The translations under genes and the position numbers were made by a program. The notes under the pieces were generated by a model. That model was not told where the DNA came from and made no database searches. It saw only the letters and a list, made by a program, of their open reading frames with translations. From Sulfurimonas sp. (GTDB taxonomy: Bacteria; Campylobacterota; Campylobacteria; Campylobacterales; Sulfurimonadaceae): a stretch of DNA of 64,000 nt. Of this stretch, positions 1-64,000 are shown piece after piece. The DNA lies in NCBI RefSeq assembly GCF_028694605.1, contig NZ_JAQVKP010000013.1, forward strand, positions 1 to 64,000, in the 5' to 3' direction. Numbering within the stretch: the stretch's first letter is position 1; each line of letters begins with the position of its first letter.

Positions 1-115
1 AGTCTGTTTACTTGCTTAGTTTTCAATGATCTCAAACTACCCTGAAACTTCGTTACAAAGCCTCTTGAAACCTAAACTTTAGGTCTCTGTGTTTGTGGAT
101 GGGAATTATAGGGAA
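1..115 (-). promoter_or_regulatory. Probable rRNA operon leader and proximal promoter
   Basis: Read on the minus strand, a clean TATAAT lies at 105-110. It is followed by a short hairpin (ACCTAAAGTTTAGGT, around 70-84) and, at the window edge, by a stretch ending in GCAAGTAAACAGACT. This last stretch resembles the sequences that precede rRNA genes in Campylobacterota. No rRNA bases are present, so the 16S (or 23S) gene is inferred to begin beyond position 1. There is no ORF here. The identity rests on recalled leader similarity and on a strong promoter firing out of the window. Confidence 0.45.
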
Positions 116-237
116 ATGATTCTTAGAGGGGGCTTAAAATGAGGTGGGATTTAACAAGAAATTAAATTTGTGGAAATAGACCTAAATTATTTCTTTGCAA
201 GCATCTTTGATTGTTGAATGGGCAGATAAATATAGGT

Positions 238-277
238 ATTGTATTTATAGGTAAATGGGCTAATAAAATTCTGTCAA
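238..277 (-). promoter_or_regulatory. Possible distal rRNA promoter
   Basis: On the minus strand TTGACA sits at 272-277. TATAAA (244-249) and TACAAT (238-243) follow at spacings of 22 and 28 bases, longer than ideal. AT-rich DNA surrounds it. It may act as an upstream promoter in tandem with the TATAAT at 105-110, downstream of the rplS terminator. The rest of 116-356 shows no gene. Confidence 0.25.
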
Positions 278-356
278 CTAAAAATAGAGGGCTTTGCGGT
301 TTGTATTGTTTAGATTTAGAAAAGTGGTTACTTGGAAGAGAAACGAAAGAGAGTGA

Positions 357-384
357 AACTTAGAAGATTATTTTCTTCTAAGTT
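357..384 (-). terminator. Terminator hairpin overlapping the rplS stop codon
   Basis: A perfect 11-bp inverted repeat (AACTTAGAAGA / TCTTCTAAGTT) has a 6-base loop that contains the rplS stop codon. On the minus strand it is followed by a pyrimidine-rich tail (TTTCACTCTCTTTCGTTT) rather than a pure T run. It probably separates the r-protein operon from the rRNA leader. Confidence 0.55.
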
Positions 385-727
385 CTTTAATACGAGCCGC
401 TTTACCAGCAAGGTCGCGTAGATAAAATAGTTTTGCACGACGTACACGTCCACGGCGAACCACTGTGATTTCATTAATAGAGTCACTGTACATTGGGAAA
501 ATTCTTTCAATTCCAATGCTGTTAGCACCTATTTTGCGAACTGTAATAGTTTGAGCTGTGCCTTGACCTCTTTTTGCTATACAAATACCCTCGTAATTTT
601 GTACACGGGTTTTGTCACCTTCTTTAATTGTTACTGCTAAACGAACAGTATCACCAGCACGAAAGTCAGGAATATTTTTTCCGGCAGTCTGTGCTTTTTC
701 AAAGTTTTCTATGTACTTATTTCTCAT
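368..727 (-). CDS. rplS: 50S ribosomal protein L19
   Basis: L19 sits at the 30S-50S interface of the ribosome. The 119-residue product begins [13 protein letters not shown] and is close to the usual family length of about 115-120. Typical features are the central [10 protein letters not shown] and [10 protein letters not shown] segments and the basic C-terminal [18 protein letters not shown]. It is the last gene of rpsP-khpA-rimM-trmD-rplS, a conserved bacterial order, and its start overlaps the trmD end by 11 bases. The stop codon lies in the loop of the terminator hairpin. Confidence 0.97.
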
Positions 728-1421
728 AAGATTTCCTTGTTCTATGCTTTAAAAGCTGCTCAGGTCTGAAGAATTTAGTCTTGCATTCAGATAGAGCTAA
801 TTTTAGTGAGCGAATTTTACTATGATTTCCCTTTAAGTATTCTGATGGAACACAAATGTTTTCATAATTTTCCGGTTTCGAGAAAGATGGTGCTTCTAAA
901 AGGTTCGTCTCAAAGCTCTCAACGCTCAATGAGTCACTATTTCCTAAAACGCCTTCTACATTTCTTGCGATTGCGTCACAAAGAACTAAAGAAGCAAGTT
1001 CTCCTCCTGTTAAAATGTAGTCCCCAATGCTAAAAACTTCATCGGCGTACATTTCAACAACTCTCTCGTCAATACCCTCGTATCTTCCGCTCACAAACGC
1101 TATATGGGATTTTTGTGCCAATCTCTTGGCATCATTTTGTTTAAATGGCTTTGCAACCGGAGTTAAAAAAACAATATGAACATCCGCATCTGTATTTTTT
1201 AATTTACGCAGTGATTCAAATAGCGGTTGTGGATTCATAACCATTCCGGCACCGCCGCCAACAGCAGTATCGTCAACTTTGTTATGTCTTGAACTGCTAA
1301 AATCTCTTGGATTTAAATACTCTATATGGAGTATATCTTTTTGGATTGCTCTTTTTAAAATAGAGTCTTTAAAATATCCCTCAACTATATTTTGAAATAG
1401 TGTCACAAATGTAAATTTCAT
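717..1421 (-). CDS. trmD: tRNA (guanine-N1-)-methyltransferase TrmD
   Basis: TrmD methylates G37 next to the anticodon in tRNAs reading CNN codons, using S-adenosylmethionine, and so prevents +1 frameshifting. The 234-residue protein shows the SPOUT trefoil-knot signatures [10 protein letters not shown] and [13 protein letters not shown] and an early GGGAGMVM. It starts at the rimM stop (TAATG overlap), indicating translational coupling, and overlaps rplS at its 3' end. Confidence 0.97.
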
Positions 1422-1960
1422 TAGGAAGCTTCTAAAATATCCATACCACCGCTAACGATTATGATTTTTGCTTGGATGTCAGTACTCAGCGTAAAGGGCT
1501 TGTTGAAAGGCAAAAGAAAACTTTTTGCAAAACCTTTGTTTACCAACTCTTCATCAGTTACAATACAAAGATAATTTGTGATTCCGATTCTGTCAACTTC
1601 ATCAACAACACCTAAAATCTCTCCATCTTCAACTACTTTGCAACCCTCAATATCAAACCAAAAATATTCGCCATCTTTTAAATGACACTCTACTCTTGTT
1701 CTTTCAATAGTTGTGTAAAGGTGTTTGTTTGTAAGTTTTTTAGCATCTTCAGGCGAAGCGTAACCGACAAATCTGACAATGCCTCTCTCATGGTTGATGT
1801 CGCCAATAGTTAGACTCTGATTTTCATTAAGAAAAAAAGATGCGCCTTTTTTGAATTGTTCCGGAAAATCACTGTTAATGTGGAGCTTCATATCGCCCTT
1901 TAAACCGACAGTTTTGCCGATTGTGGCTATGTGAAGTAATTTACTTTGTTGCTTCGACAT
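1421..1960 (-). CDS. rimM: Ribosome maturation factor RimM
   Basis: RimM assists assembly of the 30S head and binds S19. The 179-residue protein has an N-terminal RimM domain (IATIGKTVGLKGDMKLH) and a C-terminal PRC-barrel beginning about residue 100 (DGEYFWFDIEGCKVV). Its start lies 20 bases inside the upstream KH-domain gene, so the two are probably translationally coupled. Confidence 0.95.
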   Translation of the reverse strand: MSKQQSKLLHIATIGKTVGLKGDMKLHINSDFPEQFKKGASFFLNENQSLTIGDINHERGIVRFVGYASPEDAKKLTNKHLYTTIERTRVECHLKDGEYFWFDIEGCKVVEDGEILGVVDEVDRIGITNYLCIVTDEELVNKGFAKSFLLPFNKPFTLSTDIQAKIIIVSGGMDILEAS

Positions 1961-2180
1961 TGATACGGTAACTCATGCCGTCTTTTGCTTTGCAGCCAGA
2001 GATAACGGTTTTAATCGCACCAATCATCTTGCCCTCTTTGCCAATCAATTTACCGATATCGGCTTGATTGGCATAGAGAAGAATCTCTGTTGTTTCATCG
2101 CCCTCTTTTACCTCAACTCTTACATCATCAGGGTAGGATGCTATAAGTCTTGCAAATTGTGCGACAAAATCAGCTATCAT
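1941..2180 (-). CDS. khpA: KH-domain RNA-binding protein KhpA
   Basis: This 79-residue single KH-domain protein has the GxxG loop IGKEGK in IGKLIGKEGKMIGAIK. KhpA proteins bind RNA and, in some bacteria, influence cell division and translation. It lies between rpsP and rimM, its usual place, two bases after rpsP. Confidence 0.92.
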   Translation of the reverse strand: MIADFVAQFARLIASYPDDVRVEVKEGDETTEILLYANQADIGKLIGKEGKMIGAIKTVISGCKAKDGMSYRINVEATK

Positions 2181-2181
2181 C

Positions 2182-2412
2182 TTAGCGACCTGTTATCTTT
2201 TTAACACGATCACTCATTTTAGCACCAACGCTTAACCAGTAATCTAATCTTTCATTATCAACAACTGTTGTTTTTTCTGCTACCATTGGATTGTGATGTC
2301 CAATTAACTCTATCCAACCGCCGTCTCTTCTTTTGCGTGAGTCTGTTACCGCAATACGGTAAAAAGGTTGTTTTTTTCTTCCCATTCTAGTGAGGCGAAT
2401 TACTGTTGCCAT
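2182..2412 (-). CDS. rpsP: 30S ribosomal protein S16
   Basis: S16 is a primary-assembly protein of the 30S subunit. The chosen ATG (2410-2412) gives a 76-residue protein starting [20 protein letters not shown], the normal family start, and is preceded by an AAGGA ribosome binding site. An in-frame upstream start would add 11 residues unlike the family ([11 protein letters not shown]), so I rejected it. Confidence 0.96.
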
Positions 2413-2473
2413 GTTTTGTCCTTCTCTGCGCAAGTCATATTTCAACTTGCTGTATATGTTAAATTTTGCATTT

Positions 2474-2519
2474 TGAATGCAAATCTATAAGCTTCCAAAA
2501 GCCTACAGATTTGCATTCA
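2474..2519 (-). repeat. Long inverted repeat between ffh and rpsP
   Basis: A perfect 13-bp inverted repeat (TGAATGCAAATCT / AGATTTGCATTCA) continues as an imperfect stem around a loop near 2490-2500. No T tract follows on the minus strand, so it is not a clear intrinsic terminator. It could be an mRNA processing or attenuation structure ahead of the r-protein genes. Confidence 0.5.
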
Positions 2520-2530
2520 CTTAACAGAAG

Positions 2531-3877
2531 CTATCTTCTTAACGCCCCTGCTCCGCCCATCTGTCCCATCATCGACTGAAGCTCTTTCATACCGCTTTTG
2601 CCTGAGAAGCGTTTTGCCATCTTACCGGCATTTTTGAACTGTTTAATCATGCGATTAATCTCAACTTGAGTAAGTCCGCACCCTTTTGCAATCCTTAGCT
2701 TGCGCGAGTTATTTAGCAAGTCTGGATTTTCTCTCTCTTTCATTGTCATAGAGGAGACCATCGCTTTGATATTTTTTAGCTCACTTGAGTTTTCAAGATC
2801 CAAATCTTTGAGCGCTTTGGACATATTACCCATGCCCGGAATCATACCTAAGAGGGATTTCATACTTCCCATCTTCTTCATGCTTTCCATTTGTTCCAAA
2901 AAGTCGTTGAAATTAAACTCACCTTTTTTAATTTTAGAAGTAAGTTTTTTAGCCTGTTTTTCATCAATTGCAGAAGCTGTTTTCTCAGCAAGTCCTTCGA
3001 TATCTCCAAAGCCCATAAGACGATTTACTACACGCTCAGGCAGGAAAACTTCTAAATCTTCCATCTTCTCGCCACTACCGATGAAACGGAGCGGAACTTG
3101 AACTTGCGATGATAATCCGAGTGCAACGCCGCCTTTTGAATCGCCGTCATATTTGCTTAAAATAACGCCGTCAATTCCAATCTTCTCTTTAAAAGTCGCT
3201 GCTGTCTTGATTGCATCTTGCCCTGTTAAAGAGTCTGCAACGTAAAATATTTCACTTGGATTTGCCGCTTTTTTGACTGCTTCTAGCTCTTCCATAAGCG
3301 CATTGTCTATCGCCAAACGTCCTGCGGTATCTATGAGAACAACGTCATAGATACCGTTATGTGCTTTTTGAAGTGCGGCTTTTACAACTTCTACAGGATT
3401 TTTACTGCTCTCATCTTCATAAAGCTCGACACCTACCTGAGCAGTAATTTGGCGAAGCTGCTCTACTGCCGCCAAACGCTGAAGGTCAGCTGCTACAACC
3501 ATGACTTTTTTTTGTCTGTTTTTTAGGTAGTTTGCCAACTTACCTGTAGTAGTAGTTTTTCCAGAACCTTGAAGTCCTGTCATCAAAATAACGGTTGGAG
3601 GTTTTGAAGCAAAAACAAATCCTCTATTTCCTCCAATTTCTAAAAGTTCATAAAGAGCCCCCCGCAAAGCGGATAAAAACTGGTCTTTGCCGATACCGTT
3701 TTTCTTAGTCTCTACTTGAACTTTTGCTATCAAGTCTCTTACAACTTTATGGTTTACATCTGCTTTTAAAAGAGACTTCTTCAGCTCATCAAGAGCCTTA
3801 GCGAGAGCTTTGTCATCATCATGAAAACGAATCTTCTTAATAGCATTTGTAAACGAATCGGTCAATATATCAAACAT
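2531..3877 (-). CDS. ffh: Signal recognition particle protein Ffh
   Basis: Ffh is the GTPase of the signal recognition particle and delivers nascent membrane proteins with 4.5S RNA and FtsY. The 448-residue protein has an N domain, a G domain with the P-loop GLQGSGKTTTTGKL near residue 100, DTAGR and SKYDGDSKGG, and a Met-rich M domain (SLLGMIPGMGNM) for signal-peptide and RNA binding. It lies just upstream of rpsP, separated by an inverted repeat. Confidence 0.97.
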   Translation of the reverse strand: MFDILTDSFTNAIKKIRFHDDDKALAKALDELKKSLLKADVNHKVVRDLIAKVQVETKKNGIGKDQFLSALRGALYELLEIGGNRGFVFASKPPTVILMTGLQGSGKTTTTGKLANYLKNRQKKVMVVAADLQRLAAVEQLRQITAQVGVELYEDESSKNPVEVVKAALQKAHNGIYDVVLIDTAGRLAIDNALMEELEAVKKAANPSEIFYVADSLTGQDAIKTAATFKEKIGIDGVILSKYDGDSKGGVALGLSSQVQVPLRFIGSGEKMEDLEVFLPERVVNRLMGFGDIEGLAEKTASAIDEKQAKKLTSKIKKGEFNFNDFLEQMESMKKMGSMKSLLGMIPGMGNMSKALKDLDLENSSELKNIKAMVSSMTMKERENPDLLNNSRKLRIAKGCGLTQVEINRMIKQFKNAGKMAKRFSGKSGMKELQSMMGQMGGAGALRR

Positions 3878-3955
3878 GAGCCCTCCTCTTTTAAATTATC
3901 TTTGGATGTAAAAAGTTGCGAATTTTAGCTGAAAGTTACTTTAAGTATGCTTTTA

Positions 3956-4210
3956 TCATAAATTTAGCATAGAGCTTGCGAGAAAAAGTTTTTCAGTTCT
4001 TGAGAGACGCTTTATCTCATACTCTCGCTTAGATGCTCTGCTTTTATGTTCGCAAGACTCAAAGTAGATTAACTCCAGCGGTCTTCTGATGCGTGTATAT
4101 TTCGCCGCTTTTGGAGAGTTGTTATGCTCATAAACCCTTCTGTCTAAATCTGTAGTAATTCCCGTGTAGAGCGTGTCATCGCCACATCTTAAAATATAGA
4201 CATACCACAT
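3956..4210 (-). CDS. GIY-YIG domain protein, UPF0213/YhbQ-like
   Basis: A small GIY-YIG nuclease-fold protein: MWYVYILRC followed by LYTGIT carries the GIY/YIG elements, then RRVYEHN. Single-domain family members are about 80-100 residues and their physiological role is poorly defined. I chose the ATG at 4210 (84 residues) because the family normally starts at MWYVYIL. A TTG five codons upstream (4225) overlaps the preceding gene and is an alternative. Confidence 0.82.
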   Translation of the reverse strand: MWYVYILRCGDDTLYTGITTDLDRRVYEHNNSPKAAKYTRIRRPLELIYFESCEHKSRASKREYEIKRLSRTEKLFLASSMLNL

Positions 4211-4217
4211 CTGCTTG

Positions 4218-4952
4218 TTATTCAAAATGGATAAATGCCTTTGGTTCGGGCGCTATAAACTCCATGCCTAAAAGCCTTACTTTATATGCATGAAGCATAA
4301 CCCGTTTTGCTCGTCTGCCGCCGTACTGCTCATCACCGACAATGGGATGTTCTATATATCTTAAGTGCGTTCTTATCTGATGCGTTCTTCCATGATGGAT
4401 AATACACTTCACTTTTGTCTTGTTTGCGCTTACTATGTCCGGAAAAACCTCTGTTCTTGCAGGTTTTCCTTTTGAGGATACATTTGATGATGCACGGTTG
4501 TTTTTCTTGGTGGTAAGTATGGGCTTGTCGATGTCAACAGGCTCGCTTAAAATCCCCTCAACCCATGCGATGTACTCTTTGTAAACTCTGTCTCTTTTGA
4601 ACTCTTGTATCGCTTTTTCTCTAAACTCTTCGTTTTTTACAAGCATCAAAACTCCGCTTGTTTCACGGTCTAGTCTATGCAAAAGTTGTGCCGGCTTAAA
4701 CTGTCTCTCTATCTCGTCAGAGTTAACATGAGCCGGTTTGTCCACGACAATCAAATCATCATTTTCAAAAAGAGGTTTTATCTTTTCTACTTTCTCCACT
4801 TTAAAAATCGTCTTTGTGTCGATATCGCCGCGGGCAATCATCACTTTTTTATTTGCGGCATAGACTAACCCTCGGTCAATCATTGACTTTGCTTCCGAAT
4901 TTGAGATTCCCTCTTGTGCTGCTAAAAGTTTATATGCTTTTTCTAGTGCCAT
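4218..4952 (-). CDS. RluA-family 23S rRNA pseudouridine synthase
   Basis: This enzyme converts uridine to pseudouridine in large-subunit rRNA. The 244-residue protein has an S4-like N-terminus, DDLIVVDKPAHV, and the catalytic HRLDRETSGV motif with its Asp, then HQIRTHLRYIEHPIVGDEQYG near the end. Substrate position (RluC, RluD or an epsilon-specific type) cannot be told from sequence alone. It begins after the waaA terminator. Confidence 0.88.
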   Translation of the reverse strand: MALEKAYKLLAAQEGISNSEAKSMIDRGLVYAANKKVMIARGDIDTKTIFKVEKVEKIKPLFENDDLIVVDKPAHVNSDEIERQFKPAQLLHRLDRETSGVLMLVKNEEFREKAIQEFKRDRVYKEYIAWVEGILSEPVDIDKPILTTKKNNRASSNVSSKGKPARTEVFPDIVSANKTKVKCIIHHGRTHQIRTHLRYIEHPIVGDEQYGGRRAKRVMLHAYKVRLLGMEFIAPEPKAFIHFE

Positions 4953-4983
4953 AATATTTTTATTTCCTTAATTTTTTTACAAA

Positions 4984-5008
4984 AAATGAAGGAATCCCTC
5001 CATTTATT
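4984..5008 (-). terminator. Intrinsic terminator downstream of waaA
   Basis: On the minus strand AAATGGAGG and CCTTCATTT flank a 4-base loop (9 bp including one G-U pair), followed directly by TTTTTTG. This is a standard rho-independent terminator for the waaA transcript. Confidence 0.65.
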
Positions 5009-5014
5009 TTGAAC

Positions 5015-5080
5015 AATGTCGGAAGTAATTCCGACATTTACGCTAGCCGCTCGGGCACTGAAGCCAACCCCTAAAGGGGT
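5015..5080 (-). repeat. Double-hairpin dispersed repeat, copy A
   Basis: Two hairpins, AATGTCGGAA/TTCCGACATT (5015-5038) and ACCCC/GGGGT (5067-5080), flank a conserved centre containing CGCTAGCCGCT and GGCACTGAAGC. A second copy is at 26882-26946. The arms differ between copies yet stay complementary, so selection acts on the fold. This copy overlaps the last codons of waaA and supplies its stop. Confidence 0.7.
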
Positions 5081-6248
5081 AGATTTGGATTTTTAGTCTT
5101 TCTATAACAGGTTCTAGGTCAATTTTTTCTTCAACCATACTCGGCGGCAACTCTTTACATTTCATAAGTGCTTTATGAATCCCATCTGGCTCGACATATT
5201 GAACATGATGCACATATCTAAAAAGCTCTTTCTGATGAAAAAAGTGTTTGCCAGTAATAATTTTACATCCAAAATGAGCCGGTTCAAGAGGGTTGTGTCC
5301 GCCTACATCCTCTCTAAAAGCGCCGCCTAAAATCGCTATATCGCTGATGGCATAGATATTGTTCAACTCCCCCATGACATCCACCAAAACCATGTCTGTT
5401 TTAAACTCTCTATCTTGAGAAAAACGGCTTAGAGACAAAGAGTTTGTCTGGGCATATTTTTTCATAAGCTCATACACGGCTTCAAAGCGCTCCGGATGTC
5501 TTGGAACAATAAAGAGCTTTGCATCACTCTGCTTTTTGTACTCTACAAATGATTTTAAAATACTCTCTTCTTCGCCATCATGTGTGCTGCCTGCGACGAT
5601 AAGCTCTTCTTGCGGCTTTTGATACTCTTTTGTTTTGGAAATTTTGCCTGCGAGCTTGATATTTCCGATTACCTCTATATTTTTAGCTCCAAGCGCCAAA
5701 AAACGGTTTTTATCTGCTTCGCTTTGCGCATATACCATCTCAACATCGGAGAGGATTTTTTGATAAAACCATGCAAATTGAAGATACTTTTTTACGCTCT
5801 TCTCAGAGATACGAGCATTTAAAAGTATAACTCTTGCGCCTTTTGCTTTTGCAACCACAAACAACATATACCAAAACTCAGCCTCTAAAACAACCAAAAC
5901 ATCATGCTTTTTAGCCCAAAACGGCAAAAACATCTCATAAGGCAGATACCTAACCTCTGCACTGTATCTTTTTGCTTCCGCTTGTCCCGTATGCGTTATG
6001 GTCGTTATTTTTATCTCATGCTCATTTAGAAGTTCCAAAATCGGTTTTAAAGCTCTTGCTTCTCCGAGTGAGCAAACATGAAACCAGATACCGCCGTCAT
6101 TTTTAAATCTTGGATTGTTAAAGAGAAAAAAACGAGCGGGAATGGACTCTTTGTATTTTTGTTTAAACGAGAGAAAAACCAAAAGCGGCAAAGCTACAAA
6201 ATAGAGCAGTGCGCTTAAGATAAAATAGAGAAGAGTAAATGGCTTCAA
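5043..6248 (-). CDS. waaA: 3-deoxy-D-manno-octulosonic acid (Kdo) transferase
   Basis: WaaA transfers Kdo from CMP-Kdo to the lipid A precursor at the inner membrane. The 401-residue protein has an N-terminal membrane anchor (LLYFILSALLYFVALPLLV), the acceptor-domain signature GIWFHVCSLGEARAL, and a donor domain with VAGSTHDGEE and GGHNPLEPA. Translation starts at TTG (6246-6248), 3 bases after the upstream stop, suggesting coupling. The final residues (about PFRGWLQCPSG) are encoded by a repeat element and are probably not ancestral. It pairs functionally with kdsA (55440) and lptD (20428). Confidence 0.93.
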   Translation of the reverse strand: MKPFTLLYFILSALLYFVALPLLVFLSFKQKYKESIPARFFLFNNPRFKNDGGIWFHVCSLGEARALKPILELLNEHEIKITTITHTGQAEAKRYSAEVRYLPYEMFLPFWAKKHDVLVVLEAEFWYMLFVVAKAKGARVILLNARISEKSVKKYLQFAWFYQKILSDVEMVYAQSEADKNRFLALGAKNIEVIGNIKLAGKISKTKEYQKPQEELIVAGSTHDGEEESILKSFVEYKKQSDAKLFIVPRHPERFEAVYELMKKYAQTNSLSLSRFSQDREFKTDMVLVDVMGELNNIYAISDIAILGGAFREDVGGHNPLEPAHFGCKIITGKHFFHQKELFRYVHHVQYVEPDGIHKALMKCKELPPSMVEEKIDLEPVIERLKIQIYPFRGWLQCPSG

Positions 6249-6250
6249 GC

Positions 6251-6964
6251 CTATTCTTTGTCAGTTTCCACATAGAGAATACGCCCACAGTGCGGGCAAG
6301 TCGTAATCTCTTCAGCTTTGATAACATCCGCGTAAATCTTATCGCTGATAAGCATATGGCAACCCATACAAGCTTGATCTTCAACAGGCACTACCGTTGA
6401 ATTTTTCGCCCATCTGCGAATCTTTTGATAAAACGCCAATCCTTTTTGGTTCATCTCAGAAATAAGTTTCTCTTTTTTTTGAAAAACATCTTGGCGCGAC
6501 TGGTTAATCACTTCAAGTTTTTCATCTACTTCAGCTTTGATAGATGCCAAGTTTGCATCAAGCTCTTCTAACACTTTTTTTGCTGCTTGAACTTGAGCAG
6601 TTTTTAACTCTACAATTCTCTCAAGTCTCTCAATCTCCTCATTTGCAAAAGCAACCTGCTCTTTTGCAATCTCTTCTTCAAGTTGAAGTGATTTCATCTC
6701 ACGTTCAGTCTTGACATCACCGCTTTTTTTTGAGTTATCTACAAGTTTTTGAGAGAGTTCTGCAAGATGAATTTCGTTTTTCTTCTTTTTAATCTCTTCA
6801 TCTCTGATTTCGCTTGTTAAGTTTTCGATATCTGAATCGATACTCTTTTTCTTTGCCAATGCTGCTTCAAGTTTGTAGTTAGCTTCCTCGATTTGCGGCT
6901 CAAAAGCATCGATAGCTTTGTCTATGTGGGATAGGTCAATTAGCTGTTTTAGGTGTAAGTTCAT
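6251..6964 (-). CDS. Coiled-coil zinc-ribbon protein (C4-type)
   Basis: The 237-residue protein has a long helical, Glu/Lys-rich coiled coil (about residues 1-180) and a C-terminal zinc ribbon with two Cys pairs, CMGCHM and CPHCGR. Homologues are widespread in Campylobacterota next to a Nif3-like gene, as here. Possible roles in nucleic-acid or envelope processes are not established. An AAAGGAG site precedes the ATG. Confidence 0.8.
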   Translation of the reverse strand: MNLHLKQLIDLSHIDKAIDAFEPQIEEANYKLEAALAKKKSIDSDIENLTSEIRDEEIKKKKNEIHLAELSQKLVDNSKKSGDVKTEREMKSLQLEEEIAKEQVAFANEEIERLERIVELKTAQVQAAKKVLEELDANLASIKAEVDEKLEVINQSRQDVFQKKEKLISEMNQKGLAFYQKIRRWAKNSTVVPVEDQACMGCHMLISDKIYADVIKAEEITTCPHCGRILYVETDKE

Positions 6965-7000
6965 TAATCTCCTTTGGATTAAATAGTTGTACCGATTTTC

Positions 7001-7723
7001 TTAAATATAAGTAAAAGGGTTTTTTGATGATGAAATTATAGCTTCTAAACCTAAATTTTTCAAATGTTTAAGCAAAATCTCCGCAAAATACCTCTCACTC
7101 TCAAAATGCCCGATATCAATCATGGAAAGATTTATGCTTTTTGCCTCCATGGCATCATGGTATTTTATATCTCCCGTCAAAAAACAGTCTGCTTTGACGA
7201 ACTTCAAAAGAGAGCCCCCCGAACCTGTTGTAAGAGCTGCTCTATGTATCCACTGTGCATTTTTTACACATTTTGCATGAGGAAGCGAAAATGCGGTTGC
7301 TACTTTGGCGGCAAAAGTGTCAAAATCTTCCTCAACGTCCATATAAGCAACAAACCCCTCTTTTTGTACAATCTCATACCCCAAAATTTGAGTTGCTACA
7401 TAATCGTTTAGATGTGTTTGGTCAAAATTTGTGTGCATGGAAATATTTGAGATATTTTTTTGTATCATTTTTTGAATGAAGTTTGCCGGATATTGGTTAA
7501 ATTGAAGTTGTCTTAGTCCGCCAAAGATAAGCGGATGGTGTGTTATAAGAAGGGAGTTCTCCTCCATGGAGTCAATAAGTGCTTCATCCACATCAATGCT
7601 AAGAACGATTTTTTGGATATCTTGGCTAAAGTCACCGAGCAACAAACCTGAGTTATCCCACTTTTCTTGAAGCTCAAATGGCGACAAGCTATCTAAAAAT
7701 GTATATATTTCAGAGAGTTTCAT
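7001..7723 (-). CDS. Nif3-like dinuclear metal-centre protein
   Basis: Nif3/YbgI-family proteins form toroidal hexamers with a two-metal site. Some have GTP cyclohydrolase-like or phosphatase activities, but the general function is uncertain. The 240-residue protein shows the metal motifs LLITHHPLIFGG, SMHTNFDQ and a C-terminal IDIGHFESER. It overlaps the TPR gene stop (TGATG) and precedes the zinc-ribbon gene. Confidence 0.88.
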   Translation of the reverse strand: MKLSEIYTFLDSLSPFELQEKWDNSGLLLGDFSQDIQKIVLSIDVDEALIDSMEENSLLITHHPLIFGGLRQLQFNQYPANFIQKMIQKNISNISMHTNFDQTHLNDYVATQILGYEIVQKEGFVAYMDVEEDFDTFAAKVATAFSLPHAKCVKNAQWIHRAALTTGSGGSLLKFVKADCFLTGDIKYHDAMEAKSINLSMIDIGHFESERYFAEILLKHLKNLGLEAIISSSKNPFTYI

Positions 7724-8295
7724 CAGCCTAGTTTCTCCAACTCGTCTTGAGCCTCTTTAAAGTCCGGATTTATCTCTAAGGCTGTTTTATACATCTCTTT
7801 TGCCTCATTTAGGTGTTTCATATCAACCAAAAGATTTCCGTAATTATAATAAGTGGCGGCATTTTTGTTGTCAAGTGCCAAAGAGGCGCTTAAATGCATT
7901 CTTGCGGAGACAAATTCGCCTTTGGCTCTATAGATGCTTGCGATAGCATTGTGGATAAACTCATTCTCCTTATCCATCTCAAGAGCCTCTTTGTAGTAAC
8001 CAAGCGCCTCTTCATTTTGCTCAAGCTGCTGTAAAATGTAGCCCATTTTAAAAAGCACGTCACTATCTTGTGCTCTTTTTGCATTTGCCTCTTTGAGAAG
8101 GTCAAACGCTTTTTGCATATTGCCTGCTTCAAACTCCTCATCGGCTCTTTGCACTAACACCTCAGGGTCAAACTGCGATGAAGAAGAGTCTCCATGCGGT
8201 GACGCTGATGGGTCTTTTAAAGTTTGTATATGTTCATACACTTTAAATGCAAAAAATGCAGAAGCTCCCAGCATAAGTATTTGAAATAGTGTCAT
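7723..8295 (-). CDS. Membrane-anchored TPR protein
   Basis: The 190-residue protein starts with a membrane segment (MTLFQILMLGASAFFAFKV), then a Ser-rich linker, then at least three tetratricopeptide repeats from about residue 50 (for example NAATYYNYGNLLVDM and EAKEMYKTALEINPD). TPRs mediate protein interactions. It sits between the M23 peptidase (4-base ATGA overlap) and the Nif3 gene, so an envelope-associated scaffold role is plausible but unproven. Confidence 0.8.
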   Translation of the reverse strand: MTLFQILMLGASAFFAFKVYEHIQTLKDPSASPHGDSSSSQFDPEVLVQRADEEFEAGNMQKAFDLLKEANAKRAQDSDVLFKMGYILQQLEQNEEALGYYKEALEMDKENEFIHNAIASIYRAKGEFVSARMHLSASLALDNKNAATYYNYGNLLVDMKHLNEAKEMYKTALEINPDFKEAQDELEKLG

Positions 8296-9158
8296 TGTTT
8301 GCCTTTTACTAAATTTTCATTTGCAAGTGCTATAAAATGGAGCGGGTCAACCTGCTCGCCGCCGATGCGTATGCCAAAGTGCAGATGCGGTCCGCTTACT
8401 CTTCCGCTTGACCCTGAAAGTCCTATAACATCGCCTTTTTTAACATTCTGTGACTCTTTGACGTGAAATTTGCTCATGTGAAAATAGCATGTATAGACTC
8501 CCTGTCCATGGTCTATAATAACGCTTTGTCCTGAATAAAATCTATCTTGCACCAAAACAACTTTTCCGTCGTTTGCAGCGGTAATCGGTGTACCGACCGC
8601 TGCTCTAAAATCCGTCCCGCCGTGATAACTTTTCAGCAAACCGTTATAAACCCGTGCTTTTCCAAAATCACTTGTAATTTTACTATCTAATGGGACAATA
8701 AAATCAGAAGAGACAAGAGTTTTTGGGGTTGCTTTTTTGTAAATCTCCATCGCCTCTGCATACTCTCTCTCGGTTCTTGCCTTGTCCTTTTGGCTTAAAG
8801 TCACTTTGGAACCATCTACTTGGAGCGTCTCTTTTTCATATTTTCCGTCTTGGATGTCCAGCACAACTATTTTGGTTTTTTGCACACCGTTTTCTTTATA
8901 AAAAATCTCTACCTCTTTTTTTTGCGGCTTTGTTTCGTAGCCTATAGGAATTAAAACATAATATTGCCCGTTTTTGCTTGGATGCTTAAAAATAGTATAT
9001 TTTTTCTGCTCCAGTACCGCGCTCTCGTATGTTACCCCTTTTTGCTCCACAAACTCCAAAAGAGCTGTTTTTCCATTTGCAATCTCTTTTTGAGGCATCA
9101 CGACATCCAATGCAAACATGTATGAGAATAAAAAGCCAAAAAGAAACAACAAACGCAT
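8292..9158 (-). CDS. M23-family metallopeptidase
   Basis: Probable peptidoglycan DD-endopeptidase of the LytM fold. The 288-residue product has an N-terminal signal peptide ([16 protein letters not shown]), an Ig-like N-domain, and the C-terminal peptidase with zinc ligands in HGGTDFR and HLHFG, plus YTCYFHMSKF. The ATG at 9158 overlaps the smpB stop (TGATG). A TTG one codon upstream is also possible. Related Helicobacter and Campylobacter enzymes set cell shape, so a shape role is an inference. Confidence 0.88.
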   Translation of the reverse strand: MRLLFLFGFLFSYMFALDVVMPQKEIANGKTALLEFVEQKGVTYESAVLEQKKYTIFKHPSKNGQYYVLIPIGYETKPQKKEVEIFYKENGVQKTKIVVLDIQDGKYEKETLQVDGSKVTLSQKDKARTEREYAEAMEIYKKATPKTLVSSDFIVPLDSKITSDFGKARVYNGLLKSYHGGTDFRAAVGTPITAANDGKVVLVQDRFYSGQSVIIDHGQGVYTCYFHMSKFHVKESQNVKKGDVIGLSGSSGRVSGPHLHFGIRIGGEQVDPLHFIALANENLVKGKQ

Positions 9159-9610
9159 CAATAATCTTTTAATGAACGCTCTATATCGCGCTTCATATCT
9201 TTTTCTTTAAGGTCATTTCTCTTGTCGTGAAGCTGCTTTCCTTTTGCTATGGCGATTTGAATCTTGACAAGATTTCTGTCGTTAAAGTAGAGTTCCAGAG
9301 GAACAACCGTATAGCCCTCTTTCTCAACAGCCTTAATCATTCTTGCTATCTGTTTTTTACGCAAAAGAAGTTTTCTGCTTCCCCGCTCCTCGTGCGAGTA
9401 GAAGTGGTGTGTTGTTTCAAGTCTGCCTATATGTGCATTGAAAAGAAATGCTTCGCTCTGCACAAAACGGATAAAACTGTCTTTCAGGTTTACACGTCCA
9501 GCTCTTATGGCTTTAATCTCGCTCCCTTTAAGAACAATCCCCGCCTCAAACTTCTCTTCCAAAAAGTAATCAAAATAGGCTTTTTTATTTTTTGCTATTG
9601 TTTCACCCAT
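9158..9610 (-). CDS. smpB: SsrA-binding protein SmpB
   Basis: SmpB binds tmRNA and is needed for rescue of stalled ribosomes by trans-translation. The 150-residue protein has the family features [38 protein letters not shown], and a basic C-terminal tail. It overlaps ispE by 8 bases and the M23 gene by one. The tmRNA gene itself is not in this window. Confidence 0.96.
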
Positions 9611-10406
9611 TTTTTTCTACTATCCTCTCTCTTGCTCTAAAAAAACTGCTTCCGCTGCCACTGAAATAATATCCTTGTTTATAGTGATTTTTTAGCTCTT
9701 TATATACTTCCAGTGCAGGCTTGAAAAGATCATTTGCCTCATGGGCACTCATATTTTTAAGTATCTCTAAAGATGTGGTCTTTTTTAGTCGCTTTACTTT
9801 AAAACCATCTATCGGATTATAAAAACTTTCTCTATAAACTCCATAGACTTTTGGCGTACTTATCTCTATGCTTGGTGTAAAAACCTCGATATCAAGGGGC
9901 TCTTCCTTAAATTCCTCTACTACCTCTCCTATGCCGCTAACGTTGGCGCTTTTGTAACCATAGACAAAAAACGCAACATCTGCTCCTACTTTTACGCCTA
10001 TGGAAGCGAGGGTGTTTTGGCTTAATCCCAGATGCAAAACCTCGTTGCACATTTTTAGAAATGTAGCTGCGTCACTGCTTCCGCCGCCAAGTCCTGCAAA
10101 TGCCGGTATGTTTTTGACCACCGCAACACCATACTTTTGCATTAGCTGCTCTAGGGAGTGTGCTTGTTCAGGTTTCAAAGAGTCCAAAAGTGCCACATAC
10201 GCTTTATAGATGGTGTTTTGTTTTGTCTCACATGAGAAAGAGCCTATTATTTCAAAATCCTCACCGCTCTGTTTTGGCATAAAAGAGAGTTCGTCATAAA
10301 GCGAATCCACACGCATAAAACGGGAGATAATCTCATGGTAACCGCCCCTTATACCGGTGATTTTTAAAAAAATATTTACCTTTGCATAGGCTTTGTAGTG
10401 CTTCAT
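9603..10406 (-). CDS. ispE: 4-diphosphocytidyl-2-C-methyl-D-erythritol kinase
   Basis: IspE is a GHMP-family kinase of the MEP pathway to isoprenoids. The 267-residue protein shows [13 protein letters not shown] at the N-terminus, the ATP-binding [14 protein letters not shown], and a late [11 protein letters not shown] glycine-rich motif. It lies between csrA and smpB in a compact operon. Confidence 0.95.
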
Positions 10407-10414
10407 TGTGTTGC

Positions 10415-10645
10415 CTATTTTTTTAGAATTGCACCAAGAGAGGTAAGGTCTGAGAGTTCTATCTCTTTTGAGGCTGCTCTGTTTGACTCTTTGACATCCT
10501 CTAAGAGTTCACTTCTGACAATGGAGAGATTTTTTGGCGCATCAATGCCGAGTTTGACTACCCCTTTATCCACTGATATCACTTTAACAACTATATCATC
10601 TCCGATTACAATCGATTCATCCAGCTTTCTTGATAAGACTAACAT
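10415..10645 (-). CDS. csrA: Carbon storage regulator CsrA
   Basis: CsrA is a homodimeric RNA-binding protein that represses or stabilises mRNAs by binding GGA motifs, in Campylobacterota notably flagellin mRNA. The 76-residue product has the canonical MLVLSRKLDESIVIGDDI start and the RNA-binding region around GIDAPKNLSIVR. It overlaps the truB stop by 7 bases. Its protein antagonist FliW is encoded at 41322 in this window. Confidence 0.96.
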   Translation of the reverse strand: MLVLSRKLDESIVIGDDIVVKVISVDKGVVKLGIDAPKNLSIVRSELLEDVKESNRAASKEIELSDLTSLGAILKK

Positions 10646-11460
10646 TCAACCCTGCCTAATTCATAATGTACTTGCGCATTTTCTATGTTTATAACCGATA
10701 AAAAACTACCGCTATCAAGCCAATAGTACCCATCCGCCTGTATCTCTAAATCCTCCAAAGCAAGAACTCTTCCATATTTTAGGTTATCGCTGTCGCCATG
10801 ATAAAAATTTTGCCGGATGCCAAAAGATGCTCTTATATCAAGCGGTTTTTCATCTTCATAGCAAAATTGTCCCTCGTTGAGCCGCTCCAAAGCACTGAGG
10901 CTTCCATAGGACAAACCAAGCCTCTTTGCCGTAATTAGCCCCAAAGAACGGATATATGTCCCCTCTGAAACGGTCGCTTCAAATGTCACAAACGGGTGTG
11001 CATAGTGGATAAGTTTGGTCTCATAGACTGTTGAGTGTATCTTTTCTAAGGTAAACTCTTTGCCAGCACGTGCCAAATCATAAGCTCTTTGTCCGTTTAT
11101 CTGTTTTGCACTAAAGATGGGCGGTTCATACTCAAGCTCTCCCTCAAGCGACTTAATAACCTTTGCAATCTCTGCCTCTTCAAACTCCGGCGCTATGGTG
11201 ATTTCTTCTATCATCTCGCTATCAAGCGTATCTGACTTGGCACCCAGCCAGAGTGTTGCACGGTAACGCTTTGGTGTTTTGTCTAAAAAACGAAACAGTT
11301 TTGTGTAACTCCCCATACCCACTATCAAAACACCTTTTGCAAAAGGGTCAAGCGTCCCTGAAAAACCGGCTTTTTTTGTTTGATACTTTCTTTTGAGCTT
11401 CGATAAAAAAAGATTTGAACTTATGCCTGATGGCTTATACGCAACAAAGAGGCGATTCAT
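10639..11460 (-). CDS. truB: tRNA pseudouridine-55 synthase
   Basis: TruB makes pseudouridine 55 in the T-loop of tRNAs. The 273-residue protein has VAYKPSGISSN, the catalytic-Asp motif GTLDPFAKGVL, and RYRATLWLGAKSDTLD. It begins with a 4-base ATGA overlap with the helicase gene and is followed by csrA. Confidence 0.95.
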   Translation of the reverse strand: MNRLFVAYKPSGISSNLFLSKLKRKYQTKKAGFSGTLDPFAKGVLIVGMGSYTKLFRFLDKTPKRYRATLWLGAKSDTLDSEMIEEITIAPEFEEAEIAKVIKSLEGELEYEPPIFSAKQINGQRAYDLARAGKEFTLEKIHSTVYETKLIHYAHPFVTFEATVSEGTYIRSLGLITAKRLGLSYGSLSALERLNEGQFCYEDEKPLDIRASFGIRQNFYHGDSDNLKYGRVLALEDLEIQADGYYWLDSGSFLSVINIENAQVHYELGRVEC

Positions 11461-13505
11461 AGACGCTCAACAAAGGATGCCAAAATATCTTTTTTTGTTC
11501 CTGCAAAATTGATGCTGAGTTTAAACTCCTGACCGGACTTGCTTACACCGTTGACACGCCCGGTTCCAAATACTTTATGACGCACCAAATCACCTTTTTT
11601 AAAGGCAGTGTTTTTCTCTACTATCAAAGAACCCTCACATAGTCCAGCTTCATTGAAAAATCTGCTTTTTTGCAAATCGCTTCTTCTTCCCTTGTAAAAT
11701 CTGCTATCGACATGAGAGAGCGTGAGTGTCTCTTTGGCTCTTGTAAAAGCAACATAACCCAAACGTCGCTCCTCTTCAAGGTCGCTTCCGTCTCCGATGA
11801 GAGGCAAGAATCCCTCTTCAAGTCCAATAATAAAGATATGGTTAAACTCCAACCCTTTTGAAGCGTGGATGCTCATCATATAGATACTTTCCCCCTCTAC
11901 TTGGTCTTGTTCGCTCTGCAGAGTAAGCTCATTTAAAAACTCGTCCAAAGAGGCTTCGGGCGTATTTTTTACAAATTCTCTAAAAAGTCCGTAAAACTCA
12001 TCCATATTTAAAATTCTCTCCGCCTCATCGGGCATCCCTGCATAAATCTCTTTGAGATGGAAAGTATCTTCCAATGTGTCGATAAAACTGTAGGTGGACT
12101 CGTCCGCCAACTTTGCAATATCTTGAATATCTTGGATAAACTTTTTCAATGTTTTTGCATTTTTACTCTTAACCAAACCCTCCAAATCAGACAAAGAGCT
12201 ACTTTTTATATACTCAAAAACAGAGAGTTGGGCTGCATGTGCAGCAAGTTCTAGTTTATCTACACTCGCTTTTCCAAGCCCTCTTTTTGGTTTGTTAAGG
12301 ATACGTTTGAGTGAAAAATCATCATGAACATTTGTGATAACCCTTATGTAGCTTATAAGGTCTTTCACCTCTGCTCTATCATAAAAACGCAACCCTCCGA
12401 CAAGCTTATAGGCGATTCTTGCACGATTAAGTCCCTCTTCGATGGAGCGGCTAAGAACATTAACACGGTAAAGAACTGCAATATCCTGCGCCTTTACCCC
12501 CGAATCAAGAAGCTTTGTGATTTTTTGAGCTATTTTTCTTGCTTCTTCGTTTTCGTCACTAGAGTTTAAAATCGTTATATCTTCCCCGCCGCCGCGTGTA
12601 GAGATAAGTTTTTTACCGAGACGTGAGCGGTTATGCTCAATAAGCGCATTTGCCACCTTTAAAATCGGTTCACGTGAGCGGTAGTTCTCTTCAAGCTTAA
12701 AAACAGCAGTGTTTTGAAAATCTTGGTCAAACTCCATAATATTTCTGATATGCGCCCCACGCCACCCATATATACTCTGGTCATCATCACCCACAACACA
12801 AATATTATTGTGTACGCTACAGAGTTTTTGGAGGAGCTTGAGCTGCAACTCGTTTGTATCTTGATACTCATCCACCATAATATACTGGTACTTCTGAGAG
12901 GTAGTGCGGGCAAGCTCCGGATTTTCATCTAAAAGTTTAAAAGTAAGAGCAAGCAAATCATCAAAGTCAACAAGATTGTTCTCTAAAAGATAGTTCTCAT
13001 ACTCTTCATAAATCTTTGCAATCTGCTGATAGTTAAAAAACTCTGCCTGTTTATAGGCATCATCAGGAGACATAAGTGAATTTTTATAACGTGATATCTC
13101 GCTTGCGATAAGTTGTGTAGCAATCTCACTGTTTATCTTTTTAATAATACGTTTTTTATCATCTGTATCAATAACAACAAAATTATTTTGTCTCTTTAGA
13201 AGATGGATATGAAACTTTAAAAAAAGAAGCCCAAACTTATGGAATGTGCACAAAAGCGGTGGTGAAGATGGATTTTGCATCAGATGAAAAGCACGCTCAC
13301 GCATCTCTTTGGCCGCTTTGTTGGTAAATGTAAGAGTAAGCGTATTTGAAGCAGGAATACCTAACACACCGACAAGATAAGCCAGACGGGAGACGATTGT
13401 TGTTGTTTTTCCACTCCCGGCACCAGCCAAAATCAAAACGGGACCCTCACTTTGCTTAACTGCACTTGCCTGAGATTCGTTTAGTTTTTCAAATATTTTT
13501 TCCAT
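11457..13505 (-). CDS. pcrA: UvrD/PcrA-type superfamily 1 DNA helicase
   Basis: ATP-dependent 3'-5' helicase for repair and replication-conflict removal. The 682-residue protein shows the Q-motif region NESQASAV, Walker A GAGSGKTTT near residue 30, VDEYQDTN, VGDDDQSIYGWRGA, LEENYRS and the C-terminal motif SIHASKGLEF. It ends in a Tudor-like module (FKKGDLVRHKVFGTGRV). UvrD versus PcrA naming is conventional. It heads the operon with truB-csrA-ispE and is divergent from the LysR gene. Confidence 0.92.
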   Translation of the reverse strand: MEKIFEKLNESQASAVKQSEGPVLILAGAGSGKTTTIVSRLAYLVGVLGIPASNTLTLTFTNKAAKEMRERAFHLMQNPSSPPLLCTFHKFGLLFLKFHIHLLKRQNNFVVIDTDDKKRIIKKINSEIATQLIASEISRYKNSLMSPDDAYKQAEFFNYQQIAKIYEEYENYLLENNLVDFDDLLALTFKLLDENPELARTTSQKYQYIMVDEYQDTNELQLKLLQKLCSVHNNICVVGDDDQSIYGWRGAHIRNIMEFDQDFQNTAVFKLEENYRSREPILKVANALIEHNRSRLGKKLISTRGGGEDITILNSSDENEEARKIAQKITKLLDSGVKAQDIAVLYRVNVLSRSIEEGLNRARIAYKLVGGLRFYDRAEVKDLISYIRVITNVHDDFSLKRILNKPKRGLGKASVDKLELAAHAAQLSVFEYIKSSSLSDLEGLVKSKNAKTLKKFIQDIQDIAKLADESTYSFIDTLEDTFHLKEIYAGMPDEAERILNMDEFYGLFREFVKNTPEASLDEFLNELTLQSEQDQVEGESIYMMSIHASKGLEFNHIFIIGLEEGFLPLIGDGSDLEEERRLGYVAFTRAKETLTLSHVDSRFYKGRRSDLQKSRFFNEAGLCEGSLIVEKNTAFKKGDLVRHKVFGTGRVNGVSKSGQEFKLSINFAGTKKDILASFVERL

Positions 13506-13632
13506 GCCTCATCACTATTTTCATTGATTTAGTTTATTATAGCCTAAAAGAGATAAATTATTACGAAACTATTGCTTTAATTATAATAATGGGTTATACT
13601 TTCGTTTATTATCTAAACTTATAGGAATTATT

Positions 13633-14535
13633 ATGTTAAAAGATTTTGCGAAATTACAAACTTTTCTCATGGTCATAAAAGAAAAGAGTTTCTCCAAAGC
13701 ATCAGCAAAGCTTGGTATCTCTCAACCAGCCGTTACTCAACAGATAAAATTTATCGAAGACTACCTTGATACAAAAATAGTAGATAGAAAAAAGAATGGT
13801 ATTTTGCTTACCAAAGAGGGAGAGGAACTCTTTAGAATCGCTCTGAGACTTGAAAAAGCCATAGCAAACAGCGAAAAAGAGATTTTGAAAATTATCAATA
13901 AAGATTTTACCTTTGTAATGGGTTCTTCCAATGCCATCGGGAACTACATCTTGCCGAATTATCTAGGTGAAATTAAGAGCAGAATCAACAACAATGTCTA
14001 TATGAACGTCGGTATTTCATGCGAAATCATCGACCAGCTGGAAGATAAGAAAATAGATGTTGCGCTTATAGAGTCTCCTGTTTTTAGAGATGGGATTGTT
14101 TACAGAGAGTGGGTTACGGATGAGCTTGTTGTTTTTTCTAACCAGCAGCTTAAAAAGCATCTCAGTGCAGAGGACTTGATGGGATTTGACTGGATTTGCC
14201 GTGATGAACACTCACATACGCGCAAACTGACAAGCGAAGCTTTTGACGAGATGGGTGTGCAGTGCAGTAATTTTAATGTTTTAGGAATTTTAAGCAGCCC
14301 AACTGCCATAAAAGAGTCGATTATACACGCAGATGCTACTGCAGAGAGACCTGTTGTGTCTGTTATGTCAAGACACGTTATCGCTGCCGAGCTTGCGACG
14401 GGAAAACTTTTTGAAGCTAGGCTTAAAAACTTTAAAATAGAGCGTCATTTCTATATAGCCTACCTTAAAGACAGAAAGCATGACGCTTTTGTAGATAATG
14501 TCGTAAACTATCTTCTATCACTTACAAAAGTTTAA
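13633..14535 (+). CDS. LysR-family transcriptional regulator
   Basis: The 300-residue protein has an N-terminal winged helix-turn-helix (KLQTFLMVIKEKSFSKASAKLG then ISQPAVTQQIKFIE) and a periplasmic-binding-like effector domain. An AGGA site precedes the ATG, and TTATACT about 40 bases upstream may be the -10. Its target is unknown: it is divergent from the helicase gene and convergent with the SspB-like gene, neither an obvious metabolic partner. Confidence 0.9.
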   Translation: MLKDFAKLQTFLMVIKEKSFSKASAKLGISQPAVTQQIKFIEDYLDTKIVDRKKNGILLTKEGEELFRIALRLEKAIANSEKEILKIINKDFTFVMGSSNAIGNYILPNYLGEIKSRINNNVYMNVGISCEIIDQLEDKKIDVALIESPVFRDGIVYREWVTDELVVFSNQQLKKHLSAEDLMGFDWICRDEHSHTRKLTSEAFDEMGVQCSNFNVLGILSSPTAIKESIIHADATAERPVVSVMSRHVIAAELATGKLFEARLKNFKIERHFYIAYLKDRKHDAFVDNVVNYLLSLTKV

Positions 14536-14551
14536 TACCAAACAAGGCTTG

Positions 14552-14574
14552 ACTATACATACGATATGTATAGT
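14552..14574. terminator. Palindromic terminator between convergent genes
   Basis: A 10-bp perfect inverted repeat (ACTATACATA / TATGTATAGT) with a 3-base loop lies between the convergent LysR and SspB-like genes. A T-rich tail follows on the plus strand further on. It could serve both directions. Confidence 0.5.
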
Positions 14575-14595
14575 TAGTTGTATTTTGTATTAATA

Positions 14596-15054
14596 CTATT
14601 TTTTTAAAAATTTAGAATTTTCAGGATTTGATAAAAAGGATGCCATTGAATTTTCAATGCCTCCGTTATCAAGCTGTTTTGCTACCTTTATCTCTTTTTT
14701 ATAATTTGCCAAGTTTATAAGGAGCGGTGTCTCATCAACGATTATCTGCACAATCGCTCTCAGTGGTACGGTAACTATACTTCCAAAATTTTCTGTTCCA
14801 AACCCTGCCTCAAAGACCAAGTCATTATCAATAATATTTGCTGTCTCAAACGTGTATCCCGCTAGAAAAAAGAGTGTCATAGAACGAAACTCTGCACTAA
14901 TCTCTTTTGGAAGCGGCGGATCAAATGTGATATGCTCTATCTTGCAAAGAATCCCAAAATACTGCTCTCGCTCAAAGAGATAAATCAACAAATTCTCTAT
15001 ATTTTTCTGCATAACATTTGCAAATTTTTTATCTTCAATGATACTATCTAGCAA
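14596..15054 (-). CDS. Conserved hypothetical protein, SspB-like
   Basis: A 152-residue protein with no signal or membrane segment. The stretch LFFLAGYTFETANIIDNDLV followed by FEAGFGTENFG and VTVPLRAIVQI recalls the core of SspB adaptor proteins, which bind ssrA-tagged substrates for ClpXP. The resemblance is by eye and weak. It overlaps the preceding pabC-like gene by 7 bases, so it belongs to the cysK operon. Confidence 0.6.
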   Translation of the reverse strand: MLDSIIEDKKFANVMQKNIENLLIYLFEREQYFGILCKIEHITFDPPLPKEISAEFRSMTLFFLAGYTFETANIIDNDLVFEAGFGTENFGSIVTVPLRAIVQIIVDETPLLINLANYKKEIKVAKQLDNGGIENSMASFLSNPENSKFLKK

Positions 15055-15638
15055 AACAGCTCCTTTGGATTTTTCGTAATTATAGCAAAATCTATCATTG
15101 CATTCATCAGAGCAACTTGCTTAAATCGCTCTATGTCTTGGATGCGTATCTCTTCTTCAAATATTTTTCCCTCCTTTAAAAATCTCTCTCTTGTTGTTCC
15201 TTGCAAAAGGGGCAAAGCAGGAGTAAGCCATCGTTTGCCATCAAAAAATGCGATATTTGCGATAGTTGTGTCTGTAATAAGACCGTTTTTTACGATAAGT
15301 ACATCATCCCCCTCTTCTCTTTGTGCAAAAAGAGCATCAAGTTTCTCTCGGTTGGTGTACTTTATAGCATACTCAACACTATCATCATAAAGAATTTTGA
15401 GCGAATTTATCTCTCTTTTTTGATATTGGTGGTAGGTAGTCTCGATAAACCCTTTTGTATCGTAAACAAGGCGGCATCTAAATAGCCCTTTTTGTGGTGG
15501 CGCAACAAAACAACCTAAATCCTGTACTTTATCTATACCAAAATGTTTTAAAACTCTCTGATACCTTGCCTGATGATAAGAGAGATTAAAAATTTCGCCA
15601 TTAAGTACTTTGATAGTCTCTAAAAAAGTGTTATTCAC
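15048..15638 (-). CDS. pabC: Aminotransferase class IV, probable aminodeoxychorismate lyase
   Basis: Probably a PLP enzyme releasing p-aminobenzoate from aminodeoxychorismate for folate synthesis. The GTG start at 15636-15638 gives 196 residues starting (M)NNTFLETIKVLNGEIFNLSYHQ and overlaps the cysK stop by 8 bases. A longer ATG frame would run 190 bases into cysK with non-family sequence, so I rejected it. IVKNGLITDTTIANIAFFDG and LLQGTTRERFL are class IV landmarks. Related D-amino-acid transaminases cannot be fully excluded. Confidence 0.8.
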   Translation of the reverse strand: MNNTFLETIKVLNGEIFNLSYHQARYQRVLKHFGIDKVQDLGCFVAPPQKGLFRCRLVYDTKGFIETTYHQYQKREINSLKILYDDSVEYAIKYTNREKLDALFAQREEGDDVLIVKNGLITDTTIANIAFFDGKRWLTPALPLLQGTTRERFLKEGKIFEEEIRIQDIERFKQVALMNAMIDFAIITKNPKELFC

Positions 15639-16554
15639 TAAAGAGTTCCGTGCTAAGATAGCGCTCTCCCGTGTCACAAAGAATAGTAAGCACCGTTTTG
15701 CCTCTAAACTCTTCACGTAAGGCGATTTGCATTGCAGCATAGACATTCGCACCTGCAGAAATGCCCACAAGCAACCCCTCTTCTTGTGCCAACTTTTTTG
15801 CCGTACTGATTGCATCTTCATTGCTCACTTTGATAACTTCGCCATAGATAGAGACATCCAGTGTTTTTGGAACAAATCCGGCACCTATGCCTTGGATTGC
15901 GTGTGCTCCTGCACACTCTCCCGATAAAACCGCAGAACTTGCAGGCTCAACAGCAAAGACACTGATATGCTCTATCTGCTCTTTTAAAACTTTTGCCGTG
16001 CCGCTGAGTGTTCCGCCTGTTCCGACAGCCGCAACAAACGCATCAACATTCCCATCAGTATCACTAAGTATCTCTTTAGCGGTTGTAAGCTCATGAATCT
16101 CAGGATTGTGAGGGTTTTCAAATTGCTGCAAAACGATTGAATTTGGAATTTGACTCTCTAGCTCTTTTGCTCTTTGTATAGCACCACTCATCCCAAGTGC
16201 GGCAGGGGTCAAGACAAGCTCGGCTCCAAAGGCTTTAAGAAGTTTTCTTCTCTCAATACTCATTGATTCTGGCATTGTAAGTATAAGTTTGAGATCAAGT
16301 GCCGCACAGTTTGCCGCCAACGCTATGCCCGTATTTCCGCTTGTCGGCTCGATAATAGTGCTGTCTTTTGTGATTTTGCCCGCTTCTATGGCTCTTCTTA
16401 TCATGTTAAAACCGATTCTGTCCTTTACAGAACTTGTCGGGTTCATAAACTCACATTTGGCGATGATGTTTGCCCCCGTGACCTCAGAAGCTTTGTTTAG
16501 CCTGACCAAAGGAGTGTTACCGATAAGTTCAGTGATGTTTTTTGCAATTTTCAT
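15631..16554 (-). CDS. cysK: Cysteine synthase (O-acetylserine sulfhydrylase)
   Basis: PLP enzyme joining sulfide to O-acetylserine to make cysteine. The 307-residue protein has the PLP-lysine motif NPTSSVKDRIGFNMI, EPTSGNTGIALA, the phosphate-binding VGTGGTLSG and a late GISAGANVYA. It heads the cysK-pabC-SspB-like operon and is divergent from the cupin gene. Confidence 0.95.
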   Translation of the reverse strand: MKIAKNITELIGNTPLVRLNKASEVTGANIIAKCEFMNPTSSVKDRIGFNMIRRAIEAGKITKDSTIIEPTSGNTGIALAANCAALDLKLILTMPESMSIERRKLLKAFGAELVLTPAALGMSGAIQRAKELESQIPNSIVLQQFENPHNPEIHELTTAKEILSDTDGNVDAFVAAVGTGGTLSGTAKVLKEQIEHISVFAVEPASSAVLSGECAGAHAIQGIGAGFVPKTLDVSIYGEVIKVSNEDAISTAKKLAQEEGLLVGISAGANVYAAMQIALREEFRGKTVLTILCDTGERYLSTELFSE

Positions 16555-16615
16555 AAATAATCTCCAAACAATTTTATGTTATGCTACCCAAAAATTTATA
16601 AGAAAAGGGTATGAA

Positions 16616-16972
16616 ATGTACTTACACAAAGAGATTGACTCTGTTGAAGCGGTGGCACAAAAGGCAGGAAAGGGTGTGTCAATGAAGATGCTTTTATCTC
16701 CGGATGAATCACCAAACTTTGCGATGCGCAACTTTATCATAGAAGCCGGCGGACACATGCCACTTCATACAAACAGTGTAGAACATGAACAGTATGTGCT
16801 TGCAGGACACGCAACAGTACAGATTGGCGATACGATGATTGAAGCAAAAAAGGGAGATATCTTTCTTATCCCGGCAGGTGTAGCACATAGTTACAAAACT
16901 ATAGGGGATGAAGCATACAGCTTTTTATGTTTGGTTCCAAAGAAAGAGGATTGTATTACGCTTATTAACTGA
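16616..16972 (+). CDS. Small cupin-domain protein
   Basis: A 118-residue single-domain cupin: metal-binding residues lie in GGHMPLHTNSVEHEQYVLAG and GDIFLIPAGVAHSY. The ATG at 16616 follows an AAAAGGG site with good spacing. The in-frame upstream extension is antisense to cysK and was rejected. Substrate is unknown. Divergent placement from cysK hints at a sulfur or amino-acid context, but nothing in the sequence shows it. Confidence 0.85.
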   Translation: MYLHKEIDSVEAVAQKAGKGVSMKMLLSPDESPNFAMRNFIIEAGGHMPLHTNSVEHEQYVLAGHATVQIGDTMIEAKKGDIFLIPAGVAHSYKTIGDEAYSFLCLVPKKEDCITLIN

Positions 16973-17014
16973 TTTTGCAAGTTGAGTTGAGTTTTGATTA
17001 TGACTTAGAAAAGA

Positions 17015-17099
17015 TGGTGCGGACGGGGGGATTTGAACCCCCACACACGTAATGCGCTACCACCTCAAGGTAGTGTGTCTACCGTTCCACCACGTCCGC
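17015..17099 (-). tRNA. tRNA-Leu (anticodon GAG)
   Basis: An 85-base tRNA with encoded CCA. The 7-bp acceptor stem is GCGGACG/CGTCCGC and the T arm contains GGTTCAAAT. The anticodon stem CTACC/GGTAG encloses the loop TTGAGGT, giving GAG, which reads CUC/CUU leucine codons. A long variable arm, as in leucine tRNAs, follows. It lies downstream of atpE, after the terminator. Confidence 0.95.
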
Positions 17100-17114
17100 G
17101 TTTTGTTAAGAAGA

Positions 17115-17140
17115 TTTTGCCGGAGAGTTCTCCGGCAAAA
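17115..17140 (-). terminator. Terminator downstream of atpE
   Basis: A 10-bp perfect inverted repeat, TTTTGCCGGA / TCCGGCAAAA, begins a few bases past the atpE stop and lies upstream of tRNA-Leu. The strong GC core flanked by T and A runs fits a bidirectional rho-independent terminator. Confidence 0.7.
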
Positions 17141-17146
17141 GAGTGC

Positions 17147-17461
17147 CTACCCTAGGTATGGGTTAGCGTAAAGAGCGATTAGAGCAATAACAAGTGCATA
17201 GATAACTTGAGCTTCGATCATCGCAAGAGCGATAAACATCGTAGTCATAAGTTTTGCACCTAAACCTGGGTTTCTTGCAGTTCCAGCAATTGTTGCAGCA
17301 GCAGTATGACCCATACCGATAGCTCCACCAAGCGCAGCAAGACCAAGACCAAGACCTGCAGCGATCATTGAGTACGCTTTAAGTGTTTGGTTCGCAACAT
17401 CACCATCAGATGCAAGAGCAGCTGTAGCAAGTGCAACCATTAAGAAAAGAATTTTTTTCAT
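17147..17461 (-). CDS. atpE: F0F1 ATP synthase subunit c
   Basis: Subunit c forms the proton-driven rotor ring of ATP synthase. The ATG at 17461, with a GGAG site, gives 104 residues. An N-terminal signal-like segment (MKKILFLMVALATAALA) precedes two transmembrane hairpin helices. The glycine-rich GLGLGLAALGGAIGMG and the loop ARNPGL are typical, and the ion-binding Glu lies in MIEAQVIYAL. As in other Campylobacterota, atpE stands apart from the main atp operon. Confidence 0.95.
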   Translation of the reverse strand: MKKILFLMVALATAALASDGDVANQTLKAYSMIAAGLGLGLAALGGAIGMGHTAAATIAGTARNPGLGAKLMTTMFIALAMIEAQVIYALVIALIALYANPYLG

Positions 17462-17605
17462 AAGTTTCTCCGTTAAAAATATTACAAATTTTTTCGGCTT
17501 ACGTAACCACACTTTTGGTGTAGCAACCCATACATAAATGCAAGGATTTCCCTACTGAAATTTGATGGCGAATAATACACACAAACTGCTAAAAGTAAGT
17601 TTAAT

Positions 17606-19771
17606 CTACACGATTCCCAAAGAAATCTTGTTGCCTTTGAACTCTAAAACTTCTACTTTTACCTCTTGTCCCTCTTTTAAGATATCACTCACCTTCTCTA
17701 CTCTTTGGTCAGATATCTTAGAAATGTGAACCAACCCATCCGTTCCGTCAGGAAGCTCTATAAATGCTCCAAAGTCAACTATCTTTTTGACAACTCCTTT
17801 ATAAGTGTCGCCTACTTTATACTCTATTTTAGGAGCTTTTGGTGTATTGGCAATCCCCTCGATATGCTCTCTTGCAGCTTTAACACGGCTTTTGCTCTTG
17901 CCTGTTACTTTTACTTTACCATCTTTTTTGTCTATATCAATAGCCACTTCAAACTTCTCGATTATCTCACGAATAGTTTTTCCAGCCTGTCCTATAATAT
18001 CGCCGATAAAACTTGGATTGATGTGAAAAAAGTCACTGCTTGGCAAAACACCGTCATTAAGTTTTATCTCTTTTTCTGCTTCAAGCATTATATCAATGAT
18101 ATGCGCTCTACCCTCTTTAGCTTGATAGAGCGCCTCTTTTAGAACCTCAAGACTGATACCGCCCAGTTTGATATCCATCTGCATAGCAGTGATACCCTCT
18201 TTTGAACCTGTTACTTTAAAGTCCAAATCCCCGTCATGATCCTCAAGCCCCATAATGTCGGAGAGGATAGCGTATTTGTTACCTTCGCTTACCATTCCCA
18301 TAGCAATACCTGCAACCACGTCGCTTGTCTCAATCTCTGCTGCACGCAGTGCCATATAGCCGCCGCAAACCGTTGCCATTGAAGATGAGCCGTTAGACTC
18401 TAAAATCTCTGAGACAAGACGGATAGTTCTTCCTTTAGTATCGACTATAGGCTCCAGCGCTCTTTTTGCAAGATTTCCATGACCCAATTCCCTTCTTTTT
18501 ACACCTGTTATCGGCGATGCTTCGCCAACGCTAAATCCCGGGAAATTGTAGTGCACCATAAAGTTTTCGTTTTGTACACCATCATCTGTAAGCATTTCAA
18601 ACATCTGTGCATCTTTTGGTCCGCCAAGTGTGAGAACCACGAGTGCTTGCGTCTGTCCGCGAGTGAAGAGACAAGAAGAGTGCGCTTTTGGAAGTATATT
18701 TGTACTTATGGATATTGGTCTGATTTGATTGAGCGCTCTGCCATCGGCACGTACTCTCTCGTTTAGTATTTGGCTTCGCACCTGTTCGCGCTTAACCTTC
18801 TCAATCGCATCTTTAAGCGTAACCTCATCCCAATGTTCCTGCTTGAGCATAATTTTTTTTCTAAGCGCTCTAAGTGCAGTTGAACGTTCAGATTTTGCCA
18901 TCTGGTTCATTGCCGCTTTGATATCTTCAAAATGGTGTGTACGAACATACACAACCATCTCTTCATTAACTACATGCGCTTTGTACTCTATCTCATTTGT
19001 CTCTTTTTTAAACGGGGTAAAAGAATTTTCATATTTTGTATTGTTTTCAAAAAGAAGTTGTTGTGCTTTTTCAAGGATAGCAACCAATTCATCTTCTGCA
19101 ATAGCGTTAGAGACTTGTTTTGTTATAAGCGGCGCACTTAGTGTCGGGTCTAACAATGGGTCTATAACAAAAGCCGTATCAACCTGCTCTGAGCCGACAC
19201 TGCGCATCTCTATCATTAAAAGATCCTCTTTTGAGCCTGAGAGATAAAGATCAAGTGTTGCGTTGTTTAGCTGCGAAAGCGTTGGATTTAAAACAAGCTC
19301 CCCATCAATTTTTACGGCTCTAATGGCAGATACAGATGTGTTTATGTCTATATCACTCACAAAAAGTGCAGCCGAAGCGGCATTTAGTGCTAAAACTTGA
19401 AGGTCCGCCTCTTTATCAACACTGAATGCTAAAATCGTTATCTGTGTCGGATGCCCAAAACCTTTTGGAAAAAGCGGGCGCAAAGATCTGTCCACAATAC
19501 GTGAAGTGAGAGTTTCAAAATCACTCGGTTTTGTTTCACGCTTAAAAAATCCGCCGGGAATTTTACCAGCCGCATATGTTTTTTCGATGTACTGCACGGT
19601 AAGGGGAAGAAAGTCATCCTTTACAACCTCTGTCTCATCAATAACCACAGTTGCAAGCAGTACCGTATCTCCACATTTGAGCCATGCCGCACCGTTGGAC
19701 TGTTTTGCTACTTCATTAAAGGAGTATTCTTCTTCTTTGTTTTTTAAATCTACTTTTGCATCATATTTCAC
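17606..19771 (-). CDS. pnp: Polyribonucleotide nucleotidyltransferase (PNPase)
   Basis: PNPase is a phosphorolytic 3'-5' exoribonuclease of the RNA degradosome. The 721-residue protein has two RNase PH-like domains (the second with FTRGQTQALVVLTLG), then a KH domain (IIGQAGKTIREIIE) and a C-terminal S1 domain (GVVKKIVDFGAFIELPDGTD). It overlaps the upstream gene by 11 bases. Confidence 0.97.
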   Translation of the reverse strand: MKYDAKVDLKNKEEEYSFNEVAKQSNGAAWLKCGDTVLLATVVIDETEVVKDDFLPLTVQYIEKTYAAGKIPGGFFKRETKPSDFETLTSRIVDRSLRPLFPKGFGHPTQITILAFSVDKEADLQVLALNAASAALFVSDIDINTSVSAIRAVKIDGELVLNPTLSQLNNATLDLYLSGSKEDLLMIEMRSVGSEQVDTAFVIDPLLDPTLSAPLITKQVSNAIAEDELVAILEKAQQLLFENNTKYENSFTPFKKETNEIEYKAHVVNEEMVVYVRTHHFEDIKAAMNQMAKSERSTALRALRKKIMLKQEHWDEVTLKDAIEKVKREQVRSQILNERVRADGRALNQIRPISISTNILPKAHSSCLFTRGQTQALVVLTLGGPKDAQMFEMLTDDGVQNENFMVHYNFPGFSVGEASPITGVKRRELGHGNLAKRALEPIVDTKGRTIRLVSEILESNGSSSMATVCGGYMALRAAEIETSDVVAGIAMGMVSEGNKYAILSDIMGLEDHDGDLDFKVTGSKEGITAMQMDIKLGGISLEVLKEALYQAKEGRAHIIDIMLEAEKEIKLNDGVLPSSDFFHINPSFIGDIIGQAGKTIREIIEKFEVAIDIDKKDGKVKVTGKSKSRVKAAREHIEGIANTPKAPKIEYKVGDTYKGVVKKIVDFGAFIELPDGTDGLVHISKISDQRVEKVSDILKEGQEVKVEVLEFKGNKISLGIV

Positions 19772-20423
19772 TTTTTTCTCCTAGTATTTTTTCTATTCGC
19801 TCTTCGTCTATCTTCTCCAACTCTTCATAATAAAGAGATGTTTCAACATAATCATCTATCTTGTGCAGATAAAACACATTATCTGCAAACGGCTCCAAAA
19901 ACTCAAGCACATCCGTGGGTATAACAGGAGCTGCTATGTAGATTGCTTTTGGTTTCATAGCTAAAATGGCTTTTAATGCGGTGAGAAACTTTAGCCCTGT
20001 CTCGCTTCCCTCATCAATAAGCATAACTATCTTATTTTCCATTGATGTAAAAGGGCGACCTTTTCTATACTGATAGATGTAGCTTAAAATCTTCTCTTCA
20101 TGTTTTCTATGCGCCTCGCCATAGATATAGTCATACTTGACACCAAAAGCGGTAACGAGGTTTTCATTTATAACTATCTCTTCTCCTTCACAAACTCTTG
20201 CTATCTCACACTCATGGTTATTTGGAGCTAAAATCGCTTCTGAGAAAAGAAAATCTATACTGTTTTTGTATTTGCCACGGATATGATAAGCAAGTTCCAA
20301 CCCTCCCTTAGATACCGCGATGAGCTTCCAGTTTTCATCTTTGAGCTTTTGCATCGGAATAACGTCATATAGCTTTTTTGCAGCGTCCTCACGATTTTTT
20401 AAAATATTTTTATATTTTCCCAT
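19761..20423 (-). CDS. Phosphoribosyltransferase-like protein
   Basis: A 220-residue type I PRTase-fold protein. The PRPP-loop equivalent is VMLIDEGSETGLKF, where families usually have an Asp-Asp pair before the loop. Here the second acidic residue is Glu. The ATG at 20423 (MGKYKNILKNREDAAK) lies 4 bases beyond the lptD stop; a longer frame would overlap lptD. Substrate unknown. It is co-transcribed with lptD and pnp. Confidence 0.7.
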   Translation of the reverse strand: MGKYKNILKNREDAAKKLYDVIPMQKLKDENWKLIAVSKGGLELAYHIRGKYKNSIDFLFSEAILAPNNHECEIARVCEGEEIVINENLVTAFGVKYDYIYGEAHRKHEEKILSYIYQYRKGRPFTSMENKIVMLIDEGSETGLKFLTALKAILAMKPKAIYIAAPVIPTDVLEFLEPFADNVFYLHKIDDYVETSLYYEELEKIDEERIEKILGEKSEI

Positions 20424-20427
20424 ACGC

Positions 20428-22641
20428 TTAGTTACTCTTTGACTTATCTGGAAGTCTATATGCAAAACCTGACGCATTGCTATTTGGCGACATAATAGGT
20501 TTAAGTCGTAGGGTTAAATATATATATCTGTCGTAAATAGAGTCGGATATACCGCTTAAATTCAGAATAGGTCTGTTGCTTTCAACATATCTAAGTCCAA
20601 AATCCCAACATCTTTTTTGGTATAAAAACCCTATCTCAAAGCCTCTTTTTTGACTTCTCTCCAAATCATAACTATGTCTAAAACTATAGGAATAGTGATT
20701 GTCGTATTTGTAGTTAATGCTTGAAGTCAAGTAGCTTGTGATTGGCGAAGTTGTTTCTGTATATGGCACAAAACTATCTTTATACATATGCGAAAGTGCT
20801 AAATCAAAACTTGCAGTCCTATATAATATCTGATTGAAATTTTTAGAAAAATCACTTTCATCATAGTTATAAATCATGTTGTTGTAAAAATTTATATTAT
20901 CCGTTATCTGATAGTCAAGCTCATTCTCTATCTCATCGGCAACATTGTTATTATAAGAAATATTTTGACTAACTCTATGGTAGAGAATCTGCTTTCCTAA
21001 AATATCATAAAGATAGTGCGAAAAATAGAGCTGCAATCTTTTCTCTACACTGGCAATATTATAAAATTCACATCGAGCCGCATACTCCGGGTCTGTTGTA
21101 TTTGTTGCATAAGAACAATAGTCATCTCTTTGCTGAGGCGTAAAGAGTTCCATTTGCTCATCATAGTACCCATCTTGAAACTCTAAACCGTCTGACTGGT
21201 ATTGTGTTCCAAGCTCTATGACGTGCGTGAAAGTATCAAATGCACGAGATAACTGTGTTGATACGTTAAACTGATGATAGTTTCTGCCAAAAAGACCGCT
21301 GTCATACTCCAAAGAGCTGTTTTGTACACTGTTTTCACCGTTAAAATCAGTATGCTGTGCGTAAAAATGGGAAGTATATGCAACATTTAAAAACTCATCA
21401 AATAGCGATGTTTGAAGCGTTACAGGGATATTCAAATCCGTTTGTACTGCGCCCACACCTCTTTGTCTGTAATAGTTATTGCTTTGAATATCCGTACTGT
21501 ATGTGAGATGATTATCTAGCCATGAGTCCAAGTATGTATGATAATGAAGCGCCGGAAGATTTTGAATAGTCTTTTCATTGCTATCAAGCGTCAAATCTTT
21601 GTAGTGCTTCAGATACGCTCCCATATAGTCATCATCTCTGTTGTAAAAAAGATTGACCCTTGAGAGAAGCTGTCTTGTTGTAGTATTTTGAGTTGTGTCA
21701 TTTGTCGAGAGGTTGATATAATCAACGTCGTTCATATTGACTATATCAGCATAGATACCGGACTGCCCCTTAAGCGTTGCCCCAAACCATTGGTTGATAA
21801 AATCATCATTTTGATATAAGAAGTTAAAACCGTAATGCTCATCATTTGCAAGTTGGCTATCGCTAAAATAGCTCTGTTTCTCTTTAAAGTAGCCTGTAGT
21901 AAGAGAGCCTTTTGATGTTTTACTGTCAACAAAACGAAAAGTTGAGTAAAGACCATTACCTCTGCTTGTTCTTATTTGAGGTTTTAGCTCCAAATCCCAC
22001 CAGTTTTGTTCTGCTATAAAGAGTGCTTGTTCATAGTATAATCCCTCTTTTGTTGAGTAACCAACCATCGGAGGCAGTACGCCGGTTCTTCGTGTTGTAT
22101 CAAGCGAGTAACCAAAATAAGGGGTATAAAAAACAGGGATATCATAGAGATAAATTCTTGCATTGTAGAGGTTTAACCACATTGTATCCGTGTTATACTC
22201 TGAGGATGTGAACTCCATCTTCCAAAGCGGGTTGTTTGGGTCACATCCGCTCATAACGCCAGATGTCACTTCAACATCCGTATCTTTTGCATACCCTTTA
22301 TCACCACTGAGCCAAACATCCGATGTTTTCTCCAGCATAAAAAACGGTTGGAATGTTCGCTCTTTGTTTGCTATATTTAACTTAGCGTATTCGCCAAGAA
22401 GTTTGATGTTCTCCCCTTGGCTTGCCGCAATATTTCCAAAAAGTTCCAAATCACCGCTATTTCTATCATAACGTGCTTTTTTCGCACTTAATTGATAATC
22501 TTGATAGATAACAACCACATCTCCGTCTGCCGTAACGATGTTCTCTTTTGTATCCATTGTAGTGGCAAACACCTCTACTTTTGCATCCTCTGCCCATATA
22601 CTTGCTGTAAAAAAGAGCAAGAAAAGAACTGCCCTAGACAT
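20428..22641 (-). CDS. lptD: LPS-assembly protein LptD
   Basis: LptD is the outer-membrane barrel that inserts lipopolysaccharide into the outer leaflet with LptE. The 737-residue product has a signal peptide (MSRAVLFLLFFTASIWA), an N-terminal OstA/jelly-roll domain (VTADGDVVVIYQDYQLSAKK, ARYDRNSGDLELFG) and a long beta-barrel rich in aromatic strands. The ATG at 22641 overlaps the RDD gene stop by 8 bases. A start 10 codons upstream would spoil the signal peptide. Confidence 0.93.
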   Translation of the reverse strand: MSRAVLFLLFFTASIWAEDAKVEVFATTMDTKENIVTADGDVVVIYQDYQLSAKKARYDRNSGDLELFGNIAASQGENIKLLGEYAKLNIANKERTFQPFFMLEKTSDVWLSGDKGYAKDTDVEVTSGVMSGCDPNNPLWKMEFTSSEYNTDTMWLNLYNARIYLYDIPVFYTPYFGYSLDTTRRTGVLPPMVGYSTKEGLYYEQALFIAEQNWWDLELKPQIRTSRGNGLYSTFRFVDSKTSKGSLTTGYFKEKQSYFSDSQLANDEHYGFNFLYQNDDFINQWFGATLKGQSGIYADIVNMNDVDYINLSTNDTTQNTTTRQLLSRVNLFYNRDDDYMGAYLKHYKDLTLDSNEKTIQNLPALHYHTYLDSWLDNHLTYSTDIQSNNYYRQRGVGAVQTDLNIPVTLQTSLFDEFLNVAYTSHFYAQHTDFNGENSVQNSSLEYDSGLFGRNYHQFNVSTQLSRAFDTFTHVIELGTQYQSDGLEFQDGYYDEQMELFTPQQRDDYCSYATNTTDPEYAARCEFYNIASVEKRLQLYFSHYLYDILGKQILYHRVSQNISYNNNVADEIENELDYQITDNINFYNNMIYNYDESDFSKNFNQILYRTASFDLALSHMYKDSFVPYTETTSPITSYLTSSINYKYDNHYSYSFRHSYDLERSQKRGFEIGFLYQKRCWDFGLRYVESNRPILNLSGISDSIYDRYIYLTLRLKPIMSPNSNASGFAYRLPDKSKSN

Positions 22642-23083
22642 CGACAACCAATGTTTTGGCACTTTTGTCATGCCAAGCTTGTCTGAGCGGGTCTAAAGCC
22701 CCCCATAAAAATCCAAGATAAAAGAGCATCTCGCTCAACACACGAACAACTGCACGATTGAGCGCTACAACAACATTTGGCGTCTGCAATGTCTTCATCT
22801 CCACAACTCTAATTTTTACAAGAATTTTTCCCACCGTCGCACCATACTGCATCACAAAAAAGGCTTGATAAATCACTTTTACTGCCATATACTCCAAAAC
22901 GAATTGATTGGTGAGAAGAATCATCTCTTCAACTGTTTTTGCCTCAAAAAAAGAGTCGCCAAGCGCTAAGATAAGCAACAAAGAGAGTAGCATCTCATCG
23001 ATAAAAAAGGCAAAAGATCGTTTTTTTATCGATGCGAGATACATCCCCTCACGGTGCATTCTATCTTGAATCTCTTCGTTCAC
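22634..23083 (-). CDS. RDD-family membrane protein
   Basis: A 149-residue integral membrane protein. The RDD hallmarks are present: KKRSFAFFIDEMLLSLLLIL near the N-terminus, with Arg replaced by Lys, and GATVGKILVKIRVV in the middle. Function in this family is poorly known; some members are Na+/H+ antiporter-like. It lies between purD and lptD. Confidence 0.85.
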   Translation of the reverse strand: MNEEIQDRMHREGMYLASIKKRSFAFFIDEMLLSLLLILALGDSFFEAKTVEEMILLTNQFVLEYMAVKVIYQAFFVMQYGATVGKILVKIRVVEMKTLQTPNVVVALNRAVVRVLSEMLFYLGFLWGALDPLRQAWHDKSAKTLVVDV

Positions 23084-23094
23084 TTACCCTCTTT

Positions 23095-24360
23095 TTATAG
23101 CGCTTGGTACGCTATATCTGTGCGCAGTTTTTTACCTGCAAAATGAACCTGCCCACATCGCATATATGCTCTGTCTCTTGCCTCTTTGATGGTGTCGCCC
23201 AGACCTACGCAGACAAGAACTCTTCCACCATCTGCATAGAGTTTACCATCCACTCTGCTCACACCCGCATAAGAGATATGAGTATATGCCTCAATCTCGG
23301 TGTGGCAGACATCATCAACGATAATCTCGGCAGGAGTTGAATTTCCATAAGGATAGTTTGCACTTGCCATTACAATGCCCACGGCATACTGCTTTGAAAA
23401 CTCCACTTTTATCTCGCCGAGTCTTTTTGTAGCAGCTTTGTAAAACATATCACTTACACTTGAAGTCATAAGCGGCATAAGTATCTCACACTCCGGGTCA
23501 CCAAAACGAACATTAAACTCCAACGTTATCGGCTCACCTTTGACTACCATAATACCGATAAAAAGCACACCCTCAAATGGAGCGCCCTCTTGCTGCATCC
23601 CATCTAGCGTTGGACGGATAATACGCTCTCTTACTTTTTGGTAGAGTGTCTCATCAACCAAAGGCGTTGGCGCATAAGCGCCCATTCCGCCGGTATTTGG
23701 TCCCTCATCATTATCTTTTAGTCTTTTATGGTCCTGTGCCGCCGGAAGAAGGATATAATCCTTGCCATCACAAACCGCAAACATAGAGAGTTCGTACCCG
23801 TCAAGGTACTCTTCTACGATTACCTTACGCCCCGCATCTCCAAAACTCTTTCCGCTAAGCATTTCAGAGATTGCAATTTTTGCCTCATCGTGAGTTTGCG
23901 CAATGATAACACCCTTGCCCCCGCAAAGCCCATCTGCTTTTACAACGATAGGTGCAGTTAGTGTCTCGGTAAACTTAAATGCTTTTTCGATAGAATCAGT
24001 CTCAATATAACGTGCAGTCGGGATGTTGTACTTTGCCAAAAAGTTTTTCATATAGACTTTTGAGCCTTCTAGCTGTGCCGCCTCTTTGCTTGGTCCAAAG
24101 ATAACAAGCCCTTGTGCCTTAAAGATATCGACCACGCCATCAACAAGCGGAGCCTCAGGTCCTACAATAGTAAGCTCAATGCCATTTTCTTTGACAAACT
24201 CTGCCAAAGCGTTATAATCTTTTATATTGAGATTTGTCCCCATAGAAGAAGTCGCACCGTTTCCGGGCATAAAAAAGAGTTCATGCACCTCTTTTTCATT
24301 TAAAATTGCACGAGCGATAGAGTACTCTCTCCCACCGTTGCCGATAATCAAAATTTTCAT
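23095..24360 (-). CDS. purD: Phosphoribosylamine-glycine ligase
   Basis: PurD is the ATP-grasp enzyme of the second step of de novo purine synthesis. The ATG at 24360 follows a GGGAG site and gives 421 residues starting [16 protein letters not shown]. Other landmarks are [28 protein letters not shown], and [15 protein letters not shown]. The structured ncRNA lies just upstream in the same direction. Confidence 0.97.
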
Positions 24361-24432
24361 AAAAACTCCCAAATCAGTTCAAAAATCTGTTCAAAATATC
24401 GAAATACATTCAACAAATACTTTTCAATAAAT

Positions 24433-24628
24433 AGCCCGAGCAGCCGTTTCGCGTTTGGCTTGGTTCTAAAAAGCCGTATTTGGGCGAAGCGAGGCTCTAT
24501 AACGGCGGCATTATCTCGACAGAGTTAACATATCTCAAACGATAGCACCGACACACAAGAACGCTACTAGTTCGCTATGTGAAAATGTAGAACCCTCATG
24601 ATGCGATAGGTCGAACTGCCCAGACTAC
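24433..24628 (-). ncRNA. Structured ncRNA upstream of purD, possibly 6S RNA
   Basis: No ORF occupies the 300-base gap between hemD and purD. On the minus strand a perfect TATAAT (24636-24641) ends about 7 bases before the predicted start. The transcript ends pair: AGTCTGGGCAG (near 24616-24626) with CTGCTCGGGCT (24433-24443), 11 bp with G-U pairs. An inner stem GGTTCTA/TAGAACC (24588-24594 with 24462-24468) follows a large internal loop. About 196 bases and a central bubble fit 6S RNA, and 6S near a purine gene matches my recollection for this phylum. The inner part looks more branched than standard 6S. No clear T tract ends it. Confidence 0.55.
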
Positions 24629-24635
24629 TAAAAAC

Positions 24636-24641
24636 ATTATA
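24636..24641 (-). promoter_or_regulatory. Promoter -10 box of the purD-upstream ncRNA
   Basis: A perfect TATAAT on the minus strand, in an AT-rich setting without an obvious -35, which is usual for sigma-70 promoters in Campylobacterota. Start is predicted near 24628. Confidence 0.65.
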
Positions 24642-24660
24642 CAAAATATTTTATAAAACA

Positions 24661-25293
24661 CTACTTTAGGGCTAGTTCAATGCAGCTCTCTATTGAGGTA
24701 TTTTCGCTAATTGTATATTTTACTCCATCCGGCAAAAGATTAGCCGTTGTTTTACCGATTACTATAACTTTAGCATCTGGATGGATAGAATTGTTTTTCA
24801 AAAAGCACTCAATTGATGAGGGAGAGGTAAAGATAAGAGCAGAGTTGTCATTTACTCTTACATCTAAAATCTCTTGCGAACACTCGCTCACATAAAGGAT
24901 CTCTTCATCTATAAGATACCCTTCATCTCTGCTTTTTTGAACAAAATCAGAAGCTATAAGTTCCGCTCTAAGATAGAGCCACTTTGTCTCTTTTGGGTAC
25001 TCTTGTATATATTTTGTCAGGCTATCTCCATAACCATCACCGATAGCTAGGATTTTGCCGCCAAACTCTTTATATGTATTTGCCGTCTTAACAGATACGC
25101 AGAGTGCAGAAATATTGATAAAATCGGATTTTTCATACTGTTCCAATGCTTTTACCGTCTGTTTTGATGTGATAATTAGATGGTCATATCCGGAAAAGTC
25201 GATATCAGGCTTTAAAAACCTGACATCTAAAGATTTTACATTGATGGCATGCTCACTTTTGGAAGTGGCAAAGAGGTAGATTTTTTTTGGCAT
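24661..25293 (-). CDS. hemD: Uroporphyrinogen-III synthase
   Basis: HemD cyclises hydroxymethylbilane to uroporphyrinogen III for haem. The ATG at 25293 gives 210 residues starting MPKKIYLFATSK; an upstream in-frame start would overlap guaA. The family is poorly conserved. Supporting segments are YDHLIITSKQTVKALEQ, VSVKTANTYKEFG and LIFTSPSSIECFLK. The identification is by overall pattern. Confidence 0.8.
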   Translation of the reverse strand: MPKKIYLFATSKSEHAINVKSLDVRFLKPDIDFSGYDHLIITSKQTVKALEQYEKSDFINISALCVSVKTANTYKEFGGKILAIGDGYGDSLTKYIQEYPKETKWLYLRAELIASDFVQKSRDEGYLIDEEILYVSECSQEILDVRVNDNSALIFTSPSSIECFLKNNSIHPDAKVIVIGKTTANLLPDGVKYTISENTSIESCIELALK

Positions 25294-25304
25294 ATTGAAG
25301 AGCT

Positions 25305-26855
25305 TTACTCCCACTCTATCGTAGCTGGCGGCTTTGAAGAGATATCATACACCACGCGGTTAATCCCGTCAACTTCATTGATGATTCTTCTGCTGATTCT
25401 CTCTAAAAGGTCGTGCGGAAGATGAGCAAATGTTGCAGTCATCCCGTCAACTGCTTCAACAACTCTTACACAAACAGTGTTGTCATAAGTACGATTATCG
25501 CCCATAACACCGACTGACTTTACATTTAACAGAACTGCAAATGCCTGCCAAGTTTTTGCATAGTAGCCGCTTGCTTTTAGCTCATCAAGCAAAATAACAT
25601 CCGCTTCTCTTAAAAGATCCAAGTCCGGCTGATTCACATCTCCCATAATACGGATAGCAAGTCCGGGTCCAGGGAACGGGTGACGGTTAATCATCGACTC
25701 AGGAAGTCCAAGCTCCAGACCTATTTTGCGTACTTCGTCTTTAAAGAGTTCGCGCAATGGTTCGATTAGTTCAAAATCCATCCAATCAGGCAATCCGCCT
25801 ACATTATGGTGAGATTTTATAACCTCTGAAGGACCGTTTACCGAAACAGACTCGATAACATCAGGGTAGAGTGTGCCTTGAGCCAAAAACTTGATGCCGT
25901 CATGTTTTTTAGCCTCTTTTTCAAACTCTTCTATAAATGTATGCCCGATAATTTTGCGTTTTTTCTCAGGATCGCTTACTCCTGCAAGCTTACTTAAAAA
26001 ACTCTCTCTTGCATCAACAACTACAAGAGGAACTTTGAGGTTGATTTTAAACACCTCTTCAACCTGCTCTCTCTCGCCTTTTCTAAGCAACCCGTTGTCA
26101 ACAAAAACAGGAACAAGCTGATCGCCGATTGCTTCGTAAAGCATTGCCGCAACAACGGAACTGTCAACACCGCCACTTAGCCCGCAAAGAACTTTGCCGC
26201 TTCCGACTTTTTCGCGGATTTTTTTAATCTGCTCTTTCAAGAAGTGTTCCATCTTCCACTTCTCGGTTACGCCACAGATAGTTCTTGCAAAGTTGCGAAG
26301 CATCAAATAGCCCTCTTCGGAGTGTTGAACCTCTGGATGGTACTGCATCGCATAGATGCGTCTTGTCTCATCGGCAATCGCAGCATAAGGAGAGTTGGGA
26401 GATGTGGCAATCGGGGTAAACCCTTCAGGAAGTACATCCACCTTGTCACTGTGGCTCATCCATACAATTCTGCCGTCATCACAATCTTTTAAGAGTGGTG
26501 AACAATTGTTCTCATAATTATTTATAGTCAGTTCGGCTTTGCCGTACTCATGATGTGATGAGCGGATAACGCTGCCCCCAAAGTCAACTGCAATTCTCTG
26601 CATACCGTAACAGATACCAAGAACCGGGATACCCATCTTATAGACCTCTTGATCTACCTCATAAGCATCTTTGTTATAAACAGAAGATGGTCCTCCGCTT
26701 AAAATAACACCTTGCGGATTTTTTGCCTTGATATCTTCTGCTTTGGTATAGTAAGGAAGAATTTCACAATATACTCTATCTTCACGCAGACGGCGAGCTA
26801 TAAGCTGGGTGTATTGAGAACCGAAATCTAAAACTATGATGCTAACATTTGTCAT
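25305..26855 (-). CDS. guaA: GMP synthase (glutamine-hydrolysing)
   Basis: GuaA converts XMP to GMP. The 516-residue protein has an N-terminal class I amidotransferase with catalytic Cys in GICYGMQ and His/Glu in [13 protein letters not shown]. The ATP-pyrophosphatase P-loop is [14 protein letters not shown], and the C-terminal dimerisation domain ends [14 protein letters not shown]. It lies just upstream of hemD. Confidence 0.97.
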
Positions 26856-26881
26856 TTGATTGCCTTTTATTTAATTTGAAC

Positions 26882-26946
26882 GCCAAAGGAAGTGATTCCT
26901 TTGGCTACGCTAGCCGCTATGGCACTAAAGCTTGCCTCAAAGAGGC
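26882..26946 (-). repeat. Double-hairpin dispersed repeat, copy B
   Basis: The first hairpin GCCAAAGGAA/TTCCTTTGGC (26882-26905) is followed by a centre with CGCTAGCCGCT and GGCACTAAAGC, then a second hairpin GCCTC/GAGGC (26934-26946). It matches copy A (5015-5080) in the centre and loop bases but not in the stem arms. Here it is wholly intergenic between nhaD and guaA. Confidence 0.7.
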
Positions 26947-26964
26947 CAAAACAATAAAACTTAA

Positions 26965-27021
26965 AGTGTCTGAGTTAGCATAAAGAAGGGTGCGTACCCC
27001 TTTGATAGCAAAAGGATACAC
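26965..27021 (-). terminator. Structured region after nhaD, possible terminator
   Basis: A hairpin with stem AAGGGT/ACCCCTT (about 26986-27002) sits inside outer complementary ends AGTGT and ACACT. On the minus strand the hairpin is followed by CTTTATG, so termination is not certain. It could be part of a repeat or of the guaA leader. Confidence 0.35.
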
Positions 27022-27030
27022 TAATTTTGT

Positions 27031-28419
27031 TTAATGTTTGATGTAAAGTCCAAGCACTTCAAACTGAACATACCAGATAGCAAGCGAAGCAAAATAACCT
27101 ACTAAAATAGTCCATGCGTACTTCATATGCGAACCAAACGTATAGATTCCCGGGAGTTTGCCCATAACGCCGACACCCGCTGCCGAACCAAAAGAGATAA
27201 GCGAACCGCCTACTCCGGCAGTCATTGTTACCAGCATCCACTGGTCAAGTCCCATATCAGGGTTAGCCTTTAGAATCGCCGACATGACAGGAACGTTATC
27301 TACTATAGCAGAGAGAAAACCAACTCCTATGTTTGACCATGTAGGACCAAGAACCGCCGGATCATAGACCACCGCCGCAAGTCCAAGCCAGCCCACAAAG
27401 TAGAGCGCTCCGACCGCTGCCAAGATACCGAAGAAGAAGAGAAGCGTATTGTTCTCAATCTTTGCGATGGAGTGAAAGATATTGAAGTGAGAATTATGCA
27501 CTTTTTTAAGTCTGTAGGCATAAAGCTTAAGCAGAGAGAGACCAAAGAGCATACCCCACATTGCAGGCAAATGCAACACTTGATGTGATAAAACCGCACA
27601 TACGATGGTAAATACTCCAAGTCCGATAACTACTTGAGCACCATGCATCATCTCAGGCTTTTTCTCGGTAGTCGCATCAAAAAACGGTGTCTCATCCGGT
27701 ACAAATCTACTTAAGAGATATCCCGTTACAAGAAAACCTCCGATTGAAGCGGGGAATAGGAATAGGAAGTCAATAAACTCACCTTTGCCCGCTGCCCATG
27801 CCATAAGGGTAGTGATATCTCCAAAAGGACTCCATGCACCGCCGGCATTTGCAGCTACGACTATATTGATAGCTCCGGGAACCAAGAAAGAGGCCTTGTT
27901 GCGCTCAATGGTGATAAGAACAGTAGAAAGTATAAGTGCTGTTGTTAGGTTGTCTGCAACAGGAGAGATAAAAAATGCCAATAGCCCCGTTGCCCAAAAA
28001 AGCTTTTTATAGCTGTACCCTTTAGAGACAAGGTTGTATTTTAGTCTGTCAAAGACACCCATATGAATCATTGATTCGATAAAAGTCATAGCAACGAACA
28101 AGAAGAAGAAAATCTCTGCAATTTCTAATATAATATGCTCAACCTGCGTATGAACTAGGTTCATATCCATACTGTTCACGGCATAGTAAAATGCTACGAG
28201 TATAAACAAAAATGTCCCGGTAAATAGAGCCGGTTTGGCTTTATCTATATGGTACTTCTCCTCCGCGGCAACAAAATAGTAGCCGATAACAAATATAACA
28301 AGAGAAGCGATTCCCACCCATGTAAACGTCAAATCCGGTATAGCGCCTCCATCCGAACTCCCACCGCTTGCGTAGGCAAACCCAAATCCAAGAAACAACA
28401 GTATCAACAACCTAATCAT
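27031..28419 (-). CDS. nhaD: NhaD-type Na+/H+ antiporter
   Basis: Inner-membrane sodium/proton antiporter. The 462-residue protein has an N-terminal signal-like helix (MIRLLILLFLGFGFAYA) and about 12 membrane segments, with the motifs FFISPVADNLTTALILST and FLSAIVDNVPVMSAIL typical of NhaD. I chose the ATG at 28419 because AAAAGG then has correct spacing and it overlaps the nadB stop by 8 bases. The ATG two codons upstream is possible. Confidence 0.92.
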   Translation of the reverse strand: MIRLLILLFLGFGFAYASGGSSDGGAIPDLTFTWVGIASLVIFVIGYYFVAAEEKYHIDKAKPALFTGTFLFILVAFYYAVNSMDMNLVHTQVEHIILEIAEIFFFLFVAMTFIESMIHMGVFDRLKYNLVSKGYSYKKLFWATGLLAFFISPVADNLTTALILSTVLITIERNKASFLVPGAINIVVAANAGGAWSPFGDITTLMAWAAGKGEFIDFLFLFPASIGGFLVTGYLLSRFVPDETPFFDATTEKKPEMMHGAQVVIGLGVFTIVCAVLSHQVLHLPAMWGMLFGLSLLKLYAYRLKKVHNSHFNIFHSIAKIENNTLLFFFGILAAVGALYFVGWLGLAAVVYDPAVLGPTWSNIGVGFLSAIVDNVPVMSAILKANPDMGLDQWMLVTMTAGVGGSLISFGSAAGVGVMGKLPGIYTFGSHMKYAWTILVGYFASLAIWYVQFEVLGLYIKH

Positions 28420-29863
28420 TTTCATCCTTTTGTATAAAATGTACCCCGACAGACTCGTCTCTCGCTAATGCAGCAAGGACAATCTCTCTTGCGCTAAGCA
28501 AACGAAATTTGAGTAGTTTACCAATTTTTTCATTCAAAAGAGCATTAATCTGCTCTAATGCACTCTTTAAACCGCTTTTTGTTCGAACAATGGAGACATC
28601 CTCCCACATAATACGGCGAAGCAGATTTTTCTTCTCCTTATCCTCTTTGTAGCTCATCACCTCATCAGCGACTTCAAACACAACACTCTTTTTTTGCTCT
28701 TTTTTACTCAAAAGATGTGCAACCGCTCTTTTTCCAAAAACAAGACCCTCTAAGAGCGAGTTAGAGGCAAGTCTGTTTGCTCCGTGTACTTTTGTGGAAG
28801 CAACCTCACCTACGGCATAAAGAGATTTTACGCTTGGCACTGCACCATTAATATCTGTTTTAATCCCACCTATAGCATAGTGAAATGCCGGAGATATCGG
28901 AACGCGCTGCTTTGGCACATCAAAACCTAAGTCTTGAAGATTTTTATATAGATTTGGAAAGCGTTTTGTAAAATAAACATGCTCAAAATTTTTAAATGAC
29001 AGGTAAGTCTGCATCCCTGTTTTTTTATGGTGATCGTAAATCGCTTTGCTTACGATGTCTCGTGAAGCAAGTTCGCCTCTTTCGTCATAATCAAAAAGAA
29101 ATCTTCTTCCGTTCTCATCTTCAACCGTAGCCCCTTCACCTCTTAGAGCCTCAGTAAGAAGCAGTTTTTGCGCAGAGTTGTTATCCACAAAAACAGTCGG
29201 ATGAAACTGCATCATCTCCATATCTGCAAGTTCTATCCCCTTCATCACGCAAAGCCCCTGCATGTCGGCACTGATACAAGGCGCATTGGTATGATAAGCA
29301 TACAAAGAACCTACTCCGCCGCTTGCAATGATGACATTATCCGCATAAATATTGCGGCTCTCTCTATGGTCAAGAACCGTTACGCCGTAACATTCGCCAT
29401 CTTTTATAAGCAAATCTACTACTCTGGCATCTGTTAGCATCGGGTGAGGATTTTGCTGTAGTAAAAAGTAGTGCATATAGCGACCCGTTGCATCGCCTCC
29501 CGCATGAAGAATCCTCTCTTTGGAGTGAGCTGCTTCTTTGGTGTAGAGAAGTTTGCCGTCTTTGTCTCTGTCAAACTCAAAGCCGCGCGCTATCAAATCA
29601 TCTATAATCGCCTTTGAGTTCTCACTAAGAACCCTTACTGCCATTTCATCGCAAAGACCGGCTCCCGCATCAAGTGTATCTTTGACATGAGAAGGGATAT
29701 CTTCTGCGTCAATAGCCAGAGCGATACCGCCCTGTGCGTAAAAACTGTTGCACTTAAAAGTCTCTCTTTTGTTGATAATGAGGACTTTTTTATCACGAGG
29801 CAGATGCATGGCGGCATAAAGCCCCGCTACGCCGGCTCCCACTACAATGACATCATATTTCAT
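28412..29863 (-). CDS. nadB: L-aspartate oxidase
   Basis: FAD enzyme oxidising aspartate to iminoaspartate, the first step of NAD synthesis with NadA. The 483-residue protein has the FAD-binding VVGAGVAGLYAAMHL at residues about 6-20, FYAQGGIALA, and RYMHYFLL. The C-terminal helical domain is typical. It overlaps the lipoprotein gene at its 5' end and nhaD at its 3' end. Confidence 0.95.
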   Translation of the reverse strand: MKYDVIVVGAGVAGLYAAMHLPRDKKVLIINKRETFKCNSFYAQGGIALAIDAEDIPSHVKDTLDAGAGLCDEMAVRVLSENSKAIIDDLIARGFEFDRDKDGKLLYTKEAAHSKERILHAGGDATGRYMHYFLLQQNPHPMLTDARVVDLLIKDGECYGVTVLDHRESRNIYADNVIIASGGVGSLYAYHTNAPCISADMQGLCVMKGIELADMEMMQFHPTVFVDNNSAQKLLLTEALRGEGATVEDENGRRFLFDYDERGELASRDIVSKAIYDHHKKTGMQTYLSFKNFEHVYFTKRFPNLYKNLQDLGFDVPKQRVPISPAFHYAIGGIKTDINGAVPSVKSLYAVGEVASTKVHGANRLASNSLLEGLVFGKRAVAHLLSKKEQKKSVVFEVADEVMSYKEDKEKKNLLRRIMWEDVSIVRTKSGLKSALEQINALLNEKIGKLLKFRLLSAREIVLAALARDESVGVHFIQKDEND

Positions 29864-30054
29864 TTTTGTGCAGTTTCGCTTTCATTATTATCAATCTTTG
29901 GCTTTTTGATAATAAACTTGATATTATCATCACCATTTGGTGCTCTCTCCTGATAGTAAGGGTCGGCTTTATACCCGCATCCGCTTAGATTAAGCAAAAA
30001 GATTGCTATAATTACTCCATGAAAAACGCTGCTCAGATTATAGATTCTCTTCAA
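29860..30054 (-). CDS. Small lipoprotein, LptM-like pattern
   Basis: A TTG start at 30052-30054, with GAGG 6-7 bases upstream, gives a 64-residue protein. It has KR at the N-terminus, a hydrophobic core VIIAIFLLN and a lipobox LSGC followed by GYKADPYYQE. The lipobox plus YKADPYY pattern recalls LptM-type small lipoproteins (formerly YifL). The ATG frame would give a 121-residue protein with no signal, so TTG is preferred. Its start overlaps the divergent DciA-like gene by 36 bases. It is followed by nadB. Confidence 0.65.
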   Translation of the reverse strand: MKRIYNLSSVFHGVIIAIFLLNLSGCGYKADPYYQERAPNGDDNIKFIIKKPKIDNNESETAQK

Positions 30055-30477
30055 AGTCAACCTCAATTTTCCAGACTCTCTTGGCATAAATGCATGCAAA
30101 GAGTCCAATCTATGTTTACACCGCCGGTTCAGAAAATGATTAACTTCACCTATATCAAGAACAAAACACTTTTTTTTGTATTCAATCACCCCGCTGGGAA
30201 ACAAGAGTTTGATAATAATATACAAACTATTAAAAGCGCTTTAAAATTCTACATGCCGCCGGAGTGCATGGAAGAAGATACACCTCTTTTTAACGACATT
30301 AGAGCTTTTGTTACACATACGCCAAGAAAATCATCGCAAGAGCCAAAGTTAAGAAAAGAGGTTTACAAAGAGCGTTCAAACGGCAATTTTGAGATACCTA
30401 TAGAAGATGAAAAACTTCATGCAATTGCGTTAAGCATCCAAAAAATCATCAAAGAGATAAAAAACAATGACACTTGA
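30019..30477 (+). CDS. DUF721/DciA-like protein
   Basis: A 152-residue protein whose first 80 residues ([20 protein letters not shown], then [19 protein letters not shown]) fit the DUF721 (DciA) pattern. DciA proteins load the replicative helicase in many bacteria. It lacks a clear ribosome binding site. The uvrC start lies 11 bases inside its 3' end. The assignment rests on fold-like features and position. Confidence 0.6.
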
Positions 30478-32269
30478 AGAGAGCATAAAACAGCTTCCCG
30501 ACTCCGCCGGAATTTACCAATACTTTGATATAAACGGACGGCTTTTATATGTAGGAAAAGCAAAAAGTTTAGCAAAAAGAGTAAAAAGCTACTTCTACTT
30601 TAGTCCCAAACTAAGAGTAAATCCAAATCTCTCAAGCAGAATCTCAAAGATGATTTCGCAAACCGTCTCACTTAACTATATCGTTGTCAACTCTGAACAC
30701 GATGCGCTTATTCTTGAAAACTCTCTTATTAAGCAGTTGGTGCCAAAGTACAATATTTTGCTTCGTGATGATAAAACCTACCCATACATTTACATCGATT
30801 ATGGGCAAAAGTATCCCCGTTTTGAGATAACAAGAAAGATTATCAAATCCTCAACCATAAAGTATTACGGTCCCTACTCCGTTGGAGCGCGCGATATCTT
30901 GGACTCTGTCTATGAACTCTGCTCTCTTGTACAAAAAAAAGGTTCTCTCGCATCAAAAAAACTTTGTCTCTACCATCAGATAGGCAAATGCCTTGGTCCT
31001 TGTGAATTAGAAATCCCGCAAGAACGTTATCAAAAAGAGATTGATTTTGCCGCAGAACTTATCCAAAATAAAAAAACACTCCTTAAAAAACTTGAAGAAA
31101 AGATGCTCTTTTATGCAGAGAATTTGCGTTTTGAAGAGGCAAAAGAGATTCGTGACAGATGCGAGCGTATAAGCCGTTCCGAGGTAAAAAGCGAGATAGA
31201 TTTTGCAAGCAAAGAAAACTACGATATTTTCGCCATAGCCCATACAGAGGCAAAAGCTGCCGTTGTTCGTATCTTTATGCGTGATGGAAAAATCATCTCC
31301 TCCTCTCATGACACTATCGCACTACATGAGGGATGCGATGCCGATGAACTCTACTCTCGGGCTCTAATGGAATTTTATGCACACGGCAAACCGCCTATCA
31401 TTGCGCCTATTTTAGTAGCCTCTGATTTTGAGGGCAAAGAGATTTTACAAGAACATCTCACTGCTCTTTTTGAAAAAAAAGCTACCGTTCACATTCCAAA
31501 AACGGGTAAGAAAAAACAGCTTATCGACTTAGCACTGCTCAATGCAGCCGAACTTCTAAAAAAAGAGTTTGCATACAAAAAGAACGGTATTGAAGAAGAA
31601 ATAAAGAATCTTTTTGGATTTCAAAGGACACCGGAGCGTATCGAGATTTTTGACAACTCACATATGTCAGGCATGGCAACAGTCGGCGCTATGGCAGTCT
31701 ATGCCAACGGAGCATTTGATAAAAAAAGCTATCGCATCTATCATCTAAGCGCAAAGGATGAGTATGGACAAATGCGTGAAATGCTCACAAGGAGGTGTGA
31801 GGGTTTTGAAAAAAATCCGCCGCCGGATTTGTGGGTACTTGATGGCGGAGCAACACTGCTTCATCTTGCCCTTGAAATTCTAGAGTCACATGGACTTTTT
31901 TTAGATGTTATCGCCATCGCAAAAGAGAAAGTTGATGCTAAGGCACACCGTGCAAAGGGAAAGGCAAAAGATATCTTGCACTCAAAAGAGAGCATTTTGA
32001 AACTTCAAGAGAGCGACAAGAGACTTCATTTTGTACAAAAACTAAGGGATGAAGCACATAGATGCGCTCTCAATTTCCATAAAAAAACAAAATTAAAACA
32101 TGATCAAGAAAGCAAACTTCTCACCCTCAAAGGGATATCACAAGCCAAAATCATCAAACTTCTCAATCATTTTGGGACGTTTGAAGCACTCCGCGAAGCT
32201 AGCATCCAAGAGATAAGTTGCGTTTTAAACATAAAAGATGCAAATATAATAAAAGATAGCTACTTATAA
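30467..32269 (+). CDS. uvrC: Excinuclease ABC subunit C
   Basis: UvrC makes the dual incisions of nucleotide excision repair. The 600-residue protein has an N-terminal GIY-YIG domain ([20 protein letters not shown]), a UvrB-binding UVR motif ([20 protein letters not shown]) and the RNase H-like domain ([32 protein letters not shown]). The C-terminal helix-hairpin-helix ends near [13 protein letters not shown]. Confidence 0.96.
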
Positions 32270-32338
32270 GTTTTTTTTTAAACTATTAATGCTATATTTA
32301 GCGGATTTTGTGATTTTTGACAATAAACAGAGGTTTTC

Positions 32339-32746
32339 ATGAGTAAAGTTGTACCAAAAAATGAGGAGTACCTTTTTGAGGGAAAAGTAGCCATCGTTCA
32401 GACTGATTTGAGTGGGAATATTACTTTTGCCAACAGAAAGTTTTGTGAAGTCTCCGGCTATACACTAGGGGAACTTCTAGGCAGTAACATCAACATAACA
32501 AAACATCCCGATACACATGAGTCTATTTTTGAGAAGATGTGGAACACTTTAAAAAGTGGGCAAGTTTATAACGGTATGCTTAAAAATCTACGCAAAGATG
32601 GACTCTACTACTGGATAGATATTGAAATTGCCCCTATTTTCAACAAACAAGATCAGATGACAGGGTACATCTCTGTCAGTAAACCTTCTCCGAGAAAAAA
32701 TATTCAAGAAAATGAAAAATTGCAACAAAATAGCGATAATCGCTAA
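32339..32746 (+). CDS. Single PAS-domain sensory protein
   Basis: A 135-residue protein consisting of one PAS domain (TDLSGNITFANRKFCEVSGY, then HPDTHESIFEKMWNTLKSG, DGLYYWIDIEIAPIF) of the Aer-like type, which often binds FAD or haem. It has no output domain. A TATATTT -10 box lies about 45 bases upstream. It is 12 bases upstream of the HPt gene and heads a four-gene signalling operon. Confidence 0.87.
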   Translation: MSKVVPKNEEYLFEGKVAIVQTDLSGNITFANRKFCEVSGYTLGELLGSNINITKHPDTHESIFEKMWNTLKSGQVYNGMLKNLRKDGLYYWIDIEIAPIFNKQDQMTGYISVSKPSPRKNIQENEKLQQNSDNR

Positions 32747-32758
32747 CAAAGGGCACCA

Positions 32759-34276
32759 ATGCTAATTTATAATCATAAAAAAGAGTTTGTAGGGATAGAC
32801 GAATCTAGCCTTAAAGCCATCGGATTCTCTAGTATAGCAGATATGCGTACGGAAGCCGCAGATTTTGCGGATCTTTTTACTAAAACACCAGGTTATATCC
32901 ATAACTTCAAGCATGTTCACTGGATTGACTATATAGCGTGTAACGACAGCGGTATGGATGCAAAAGCGATTATCGGCGCAAGAGACAAGAAATTTACTGC
33001 AAACATTGCTATAAAAACAATCTACCTTGCCGACAATCCTGCGCAAAAAGCTTTCATCGTCGAACTTATAAACCTCAGACCGCTCTCCGGTGCGCAAGAA
33101 GCACAAATCATTGCTACTGCACCAATGCAAAAAGTCACACCTCGAAATGTAACTCCACTTAAAAAAGAGCCAGTTTATGAGAGCCTTAGCCCAAATATCA
33201 TCAAAGATTCTTATGAAGACACAACCTATGAACCGACACCTGAAATACAAAACAAACCACGTAACATTAAGATTGAAATAGATGATTTACTGGCAGAAAC
33301 GCCCGTTGTTCTAAAGCCGGAACTCCCTGCTCAAGAGAGCAGAAAAGAGCCGTTGCCTGAAGTAAAGCAAGCGCTTGCCGAAGAGAACCCTTTTGACAGC
33401 TATATTTTTGACCCAAATGTTGCATCACATGATTTAGGACTGCCGCTTGATTTGGTAGAAGAGTTCGTCCAAGACTTTATCGCTCAGGCAAACAGCTTTA
33501 AAAATGATCTCTACAGCTCTCTTGCCAACGGAAACATGGATGCTCTTAAATCCCAATCCCACAAACTAAAAGGGGTTGCGGCAAACCTTAGAATTGAAGA
33601 TGCGCTTGATGCACTGAAAATTATCAACACATCCCATGACGAGTATGAGATAAAAACAAACCTTGACAGATTTTATAAAATTATCAATAAGCTCTCAAAA
33701 AACGAAACTTCTGATGTTGTCATTGAAAAAGCGCCAATTGAAACAGCAGAGACAGATACTCTTATTTTATCTTTTAAAGATGAGCCGCTTACAACACAGT
33801 TAAATCAAATCAACGATGCAGATGTCCCTGATACAATAGAAATCCCTGAGCTGGCGGATGATGATTTTTTCAGCTCTTCCACACTCTCTGAAGATGCAAA
33901 CAGTGTAGATTTATCGGTACACGAAGAGTCCCTTGAAAAAGATGAAAGTCCTAAAGTTGTCATTCATTATGACAAAAAGAAAATAGCCCATGAAATAGGC
34001 TTGGATTTAGAGAGTTTTAATGAGCTTTTTGAAGACTATCTTGCTGAAACAAGCGAGATAATAAAAGAGATGGACAAAGCAATACAAAAAGGCGATTTGT
34101 CCGGCAGTAAAAGTGCTGCTATCAAAATTAAAGGGATGAGTGACAATATGAGAATTCATGAGTTCGATACATATTTAGAGGGCATCATCAATGCCAAAGA
34201 TGATGAGCAAATCAAAGATTTAGTGGCACAAACAATCGCTACTTTAACACTTATATCAAAAACAGAAGGTAAATAA
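32759..34276 (+). CDS. Dual HPt-domain phosphotransfer protein with PAS-like N-terminus
   Basis: The 505-residue protein has a PAS-like N-terminus (FVGIDESSLKAIGFSSIADM) and an acidic linker. The first HPt domain has its phospho-acceptor His268 in SHKLKGVAANLRI. A second linker leads to HPt2 at about 390-500. In HPt2 the aligned motif is AIKIKGMSDNMRI, with Ile455 where the His should be, so it cannot be phosphorylated the usual way. The stop overlaps the kinase start by one base (TAATG). A phosphotransfer or scaffold role in this operon is inferred. Confidence 0.85.
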   Translation: MLIYNHKKEFVGIDESSLKAIGFSSIADMRTEAADFADLFTKTPGYIHNFKHVHWIDYIACNDSGMDAKAIIGARDKKFTANIAIKTIYLADNPAQKAFIVELINLRPLSGAQEAQIIATAPMQKVTPRNVTPLKKEPVYESLSPNIIKDSYEDTTYEPTPEIQNKPRNIKIEIDDLLAETPVVLKPELPAQESRKEPLPEVKQALAEENPFDSYIFDPNVASHDLGLPLDLVEEFVQDFIAQANSFKNDLYSSLANGNMDALKSQSHKLKGVAANLRIEDALDALKIINTSHDEYEIKTNLDRFYKIINKLSKNETSDVVIEKAPIETAETDTLILSFKDEPLTTQLNQINDADVPDTIEIPELADDDFFSSSTLSEDANSVDLSVHEESLEKDESPKVVIHYDKKKIAHEIGLDLESFNELFEDYLAETSEIIKEMDKAIQKGDLSGSKSAAIKIKGMSDNMRIHEFDTYLEGIINAKDDEQIKDLVAQTIATLTLISKTEGK

Positions 34277-37200
34277 TGCAGCTGGGACTAAAAAACAGAT
34301 TAAGACTTATCAGTCTTCTTCCTATTGTCATACTTTTTGCAATAACGAGTTATTATGTTTATACATCGTTTTTAGGGTTCAACGCAGCGCAGCATCTCCA
34401 AAACAGATTAGAGCAAAACGGAAAGCTTAATGAAATTATTCATAACGTTGCTCGTGAGCGTGGTATGAGCGCAATGTATCTCGGAAACAAGACGGAAAAT
34501 ATCCTCAAATCACTTCAGGAACAGAGAAAAGTTGTTGATCAAAAAGTGGAGAGTTTTCTCCAGTTTGCCCAAGGCAGCAAAACGTTCCATATAGATTCCA
34601 AAAGCAGTAACAAATCAACGAGTGAGGTTGATACCGTCATCGCAACCGTTGCTAAGATAAGAGCCGTAAGACCGCTTGTAGATGTCGCCAGCATTGGACC
34701 TAAGGAGTTAATGGACGCTTATATTGCGGCACAGTCAGTTTTCATTAAGCAACTTACTCAAATTACAGAAAACCAGATAGATAAAGAGGTAAGTGGGCTC
34801 TACTCTATTTATATTGCAATGGCAAATGCGAAAGAAGCTTCAGGGATAGAGAGAGCGCACATGGCATATATCCTCTCTCACTCGACGGTACTTGAGGGTG
34901 AGGATTTAAGCAAGTGGCTTTCTCTTATCGGTAGGGCTGATGCAATCAACTACAAAGAAGCTCAAGACAAAGAGCTTATAAAAGAGTTGGACAAAATTTT
35001 CAAAAACGAAGAAGCTCAAGAACTTTTTGAAGAGATTAACAATGAGAGAACTGCCATTATCTCAGCTGCAAAAAGTGGTGAATATGAGATTACCTCCGGA
35101 GTCTGGTTTACAATGCTCTCTGAGAAAATCAACATTATCGCTCAAGCAGAAGATTTGCTTTCAAGCATAATGAACAAACGATCAAAAAAAATACAGGATG
35201 AATCGCTTCAAGTTCTAATCGTTACTTTTACGGTGTGGTTTATTTCAATTATTCTTGCAGTTTTGGGATACATACTAGCTAACGAGATTGCAAAAAACAT
35301 CAAAAGTCTTGAACACGTTTTAGAAACAGTTACAGGTGACTATGACTCAAAAGGGAAAAAAATCAACCTTCATACGGCAGAAGGTACAAACTTAGCCTAC
35401 CAACTTCTTGAGGATATTATTGAGCAGACTAAAAAAGATAAAATTTCTGCACAAGAAGCAAGTGAGGCAAAATCCATGTTCTTGGCAAATATGTCACATG
35501 AGATTCGAACACCTCTTAATGGAATTGTCGGATTTACTGAACTTCTCAAAGATTCAGGACTTCAAGAAGAGCAGAGCGAGTTTGTCGATATCATCGAAAA
35601 AAGTTCGGAAAATCTTCTTGAGATTATCAATAACATCCTTGACCTCTCAAAAATTGAGAGCAACAAACTTGAAATTGAAAACATTGCATTTAACCCTATC
35701 TTAGAATTTGAGAGTGCAGTTGAAGTTTATGCTGTCCGTGCGAGCGAAAAACATATTAATCTTGGATGCTTTATCGATCCAAGTCTTGAGTTTCCTCTCA
35801 AAGGCGACCCAACCAAACTTAAAGAGGTTATCATCAACCTACTCTCCAATGCGGTTAAGTTTACAAACAATGGCGGTTCTATCAACGTCAGTATCAGAAA
35901 ACTCGCATCAGAAAAAGCTGGCAAAACAAGAGTTAAGTTTGAAATTCAAGATAGCGGTATAGGCGTAACAAGTGAACAAAAATCCAAAATCTTTGAAGCA
36001 TTTTCTCAGGCTGACACTTCCATTACGCGTAAATATGGCGGAACCGGTCTTGGACTTACAATATCTAGTAATTTTGTTGAGCTGATGGGTGGCAAGCTCG
36101 ACCTTGAGAGTACGGTAGGCGAAGGTACGACTTTCTTCTTTGTGCTTGATTTTGATGAAGTGGAGACACTAAGTGAGAGCTCACAGGGTAATTTTAATAC
36201 GTTAAAAGCGCTTATTTTGAGCGATTCCTACAAAATTAAAAAACAAGACAAGTACCTAAGAGAATATCTTGACTATTATGGAGTTGCGCACACAACATTT
36301 ACAGATATATCTAAAATAAACCTTCTCTCTCAAGATACAACTTACAATCTTCTCTTTGTCGATTATGACTATACAAATGAAGAGACATTACGTGAATTCT
36401 CAAAGCTTCCACAGCGTCTCATCGTTCTAACAAAATCAAATCTTATGAAGCGGATAGATTCCCTCGGACTGGATATCTTTAAGATACTTTATGAACCTAT
36501 CCACGCCTCTAAAATCAAACAGGCGCTTGAAAACTATATTGCATCATATGCTGTAATACAAGTTGCCAAAAAAAGAGCTCGCAAGAAATTTGACCTTAAC
36601 AAATCAAAGTTTGTTGCGAATGTACTGGTAGCAGAGGATAATGTTATCAACCAAAAACTTATCCAAAGAACATTAGAGGATTTAGGACTTAGCGTAACCA
36701 TAGCAAACAATGGTCTTGATGCGTTTCAAAAGAGAAAAGATGGAAAGTTTGATCTTATCTTCATGGATATACAAATGCCATTTTTAGACGGGGTGGAAGC
36801 TACTGCAGAGATTTTAGAGTGGGAGCAAGACTACAGACAGCCTCACACTCCTATTGTCGCACTTACAGCAAATGCACTTAAAGGGGATAGAGAGAGATTT
36901 TTAGCCGCCGGACTTGATGAATATACGACAAAACCTCTTGTGCGAACAGAAATTATCTCCGTGCTTAACTTGTTCCTTTCTGACTTTATCGTTGAAGCAG
37001 ATGATTTAATAGCTACTCCGAATGATAAAACTTTACACGAAACAAGCATAGAAGAGACTCTAATAGAAAAAATTAATGAAGCTGCACAGCACCATACGAC
37101 AGCAACGGAATATAGAGCCGATGTGCTTATAGCGAAGAAAAGCAGCTTTGAAACAAAACTTTATACAAAAGTAATTGAGTCTGTGGATGGCTTAACGTAC

Positions 37201-37479
37201 GAGGTTGCATCTTCACTCGTTGACTTTCAAGAACTTATCAGCAACTACTCTTACAAAGTAGTTCTCTTTGATAAAGAGTACAACAATCTTGACGTTGACG
37301 CAACCGCAGCAACAATAAGACATCTCAGTGCCTCCAACGGTCTTAAGTCACATATCGTGCTAGTAGATGATTCGGTGCAGAAAAACAGCACTCAGTATAT
37401 AGAAAAAGTGGATGAGATTATAGACAACGTTGTTACTAGAGATATGCTAAAATCCATTTTTGAAAAACATGCCAAATAA
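34276..37479 (+). CDS. Hybrid histidine kinase with NIT sensor and receiver-like domains
   Basis: A 1067-residue membrane kinase. A transmembrane helix (about 11-33) leads to a periplasmic NIT-like domain with NVARERGMSAMYLG and IERAHMAYIL, as in nitrate/nitrite sensors. The second helix is about 313-336. HisKA has His408 in FLANMSHEIRTPLNGIVG and HATPase has NLLSNAVKFTNNG, DSGIGV and YGGTGLGLTIS. A degenerate receiver (about 640-755) precedes a normal receiver with Asp831 in FMDIQMPFLDG. A third, C-terminal receiver-like domain has VVLFDKEYNNLD. Sensing nitrate or nitrite is inferred. Confidence 0.88.
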   Translation: MQLGLKNRLRLISLLPIVILFAITSYYVYTSFLGFNAAQHLQNRLEQNGKLNEIIHNVARERGMSAMYLGNKTENILKSLQEQRKVVDQKVESFLQFAQGSKTFHIDSKSSNKSTSEVDTVIATVAKIRAVRPLVDVASIGPKELMDAYIAAQSVFIKQLTQITENQIDKEVSGLYSIYIAMANAKEASGIERAHMAYILSHSTVLEGEDLSKWLSLIGRADAINYKEAQDKELIKELDKIFKNEEAQELFEEINNERTAIISAAKSGEYEITSGVWFTMLSEKINIIAQAEDLLSSIMNKRSKKIQDESLQVLIVTFTVWFISIILAVLGYILANEIAKNIKSLEHVLETVTGDYDSKGKKINLHTAEGTNLAYQLLEDIIEQTKKDKISAQEASEAKSMFLANMSHEIRTPLNGIVGFTELLKDSGLQEEQSEFVDIIEKSSENLLEIINNILDLSKIESNKLEIENIAFNPILEFESAVEVYAVRASEKHINLGCFIDPSLEFPLKGDPTKLKEVIINLLSNAVKFTNNGGSINVSIRKLASEKAGKTRVKFEIQDSGIGVTSEQKSKIFEAFSQADTSITRKYGGTGLGLTISSNFVELMGGKLDLESTVGEGTTFFFVLDFDEVETLSESSQGNFNTLKALILSDSYKIKKQDKYLREYLDYYGVAHTTFTDISKINLLSQDTTYNLLFVDYDYTNEETLREFSKLPQRLIVLTKSNLMKRIDSLGLDIFKILYEPIHASKIKQALENYIASYAVIQVAKKRARKKFDLNKSKFVANVLVAEDNVINQKLIQRTLEDLGLSVTIANNGLDAFQKRKDGKFDLIFMDIQMPFLDGVEATAEILEWEQDYRQPHTPIVALTANALKGDRERFLAAGLDEYTTKPLVRTEIISVLNLFLSDFIVEADDLIATPNDKTLHETSIEETLIEKINEAAQHHTTATEYRADVLIAKKSSFETKLYTKVIESVDGLTYEVASSLVDFQELISNYSYKVVLFDKEYNNLDVDATAATIRHLSASNGLKSHIVLVDDSVQKNSTQYIEKVDEIIDNVVTRDMLKSIFEKHAK

Positions 37480-37488
37480 GGAAACTAA

Positions 37489-37863
37489 ATGTCAAAAGAG
37501 CTTACTATACTTGCAGTCGATGATGATTTGATAAATTTAAAGCTTTTAAAATCAATGCTTACAAAAAACCCAAATGTTAAAGAGGTAATTGAAGCGAAAA
37601 ATGGAGCTGATGCAATCGGCTTTATCAAATCAAGAAACGACATCGACCTTGTTCTGTTGGATATCATCATGCCTATTATGAATGGCTTGGAAGTTCTTAG
37701 AGTTGTGCGTTTGGATGAGAACATCAAGCAAACTCCGATTATAGTTCTTACAACTGATGAAACAAAAAAGACAGAAGCTCTTGAACTTGGGGCAAACAGC
37801 TTCTTGATGAAGCCCATCAGAAGCACTGAACTTAACGAAAAGATAGAGTCACTTCTTGTTTAG
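37489..37863 (+). CDS. Single-domain response regulator
   Basis: A 124-residue receiver domain with no output domain: acidic AVDDD at the N-terminus, Asp58 in LVLLDIIMPIMNG, VLTTDETKK (Thr) and FLMKP (Lys) complete the phospho-acceptor site. It lies 9 bases after the kinase gene and converges with lon, overlapping its 3' end by 4 bases. Likely the terminal or intermediate receiver of the phosphorelay. Confidence 0.9.
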   Translation: MSKELTILAVDDDLINLKLLKSMLTKNPNVKEVIEAKNGADAIGFIKSRNDIDLVLLDIIMPIMNGLEVLRVVRLDENIKQTPIIVLTTDETKKTEALELGANSFLMKPIRSTELNEKIESLLV

Positions 37864-40271
37864 ACAAGAATGTGACTTATAACCTCTTCGATTCTGCTTA
37901 CCGGAATGATTTCTAAAGACTCTTTAACTTCATCCGGGATATCTTCCAAGTCTCTCTCATAATTTTTTATCGGGATAAGTACTTTACTCATCTCCGCCTT
38001 ATGTGCTGCTATAAGCTTCTCTCTTAAACCTCCGATTGGCAGTACATCACCACTCAGTGACACCTCTCCGGTCATAGCGATTTCTGAACGCACTTTTCTA
38101 CCGCTCAATATTGATGCAATAACACTTACAAGGGCGATACCTGCACTAGGACCATCTTTTGGTGTTGCACCGTCTGGTACATGAATATGCAAATCATAGC
38201 GCTTATAAACCTCGCTTATATCAACTTTCGCCTTATCTTCTATCTCTTTTGGCGAAAGCGGGAGATTTTTCGTATCAATTTTAAGCTTTTTCGTATCGAT
38301 AAGCGTTTTGACAACACTATAAGCTATATGCGCCGACTCTTTCATCACATCGCCCAAACTTCCGGTTAGCTGCATACTTCCTTTGCCCTTTATGCGAATA
38401 CTCTCAATTTTGAGTACATCACCGCCGACAGCGGTCCATGCCAAACCATTCACAACCCCAACCACGGGAATTTTGTCTGTTTTTTCTATCTCAAAAACTG
38501 TTTTATCAAAATAGTCTTTGAGATTTTTTACCGTTAGAGAGATTTTTGATACCTCAGGATGCTCTAAAATCTCACGTGCAACTTTTCTTGCCATGTTAGC
38601 GATGCGGCGGCGAAGGTTACGCACACCTGCTTCACGTGTATAGCTATGGATAAGCTCTTTGAGTGCAACTTTTGAGATAGTAACTTCTGATTTTTTTAAG
38701 CCATGCTTTTTAAGCTCTTGCGGCAGAAGATATCTTAAAGCTATCTCATACTTCTCTTGCGGCGTGTAGGAGCTGATACCGATAAACTCCATTCTATCGC
38801 GCAAAGGTGCGGGGATATTGCCTACATCATTTGCTGTTGCTATAAAGATAACTTTAGAGAGGTCAATGTTAAAGTTGAGATAGTAGTCCCGAAACTCACT
38901 GTTTTGCTCAGGGTCAAGTATCTCCAAAAGTGCAGCGGTTGGGTCACCACGCCCACTTCTTGCCACTTTGTCAATCTCATCTAGCACAACCACGGGATTC
39001 ATCTTTTTAGCACTGATAAGCCCCTGCACAATGCGTCCAGGCATAGCGCCCACATAAGTTCTTCTATGTCCCCGCAGCTCATTGACATCTTCTAATCCTC
39101 CAAGCGCTACACGAACAAGGGGGCGCTTAAGCGCTTCGGCTATAGAGTTGGCAAGCGATGTTTTGCCCACCCCCGGAGGTCCCCAAAAACATAAAATCGC
39201 ACCGGAATTGTTTTTGATGCCTCGCAGCTCCATTAGCTCTTTGACGGCAAAAAACTCTGCGATTCTCTCTTTTGGTTTCTCAAGCGAAAAATGGTCTTTG
39301 TTAAGCTGTGCTTCCACTTCACTTATTTTTAGCTCTTTTTTGCTCTCATCTCCAAATGGAATCTCTAATGCCCAGTCAAGATATGTCTGCGTCATAGAAG
39401 CATCGGATGAGTCGGGATGCATGCGGGAGTAGCGCTCTATTTGTTTGCTCACTTCCTTGTACGCCTCTGCACTCATCTTCTCTTTTTTTGCTTCAAGTTT
39501 TTTTCTATACTCTTCAAGCTCCTCTTCTCTTGAAGTATCGCTTCCAAGCTCTTTTTGAATCTGTTTGAGCTGCTCTTTTAAAAAGTACTCTTTGTTTACC
39601 TTTTCTATGTGCGTATGCACCTTGGAGCGAATCTCTTTTTGGAGTTTGTTTGCCTCTATCTCATCAATGATATGCTCTATAAGCTCTAAAAATCTCTTTT
39701 CCGTATTTGACTCAACAAAGAGTGCATACGCCTGCTCTTTTTTGAGCTTAACAGTGGAGCAGATAAGATCAATGATGCGGTTATGGTCGTGGTTCTCCTC
39801 TATGGTACGAAGCAAATCAGGTGGAAAATAGTTGCTTACGGCAGCAAGCTTTCTCACTTTTTCACGCAGTATCTCCAAAATCGCATCAATCTTTATGGAG
39901 TTGACACTAGTTGCTTCTATGATGTTAACCGTTGCAATAAGCGGATTTTCGCTTACCTTTGCGTAAGTTTTTGCGCGTGCAAGACCTTGAAAAAGAACTT
40001 TTACTCTTCCATCCGGAAGTGCCACTTTACGCATAACAGAGCCTACAACACCTGCATCATAAAGCGCTTCATAGCTTCTCTCTCCCTCATGAGATGGTTT
40101 TGTAGGACACACAATCACCAAAGAACCCTCTTCAATGGCTTTTGCAGCTGCTTTTATGTTGCTCTCATCACTTAAAAAAAGCGGCGCAATCATAAAAGGA
40201 TATAAGAAAATTTCATCTTCTGCAATAACAGGTATATTTGCGGGAAAATTACTATAATCACTTAGCTTCAT
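37860..40271 (-). CDS. lon: ATP-dependent protease Lon
   Basis: Lon degrades damaged and regulatory proteins in the cytoplasm. The 803-residue protein has an N-terminal substrate-recognition domain, the AAA+ Walker A GPPGVGKTS near residue 363 and a peptidase domain. The catalytic Ser is residue 709 in KDGPSAGIAL, and the Lys, near 752, is in GGLREKL. It follows bamD by 2 bases, as in Helicobacter. Confidence 0.97.
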   Translation of the reverse strand: MKLSDYSNFPANIPVIAEDEIFLYPFMIAPLFLSDESNIKAAAKAIEEGSLVIVCPTKPSHEGERSYEALYDAGVVGSVMRKVALPDGRVKVLFQGLARAKTYAKVSENPLIATVNIIEATSVNSIKIDAILEILREKVRKLAAVSNYFPPDLLRTIEENHDHNRIIDLICSTVKLKKEQAYALFVESNTEKRFLELIEHIIDEIEANKLQKEIRSKVHTHIEKVNKEYFLKEQLKQIQKELGSDTSREEELEEYRKKLEAKKEKMSAEAYKEVSKQIERYSRMHPDSSDASMTQTYLDWALEIPFGDESKKELKISEVEAQLNKDHFSLEKPKERIAEFFAVKELMELRGIKNNSGAILCFWGPPGVGKTSLANSIAEALKRPLVRVALGGLEDVNELRGHRRTYVGAMPGRIVQGLISAKKMNPVVVLDEIDKVARSGRGDPTAALLEILDPEQNSEFRDYYLNFNIDLSKVIFIATANDVGNIPAPLRDRMEFIGISSYTPQEKYEIALRYLLPQELKKHGLKKSEVTISKVALKELIHSYTREAGVRNLRRRIANMARKVAREILEHPEVSKISLTVKNLKDYFDKTVFEIEKTDKIPVVGVVNGLAWTAVGGDVLKIESIRIKGKGSMQLTGSLGDVMKESAHIAYSVVKTLIDTKKLKIDTKNLPLSPKEIEDKAKVDISEVYKRYDLHIHVPDGATPKDGPSAGIALVSVIASILSGRKVRSEIAMTGEVSLSGDVLPIGGLREKLIAAHKAEMSKVLIPIKNYERDLEDIPDEVKESLEIIPVSRIEEVISHILV

Positions 40272-40273
40272 AA

Positions 40274-41200
40274 CTACTTTTCTCCCTTTGCGGCACTAGA
40301 AGAGAATGGATTTAAAAAATCATACCAACTTGAGCCGCTCTCTTCTTTTGTTTTTGGTTTGGCTTCTTTTTTGTTTGCAAACGGATTTAAAAAATCATAC
40401 CAGTTAGAGTTCTTTTGCGTACTCTTCTCTTTTTTAATTACCACTGATTTTATCACGACCGACTCATTATCATCCTGCGCTTTGATAGAGTTTCTTGATA
40501 CGACACTTTGCGTATCGGGCACCATAAAACCATACCAGCTCTCTTTGCCGTCTCCCTCAAACCACGCTCTATACCAAGGTATTTTTGCCCTGTCAAGTTC
40601 TTCTGATACAATCCAATACTGAGGATTTACATCTCTGTAAAACTGTGCACTTCTTGGCTTGTCAAGTCTATCATAGAGGTCTGATATCTCCTCGTTTAAA
40701 ACAAATTGTGCAAGGTAAAGACGCACAAGCATTGTGTTAACGACTTCATAATACATAGAGTTAGGATAGTTTTGCTTAAACGCCTCACCTTGCGTTATAG
40801 CCTCATCTATAAGCACCTGATCGCGTCTTGGATGCGGAAGAGCTTTGTACTTGGCTTTAATCTTTAAAAACTCCGCATCCTCTTTCTCGTTTGGCGTTGC
40901 GTAACGCTTGATATACTCATCCAAAAAATGTTCACTCAGGAGATACTCTTCGTGTTGCATATGTGCCAAAGCAAGAATCATTGTTGCCTCGGGAAGCAGA
41001 GGTGAACCGATATGTTCCCCTTGAAGTGAGCTATAGTAAGTATCCGCTTTTTCCAAGTCACCCTTAGAGACCTGCTGAACTATTTTTGAGTACCAGTATG
41101 CTGCCGGTTTGTTATACTCTTCAACGGTATCTTTGGAGCAACTGGTAAAAAGCAGTACAAGTGCCGCAATAACCGTAAGTGCGTAGTTTTTCAATGCCAT
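40274..41200 (-). CDS. bamD: Outer-membrane assembly lipoprotein BamD with unusual C-terminal repeats
   Basis: BamD is the essential TPR lipoprotein of the BAM complex. The 308-residue protein has a lipobox (LLFTSCSKD) and TPR-like helices (KAAYWYSKIV region is AAYWYSKIVQQVSKGDLEKA). It is longer than the usual 210-250. The extra C-terminal part, about 220-308, carries three short repeats: ESWYGFMVPD, NSNWYDFLNPFAN and GSSWYDFLNPFSS. The last two are also near-identical in DNA (about 40307-40335 and 40380-40408), showing internal duplication. Confidence 0.88.
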   Translation of the reverse strand: MALKNYALTVIAALVLLFTSCSKDTVEEYNKPAAYWYSKIVQQVSKGDLEKADTYYSSLQGEHIGSPLLPEATMILALAHMQHEEYLLSEHFLDEYIKRYATPNEKEDAEFLKIKAKYKALPHPRRDQVLIDEAITQGEAFKQNYPNSMYYEVVNTMLVRLYLAQFVLNEEISDLYDRLDKPRSAQFYRDVNPQYWIVSEELDRAKIPWYRAWFEGDGKESWYGFMVPDTQSVVSRNSIKAQDDNESVVIKSVVIKKEKSTQKNSNWYDFLNPFANKKEAKPKTKEESGSSWYDFLNPFSSSAAKGEK

Positions 41201-41321
41201 TATATAAAATCCTAATTCATAGATAAGGTGTTATTCTATCCAAAAGATGTATAACGCGCATTAAACTAGGTATATTTTATGCTTTAAGTGTTACAATTGA
41301 CAAAAAAGAAGAGGAGTTTTG

Positions 41322-41702
41322 ATGAAATTTGATATTTGTGCACCTATTTTAGGCTTTGAAGGCGTCAAGCAGATATCGCTTGAAAAGATTGACGACAACT
41401 TTATGAGGATGATTTCAGCAGAGGATTCAAATATCTCTTTCACGCTTATCAACCCTTTTGCCCTCAGAGAGTACGATTTTGAGATTCCAAATAGGACACA
41501 AGAACTCCTCGGCGTAGATGAAAAATCAAATATCTTAGTTTTAAACATCTTACTTATCCAAAACCCCATTGAGGAATCACTTGTTAACTTTATAGGACCG
41601 ATGGTTTTTAACACAGACACCCAAAAAGCCGCACAAATAATCCTCTCAGAATCCACAAAATACGGCGTTGCTGAGAAGATTTCCGTTTATTTGAAAAAAT
41701 AA
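41322..41702 (+). CDS. fliW: Flagellar assembly factor FliW
   Basis: FliW binds flagellin and, when free, binds CsrA and stops it repressing flagellin mRNA. The 126-residue protein starts MKFDICAPILGFEGV and has NFIGPMVFNTDTQKA near the end. The ATG at 41322 follows GAGGAG; the TTG one codon upstream is a less likely start. csrA is at 10415. Confidence 0.92.
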   Translation: MKFDICAPILGFEGVKQISLEKIDDNFMRMISAEDSNISFTLINPFALREYDFEIPNRTQELLGVDEKSNILVLNILLIQNPIEESLVNFIGPMVFNTDTQKAAQIILSESTKYGVAEKISVYLKK

Positions 41703-41720
41703 ACTTCTTCTTTATTTTCT

Positions 41721-41741
41721 AGATTGCCTCGCGCAATCTAA
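41721..41741 (+). terminator. Terminator hairpin after fliW
   Basis: An 8-bp inverted repeat (TAGATTGC / GCAATCTA) with a 5-base loop lies 19 bases after the fliW stop. It is preceded by T-rich sequence; the downstream tail is not T-rich, so termination is only probable. Confidence 0.45.
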
Positions 41742-41809
41742 ACCAAAACACCCATTTTCTCAAACTTCACAAGAAAACTCATTCAGCACTTTTTAAGCAC
41801 ATCTGGTAG

Positions 41810-41928
41810 TATAATGTAAAGACAAAGCGTGTAAATCCTCTCGGTTTTATGAGGAAGTTGAGGGATTTTTAAATGGAAGCGGTTATATTTGAGATACAAA
41901 GATAGCGCCACCCCTTAAGGAGAGTAGG
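41810..41928 (+). promoter_or_regulatory. Promoter and 5' leader of the pilus cluster
   Basis: A perfect TATAAT (41810-41815) should start transcription near 41822, leaving a leader of about 105 bases. The leader can pair AAATCCTC with GAGGGATTT (about 41832-41875), and it has a GGAGAG site next to the ATG. I could not match it to a known riboswitch. Confidence 0.5.
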
Positions 41929-44900
41929 ATGAAAAATTTTGAGTTTATGAGAAAGATGTTTAGTATCTTTGGGGTTTTAATACTGCTTGCTACTTATGGA
42001 TTGGCAGATAATAACTCAAATGGTAGCTGTAATGGGGAACAAATAAGTGAGCTGCATGGTGTAAGCGCAACAACAAGTCATACTGAGACAGGTTCTCTCT
42101 ATGATGGATTTGGGACAGATGACGATAACGATTACTACTACTTTACGCCTGGTACAGATGGAACACTCGCTATAACAGGTTATACTTCCACATATAACAC
42201 TGATTTATACATTTCCACTCAATCTTGTGGCGGCAATCAAGTTCTCAACAATGGGACGAGCTACTCATCTCCGGCGGCTATTAACATTACCTCTTCAACT
42301 ACAGTTTATATCCGTATTAAACGAGAGAAAAACAACGCCACTACAAATTATAGCCTTCCGATAACATTCACAGTGGCGGCGCAAACACCTCCTATCATAG
42401 GAGATATCCCAAACCAGGCAGCTACAGTTGGTACTCCACTCTCTTTAAGTATCGCTTCGTATGTCACACCTACAAATGGGGATGCCATTACCTCGTATTC
42501 GCTAACCGGAACTCTTCCTACAGGTTTAAGTTTTAATAGCACAACCGGTATTTTAAGCGGTACCCCAATGGCGGTAACGGCATCAACAACCCTAAGTGTA
42601 GTTGCAACAGACAATGATGGAGACTCAAACTCGGACAGCTTTACTATCACAGTTTCTGCCGCACCTGCCGACTCGACGGGCGGAAGAGATTTCTCTCTTC
42701 GCAAAAATCTAAAATTGCGCGGAGATGTCGTTGTTATTGGCAACACTGTTTTGTGTGAAAAAAACATGTCCGGAGAATGTATTGAACCGACTGGAACATA
42801 TAACAACTATACGAATCTGCAAATGGCAACAAACTCCTACTCGACACTGGTGCTTCCGGCTAATGCCACGGTTAGATATGCAAGACTATACTGGCAAGGG
42901 CGCTTGAGTGCAACCTCTTCTTCGACTGCTTGGAGCAGCACACAAAAAACAGATGCAAAAACTATCTCAATTAGACAAGGAAGCAGCGGTGCCTTTACAT
43001 CTATATCTGCCGATTTTGGCGATTTTGCCGAAACAACATCAAACAATTATGTAAAAATTTACTCCGCTGGAGCAGATGTAACTGAGTTTGTAAAAAATAG
43101 CGGAGCAGGAACTTATTATATAAGCAACTTCTATACAGAAACGGGGGAGACTGATAACAAAAATCCGAGTGACGGACTTGGAGCATATGGTGCGTGGGTG
43201 CTCGCCGTTATCTATGAAGACTCAGATCCAGTTGCACAGCTTAAAGACGTGACGATTTTTGATGGCTACAAGGTCGTAGCAGACTTAGATAATGACGACT
43301 TCGCAGATCCAAATGAGATAGTAGAGATAAGCGTAACCGGTTTTTATACCCCAAAAGCTCCGGCTCTTGTCAATTCTAAAGTGTATGCATTCACCGGAGA
43401 AGGTGATGCAAATATTGTAGGCGACAAATACTGGATGAAAGGCGGTAGCCAAGTTAACTATACAGAGCTTGGTACTTTTAATTCTAGGATAGATGTAAGT
43501 GGAACTCGTTCCCCAAATTTAACAAACAACAGCGGTATAGACATACATACCTACAATGTGGGAACGGCAGGTGGCGGACTAGGTCTGATAGGAAACGAGG
43601 AGCGTACGGCATGGATGAAGTTTACGACTACAGGTGACACTTTTATGCCATCAGTTGCTATTTTTTCAACAGACCTTTATGCTCCGGATATATGCTATGA
43701 CTATGCATTTTCACAAAACAATCGTTTTTTTCCTCATGACGCATCCCCAACAGCGCATATACATGGATACTTACTAAACAATGAGCCGCTTAGTGCGCAA
43801 ATCATGTTTAGAAACAGAGAGTCTGGCTCAGAAGCAAAAAATTTAACTCTATTTATTGATGAAATGGACAGCACCAACCAATTGCAGTTTTATACAGATG
43901 CTCAGTTGGAGCTAAAAAAAACACTGCCTGAATCATATTATTATGTCGATGTAGCAGCAGGTGACATATTGATGAATACTACATCAGATTTGAAGTTTAA
44001 CTGGATTACTTCAACAGCAGTTTTAGGCTATAACGAGTCTGTTTTTGCGGCTTTTAAACTAAATCCTCTTGTATCTGGGCAGATTGATGTCCCTCTAAAT
44101 ATGTATGTCTCTTACGACTATACCCTTGACAATGTAACGTATTCTATGCCAAATCTAAAATTAGATGAGCATATAGAAAGATGTGTGCCCACACCGACTG
44201 TCTATAATCCCGTTGAATGGATATTTAATGTTGTGGATAGCGGACTAAACCCGGGGGCTCCTTTAGAGGGAGCAACCAATGTTATATATAACCTTCCGAC
44301 TCAGGTTGCCGGTCGCCCTGTGGACATCAAAGTTGTTTCGTTTGATCCAACTCAGCTTGACAGAGTTAAAGGCATTAGCGGTATGGTTGCCGTAGAGCTT
44401 ATTGATGTTAGCGGATATCTTGATACAGAGTCGTCTTGTGATGATCCAAACAGCGCTTTTACTCCAAGAGCTTGGCTTGAACTTGGAGATGTTGACCAGA
44501 ATGTAACAGCCGCTACACTTACTTCGGCAAACTTCAATACCGGCTTAAATGAAGGCGTAACACTTGACGACTTTTTTGGACAAGTAAGAGAGAATGTGGC
44601 ATATAGAGTGAGTTATAATCTTGCAGATGACAATGGAAGCATTATTTTTGATAGACTTGATGGAGCTAACGGTCCGCACTATCATCTTTCAAATTTCCCA
44701 TCATATGGCGGTGGCGTATGTGCCGTTGACATGGATAATAACCCTAATAGTCAAGATATGATTCCCCAATATTGCGGAGATAATGGTGTTTCTTATGAGT
44801 CTGGGATGACACCTTCGGAAGTTAGAACTTGCATGGAGTGTATATATGGTCTCAAGACAAAAAGCGTTTGCTCTCGTGACAACTTCTCTATAAAACCGGA

Positions 44901-46578
44901 AGGTTTTAACATAAAAATTACAGACCCGCTAAATTCAGCTTCACTCTCTTCTGATGCCAACATAGCAGCCGGTTATCTTTATAGGTTTGATGTAAACGCA
45001 ACCAATCATAGCGATGGCTCTTTTACGCCGGGATACTCTGTTTGGTTTAACAGTTCGACCACAGACAGAAATGTATCATTATCATGGGAACCAAACGGAC
45101 GGGTAGTTACTGGGTGCAATGATACAACAACTCCTATTTTAGATTTTTACTTTGCTAATGGAAGAATTATCGCTCAAGACAGAACTCATTCAAATGTTGG
45201 TAGATATGAGCTTAAAATGAGAGATTCTCTATGGACTTTCGTTGACCAAGCTCCAATGCTACATCATGACAACAATATAAATTGGATTGCAGGAAATGAC
45301 TGTGCAAACGGAAGTGCAGTGCCTCTTTATGTCTCAGGTGGAAACTACTATGACAACATGGTTGGTTGTCAAATATCTTCAAACCACACAAAACTAAGCT
45401 CTCCGACTGCACAATACAATGACTACAACTTAACTTTCAGACCTGATCACTTTGATGTCTCCGGAATTAGTATGACTACAGGTCTTAATCATACAAATTC
45501 AGCCATAAACAATCCATCTGCTTGGCTCTACATCAACGATATCAACGGTTCAACGGATGATGAAAGAATGTCTCTTCGCTACTCAGGTCAAATAATAGCG
45601 GAGGGTGATGATAATGCTAGCTTGAGTAACTTTGTTGCCAACTGTTATGCAGAGCCTGTAAACATTGATGTAAATCTTACATTTCCAGCAGATGTTAACA
45701 CTACTATGTCGCCATTGGTTTACCGTTTGCAAGAGTTAAATACAACCGCTCCGCTTATATGGAGAGACACTAATGCTACTGTTGCAAATCCAATAACCGC
45801 AACATCTTTTCCTATTGTAACCATACCTCAAGATGCATTCTTGAAAAATAGGAATGGGCTTTTAGATGCTAACTTATCTATAAACTTTGGAAGAAATACA
45901 AATGTGGCGGTCAACCCAATAACTTTGGGGCTACAAAATCTTCAGGCGGGTTGCCAAAGTGCTGCAAACTGTTCTTCTGTTGCTCATGGAAACTCAAACC
46001 ATACCCCAGATGCGAACCTAACCACAAACTCTACAGTTACATTTGTTTATGGTCGCACACATGCTTCAAGACAGAGGTATAGCGACTGCCCTACCGTTGA
46101 CATTAAGTGCAACAACAAACCTGCAAATATCTACTTTGAATCTTTTTGTTTTGGAAACCAAGGCGGAAATGTATGTAATAAAAACTTTTTGCCAAGCGGT
46201 CTTAATTCAAGAAGAATTGACGATACGAGATGGTTTTGGAATGAAGGGCATGATATAGCAGATGACGGAAACGTTGGGATAGTACTGCAAATAGGTGGGG
46301 CTAACACTGCCGCTGATATTGTAACAGCAACAGACAACCCTGTCGGCAACCCTTCTGTTACTACTTTGAACTATAATGGTACTAAAGGCTACCCATACAA
46401 AACGACAATGCAAAACGAAGCTTCTCCTTGGTTGATTTACAACGAAAGCGACCCGACAGCTACGAGAAATGAGTTTCAAGTTGAGTTTGACACTCAAGGC
46501 GGCTGGAGCGGTGAGCATGAGACCAACACTACTACAAAAACTCCAGGGGTAACAACAAATAGGAGAATCATGTGGTAG
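41929..46578 (+). CDS. Very large MshQ-like surface protein with Ig-like domain
   Basis: A 1549-residue secreted protein, rich in Thr, Asn and Ser. After a signal peptide (IFGVLILLATYGLA) come a domain like bacterial pre-peptidase C-terminal domains (about 30-150) and a putative Ig domain (about 155-245, GLSFNSTTGILSGTP). A long beta-rich region follows. The C-terminal half has FSIKPEGFNIKI and RPDHFDVSGISM, which resemble DUF6701 of MshQ. Position just upstream of three prepilin genes supports a pilus-associated adhesin. Function is inferred. Confidence 0.7.
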   Translation: MKNFEFMRKMFSIFGVLILLATYGLADNNSNGSCNGEQISELHGVSATTSHTETGSLYDGFGTDDDNDYYYFTPGTDGTLAITGYTSTYNTDLYISTQSCGGNQVLNNGTSYSSPAAINITSSTTVYIRIKREKNNATTNYSLPITFTVAAQTPPIIGDIPNQAATVGTPLSLSIASYVTPTNGDAITSYSLTGTLPTGLSFNSTTGILSGTPMAVTASTTLSVVATDNDGDSNSDSFTITVSAAPADSTGGRDFSLRKNLKLRGDVVVIGNTVLCEKNMSGECIEPTGTYNNYTNLQMATNSYSTLVLPANATVRYARLYWQGRLSATSSSTAWSSTQKTDAKTISIRQGSSGAFTSISADFGDFAETTSNNYVKIYSAGADVTEFVKNSGAGTYYISNFYTETGETDNKNPSDGLGAYGAWVLAVIYEDSDPVAQLKDVTIFDGYKVVADLDNDDFADPNEIVEISVTGFYTPKAPALVNSKVYAFTGEGDANIVGDKYWMKGGSQVNYTELGTFNSRIDVSGTRSPNLTNNSGIDIHTYNVGTAGGGLGLIGNEERTAWMKFTTTGDTFMPSVAIFSTDLYAPDICYDYAFSQNNRFFPHDASPTAHIHGYLLNNEPLSAQIMFRNRESGSEAKNLTLFIDEMDSTNQLQFYTDAQLELKKTLPESYYYVDVAAGDILMNTTSDLKFNWITSTAVLGYNESVFAAFKLNPLVSGQIDVPLNMYVSYDYTLDNVTYSMPNLKLDEHIERCVPTPTVYNPVEWIFNVVDSGLNPGAPLEGATNVIYNLPTQVAGRPVDIKVVSFDPTQLDRVKGISGMVAVELIDVSGYLDTESSCDDPNSAFTPRAWLELGDVDQNVTAATLTSANFNTGLNEGVTLDDFFGQVRENVAYRVSYNLADDNGSIIFDRLDGANGPHYHLSNFPSYGGGVCAVDMDNNPNSQDMIPQYCGDNGVSYESGMTPSEVRTCMECIYGLKTKSVCSRDNFSIKPEGFNIKITDPLNSASLSSDANIAAGYLYRFDVNATNHSDGSFTPGYSVWFNSSTTDRNVSLSWEPNGRVVTGCNDTTTPILDFYFANGRIIAQDRTHSNVGRYELKMRDSLWTFVDQAPMLHHDNNINWIAGNDCANGSAVPLYVSGGNYYDNMVGCQISSNHTKLSSPTAQYNDYNLTFRPDHFDVSGISMTTGLNHTNSAINNPSAWLYINDINGSTDDERMSLRYSGQIIAEGDDNASLSNFVANCYAEPVNIDVNLTFPADVNTTMSPLVYRLQELNTTAPLIWRDTNATVANPITATSFPIVTIPQDAFLKNRNGLLDANLSINFGRNTNVAVNPITLGLQNLQAGCQSAANCSSVAHGNSNHTPDANLTTNSTVTFVYGRTHASRQRYSDCPTVDIKCNNKPANIYFESFCFGNQGGNVCNKNFLPSGLNSRRIDDTRWFWNEGHDIADDGNVGIVLQIGGANTAADIVTATDNPVGNPSVTTLNYNGTKGYPYKTTMQNEASPWLIYNESDPTATRNEFQVEFDTQGGWSGEHETNTTTKTPGVTTNRRIMW

Positions 46579-47186
46579 GAAGAAAAACCGCTCTTGGCAG
46601 ATTTGCGTTTACGCTTATAGAGCTTATATTTGCCATCGTAGTTATATCGATAGTCGTTATGTCTATTCCTATAATGATTCAAACCACGGCTAGGAGTGTG
46701 GAAGACAACATAGTGCAAGAGGCTATATTTGCCGCTTCTGCTGAATTGATGGGTGCAAGCTCATACTATTGGGACAATAACTCTATGCAAGACGCTGCCC
46801 TTAGTAGGTTGGAGCGAGTTATTGAAGTGGATGGTGCGTGCAATGCAGATAGATTGAGACCTGGGCATATAAATCAGCCGTATCATAGAAGATGCTTAGA
46901 TAGCAATGCAACGGGTGTAGAAAATAACACTGGCTATGTTGCCGGACTTAGCGTAAATAATGCAGTTAATGCCGCCATAGGTGACCTGTTTGATACAAGT
47001 GCTGCGGAGGCTTCAGGATATAAACAAGAGTATCAAAGCCAAGTAACCATTGCGCCCGGAGCAGATAACAATATAAAAGTACTCACTGCTTCAATCTATC
47101 AAGATGACGGGGCAACACTACTCACTAGACTTAGAATCCAGAGTGCAAATATCGGCGAGATAGACTACTACAAGAGGAGATTTTGA
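46572..47186 (+). CDS. Type IV prepilin-like protein (MshD-like)
   Basis: A 204-residue minor pilin. The N-terminal class III signal has the cleavage region RFAFTLIELIFAIVV, with Phe replacing Gly upstream of the FTLIEL motif. It starts at GTG (46572-46574), 7 bases inside the upstream gene, with AGGAG at 46561-46565. Likely a minor pilin of an MSHA-type pilus; the globular part is unfamiliar. Confidence 0.8.
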   Translation: MVGRKTALGRFAFTLIELIFAIVVISIVVMSIPIMIQTTARSVEDNIVQEAIFAASAELMGASSYYWDNNSMQDAALSRLERVIEVDGACNADRLRPGHINQPYHRRCLDSNATGVENNTGYVAGLSVNNAVNAAIGDLFDTSAAEASGYKQEYQSQVTIAPGADNNIKVLTASIYQDDGATLLTRLRIQSANIGEIDYYKRRF

Positions 47187-48103
47187 TGCGTAAATCTGCT
47201 TTTACACTTATAGAGCTTATCTTTGTTATAGTTATCATGGGGATTTTGTCAAAGTATGGTATTGAGCTGCTATTTCAGGCATACAATAGCTTCATCTTCT
47301 CAAAGGTAAACAATGAGCTCCAGTCTCAAAGTACGGCAGCTGTTGAGTCTGTAGCCTCAAGGCTCCAGTACCGCATAAAGGACTCTGTTATTGCAAGACA
47401 AACAGATGATAGTTTTCAAGCCCTTGCCGGCAATACTGATTTTACGGCTCCGATATTAGAGTGGGTTGGTTATGACGCAGACGGTCTTAGGGGAAGTGCT
47501 GCAACAACACCTCTTTGGAGCGGAATCATAGATTTAGATCCCTCAACTGCAACCACGCTTGTCTCTCCAGCTACCGACACAGCAACATTAAATACCCTTG
47601 TTGGTGCCTTGTCTCCTGGTGCTACGACAATTAATGATGCTGCACTCTACTTTGTTGGTTCTGACAGCGATATCAGAACCGGGTATGGGTGGGATGGCAA
47701 CTTAAGCGCAATCAACACTCAAAATGGAGTGATGCACCCAATAAGAAGAAGTACCGTTGCTGGGGAAGAAAATCTTTTTATTCCGGTTAGAGGTGATAAT
47801 GGTAATGACAACAACCTAACGGGCGTTAATGTTTATGAATACTATCAACTTGCTTGGACAGCCTATGCGGTTGGAATAAGAGATTATAATGCAGGCACAA
47901 AAACAGGTACTCTAATGCTCTACTATGATTATCAGCCGTGGAAGGGTGAAAACTATTTACAGCACGGAACAGCTGTAAAACTAATGGACAATGTAAGTAC
48001 CTTTAGATTTAGAGCCGCAGGTTCGATTGTGAAGATACAAGTATGTGTAAATTCTGATTTGATGGAGGATTATTCATTATGCAAAGAAAAAACAGTATTT
48101 TAA
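47186..48103 (+). CDS. Type IV prepilin-like protein (MshO-like)
   Basis: A 305-residue minor pilin with the signature RKSAFTLIELIFVIVIMGIL at the N-terminus, then a long Asn/Thr-rich globular part. The ATG at 47186 overlaps the preceding stop (TGATG). As in its neighbour, the residue before FTLIEL is Ala rather than Gly, so prepilin peptidase processing may differ. Confidence 0.8.
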   Translation: MRKSAFTLIELIFVIVIMGILSKYGIELLFQAYNSFIFSKVNNELQSQSTAAVESVASRLQYRIKDSVIARQTDDSFQALAGNTDFTAPILEWVGYDADGLRGSAATTPLWSGIIDLDPSTATTLVSPATDTATLNTLVGALSPGATTINDAALYFVGSDSDIRTGYGWDGNLSAINTQNGVMHPIRRSTVAGEENLFIPVRGDNGNDNNLTGVNVYEYYQLAWTAYAVGIRDYNAGTKTGTLMLYYDYQPWKGENYLQHGTAVKLMDNVSTFRFRAAGSIVKIQVCVNSDLMEDYSLCKEKTVF

Positions 48104-48531
48104 GAACAAATCCTCATAAAAAGCGTTCGGGATTTGCTATGATAACGGCAATAATTGTCATAGTAATCATCTCAACCATTATGGCACTCTCGCTCTCGCT
48201 TACAACTGAGACAACAAAAAGAACGGTGGATTTGTATCTCTATGAGCAAGCTGCTCTTCATGCAAAAAGCGGAGCAGAGTTGGCGCTTTTAAGCATTGCA
48301 CAAAACGGGTGTCCAAACACATTCAACACAACACTAGATACTTTTGATGTAAATGTTACTATGCAATATATATTTACAAGTGATGTTGGCGGCTGTACCG
48401 AGTACATAAACAACATACAAACTCAAGAGCAAAACGGCTCTGTTTTAATGGATGTTACCGTGAGTTTAAATGACACAAGCTTATCAACCGAACCAATCCG
48501 CTATTTCAGAAGAACCATCCAAAAACTCTAA
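48079..48531 (+). CDS. Pilin-like protein (MshP/PilX-like)
   Basis: A 150-residue protein with a basic leader and a single hydrophobic helix (GFAMITAIIVIVIISTIMAL), then LSLTTETTKRTVDLYLYEQAALHAKSGAE-type sequence typical of PilX/MshP minor pilins. It overlaps the 3' end of the MshO-like gene by 25 bases. Four genes, 41929-48531, form an MSHA-like cluster; core assembly genes (ATPase, secretin) are not in this window. Confidence 0.75.
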   Translation: MQRKNSILRTNPHKKRSGFAMITAIIVIVIISTIMALSLSLTTETTKRTVDLYLYEQAALHAKSGAELALLSIAQNGCPNTFNTTLDTFDVNVTMQYIFTSDVGGCTEYINNIQTQEQNGSVLMDVTVSLNDTSLSTEPIRYFRRTIQKL

Positions 48532-48558
48532 ATTTTAAAAACATAAACCATTTAGTGC

Positions 48559-48564
48559 TATAAT
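48559..48564 (+). promoter_or_regulatory. Promoter -10 box for hpf
   Basis: TATAAT at 48559-48564 (GTGCTATAATAATTC) lies about 65 bases upstream of the hpf ATG. The short leader has a 7-bp hairpin CTTTCAT/ATGAAAG. Confidence 0.5.
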
Positions 48565-48628
48565 AATTCTCTTTCATACTTTCACAGCATGAAAGGATTT
48601 GTTAGTCACCTACACTAAAGGATTTCTC

Positions 48629-49171
48629 ATGAATATATCACTAACCGGGCGCCACATAGAACTTACAGATGCTATCAAAGCACATATGCAAGCCTCCATC
48701 GAAACACTTAGCAAATACAATATGGACATCATCTCGGTAAGCATCATTGCTTCAGCACAGACCAAAAAGGGTAAGGAGCATTCAAGAGTAGAGTTTGTTA
48801 TCAACCTTGCACATAAAAACTCTATCGTCATAGAACAAGGCGATCAAGACCTCTATGCAGCCATAGATTTAGCAACTTCAAGAGCGCAAAAGGCTATGCG
48901 CCGTATGCATGACAAAGACAATGGGCATCATAAAGACGGTATCAATGACGCAAAAAGCCAAGCAAATGAAAGCATCAATCTTCACGAACTAAGCGAAGCA
49001 ATGGAAGATGAGATAGTCCCGGTCGCACTCGAACTATACAAGCCAAGAGAAGTGGAAGATGTCCTAAACGACCTAAAAGAGAACAAAAAGCTCTTTGAAA
49101 TCTTCATAGACAACGACGGGAAAACTCGTGTTCTTTATAAAAGAAATGACGGGAAGTTTGGGCTTTACTAA
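48629..49171 (+). CDS. hpf: Ribosome hibernation promoting factor, long form
   Basis: HPF binds the 30S A/P site and dimerises ribosomes in stationary phase. The ATG at 48629 follows AAGGA and gives 180 residues starting MNISLTGRHIELTDAIKAHM. The C-terminal domain (EIVPVALELYKPREVEDVL, FEIFIDNDGKTRVLYKR) marks the long form that makes 100S ribosomes alone. The in-frame upstream start was rejected. Confidence 0.93.
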   Translation: MNISLTGRHIELTDAIKAHMQASIETLSKYNMDIISVSIIASAQTKKGKEHSRVEFVINLAHKNSIVIEQGDQDLYAAIDLATSRAQKAMRRMHDKDNGHHKDGINDAKSQANESINLHELSEAMEDEIVPVALELYKPREVEDVLNDLKENKKLFEIFIDNDGKTRVLYKRNDGKFGLY

Positions 49172-49194
49172 AAGCTGAAAAAGTAATAGCGACT

Positions 49195-49220
49195 CATCAG
49201 GGGTAATCAGCCCCTGATGC
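49195..49220. terminator. Hairpin between convergent hpf and recG
   Basis: ATCAGGGG and CCCCTGAT pair around a short loop (about 49195-49220), 25 bases after hpf and before the recG end. No T run follows, so it may be a bidirectional stabilising hairpin rather than a strict terminator. Confidence 0.4.
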
Positions 49221-49288
49221 TCAACACAGTGGAGTTGGAAACCAAAACCAAAGTATGAATAAAAAAACATAAATATTTTTGATTACGG

Positions 49289-51079
49289 TTATTTCAAATC
49301 CTTCTTCACCTCTTTGACTATCTCCTCGTCTTCCGCCAAATCAATCCATTTGAACTCGCTTCCGCTTTGGTTGTGTCCTTTTAGCAAATCACCGCTTTTT
49401 CTAAATTTCAAATCAAGATTTGCGATGTCAAATCCGCTCTTTGTTTGGACAAACATATCAAGACGCTCAGATCTAGTTTGGTTAGTGTATAAAAAACAGT
49501 AGCCTTTGAGTCCTGTACGGCTGACACGCCCACGGAGTTGATGCAGAGTGGAGAGTCCTAGTCTCTCTGCACCAACGACTACAACCGTGCTAAGTTTAGG
49601 CAAAGATATTCCGACTTCGACAACGGTTGTAGCTATTAGAATATCTCCTCCTTTAGCAAACTCCAGCAAAACTTCCTCTTTTTCCTTATCTTTTCCATGT
49701 GTAACGAAAACATTGCCAAATCTCTTTTCCCAAAATCCTCTTGCTTCATCAATACTTTGATACTCTAAAACTTCGCTTTGCTCTACTAGCGGATAAACTA
49801 GCAAAACTTGATTACCGCTATTTATCTCGCTTTTTATATGCTCTAGCAAATCTTTAAAATCATCTTTTCGTATTACGCTACTTGTTATGTCTTTTTTAAA
49901 AGGTGTTGTTGTAATAAGTGAAACATCTATGTGTGCCGTCTCAATCATAGCCTGTGTTCTTGGGATGGGAGTAGCGGAGAACTGCAGGAAGTGGGGTTTT
50001 TTCTCGCCGCTGCTTACCAACTTCTCCAGCAGATTTCTCTGCGCTGTTCCAAATCTATGCTGCTCATCCACCATCACAAGAGAGGCATGTGGGAGTTCCC
50101 TGTAAAGCAGAGCGTGCGTACCTATGAGAAAGTCGTACGCATTCAAATCTATCGCTTTTGTTTTGTTGGTAACAAGTACGATTTTAAGTGATGGCAGATA
50201 TTTTTTCGCCTCTTCAAAGAGCTGTTGCGCCAAAATGGTCGTGGGAGCCATAAGAATAGAGCGTTCATGGTGCATCATAAAAGCAGAAGCAAGGATAACC
50301 ATCGTCTTGCCGCTTCCCACATCGCCGACTATCATACGCCTAGCTGCAACGTCTTTGGCAAAGTCGGTTTTTATGTCATCTATGGCTTTGGACTGTTCGT
50401 CACTCAACACAAAAGGCAGACCTTTAGCCCACTCCTTATAGCAACGCCGCGAAGATGAGTGTGCATCAAAATATCTTCTTGTTTTTGCCAACTGCTTCAT
50501 ATAGAAAAACAGTTCTGTATATTTAAGTGCATTTACGATTTTTTGGTCGAGATTTTTGAGTTCCGGTACTTTTGATGTTGGAAAATGAAGAGCTAAAAGC
50601 GTCTCCGCCGCCTCCTCCCTCAACCCCTCTTCAAGCAGGTTTTCTTTGGTAAGCAGTGTTTGGATAAGGCGGAGCATAACATCGCTTCTTAGAGGCGATT
50701 TGTACTTTGGCGTTATAGCTCCGATATTTGTTACTTTTTTGGGCATATTTATGGTGCATTGACCGCTCTTACACTCTATCATACCGTAGTAACAGTCCCT
50801 CTCACCGACTCTAAACTGATGCAGCATGTATGGCTTTGGGCGAAAAAGTACGCCTGTGATACTATGTCCGAAATTGTGGGCAAAAAATGTAACTTGAAGA
50901 GAATTTGGGGCTTTATAAACACTCTCTACCGTTGCATCTATGAGCTGCATGGTGTGTGGACGAAGTTTGTCAAAAAGTCTCAAATCTTCATAAGAGGAGG
51001 GGATAAAAAGAGCAAGTTCACAGTAGCTGCCAACACCAAGCTTTTGAAACTTTTGCTCTTGCTCTTTTGAGAGTTTCAT
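49289..51079 (-). CDS. recG: ATP-dependent DNA helicase RecG
   Basis: RecG regresses stalled replication forks. The 596-residue protein has Walker A VGDVGSGKTMVIL, the motif MVDEQHRFGTAQR, SATPIPRTQAM and QLRGRVSRTGLKGYCF. It is shorter than the 690-residue E. coli enzyme, as is usual in Campylobacterota; the N-terminal wedge domain seems reduced. A 36-codon ORF ends 2 bases upstream. Confidence 0.95.
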   Translation of the reverse strand: MKLSKEQEQKFQKLGVGSYCELALFIPSSYEDLRLFDKLRPHTMQLIDATVESVYKAPNSLQVTFFAHNFGHSITGVLFRPKPYMLHQFRVGERDCYYGMIECKSGQCTINMPKKVTNIGAITPKYKSPLRSDVMLRLIQTLLTKENLLEEGLREEAAETLLALHFPTSKVPELKNLDQKIVNALKYTELFFYMKQLAKTRRYFDAHSSSRRCYKEWAKGLPFVLSDEQSKAIDDIKTDFAKDVAARRMIVGDVGSGKTMVILASAFMMHHERSILMAPTTILAQQLFEEAKKYLPSLKIVLVTNKTKAIDLNAYDFLIGTHALLYRELPHASLVMVDEQHRFGTAQRNLLEKLVSSGEKKPHFLQFSATPIPRTQAMIETAHIDVSLITTTPFKKDITSSVIRKDDFKDLLEHIKSEINSGNQVLLVYPLVEQSEVLEYQSIDEARGFWEKRFGNVFVTHGKDKEKEEVLLEFAKGGDILIATTVVEVGISLPKLSTVVVVGAERLGLSTLHQLRGRVSRTGLKGYCFLYTNQTRSERLDMFVQTKSGFDIANLDLKFRKSGDLLKGHNQSGSEFKWIDLAEDEEIVKEVKKDLK

Positions 51080-51081
51080 AA

Positions 51082-51192
51082 CTATTTGCCTAAACTATCT
51101 TCTAGTTTTTTCACTCTTGAGTGAAGATTGCCAACCATAAAAACCATAACAACGATGATAAGAGTAAGGAGTGTATCTGCTAAATTTTCCAT
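51082..51192 (-). CDS. 36-residue single-span membrane peptide upstream of recG
   Basis: An ATG at 51192, with AAGGG 6 bases upstream, opens a 36-codon frame: a hydrophobic helix TLLTLIIVVMVFMVGNL, then the charged HSRVKKLEDSLGK. It ends 2 bases before the recG start, suggesting coupled translation. Not similar to anything I recognise. Possibly a small membrane protein. Confidence 0.55.
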   Translation of the reverse strand: MENLADTLLTLIIVVMVFMVGNLHSRVKKLEDSLGK

Positions 51193-51210
51193 AATTTTCC
51201 CTTTTTTTGC

Positions 51211-51216
51211 TATAAT
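51211..51216 (+). promoter_or_regulatory. Predicted antisense RNA promoter at the type I TA locus
   Basis: A perfect TATAAT on the plus strand in TTTTTTTGCTATAATTACC, with a start predicted near 51223. The transcript would be antisense to the 25-codon ORF and could form several hairpins (GAGCTAGAGG/CCTCTAACTC, TAACTAT/ATAGTTA). It would be the antitoxin RNA. Confidence 0.55.
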
Positions 51217-51245
51217 TACCAAAGGAGAGCTAGAGGGGCGAACCT

Positions 51246-51323
51246 CTAACTCAACTCCTTGAAGAGTTTAACTATGATGTAAGTGATAGTTAGAACCCTC
51301 AGGGTATAGTTAAGATATTTCAT
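51246..51323 (-). CDS. Predicted type I toxin peptide, 25 residues
   Basis: A 25-codon ORF (starts MKYLNYTLRVLTITY, ends KLFKELS) preceded by a strong AGGAGG 5 bases before its ATG. The peptide is cationic with a hydrophobic middle (VLTITYIIV), as membrane-active toxin peptides are. The mRNA leader arm around the Shine-Dalgarno (AATTACCAATAGGAG, 51330-51344) pairs with CTCCTTTGGTAATT downstream (51214-51227), 14 bp with one bulge, hiding the ribosome site. This architecture resembles AapA/IsoA loci of Helicobacter. Confidence 0.6.
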   Translation of the reverse strand: MKYLNYTLRVLTITYIIVKLFKELS

Positions 51324-51350
51324 CTTAGCCTCCTATTGGTAATTTTTGTC

Positions 51351-51382
51351 CCACCTTTTTAGGTGGCGACAGCAACATTATA
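51351..51382 (-). promoter_or_regulatory. Promoter and 5' hairpin of the predicted toxin mRNA
   Basis: On the minus strand TATAAT (51377-51382) is set in T-rich DNA, with a start near 51370. The transcript would open with a 5' hairpin (CCACCT/AGGTGG, 51351-51366), a feature that stabilises several type I toxin mRNAs. Together with the plus-strand promoter at 51211 it brackets the 25-codon ORF. Confidence 0.6.
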
Positions 51383-51430
51383 TGAAAAATCAAAAAACTT
51401 TTTAAAAAATATGACAAATTGACATATAAT

Positions 51431-52714
51431 TTACTTCGTGACTATCGCAAAACTCATATCTAAAATCTCTTTGTGCGCTTGTATAAACTCGTTTAGTTCC
51501 TCAAGCTTGAGATTTTTAATGCGCTCTAGCTCCTCTTGTGCATAGCCAAGTTTATGTCCGTTATAGTACTCCATAAAGGTTCTATTGAGGCGTTGGCTCA
51601 TGGTCTCCACCCTTAAAGGCTCACTTCCAAGCAAAAACTTTTTGGTCTGCTCAAGCTCCTCTTTTTTTACGCCTTTTTTTACAAACTCTGCCATAACTTC
51701 TTTGACTGTTTTTTTTGCCTCTTCAAGAGATTCTAGCTTTGTTTGGAGATGTCCGCTGAGGCAACTGCTTGATTTTGTAACATCCATTCTTGCGTATGCA
51801 GAGTACGCCAATCCTCTTTTAACGCGCACTTCTTCCATAAGTCTTGAGCCAAAACCACCTGAGCCTAATATAAAAGTGGCAACTTTTGCCTTATAGTAAT
51901 CCTCAGAACCGATGGTTACATTGTACGGCGAACCAAAGTAAACATACGCTTGTTGCGTCTCTTTTTGGACGGTTTTTTCTTTGGGTTCACTTGTAACTTC
52001 ATAGCGTTTTACTTCACCGTCTTCTCCAATAGGAATAGACTTGAGTATTTTTGCCACTTTGTGCTTTACCTCATCAACCTCAGCATCACCGCCAAAAGCA
52101 ACGATAAGTTTTGAAGAGACAAGATTTGCCTTTATAAATGCTTCCACATCCTTAAGTTCTATGCTTTTTACGCTCTGAGTCGTTCCTGAAGAAGGATTTG
52201 CAAGTACACTGCCTTCAAATAAAATAGCATTTAATTCATTCGAAGCAATATAGTCAAAATCACTCTCTTTGTTTGCCAAAGAGCCGAGCGTGGTTGTTTT
52301 TACCTTCTCAAGAACATCTTTTGTAAAGTTTGGATCTTTTAGAAGCATCTCAAAATAGCCAAGCCCCTCATCCAACTCCTCTTTAAGACATCCAAGCTCC
52401 AAAACCAAAGTCTCTTTGCCTATAGAAGCAGAGATATGAATCGCCTTGTTCTCTAACGCCTCTGCAAATGCACTTGAACCTAATGTTTTTGTACCCTCGT
52501 TGAGTACTTTTGCACTCAGTTTTGCAAGACCGGCTTTGGTTGTATCTGCTACACTGCCGCTGTTTTTGAAGATAAACTGCATAGTGACGATGGGCAATCT
52601 TTTGTCTTGTTCAAAAATAAGCGGAACGTTTACATCTTTTGTTTTTATCTCATCAATCGTTGCTGCCATTAGTATATTTCCTAAAATAAGTAGTGTTGTA
52701 AGTATCTTTTTCAT
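51431..52714 (-). CDS. M16-family peptidase homologue without zinc motif
   Basis: A 427-residue exported protein (signal MKKILTTLLILGNILMA) with the two M16 domains and the C-terminal VRVKRGLAYSAYAR that lines the substrate cavity. The HxxEH zinc motif expected near residue 65 is absent: the aligned stretch is AGLAKLSAKVLNEG. It is therefore probably a non-catalytic or partner subunit; no second M16 gene is in the window. Confidence 0.85.
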   Translation of the reverse strand: MKKILTTLLILGNILMAATIDEIKTKDVNVPLIFEQDKRLPIVTMQFIFKNSGSVADTTKAGLAKLSAKVLNEGTKTLGSSAFAEALENKAIHISASIGKETLVLELGCLKEELDEGLGYFEMLLKDPNFTKDVLEKVKTTTLGSLANKESDFDYIASNELNAILFEGSVLANPSSGTTQSVKSIELKDVEAFIKANLVSSKLIVAFGGDAEVDEVKHKVAKILKSIPIGEDGEVKRYEVTSEPKEKTVQKETQQAYVYFGSPYNVTIGSEDYYKAKVATFILGSGGFGSRLMEEVRVKRGLAYSAYARMDVTKSSSCLSGHLQTKLESLEEAKKTVKEVMAEFVKKGVKKEELEQTKKFLLGSEPLRVETMSQRLNRTFMEYYNGHKLGYAQEELERIKNLKLEELNEFIQAHKEILDMSFAIVTK

Positions 52715-52716
52715 TA

Positions 52717-53766
52717 CTATGCAAATTTCTCTAAAATCTCATAAGCAGTATTGCGCACGGCAGGAATCTCACCTATATCTTTTATGAGGTGCACCATCTC
52801 ACTCTTCGCCATTTTATATGCCGCACCGGCAGAACTTACAACATTTTCTTCCATCATGGTTGAGCCTAAATCGTTTGCTCCAAACATCAAAGCCATCTGT
52901 CCGATGTAAGGACCCTGCGTCACCCACGAACTTTGGATATTCGGCACATTGTCAAGATATAGTCTAGCAACGGCAAGAAGTCTTAAGTAGCGGTTGGATG
53001 ATGGTTTTTCCATATCGGGGAAGAGGCGTAAAAGTTCGGTATTTTCGCTCTGAAAACTCCACATGATAAAAGCTCTAAAACCGAGCGTCTCATCTTGAAG
53101 TTTACGCACCATCTCAAAATGATCTACGATATCCTCATCGCTCTCAATAGTCCCATACATCATCGTAGCCGTTGACATAATGCCGAGTTTATGCGCTTTG
53201 CGATGAACATCAATCCATACTTCACTGTCTATCTTTCTCGGTGCGATAATATCACGCACTTTATCAGATAGTATCTCCGCACCCGCCCCCGGGATAGAAG
53301 CCAAACCCTTTGCGTGAAGTCTTGTCAGAACCTCTTCAACACTTATGTGAGAGACTTTTGCGATAAAATCTATCTCGATAGAAGAAAATCCGTGAATAGT
53401 TATGGTCGGGTACTTTGTATGGATATGCTCAACTAAATCTTCATACCACTCGATCTTTAGCTTTGGATGAACTCCGCCTTGAAAAAGTATCTGCGTTCCG
53501 CCAATTTCAAGGAGTTCGTCTATCTTTGCATCAATCTCATCAAATGTAAGCACATAAGCATCTGCATCTTTTTCGTGTCTGTAAAATGCACAAAACTTGC
53601 AATCCACCCAGCAGATGTTAGTGTAGTTGATGTTTCTATCCACCACAAATGTAGTAACACCATCAGGATGAAGCTCTTTTTTACGAGCCGTTGCCATGCG
53701 TCCAAGCTCTTTTAGATCCGCATGCTTTATGAGATGAAGAGCCTCTTCTTTTGTTAATCGTTTCAT
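52717..53766 (-). CDS. mqnC: Dehypoxanthine futalosine cyclase
   Basis: Radical SAM enzyme of the futalosine menaquinone pathway. The 349-residue protein has the [4Fe-4S] ligands Cys52, Cys56 and Cys59 in NICWVDCKFCAFY, then LFQGGVHPKL and SIPGAGAEIL. The related aminofutalosine synthase MqnE is a possible confusion, but CxxxCxxCAFYR-type context fits MqnC. It is adjacent to nusB. Confidence 0.9.
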   Translation of the reverse strand: MKRLTKEEALHLIKHADLKELGRMATARKKELHPDGVTTFVVDRNINYTNICWVDCKFCAFYRHEKDADAYVLTFDEIDAKIDELLEIGGTQILFQGGVHPKLKIEWYEDLVEHIHTKYPTITIHGFSSIEIDFIAKVSHISVEEVLTRLHAKGLASIPGAGAEILSDKVRDIIAPRKIDSEVWIDVHRKAHKLGIMSTATMMYGTIESDEDIVDHFEMVRKLQDETLGFRAFIMWSFQSENTELLRLFPDMEKPSSNRYLRLLAVARLYLDNVPNIQSSWVTQGPYIGQMALMFGANDLGSTMMEENVVSSAGAAYKMAKSEMVHLIKDIGEIPAVRNTAYEILEKFA

Positions 53767-54165
53767 TTACTTATCTTTAGAGATTGCGTCAAGCACACCG
53801 TTTATAAACTTTGGAGACTGTTCAGTGCCAAATGCTTTTGTGATTTCAACCGCTTCGTTTATAACCACCGCCGAATCAAGTTCACCGTAAAGTATCTCAT
53901 AAGTAGCAAGTCTAAGGGTTGCTCTCTCGATGGCTCCCAGCCTCTCAAAATCCCACTCTTTTAAGTGTTTGACGATAGCTTCATCGACAACTTTTATATT
54001 TTGCATAACGCCCTCGTAAAGAGTGAGTGCGAAATCTTTTTGTTTGTTACGAATCTTTTTCTCTTCTAAAATCTCATCCGTATGCTCTGCAATGTTTCCA
54101 TTGCCTAAGTCAAATGCGTAAAGCAGGCTTACAACTGCCATTCTTGCTTGATGTCTTGTCGCCAT
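53767..54165 (-). CDS. nusB: Transcription antitermination protein NusB
   Basis: NusB binds boxA RNA with S10 and promotes rRNA antitermination. The 132-residue protein starts [19 protein letters not shown] and has VINEAVEITKAFGTEQSPKF and INGVLD at the end. It overlaps ribH by one base. The kdsA-ribH-nusB order is conserved in Campylobacterota. Confidence 0.95.
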   Translation of the reverse strand: MATRHQARMAVVSLLYAFDLGNGNIAEHTDEILEEKKIRNKQKDFALTLYEGVMQNIKVVDEAIVKHLKEWDFERLGAIERATLRLATYEILYGELDSAVVINEAVEITKAFGTEQSPKFINGVLDAISKDK

Positions 54166-54629
54166 TACAGATTCTCGTAAAGATCTAAAAGTTCGATTAC
54201 TACCGTCATCGCTTCAAACCCTTTGTTGCCTGCTTTTGTTCCTGCTCTCTCGATTGCCTGCTCGATAGTGTCAGTCGTTAAAAGCCCAAAAGAGACAGGT
54301 TTTTTATACTTTAAACTAACAGTTGCGATTCCTTTTGTAGCCTCAGCCGAAACATAGTCAAAATGCGGAGTAGAACCTCTTATAACGGCACCCAAAGCGC
54401 ATACCGCATCATACTTGCCGCTTGAGAGCAACTGATCTATTACCATCGGAAGCTCAAACGCACCCGGAGCCAACACATGTGTCAAATCTACATCGTCTCC
54501 ACCGTGTCTTGCAAATGCGTCCTTTGCACCCTCTACAAGTCTATCCACAACAAAATGGTTCCATCTTGTACTCACTATAGCAACTTTTTTGCCGTTTACT
54601 ACTCTTAATTTGCCTTCGATTAGATTCAT
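54165..54629 (-). CDS. ribH: 6,7-dimethyl-8-ribityllumazine synthase
   Basis: RibH makes the riboflavin precursor lumazine and forms icosahedral or pentameric shells. The 154-residue protein has [45 protein letters not shown] and [12 protein letters not shown]. It is separated from kdsA by the split toxin locus. Confidence 0.96.
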
Positions 54630-54643
54630 CTTTTTTTCCTTTT

Positions 54644-55201
54644 TTATAGTTTTGTATTTTGTTTTGAATTTACAATTTTAGCAATTCTAATGGAATCATG
54701 AAAAATAGTGTAATAAATGTTATAGTTATCAAAAACTAATATTCTACAATTCTTATCAATATTTTTCTTTTTACAATCAAATCCAAGAGAAGGATTTGTT
54801 TGTAATAGCCTTATAAATTCTCTCATTTTATTAAGGGCACCTCTAAAAACTCTAGCCATCTTCAGCGATAGAGCCAAGTTCACAATCAAGGCGGCTCTTT
54901 GCAGCCCTAGCTAAGGCTAAGGCAAAAAGAGGCAACGCAGAGTGTGGACTTGGCTCTATCGCCCTGCGGGAGGGTTCAAAAAAGCGATATGCCGCAAAAC
55001 TTTTTATCGCCTTAGCGTTGGCTAAGGCTCAAAAAAGATTTTGCATCATCTCATCTTTTTTGATTCCCTCTGAAGACGGCTAGAGTTTTTAGAGGTGCCC
55101 TTAACATACTCAATTGCCACGGATTGTTTATCTTGAAATATATTATAAAAAATTTTATCTAAATCAACTTCTGCTCTCTTGGTATATTTAATTGGAAGCA
55201 T
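54644..55201 (-). pseudogene. ParE/RelE-type toxin gene split by a miniature element
   Basis: An N-terminal fragment (55103-55201, MLPIKYTKRAEVDLDKIFYN...) and a C-terminal fragment (54644-54832, NKMREFIRLLQTNPSLGFDC...[24 protein letters not shown]) flank the element at 54835-55100. Removing the element and one TTAA joins GTT to AAT in frame, giving an intact 95-residue ParE-like toxin. The present N-terminal frame stops inside the element. The start overlaps the antitoxin by 14 bases. Probably inactive. Confidence 0.8.
54835..55100. mobile_element. MITE-like element, copy 1 (266 bp)
   Basis: Terminal inverted repeats begin GGGCACCTCTAAAAACTCT and end AGAGTTTTTAGAGGTGCCC, flanked by TTAA on both sides (54831-54834, 55101-55104). 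The body contains inner inverted segments (GATAGAGCCAAG / CTTGGCTCTATC). It carries about 108 bp more than copy 2. No ORF of transposase size is present, so it would need a transposase supplied in trans. Confidence 0.8.
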
Positions 55202-55436
55202 ATTTTTTAATTAATTTATCAAATATTTCATCATGAGTTTGTTCGCAAATCCCAGAATCCAGTCCTTCTTGTATCTCATCTTCCAAGTAAGACCAATCTT
55301 CGTCATAAGTTTTATTTTTTGTCTTATTGCTATCAAAACTAAGTTTTATAAATTCAAAAAACTTCTCTTTGTTGCTATGAAACTCATCTAAAAATATATG
55401 CTCAATCTGCTTATCTTCGATAGTCAAAGTAATCAT
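55188..55436 (-). CDS. Antitoxin of the split ParE-type module
   Basis: An 82-residue acidic protein, with EDEIQEGLDSGICEQTHDEI near the C-terminus, a pattern of small ribbon-helix-helix-associated antitoxins. It lies 3 bases after the kdsA stop with GGGGAG upstream, and the toxin starts inside its last codons. With the toxin disrupted it may be a relic kept as a regulator. Confidence 0.75.
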   Translation of the reverse strand: MITLTIEDKQIEHIFLDEFHSNKEKFFEFIKLSFDSNKTKNKTYDEDWSYLEDEIQEGLDSGICEQTHDEIFDKLIKKYASN

Positions 55437-55439
55437 TTT

Positions 55440-56231
55440 TCAAATCTCCCCAATTTTTTTAATTCTAGCGACAAGAACTTCCAACTCATCAAGTTTTATC
55501 ATGTTTGGTCCATCACTCAGAGCAACACTTGGGTCAAAGTGGGTCTCAAAAAAGAAACCGTCCACGCCAACAGCTGCCGCCGCACTTGCAAGATAAGGCA
55601 CCATTTTTCTGTCTCCGCCTGTTTTTCCGCCAAGCGCACCCGGTGCCTGAACAGAGTGCGTCGCATCAAAAATAGTCGGTGCAAACTCTCTCATGATAAC
55701 AAGTGAGCGCATATCAACCACGATGTTTCCGTAACCAAAAGAGCTTCCTCGCTCACACAGATAAATTCCATGTTTTTTGGAAGCCTCATAACTCACCTCA
55801 TCACAACCGCGTGTTTTAAGAACTTTTGCAACGGAGTAGCGCATATCGGGCGGGTTTATAAACTGCCCTTTTTTGATATTTACCTCTTTTGTGGTTTTTG
55901 CACATGCCACAAGCAAATCTGTCTGACGGCATAAAAAAGCGGGGATTTGGAGCATATCGACAACTTCGGCAACGGGTGCGACTTGATACGACTCATGCAC
56001 ATCGGTAACTACTTTGTAGCCAAAATCATCTTTGACTTTTTGCAAAATCCTAAGCCCCTCTTCCATGCCAAGACCGCGAAAACTATCGAGCGATGTGCGG
56101 TTTGCTTTGTCAAAGGAAGATTTAAAGTAAAAATCTATGGTTGGGTCATTTTGATAAACTTCTAGTGCTTTGGCGATTTTAAAAATATTCTCTTCACTCT
56201 CAATAACACAAGGACCAGCGAGCAGTTTCAT
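55440..56231 (-). CDS. kdsA: 2-dehydro-3-deoxyphosphooctonate aldolase (KdsA)
   Basis: KdsA condenses arabinose-5-phosphate with phosphoenolpyruvate to Kdo-8-phosphate. The 263-residue protein starts [15 protein letters not shown] and has [39 protein letters not shown] and [11 protein letters not shown]. Its product is used by CMP-Kdo synthase and WaaA. Confidence 0.96.
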
Positions 56232-56282
56232 ATATTTGCCTTTAAAAAAATAAGAAGTGATTATAGCATAACGAATATAATA

Positions 56283-57170
56283 TTATTTCGCTTTTGCCAC
56301 CATGATTCCCGCTGCGACTATCAAAACTATACCACAAGTAGTCATAAGACTAGGAAATCCATCGCCAAGAAACAGACCTACAACTATGGCAAAAACGATG
56401 TTGGAGTAGCTTACCGCCCCGACTATTCCGGCTTTTGTCTCACCATACGCTTTTGTCATATAGTACTGCGAAAGTGTACCTAAAACCCCAAGAGAGATGA
56501 CATAAAACCAGACGATTCCGCTAGGCATAACGAATTTTCCTAACATAAAATCAAGCTCTTCAATATAAAAATAGTGTGAAAAAACAAAAAGCAAAATCGG
56601 TCCAAGCGTGCCGACTAGTGTAAAAGAGAGCACTATCATTCTCGTATCATAGTAGTTTTTAAGCTCACGGATGGAGGTATAGGCAAGTGCCGCACCAATG
56701 CCGCTGAAAATCCCAAGCAAATCATACTTACTAAACCCAATGCCCGTTGGTTTTGCGATAAGAACGATACCGATAAAACCCACAAAAACAGCGAGCCAAG
56801 ATTTAAAAGAAAGCTTTTCATGTAAAAAAAGCGATGCAAAAACGGCGGTAAAAATAGGAGCGGTTTTTGAGTAGGTTACGGCATCCCCAAGAGGGATGTG
56901 TGCAATGTTATAGAAGTATGTCAAAAGCGCCAAAAAGCCCATCAACCCTCTAAAAAAGAGCAAATAAGGTCTGCCGCCACTTTGTATCATCGGGGTTTTG
57001 TAAAGCGCATACCCTATAAAGGCGACACCAAAAATATTTCTAAAAAAGACCACCTCAAGCGAACTCATATATTCTGAGGCAAGTTTTGCAAATGCACCCA
57101 TTATGGCAAAAATAAATGAAGCAAGAAGCATGTATTTTACACCATTATTCAATTTTTCTAATCGTTTCAT
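56283..57170 (-). CDS. DMT/EamA-family transporter
   Basis: A 295-residue membrane protein with about ten transmembrane helices in two EamA halves, for example FFRNIFGVAFIGYALYK and FFRGLMGFLALLTYF, then LGVLGTLSQYYMTKAYGET. Drug/metabolite transporter family; substrate unknown. It is divergent from the outer-membrane-like gene. Confidence 0.88.
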   Translation of the reverse strand: MKRLEKLNNGVKYMLLASFIFAIMGAFAKLASEYMSSLEVVFFRNIFGVAFIGYALYKTPMIQSGGRPYLLFFRGLMGFLALLTYFYNIAHIPLGDAVTYSKTAPIFTAVFASLFLHEKLSFKSWLAVFVGFIGIVLIAKPTGIGFSKYDLLGIFSGIGAALAYTSIRELKNYYDTRMIVLSFTLVGTLGPILLFVFSHYFYIEELDFMLGKFVMPSGIVWFYVISLGVLGTLSQYYMTKAYGETKAGIVGAVSYSNIVFAIVVGLFLGDGFPSLMTTCGIVLIVAAGIMVAKAK

Positions 57171-57202
57171 TCCTAAAAGCGCACCAACCTTTTTAAATTT
57201 GT

Positions 57203-57208
57203 TATAAT
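57203..57208 (+). promoter_or_regulatory. Promoter -10 box upstream of 57228
   Basis: TATAAT at 57203-57208 is followed by AAAGGAG and the ATG at 57228. The -10 is so close that the 5' UTR would be only about 13-15 bases. Confidence 0.5.
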
Positions 57209-57227
57209 TATACCAAAGGAGAAAGTT

Positions 57228-58274
57228 ATGTTTCTACGCACGATTGCTCTGATTGGTTCCCTTTTTTTATTCTCCTCTTCGCTCTTTGCGCAAAGTGGTG
57301 CGTCAAATAACGGTTTTATTGACTACATAGACAAAAAACAAGAGGCGCTCTCAAGCGGTGTTGTCGATTTTATCAGCGATATTGATAAAACCATTAGCGG
57401 CTGGATAAACGAACCTGACGAACCTCTCTCCTGTGATGCGCTTGAAAAAAAGCTCGATAATGAGTTTTTACAGGCAAATGAATCAGTAGATCTCTTTTTT
57501 AAGAGTGAAAAGTATATGGATGAAACACAAAAAGGTTTTCTTCGTATTCGCCTTGGCTCTCTCTTTCAGACGAAAGAGTCTGCTGATTTTTACTATAAAA
57601 TCAGGGCGCATATACCGCTAAGTAGAACAAAAAGAGATTTTCAGCTTTACATTGATGATGTTGAGCAGAACTACTTTGACAACGGCGACCTTCGCCAAAA
57701 AGAGACAACCAAAAATGAGGCCGGTCTGCGTTACTTTGCTCCTATTTACAAAGATATAAAGTCTCACTACTCCATAGGCATGAGCAGTTTTACAGGCTAC
57801 GCAAGAGCAAGATATGCAACAGATTTTACTCTTGGTTCATGGCGTATTGAGCCTACACAGCAATTCAAATACTCTCTAAAGTCAGATTGGAGCGAGGAGA
57901 CAAATATCTACTTTGACAAAACACTCGAAGAAAACTCCCTTTTTCGTACAACCTTGCATCGTAAAACACAATCTCATGTGGATGGATTTGACTATGCTTT
58001 GGCACTCTCATACTATCTTACGCTCTCCAAAACAAAAGGTTTTAGCTATACTCAACAATTTTGGGGAAACTCCAAATACTCATGTGATGAACATCCAGAG
58101 CCTTACAATGGCATAAGCAACTACTCGGGATTTTTCTCTTGGCGTCAAAATATCTTTCGCAAATGGATAGCGTATGAGGTGCAACCGGGGGTTAGTTTTC
58201 ACAGACAGTACGACTATGAACCTAACTATGCCGTACATTTTTATGTAGATTTTTATTTTGGAAAGATTGATTAG
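57228..58274 (+). CDS. Exported hypothetical protein, probable outer-membrane barrel
   Basis: A 348-residue protein with a signal peptide (LIGSLFLFSSSLFAQS) and a helical N-terminal part, then alternating aromatic/polar strands ending in YAVHFYVDFYFGKID, which resembles a beta-barrel with an aromatic-rich C-terminal strand. I do not recognise a family. It is 81 bases upstream of the DUF3108-like gene. Confidence 0.7.
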   Translation: MFLRTIALIGSLFLFSSSLFAQSGASNNGFIDYIDKKQEALSSGVVDFISDIDKTISGWINEPDEPLSCDALEKKLDNEFLQANESVDLFFKSEKYMDETQKGFLRIRLGSLFQTKESADFYYKIRAHIPLSRTKRDFQLYIDDVEQNYFDNGDLRQKETTKNEAGLRYFAPIYKDIKSHYSIGMSSFTGYARARYATDFTLGSWRIEPTQQFKYSLKSDWSEETNIYFDKTLEENSLFRTTLHRKTQSHVDGFDYALALSYYLTLSKTKGFSYTQQFWGNSKYSCDEHPEPYNGISNYSGFFSWRQNIFRKWIAYEVQPGVSFHRQYDYEPNYAVHFYVDFYFGKID

Positions 58275-58284
58275 TTGTATTTGG

Positions 58285-58325
58285 TATAATTCCATATTAT
58301 ATTTATAGTAAATTTTTGATATAAT
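58285..58325 (+). promoter_or_regulatory. Two -10 boxes upstream of the DUF3108-like gene
   Basis: TATAAT at 58285-58290 and again at 58320-58325 (GATATAATTAG). The second is about 30 bases before the ATG at 58355. Confidence 0.45.
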
Positions 58326-58354
58326 TAGCCAATATAGTGTCAGGTGGGAGTTAC

Positions 58355-59146
58355 ATGAAAATAGTATTGCTTTTTTTTCTCTTTGTCAGCTCTTTTTTTG
58401 CTCGTGAGAGCGTAACACGCTACGATGTTTTTGCAACACTCTTTGGACATGTCGGCTATTGTGACGTTTTCATCAAGGAAGACGGCAGCACATATGAAGC
58501 CAAAGCGGTTGCACAGACGATTGATGTAGCTGCGCTTCTTCTTAAAGACAGAGTAGAGACTTTTGAGAGCAGAGGCATTATCAAAAATGGCAGATACATC
58601 CCAAATATTTTTATCAAAACAAAAAAAACAACCAAAAGAACAAGAGTACAAACCTACACATTTAACCATGAGAAAAAAGAGGTATTGCTTGTAGAAGAGA
58701 AAGTAAAGATTGTTAACAAAACACGCTTTGACTCTAAAGATTTCAAGTTTGTTACAAAAGAAGTAGAAGAAAAATCACGAAATGAGGAAGTTCTTGACCC
58801 GTTTCTTGCGGATGATACGCTGAGTATCTACCTTAACAGCCGATATGGGTGCGATATGCTAGAAAAGAAGCACGCGATTTTTGCAGTCGGAGCGCACAAT
58901 GACAAAAACAAGATTTACTACGAATGTCTTACCGATAAAAGAAAAGCAGCTGCACAACAAAAGCTAAAAGGTGATGCACACATCATCTACAACCTCCACG
59001 TAGAGCCATTTGACAAAGATGATAAAGTGGTTGACACTCTTTTTGTCTATGATAAAGACGGTCTGTTGCAGGAGGGATTGATGGATGAAATCTTTTGGGT
59101 CGGCAGCATGAGGGCCCTGCGGGTCAGTCATAAAATTTTAAATTAG
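58355..59146 (+). CDS. Exported DUF3108-like protein
   Basis: A 263-residue protein with a signal peptide (MKIVLLFFLFVSSFFA). The core alternates beta strands (YCDVFIKEDGSTYEAKAVAQ, TYTFNHEKKEVLLVEEKV), which fits DUF3108. The ATG at 58355 follows GGGAG; the upstream in-frame start lies before that site. Function unknown; periplasmic location inferred. Confidence 0.75.
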   Translation: MKIVLLFFLFVSSFFARESVTRYDVFATLFGHVGYCDVFIKEDGSTYEAKAVAQTIDVAALLLKDRVETFESRGIIKNGRYIPNIFIKTKKTTKRTRVQTYTFNHEKKEVLLVEEKVKIVNKTRFDSKDFKFVTKEVEEKSRNEEVLDPFLADDTLSIYLNSRYGCDMLEKKHAIFAVGAHNDKNKIYYECLTDKRKAAAQQKLKGDAHIIYNLHVEPFDKDDKVVDTLFVYDKDGLLQEGLMDEIFWVGSMRALRVSHKILN

Positions 59147-59153
59147 GAAAAAC

Positions 59154-59912
59154 ATGGGAAACATTATTTTATTTGCGCTTTTAGGGCTATTTTTTTACTG
59201 GATTTTTAAAAGTTACTCGAAGTATGATGCTTACTCAAAAGAGGCGTTTCAGAACTTCTCTCTCTCCAAAGAGTCTCTTCAAAAAAGCGAACTTGGGCTT
59301 TTTGTAGCACTCGTAGCAAAGGTTGCAAAGGCTGACGGCAGAGTCGATGCGCTTGAGGCACAGCTTGTCGGGATTATGTTTGATGATATCGCAGCACTCT
59401 TTCCTGAGGCGCAAAAAACCAAAGAACTTCTCAAAGAGATTTTTAATGAAGAGAAAGAGCGCAGTGACAATCTTGAAGCGGTAGCCCAAAGGCTTGCTCA
59501 ACTTACAAAAAGAAACCAAGCGCAACAGCACCATTTTATGGGATTTTTGATTCAGCTTGCCTTTGTGGATGGTACGGTAAGCAAAAGCGAAGAGAAAATC
59601 CTCGCACTTATCGCCGAGGCTTTTGCACTTGATCCAAAAATCTATCATGCCATGTTTGATCAGTTTGAGAAGATGATGCGCAGCATCAAACCAAAAGCAA
59701 ACATAAACGATGCCTATAAACTCCTAGGGGTCAAAGAGAGCGATGATATGGACAGCATCAAAAAAGCTTATAGAAAACTCATCAGAGAGTATCATCCCGA
59801 TATCGTCAAATCACAGGGCAGAGATGAAGCTTATATGCAAGAAGCAACTGCAAAAACACAAGAGATTAACCAAGCGTATGAGATGATTAAAGCTCACAGG
59901 AAAGAGTCGTGA
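59154..59912 (+). CDS. Membrane-anchored TerB-J-domain co-chaperone (DjlA-like)
   Basis: A 252-residue protein with an N-terminal membrane helix (IILFALLGLFFYWIF), a TerB-like helical domain (about 40-165, AKADGRVDALEAQLVGI) and a C-terminal J domain from about 185 with HPD in IREYHPDIVKS. It should stimulate a DnaK-type ATPase at the membrane. It is 7 bases after the DUF3108-like gene and overlaps the cytochrome start. Confidence 0.88.
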   Translation: MGNIILFALLGLFFYWIFKSYSKYDAYSKEAFQNFSLSKESLQKSELGLFVALVAKVAKADGRVDALEAQLVGIMFDDIAALFPEAQKTKELLKEIFNEEKERSDNLEAVAQRLAQLTKRNQAQQHHFMGFLIQLAFVDGTVSKSEEKILALIAEAFALDPKIYHAMFDQFEKMMRSIKPKANINDAYKLLGVKESDDMDSIKKAYRKLIREYHPDIVKSQGRDEAYMQEATAKTQEINQAYEMIKAHRKES

Positions 59913-60301
59913 GATATCTTTGGCTTCTCTTTTTCACGCTCTCATATCTTAAGGCAAGCAGTGCCGGAGAGCTATACTTTAGCGGCAACTGTGTTACATG
60001 CCACCACCCTACAAAAACCATCTCCGCTCCATCGGTTGTGGAGTTTAAAAAGAGATATATAAATGCATTTGCAGATAAAAAAGAGTTTGTAAACTACATG
60101 TCAAAGTGGGTTTTAAAACCTACAGAAAAAGGCTCGCTTATGCATGATGCCATCCAAAAACACGGGCTGATGCCCGAACTTGGGTTTGACGAGGAGACAC
60201 TTAGAGAAATAGCTGCCTATCTCTACGACACCGATTTTACAAAAGGGGAGATTGATAATCTCTTTCCCAAAAAAAGTCTATCCAGTCGTCCGCTTCGTTA
60301 A
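59909..60301 (+). CDS. Small periplasmic c-type cytochrome
   Basis: A 130-residue class I cytochrome c-like protein with a signal peptide (LWLLFFTLSYLKASSA) and haem-binding Cys28-x-x-Cys31-His32 in NCVTCHHP. A Met in HGLMPELG may be the sixth ligand. Its 4-base overlap with the J-domain gene suggests cotranscription. The 3' end overlaps the convergent phosphoribosyltransferase gene by 65 bases. Confidence 0.85.
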   Translation: MRYLWLLFFTLSYLKASSAGELYFSGNCVTCHHPTKTISAPSVVEFKKRYINAFADKKEFVNYMSKWVLKPTEKGSLMHDAIQKHGLMPELGFDEETLREIAAYLYDTDFTKGEIDNLFPKKSLSSRPLR

Positions 60302-60689
60302 CCCAAAAGTCCGGCTCATAAATGGATGTTTTTTTATAAAAAAGCGTTGCTGATTTGAACTCTATACCTGCAAATTCGGTTGTGAAATGCTCCATCACCG
60401 CCTGAAGCGTCTCTCCGCTGTCGGAGATATCATCAAGCACCAAAACACGCTTTGCATTTTCAAAAGTACAACTGCCAAAGAGTACGATTTTCTCTCTCTT
60501 TTGGCTCTTATCGTAAAGCTCTGTTCTTATACTCTGCACAGCCCTAATCTCTAGCCCCTCAGCAACCGCATGAGAGAGTGTAAGTCCGCCTCGCGCTATG
60601 GCAACTATGGCATCAAAATGCTCTTCTCTGAGCGACACAAGAAGTTTGTTTGTATCGTTTCTAAAAGATTCATAACTATAGTATTTCAT
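60237..60689 (-). CDS. Phosphoribosyltransferase (purine PRTase-like)
   Basis: A 150-residue type I PRTase with VAIARGGLTLSHAVAEGL and the PRPP loop VLVLDDISDSGETLQAV. It may salvage xanthine or guanine; the substrate is not certain. The ATG at 60689 (MKYYSYESF) lies only 6 bases after a minus-strand TATAAT (60696-60701), so the mRNA would be leaderless or nearly so. The 3' end overlaps the cytochrome gene. Confidence 0.85.
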   Translation of the reverse strand: MKYYSYESFRNDTNKLLVSLREEHFDAIVAIARGGLTLSHAVAEGLEIRAVQSIRTELYDKSQKREKIVLFGSCTFENAKRVLVLDDISDSGETLQAVMEHFTTEFAGIEFKSATLFYKKTSIYEPDFWVNEADDWIDFFWERDYQSPLL

Positions 60690-60695
60690 ATGGGT

Positions 60696-60731
60696 ATTAT
60701 ACATAAATCTTAAGACGAAAATTGCTACAAT
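60696..60731. promoter_or_regulatory. Divergent promoter pair between PRTase and LPP20 genes
   Basis: Minus-strand TATAAT at 60696-60701 serves the phosphoribosyltransferase with its ATG about 7 bases downstream. Plus-strand TACAAT at 60726-60731 precedes the LPP20-like ATG at 60758. Confidence 0.5.
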
Positions 60732-60757
60732 CGCTTAAGAAAAACAGAGGAAACAAG

Positions 60758-61339
60758 ATGATGACAAAAACTATTTTATCTATTGCGTTTGCAGGCTTGC
60801 TTGTACTTGCAATGAGTGGCTGTTCTAAGGATGTGGAAGTAGCAAAGAGCGTTGAAGAGTTTGGATGCAAACAAGAGGGAGTAAAAGCTCCACAGTGGAC
60901 ATGTATCCCTGAATCGCAGAAGTACTATGCAGGCGTGGGCATTGCCGAGAAGAGTAGTGCCGGGATGGATCATATGCGAAGAGTGGCAATGGCAAACGGG
61001 CGTTCAGATTTAGCGCAGCAGATAGAGACTACGGTAAAAGACAAAGTAAGTCTCTACACAGGCACAACAGGTGTTACAGCAACAGAGACAGTTGACAAAA
61101 CTACCGAGAGCGTCACAAAGCAGGTAGCAAAAGTCAATCTCAAAGACTCAAAAGCGGTGGATATGTGGACTGCTCCATCCGGTGCGATTTATATGCTTGT
61201 GACAGTCTCCAAAAGCGAAGCAAATAAACAGATTCAAAACAACATCAGAACAAGCTTTAATAATGACAATGCGCTTTGGCAGCAGTTTAAAGCAAAAAAT
61301 GCACTTGAAGAGCTTGAAAAAGAATTTGAAGAGAAGTAA
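60758..61339 (+). CDS. LPP20-like lipoprotein
   Basis: A 193-residue lipoprotein with a lipobox (VLAMSGCSKD). The core (YYAGVGIAEKSSAGMDHMRR, ANGRSDLAQQIETTVKDKVS) is like Helicobacter LPP20-family lipoproteins. The ATG at 60758 follows AGAGG; the in-frame upstream start was rejected. Envelope role unknown. The NlpC gene follows 9 bases later. Confidence 0.8.
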   Translation: MMTKTILSIAFAGLLVLAMSGCSKDVEVAKSVEEFGCKQEGVKAPQWTCIPESQKYYAGVGIAEKSSAGMDHMRRVAMANGRSDLAQQIETTVKDKVSLYTGTTGVTATETVDKTTESVTKQVAKVNLKDSKAVDMWTAPSGAIYMLVTVSKSEANKQIQNNIRTSFNNDNALWQQFKAKNALEELEKEFEEK

Positions 61340-61348
61340 AGAGCAGTA

Positions 61349-62038
61349 GTGAATTTTTTTTCTTCTCTTCTCTTTTTTGCTCTCTTATTTTTTAGCGGAT
61401 GTTCGCAAAAAGAGGTTGTTATCGTTGATGTACAACCGATTGAACAAGAAGTAAAAGCAGAGACGCTCCCTGTTGTAAAAGTCGATAAAGAGGCTGTTTT
61501 ACGTACTGCCTTAGTTGAGAGTGCCTTGGAGCATCTTGATAAAAAAAGCGGAAAGGATTGTTCAGGATTTGTAGAGCTGGTCAATTTTCAAAACGATGAG
61601 CCATACTACAAGTCAAGCCATCTGTCTCAATATTATGATAATGCAAAGCGCTCCAAAGCTATCTTTAACATCATGAGGGCACAAGAGAGAGTTTTTGACA
61701 CAGATACCCCAAAAATCGGTGATTTGGTCTTTTTTGAAGACACCATTCAAAAATCAAAACGAAAAATCGGCTCTTTTAACATTACTCATGTTGGAATCGT
61801 AACACAAATTGACGACGACGGAACAATCCATTTTATCCATAATATCCAAGGAAAAAACAGAATTGATCAGCTCAATATACAATTCTCTCATGCTCAAGCC
61901 GTCTCCGGAAAAAGCGTTAACAGCTATCTTAAAAGATGTTATTCCGGTACGCCAAAGCAGAAATGTTTAACTGCTTACTATTTTAGCGCATTTGCAAAAC
62001 CGCTTTTTAGTGATGGGTCAACACTAAGCCAAAACTAG
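61349..62038 (+). CDS. NlpC/P60-family lipoprotein
   Basis: A 229-residue product, with a lipobox (LFFSGCSQK) and a peptidase-like domain. The catalytic Cys71 lies in KDCSGFVEL, and His residues occur in FNITHVGIV and IHFIHNIQG. Such proteins cleave peptidoglycan cross-links. The start is GTG (61349-61351). It is 9 bases after the LPP20-like gene, so both may act at the envelope. Confidence 0.82.
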   Translation: MNFFSSLLFFALLFFSGCSQKEVVIVDVQPIEQEVKAETLPVVKVDKEAVLRTALVESALEHLDKKSGKDCSGFVELVNFQNDEPYYKSSHLSQYYDNAKRSKAIFNIMRAQERVFDTDTPKIGDLVFFEDTIQKSKRKIGSFNITHVGIVTQIDDDGTIHFIHNIQGKNRIDQLNIQFSHAQAVSGKSVNSYLKRCYSGTPKQKCLTAYYFSAFAKPLFSDGSTLSQN

Positions 62039-62067
62039 CATACATTTAGATATAATTCTAAAATTAA

Positions 62068-62225
62068 GGGCACCTCTAAAAACTCTAGCCGTCTTCAGCG
62101 ATAGAGCCAAGTTCACAATCAAGGCGATTCTTTGCAGCCCTAGCTCAAGCTAAGGCAAAAAGAATCAACGCAGAGTGTGGGCTTGGCTCTATCGCTGAAG
62201 ACGGCTAGAGTTTTTAGAGGTGCCC
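62068..62225. mobile_element. MITE-like element, copy 2 (158 bp)
   Basis: Perfect 44-bp terminal inverted repeats, starting GGGCACCTCTAAAAACTCTA, with TTAA on each side (62064-62067, 62226-62229). A short internal segment has further imperfect pairing (CCAAGTTCACA / TGTGGGCTTGG). It matches copy 1 in its ends and body but lacks about 108 bp present there. It is intergenic between the NlpC and der genes. Confidence 0.85.
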
Positions 62226-62261
62226 TTAACTTCTCCATTCAAAAATAACTCAAGGTAACAC

Positions 62262-63758
62262 ATGAAAAAAATCGCTATCATCGGTCGTCCAAATGTCGGC
62301 AAAAGCTCGCTTTTCAACAGACTTGTTAAAAAAAGAGATGCTATAACATCCGACATTGCCGGAACAACAAGAGATGTAAAAAGACGCCATGTTGTTATCG
62401 TTGACAAAGAGGCGCTTCTTTTGGATACGGGCGGACTTGACAAAGGGTGTGAACTCTTCGACAAAATCAAAGAAAAATCTCTTGAAGCAGCACGTAAAGC
62501 CGATATCGTTCTTTATATGGTTGATGGAAAAAGCATCCCCGAAGATGAAGACAAAAAACTCTTCTATGAACTACAAACACTGGGCAAAGAGGTAGCTCTT
62601 GTCGTCAACAAAATAGACAATGACAAGATGAAAGACAATCTTTGGGATTTTTATGAGTTTGGAACAGATGCTATTTTTGGTATCTCCGTCTCGCATAACA
62701 GAAGTATCAATGCGCTTTTAGAGTGGATTTACGACAGATTGCCAGATGAAGACATCATAAAAGAAGAAGAGAGCGAACAAGAGGATGAAGATGATATAAA
62801 TGTCATCCAAGAGGATATGAGTGAGTATGATTTTGATGATGAACTCTACGATGAAGAAGAGGACGACGGCTTTTTCTATCCTGAGGATGAAGATGAGGAA
62901 GAGGAGATTACAGACGACTCCATCTTTGCACAAAACGATAAGATTAAAGAGTATAACCCAGAAGATATCAACCATATCAAAATCTCCATCATCGGGCGTA
63001 CCAATGTCGGCAAAAGCTCACTTCTCAACGCACTTTTAGGTGAAGAACGCTCTGTTGTGAGTGACGTTGCAGGAACAACAATAGACCCGATTGACGAGAG
63101 CATCGAATACAAAGGCAAACAGCTTACTTTTGTTGACACGGCAGGTCTTAGACGCCGTGGCAAAATTGTGGGGATTGAGAAATTTGCGCTTATGCGTACA
63201 AAAGAGATGCTTGAAAATTCCAACATGGCACTTGTTGTCCTAGATGCAAGCGAGCCTTTTTTAGACCTTGACGAGAAAATTGCAGGTTTGGTTGACAGCA
63301 ACCGTCTTGCGTGCATTATCGTACTCAACAAATGGGATATCGCAAAAAGAGAAGAGTATGACAACATCATCAAAGAGGTGCGTGATAGGTTTAAATTCCT
63401 CTCTTATGCACCCATAATTACCCTCTCCGCAAAATCACACAAACGAGTCGATAAGCTCTTTGATATGATTTTGGAGATTAACGACAACTACTCACAGCAT
63501 ATCAAAACATCCGAACTTAATGTTGTTTTAGAAAGAGCGCTTATCCGTCATCAGCTCCCAAGTATGCGCGGACAGGTTATCCGTATCTACTACGCAACAC
63601 AGTACGACATCAGACCGCCGAAAATCGCCATCATCATGAACAAACCAAGAGGGCTTCACTTTACCTACAGAAGATACCTCACAAACAAACTGAGAGAAGC
63701 CTTCAACTTTAGCGGAACACCTGTTTTGTTTAAAGCAAAAAAACGCGGGGAGAAGTAA
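62262..63758 (+). CDS. der: Ribosome-associated GTPase Der (EngA)
   Basis: Der has two tandem GTPase domains and is needed for 50S assembly. The 498-residue protein has P-loops GRPNVGKSSLFN near residue 7 and GRTNVGKSSLLN near residue 245, with a KH-like domain at the C-terminus. The linker between G domains (about 167-225) is extended and very acidic (runs of Asp and Glu), making it longer than the usual about 440-460 residues. Confidence 0.96.
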   Translation: MKKIAIIGRPNVGKSSLFNRLVKKRDAITSDIAGTTRDVKRRHVVIVDKEALLLDTGGLDKGCELFDKIKEKSLEAARKADIVLYMVDGKSIPEDEDKKLFYELQTLGKEVALVVNKIDNDKMKDNLWDFYEFGTDAIFGISVSHNRSINALLEWIYDRLPDEDIIKEEESEQEDEDDINVIQEDMSEYDFDDELYDEEEDDGFFYPEDEDEEEEITDDSIFAQNDKIKEYNPEDINHIKISIIGRTNVGKSSLLNALLGEERSVVSDVAGTTIDPIDESIEYKGKQLTFVDTAGLRRRGKIVGIEKFALMRTKEMLENSNMALVVLDASEPFLDLDEKIAGLVDSNRLACIIVLNKWDIAKREEYDNIIKEVRDRFKFLSYAPIITLSAKSHKRVDKLFDMILEINDNYSQHIKTSELNVVLERALIRHQLPSMRGQVIRIYYATQYDIRPPKIAIIMNKPRGLHFTYRRYLTNKLREAFNFSGTPVLFKAKKRGEK

Positions 63759-63764
63759 AAAACT

Positions 63765-64000
63765 ATGAGAAGCAGACTTACCACCTTTTTGTTTCTCATT
63801 TTTGCACTTAATCTTCTCTTTTTATTTTACTATCAGACTTTTGTTTACAGGGCTTTTTTCAACTCCGATGCGGCGATAGCAAATATTTTAGCGCAAGAGA
63901 TTATCAGTCAAGGCTCCTACTATCCGCAAAGCTGGTGGTATGTCAACGGCGATATTTGGACTTTTTTTAAACACACGCCCGCTCTTTTATTCACTCTCTT
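63765..64000 (+). CDS. Membrane protein, cut by window end
   Basis: The first 78 codons of a gene starting MRSRLTTFLFLIFALNLLFL, then FFNSDAAIANILAQEIIS and PQSWWYVNGDIW. The N-terminal helix plus an acidic loop (NSDAAI) resemble membrane glycosyltransferases of the PMT/GT39 type. Only a guess from the fragment. It begins 6 bases after the der stop, so cotranscription is likely. Confidence 0.6.
   Translation, partial: MRSRLTTFLFLIFALNLLFLFYYQTFVYRAFFNSDAAIANILAQEIISQGSYYPQSWWYVNGDIWTFFKHTPALLFTL

Follow-up and report, generated by a model that had tools for sequence, protein, structure and literature searches.

Does the 3′ end of waaA in this genome belong to the gene or to a structured repeat lying across it, and if to the repeat, how did the repeat spread and which of its strands folds? 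We addressed these questions starting from the window, i.e., the whole 64,000-nt stretch of Sulfurimonas sp. DNA analysed.

Two copies of a structured repeat

An earlier note, made from the letters alone, had placed copies of a repeat at 5015-5080 and 26882-26946, with a shared centre and differing but self-complementary arms. Positions, centre, and pairing were all confirmed. The note had counted two hairpins per copy, which we find as H1 and H3; a centre hairpin and, in copy A, an extra hairpin (H0) had been overlooked. F denotes the strand that is the reverse complement of the one on which the search model was built. The features of both loci are as follows.

4218 to 4952, minus strand: RNA pseudouridine synthase gene, downstream of waaA and copy A
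4984 to 5005, minus strand: extra hairpin H0 of copy A, arms AAATGAAGG/CCCTCCATTT, 5′ of the Shine-Dalgarno sequence of the next gene
5015 to 5083, minus strand: repeat core of copy A, from pattern and covariance-model matches; F is the minus strand, i.e., the waaA sense
5015 to 5038, minus strand: H1 of copy A, 10-bp stem and 4-base loop, Watson-Crick throughout
5046 to 5056, minus strand: centre hairpin of copy A (GCC-5-GGC), within the conserved centre at 5039-5064
5067 to 5080, minus strand: H3 of copy A (ACCCC-TAAA-GGGGT), translated within the WaaA tail
5043 to 6248, minus strand: waaA (Kdo transferase, PF04413), whose last 12 codons and TAG (5043-5045) are repeat sequence
25305 to 26855, minus strand: guaA (GMP synthase), downstream neighbour of copy B
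26882 to 26950, minus strand: repeat core of copy B; F is the minus strand, in sense with both flanking genes
26882 to 26905, minus strand: H1 of copy B
26934 to 26946, minus strand: H3 of copy B (GCCTC-AAA-GAGGC)
27031 to 28425, minus strand: CitMHS-family (citrate) transporter gene (PF03600), upstream neighbour of copy B

The repeat core of ~69 bp consists of H1 (10 bp), the centre hairpin, and H3 (5 bp), and the repeat as a whole, made up of several hairpins, measures 70-135 bases. The centre common to copies A and B is TACGCTAGCCGCTNNGGCACT, and the conserved centre TACGCTAGCCGCTNNGGCACTnAAGC itself holds a short hairpin. H0 of copy A recurs in the waaA-site copies of genomes G004, G012, and G017, in copy L007 of the own genome, and in many other copies. 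Copies A and B both folded more favourably than their dinucleotide shuffles, with z values of -3.4 and -3.5, respectively. Rfam searches at gathering and lenient thresholds returned nothing plausible at the repeat. Elsewhere in the window, the purD RNA motif (RF01069) was detected at 24434-24567 on the minus strand with 81 bits.

The two palindromes could in principle be unrelated and alike by chance, and two approximate matches in the window are indeed within shuffle expectation: two centre matches with at most three mismatches were reached by 18 of 100 shuffles, while both real matches are exact. This reading is refuted by nine copies in the genome, occurrence in dozens of genomes, and E-values down to 1e-22, and we give it practically no credence.

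Copy number and distribution

The genome-wide search for the centre that the earlier note had proposed yielded six copies in the own genome by pattern, and a covariance model made from these six raised the count to nine (E below 1e-6). In a search of relatives, the repeat was present in 33 of 60 genomes, with best E-values to 1e-22 and 0 to 39 copies per genome, the richest of the other Campylobacterota holding 37-39; the copies were collected by a model that includes structure, and decayed copies are therefore under-counted in these numbers. Of 298 good genomes of the phylum, 39 scored at E 1e-5 or better, and these fall in families f1 (that of the window), f4, f6, and f20 (that of G055 and S. 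diekertiae). The matches listed in an exact-pattern scan of GTDB were all from Campylobacterota (Sulfurimonas, Sulfuricurvum, Sulfurospirillum, and others), except for one weak match in Clostridiales (L172), which looks like chance. A single viral contig in IMG/VR had an exact core match (L241:1295-1365), and its copy is nearly identical to that of L219. The repeat was undescribed in a literature search that left figures and most subscription papers outside its reach, and an earlier partial account, for example among the GTAG repeats of PMC3733652, is possible.

The copies lie mostly at gene edges and in both orientations. Where a gene ends at the repeat, the H1 side is a median of 8 nt from the stop codon, and there is a modest excess of copies with F in the gene sense (117 versus 75). 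Copies directly 3′ of tRNA genes were seen at L162:593-673 and at L228:2330-2404 and 2544-2614.

H1 and H3 covary, and H1 pairing is maintained in place

In a MAFFT alignment of six copies, 11 of 18 pairs changed on both sides, against 3.6 in shuffles, none of which reached 11 in 500 trials; pairing was destroyed when the partner was shifted by one base. The earlier note had named unpaired arms in further copies as a finding that would count against it. The opposite was seen in a many-genome set of 64 distinct copies, in which 94% of the cells pair and double-change cells numbered 281 versus 72 in shuffles; because this larger alignment was fitted to structure, the six-copy test is the cleaner one. 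H1 and H3 covary strongly, and the centre hairpin is invariant in the six copies and nearly so in the 64.

Copies from different species were also grouped by their flanks, and hand-picked pairs with stems of equal length were compared at these orthologous sites. In H1, 289 base pairs were unchanged, 16 were compensated doubles, 9 were broken, and 1 was a broken double, while single changes produced a wobble on F in 18 cases versus 5 cases with the wobble on the opposite strand; some of the compared pairs share a species, so these 338 observations are not independent. The rate of change predicted only ~3 doubles of any kind, compared with the 16 compensated ones. Decay of the lower H1 stem is low, with ~4% of its pairs mispaired. 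These results indicate that H1 pairing is maintained in place after insertion. Some stems were exchanged whole, as at the waaA site: L143 has the H3 and most of the centre of the window copy but a different H1.

Wobble counts indicate a single folded strand

A G.T pair on one strand is an A.C pair on the other, so lone wobbles tell the strands apart, and both kinds were scored equally. On the model strand, the lower H1 stems of 268 parsed copies contained 78 A.C versus 13 G.T, and the three loop-proximal pairs contained 140 A.C versus 10 G.T, the apical wobble being conserved. This asymmetry shows statistically that the folded strand is F, which in the window is the minus strand and the sense of waaA; related copies are not independent, and the p-values of the wobble counts are guides only. 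The search model is an unlikely source of the bias because it was built on the other strand, where it would if anything favour G.U. Among distinct stems, the bias was 37:4 for copies with F in sense and 16:5 for those in which F is antisense to both neighbours. A dependence of the bias on gene orientation looked real at fewer copies (25:0 versus 8:4) but was not significant at the above ratios from more copies (p = 0.25). Replication-strand bias was not significant, with 37 of 61 overall, 21 of 35 in G055, and 16 of 26 in G032.

These counts bear on an explanation in which template-switch (quasipalindrome) repair restores the symmetry of the stems and produces compensation without selection on structure. 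Such repair would suit the many compensated changes that are perfect Watson-Crick pairs and the stems swapped whole at one site (waaA in G000 versus L143). Repair between arms, however, would not be expected to yield the observed excess of A.C over G.T on one strand, and the wobble near the loop has been conserved instead of being corrected. We consider this explanation quite improbable.

Alternatively, the repeat may be a structured cis-acting RNA (a 3′ end stabiliser, processing site, or sRNA) under host selection, its movement being incidental. Compensatory evolution in place with wobble intermediates, the closeness of H1 to stop codons, the somewhat commoner gene-sense orientation, and the low decay would all be consistent with such an RNA. 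By contrast, the F-strand signal is also present in copies antisense to both neighbours, the number of copies per genome ranges from none to 39, and T-runs are scarce: a run of five within 14 nt, as in an intrinsic terminator, follows H1 on F in 4 of 292 copies and H3 on the other strand in 44 of 292. Such a cis-acting role is conceivable, though on the unlikely side.

Filled and empty sites

The waaA site is filled in G000, G004, G012, G017, and L143 and empty in G021 and G005. In the sibling Sulfurospirillum genomes G055 and G251, a 137-bp stretch at one site corresponds to 6 bp, a second site has 93 bp extra beside an apparent tRNA gene, a tandem array has two units versus three, and a further copy lacks H3 in one of the two genomes. 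These filled and empty sites show gain or loss of units. With the many copies in both orientations, they support the claim of the earlier note that the repeat is a spreading structured one. The tandem array with two units versus three in sibling Sulfurospirillum genomes (L302:1489-1678 and L331) has units of ~123 bp and an inner TTACATGTAA palindrome.

No consistent target-site duplication was found among filled and empty pairs. A candidate duplication at waaA, AAAATTAA in G012, was discarded as confounded, the same string standing beside other copies. Terminal inverted repeats were not found either; the stems are internal, and the ends of the units differ. Tandem copies excepted, most dispersed copies of one genome are ~60-75% alike, and none exceed ~93%. 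Recent transposition was rejected, as no genome holds near-identical dispersed copies, and the movement is therefore old.

The own genome and several copy-rich genomes lack a Y1 transposase gene (PF01797), no repeat lies near the four Y1 genes examined in other genomes, and no transposase was linked to the repeats. RAYT/Y1 was accordingly set aside as the mobiliser, no association with copy number or position being seen. Nevertheless, the repeat may be read as a GTAG-type REP moved by a RAYT (HUH) transposase, H1 being the REP hairpin with a GTAG foot on its 5′ side in F and the remainder a BIME-like structured spacer. The foot of H1 on F is GTAG in 147 of 268 copies; a further 57 have GAAG (31), GCAG (21), or GGAG there. 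RAYTs bind one strand only, and stem irregularities matter in some of them (PMC8266576), which would fit the conserved near-loop wobble; GTAG repeats have also been reported from epsilon Proteobacteria, including Sulfurovum (PMC3733652). On the other hand, the final G of GTAG lies in the stem, where it pairs and covaries (GC in 55, AU in 7), and the conserved centre and H3 are foreign to REPs. Together with the missing Y1 gene and the absence of any visible link to copy number or position, these features make a RAYT-moved REP an unlikely account.

The tail of WaaA

In the window, 12 codons of waaA (YPFRGWLQCPSG) and the TAG at 5043-5045 derive from copy A. The earlier note had attributed about the last ten residues and the stop codon to this copy; the overlap and the stop were borne out, and the number of codons is 12. 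The note had also suggested comparing the waaA end in relatives lacking the repeat. In two such close relatives, G021 and G005, the gene ends RILKN* or RIIKN*, without the tail. In G012, waaA ends KN* with the TAA immediately 5′ of the element, and G004 and G017 likewise stop ahead of it. The window species has one A fewer and reads KIQIYPFRGWLQCPSG* as far as the TAG of GCTAGC, and in L143 (Sulfurimonas sp. RIFOXYD12_FULL_33_39), the stop is lost and a TAG within H3 closes the frame after NPNLPL*. None of this touches the N-terminal domain of the Kdo transferase (residues 36-199).

Since G004, G012, and G017 carry the element yet keep their native stop, insertion alone is not the source of the tail. 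In the window species, the element supplies the last 12 residues only jointly with two further changes, a lost stop codon and the deletion of one base, whose order is judged from the comparison of relatives. The proposal that such a repeat can alter protein ends therefore holds for waaA with this qualification.

Mosaic modules and copies in RNase P RNA

Modules beyond H1 comprise either H0 (ATGAAGG..CCTTCAT) or a GAGTTCTTGCAGAACTC hairpin. A second type of centre, GTTTCCTTCGGCAGGAAGCCC, is combined with a hairpin of variable arms with an ACTAGT core or loop and with the same H0 and H1; repeats with this centre occur at L259:1490, L245:5730, L274:1584, L298:1521, L184:3191, and elsewhere. A nested palindrome, TACCCTCAAGGGGTACC, lies within the H1 loops or the H0 of some copies (L243:1544, L244:7783, L261:1555, L022, and L087), and other copies have an additional hairpin ahead of AAAGC.

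Four RNase P RNA genes contain one or two copies in a variable stem (L150:795-1219, L163:3097-3691, L200:5334-5878, and L201:2641-3063). The double copies are in opposite orientation in L200 and in tandem in L163. According to the L201 alignment, the insertion occupies the loop of a stem flanked by the blocks ACAGAAA...AGACCGCC and GGGUGAAA; we take this stem to be P12.

A probable once-mobile repeat, now kept in place

The repeat occupies different sites across species, can be absent from the same site in siblings, and has hairpins kept by compensatory change. It is probably a non-autonomous mosaic family of small repeats that was mobilised in trans in the past and whose hairpin is now kept in place, the waaA tail being a by-product. 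So understood, the family extends over Sulfurimonas, Sulfuricurvum, Sulfurospirillum, and related Campylobacterota, with a core of 69 bp and a difference of 93-137 bp between filled and empty sites. A trans-acting enzyme recognising the folded F strand, either as single-stranded DNA in the manner of REP/RAYT or as RNA, would have driven the past spread. Today the units would mostly be passed on at their sites, where they undergo tandem duplication and deletion, and selection would preserve the hairpin there, perhaps for a part in protecting or processing transcripts that end at it. At waaA, a unit lies just downstream of the ancestral stop; with the TAA and one A lost in the window lineage, translation continues for 12 codons through H3 and into the centre, as far as the TAG of GCTAGC. 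The tail itself is probably neutral. Several observations count against this explanation. No mobiliser was found, filled and empty pairs show no consistent target-site duplication, and no genome shows a recent jump. Lagging-strand transposition of single-stranded DNA might leave a replication-strand bias, and none was significant; a purely selfish relic would not show the maintenance in place. Decayed copies are also under-counted by a search model that includes structure.

A more specific version, which we put forward as a doubtful possibility, is that host selection now acts on a single folded strand of this once-mobile family, in each copy separately and regardless of which way the neighbouring genes are transcribed. 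If true, Campylobacterota would have a factor new to science, either a conserved protein that binds single strands specifically or an RNA borne by the element. The family is restricted to one phylum, and its filled, empty, and orthologous sites are all comparable, so that the question of selfishness versus upkeep by the host, and that of the strand involved, can be put directly for such repeats. The family also offers a species-by-species record of a repeat becoming the end of a lipopolysaccharide enzyme, and it adds a further instance of a repeat residing in RNase P RNA.

Comparison with known repeat systems

Rickettsia palindromic elements (RPE) are likewise small, structured, and interspersed, and their locations include intergenic regions, protein-coding genes, and the RNA of RNase P (PMC2229807), the last of which the present repeat shares. 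As described, RPE differ in having terminal inverted repeats and one long stem and in lying in-frame within genes. The Campylobacterota repeat has three or more separate hairpins and no terminal repeats, lies at gene edges, and belongs to another phylum; its three independent stems do not form a single long palindrome.

GTAG REPs and BIMEs with their RAYTs share with it a one-strand hairpin, a GTAG-like foot, and an intergenic, mosaic, and tandem arrangement (PMC3733652 and PMC8266576). The present repeat differs in its degenerate, partly paired tag, its 20-bp conserved centre and H3, and the lack of a linked RAYT. The term REP-like, used in the earlier note, is thus apt as a likeness in the partly degenerate GTAG foot; the stem position of the last G and the lack of a RAYT linked to the repeat or present in the own genome speak against anything closer.

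The Caulobacter CIR is similar in its ~110 bp, two hairpin arms with a linker, intergenic location, and conserved structure (PMC2229807). By its description, CIR also has a GANTC methylation site at a hairpin loop. The present repeat differs in phylum, in extra hairpins such as H0, and in having been found within an RNA gene. ERIC, Correia/NEMIS, and RUP MITEs are also non-autonomous intergenic repeats of ~100 bp, some of which affect mRNA (PMC2229807), but they have terminal inverted repeats and target-site duplications; this repeat has no terminal inverted repeats, and its filled and empty pairs show no consistent duplication. As this repeat lacks some of the defining features tested for REP/RAYT (a linked RAYT) and RPE (terminal repeats and a single long palindrome), we file it separately: it is an apparently new, mosaic, REP/RPE/CIR-like family of interspersed structured repeat.
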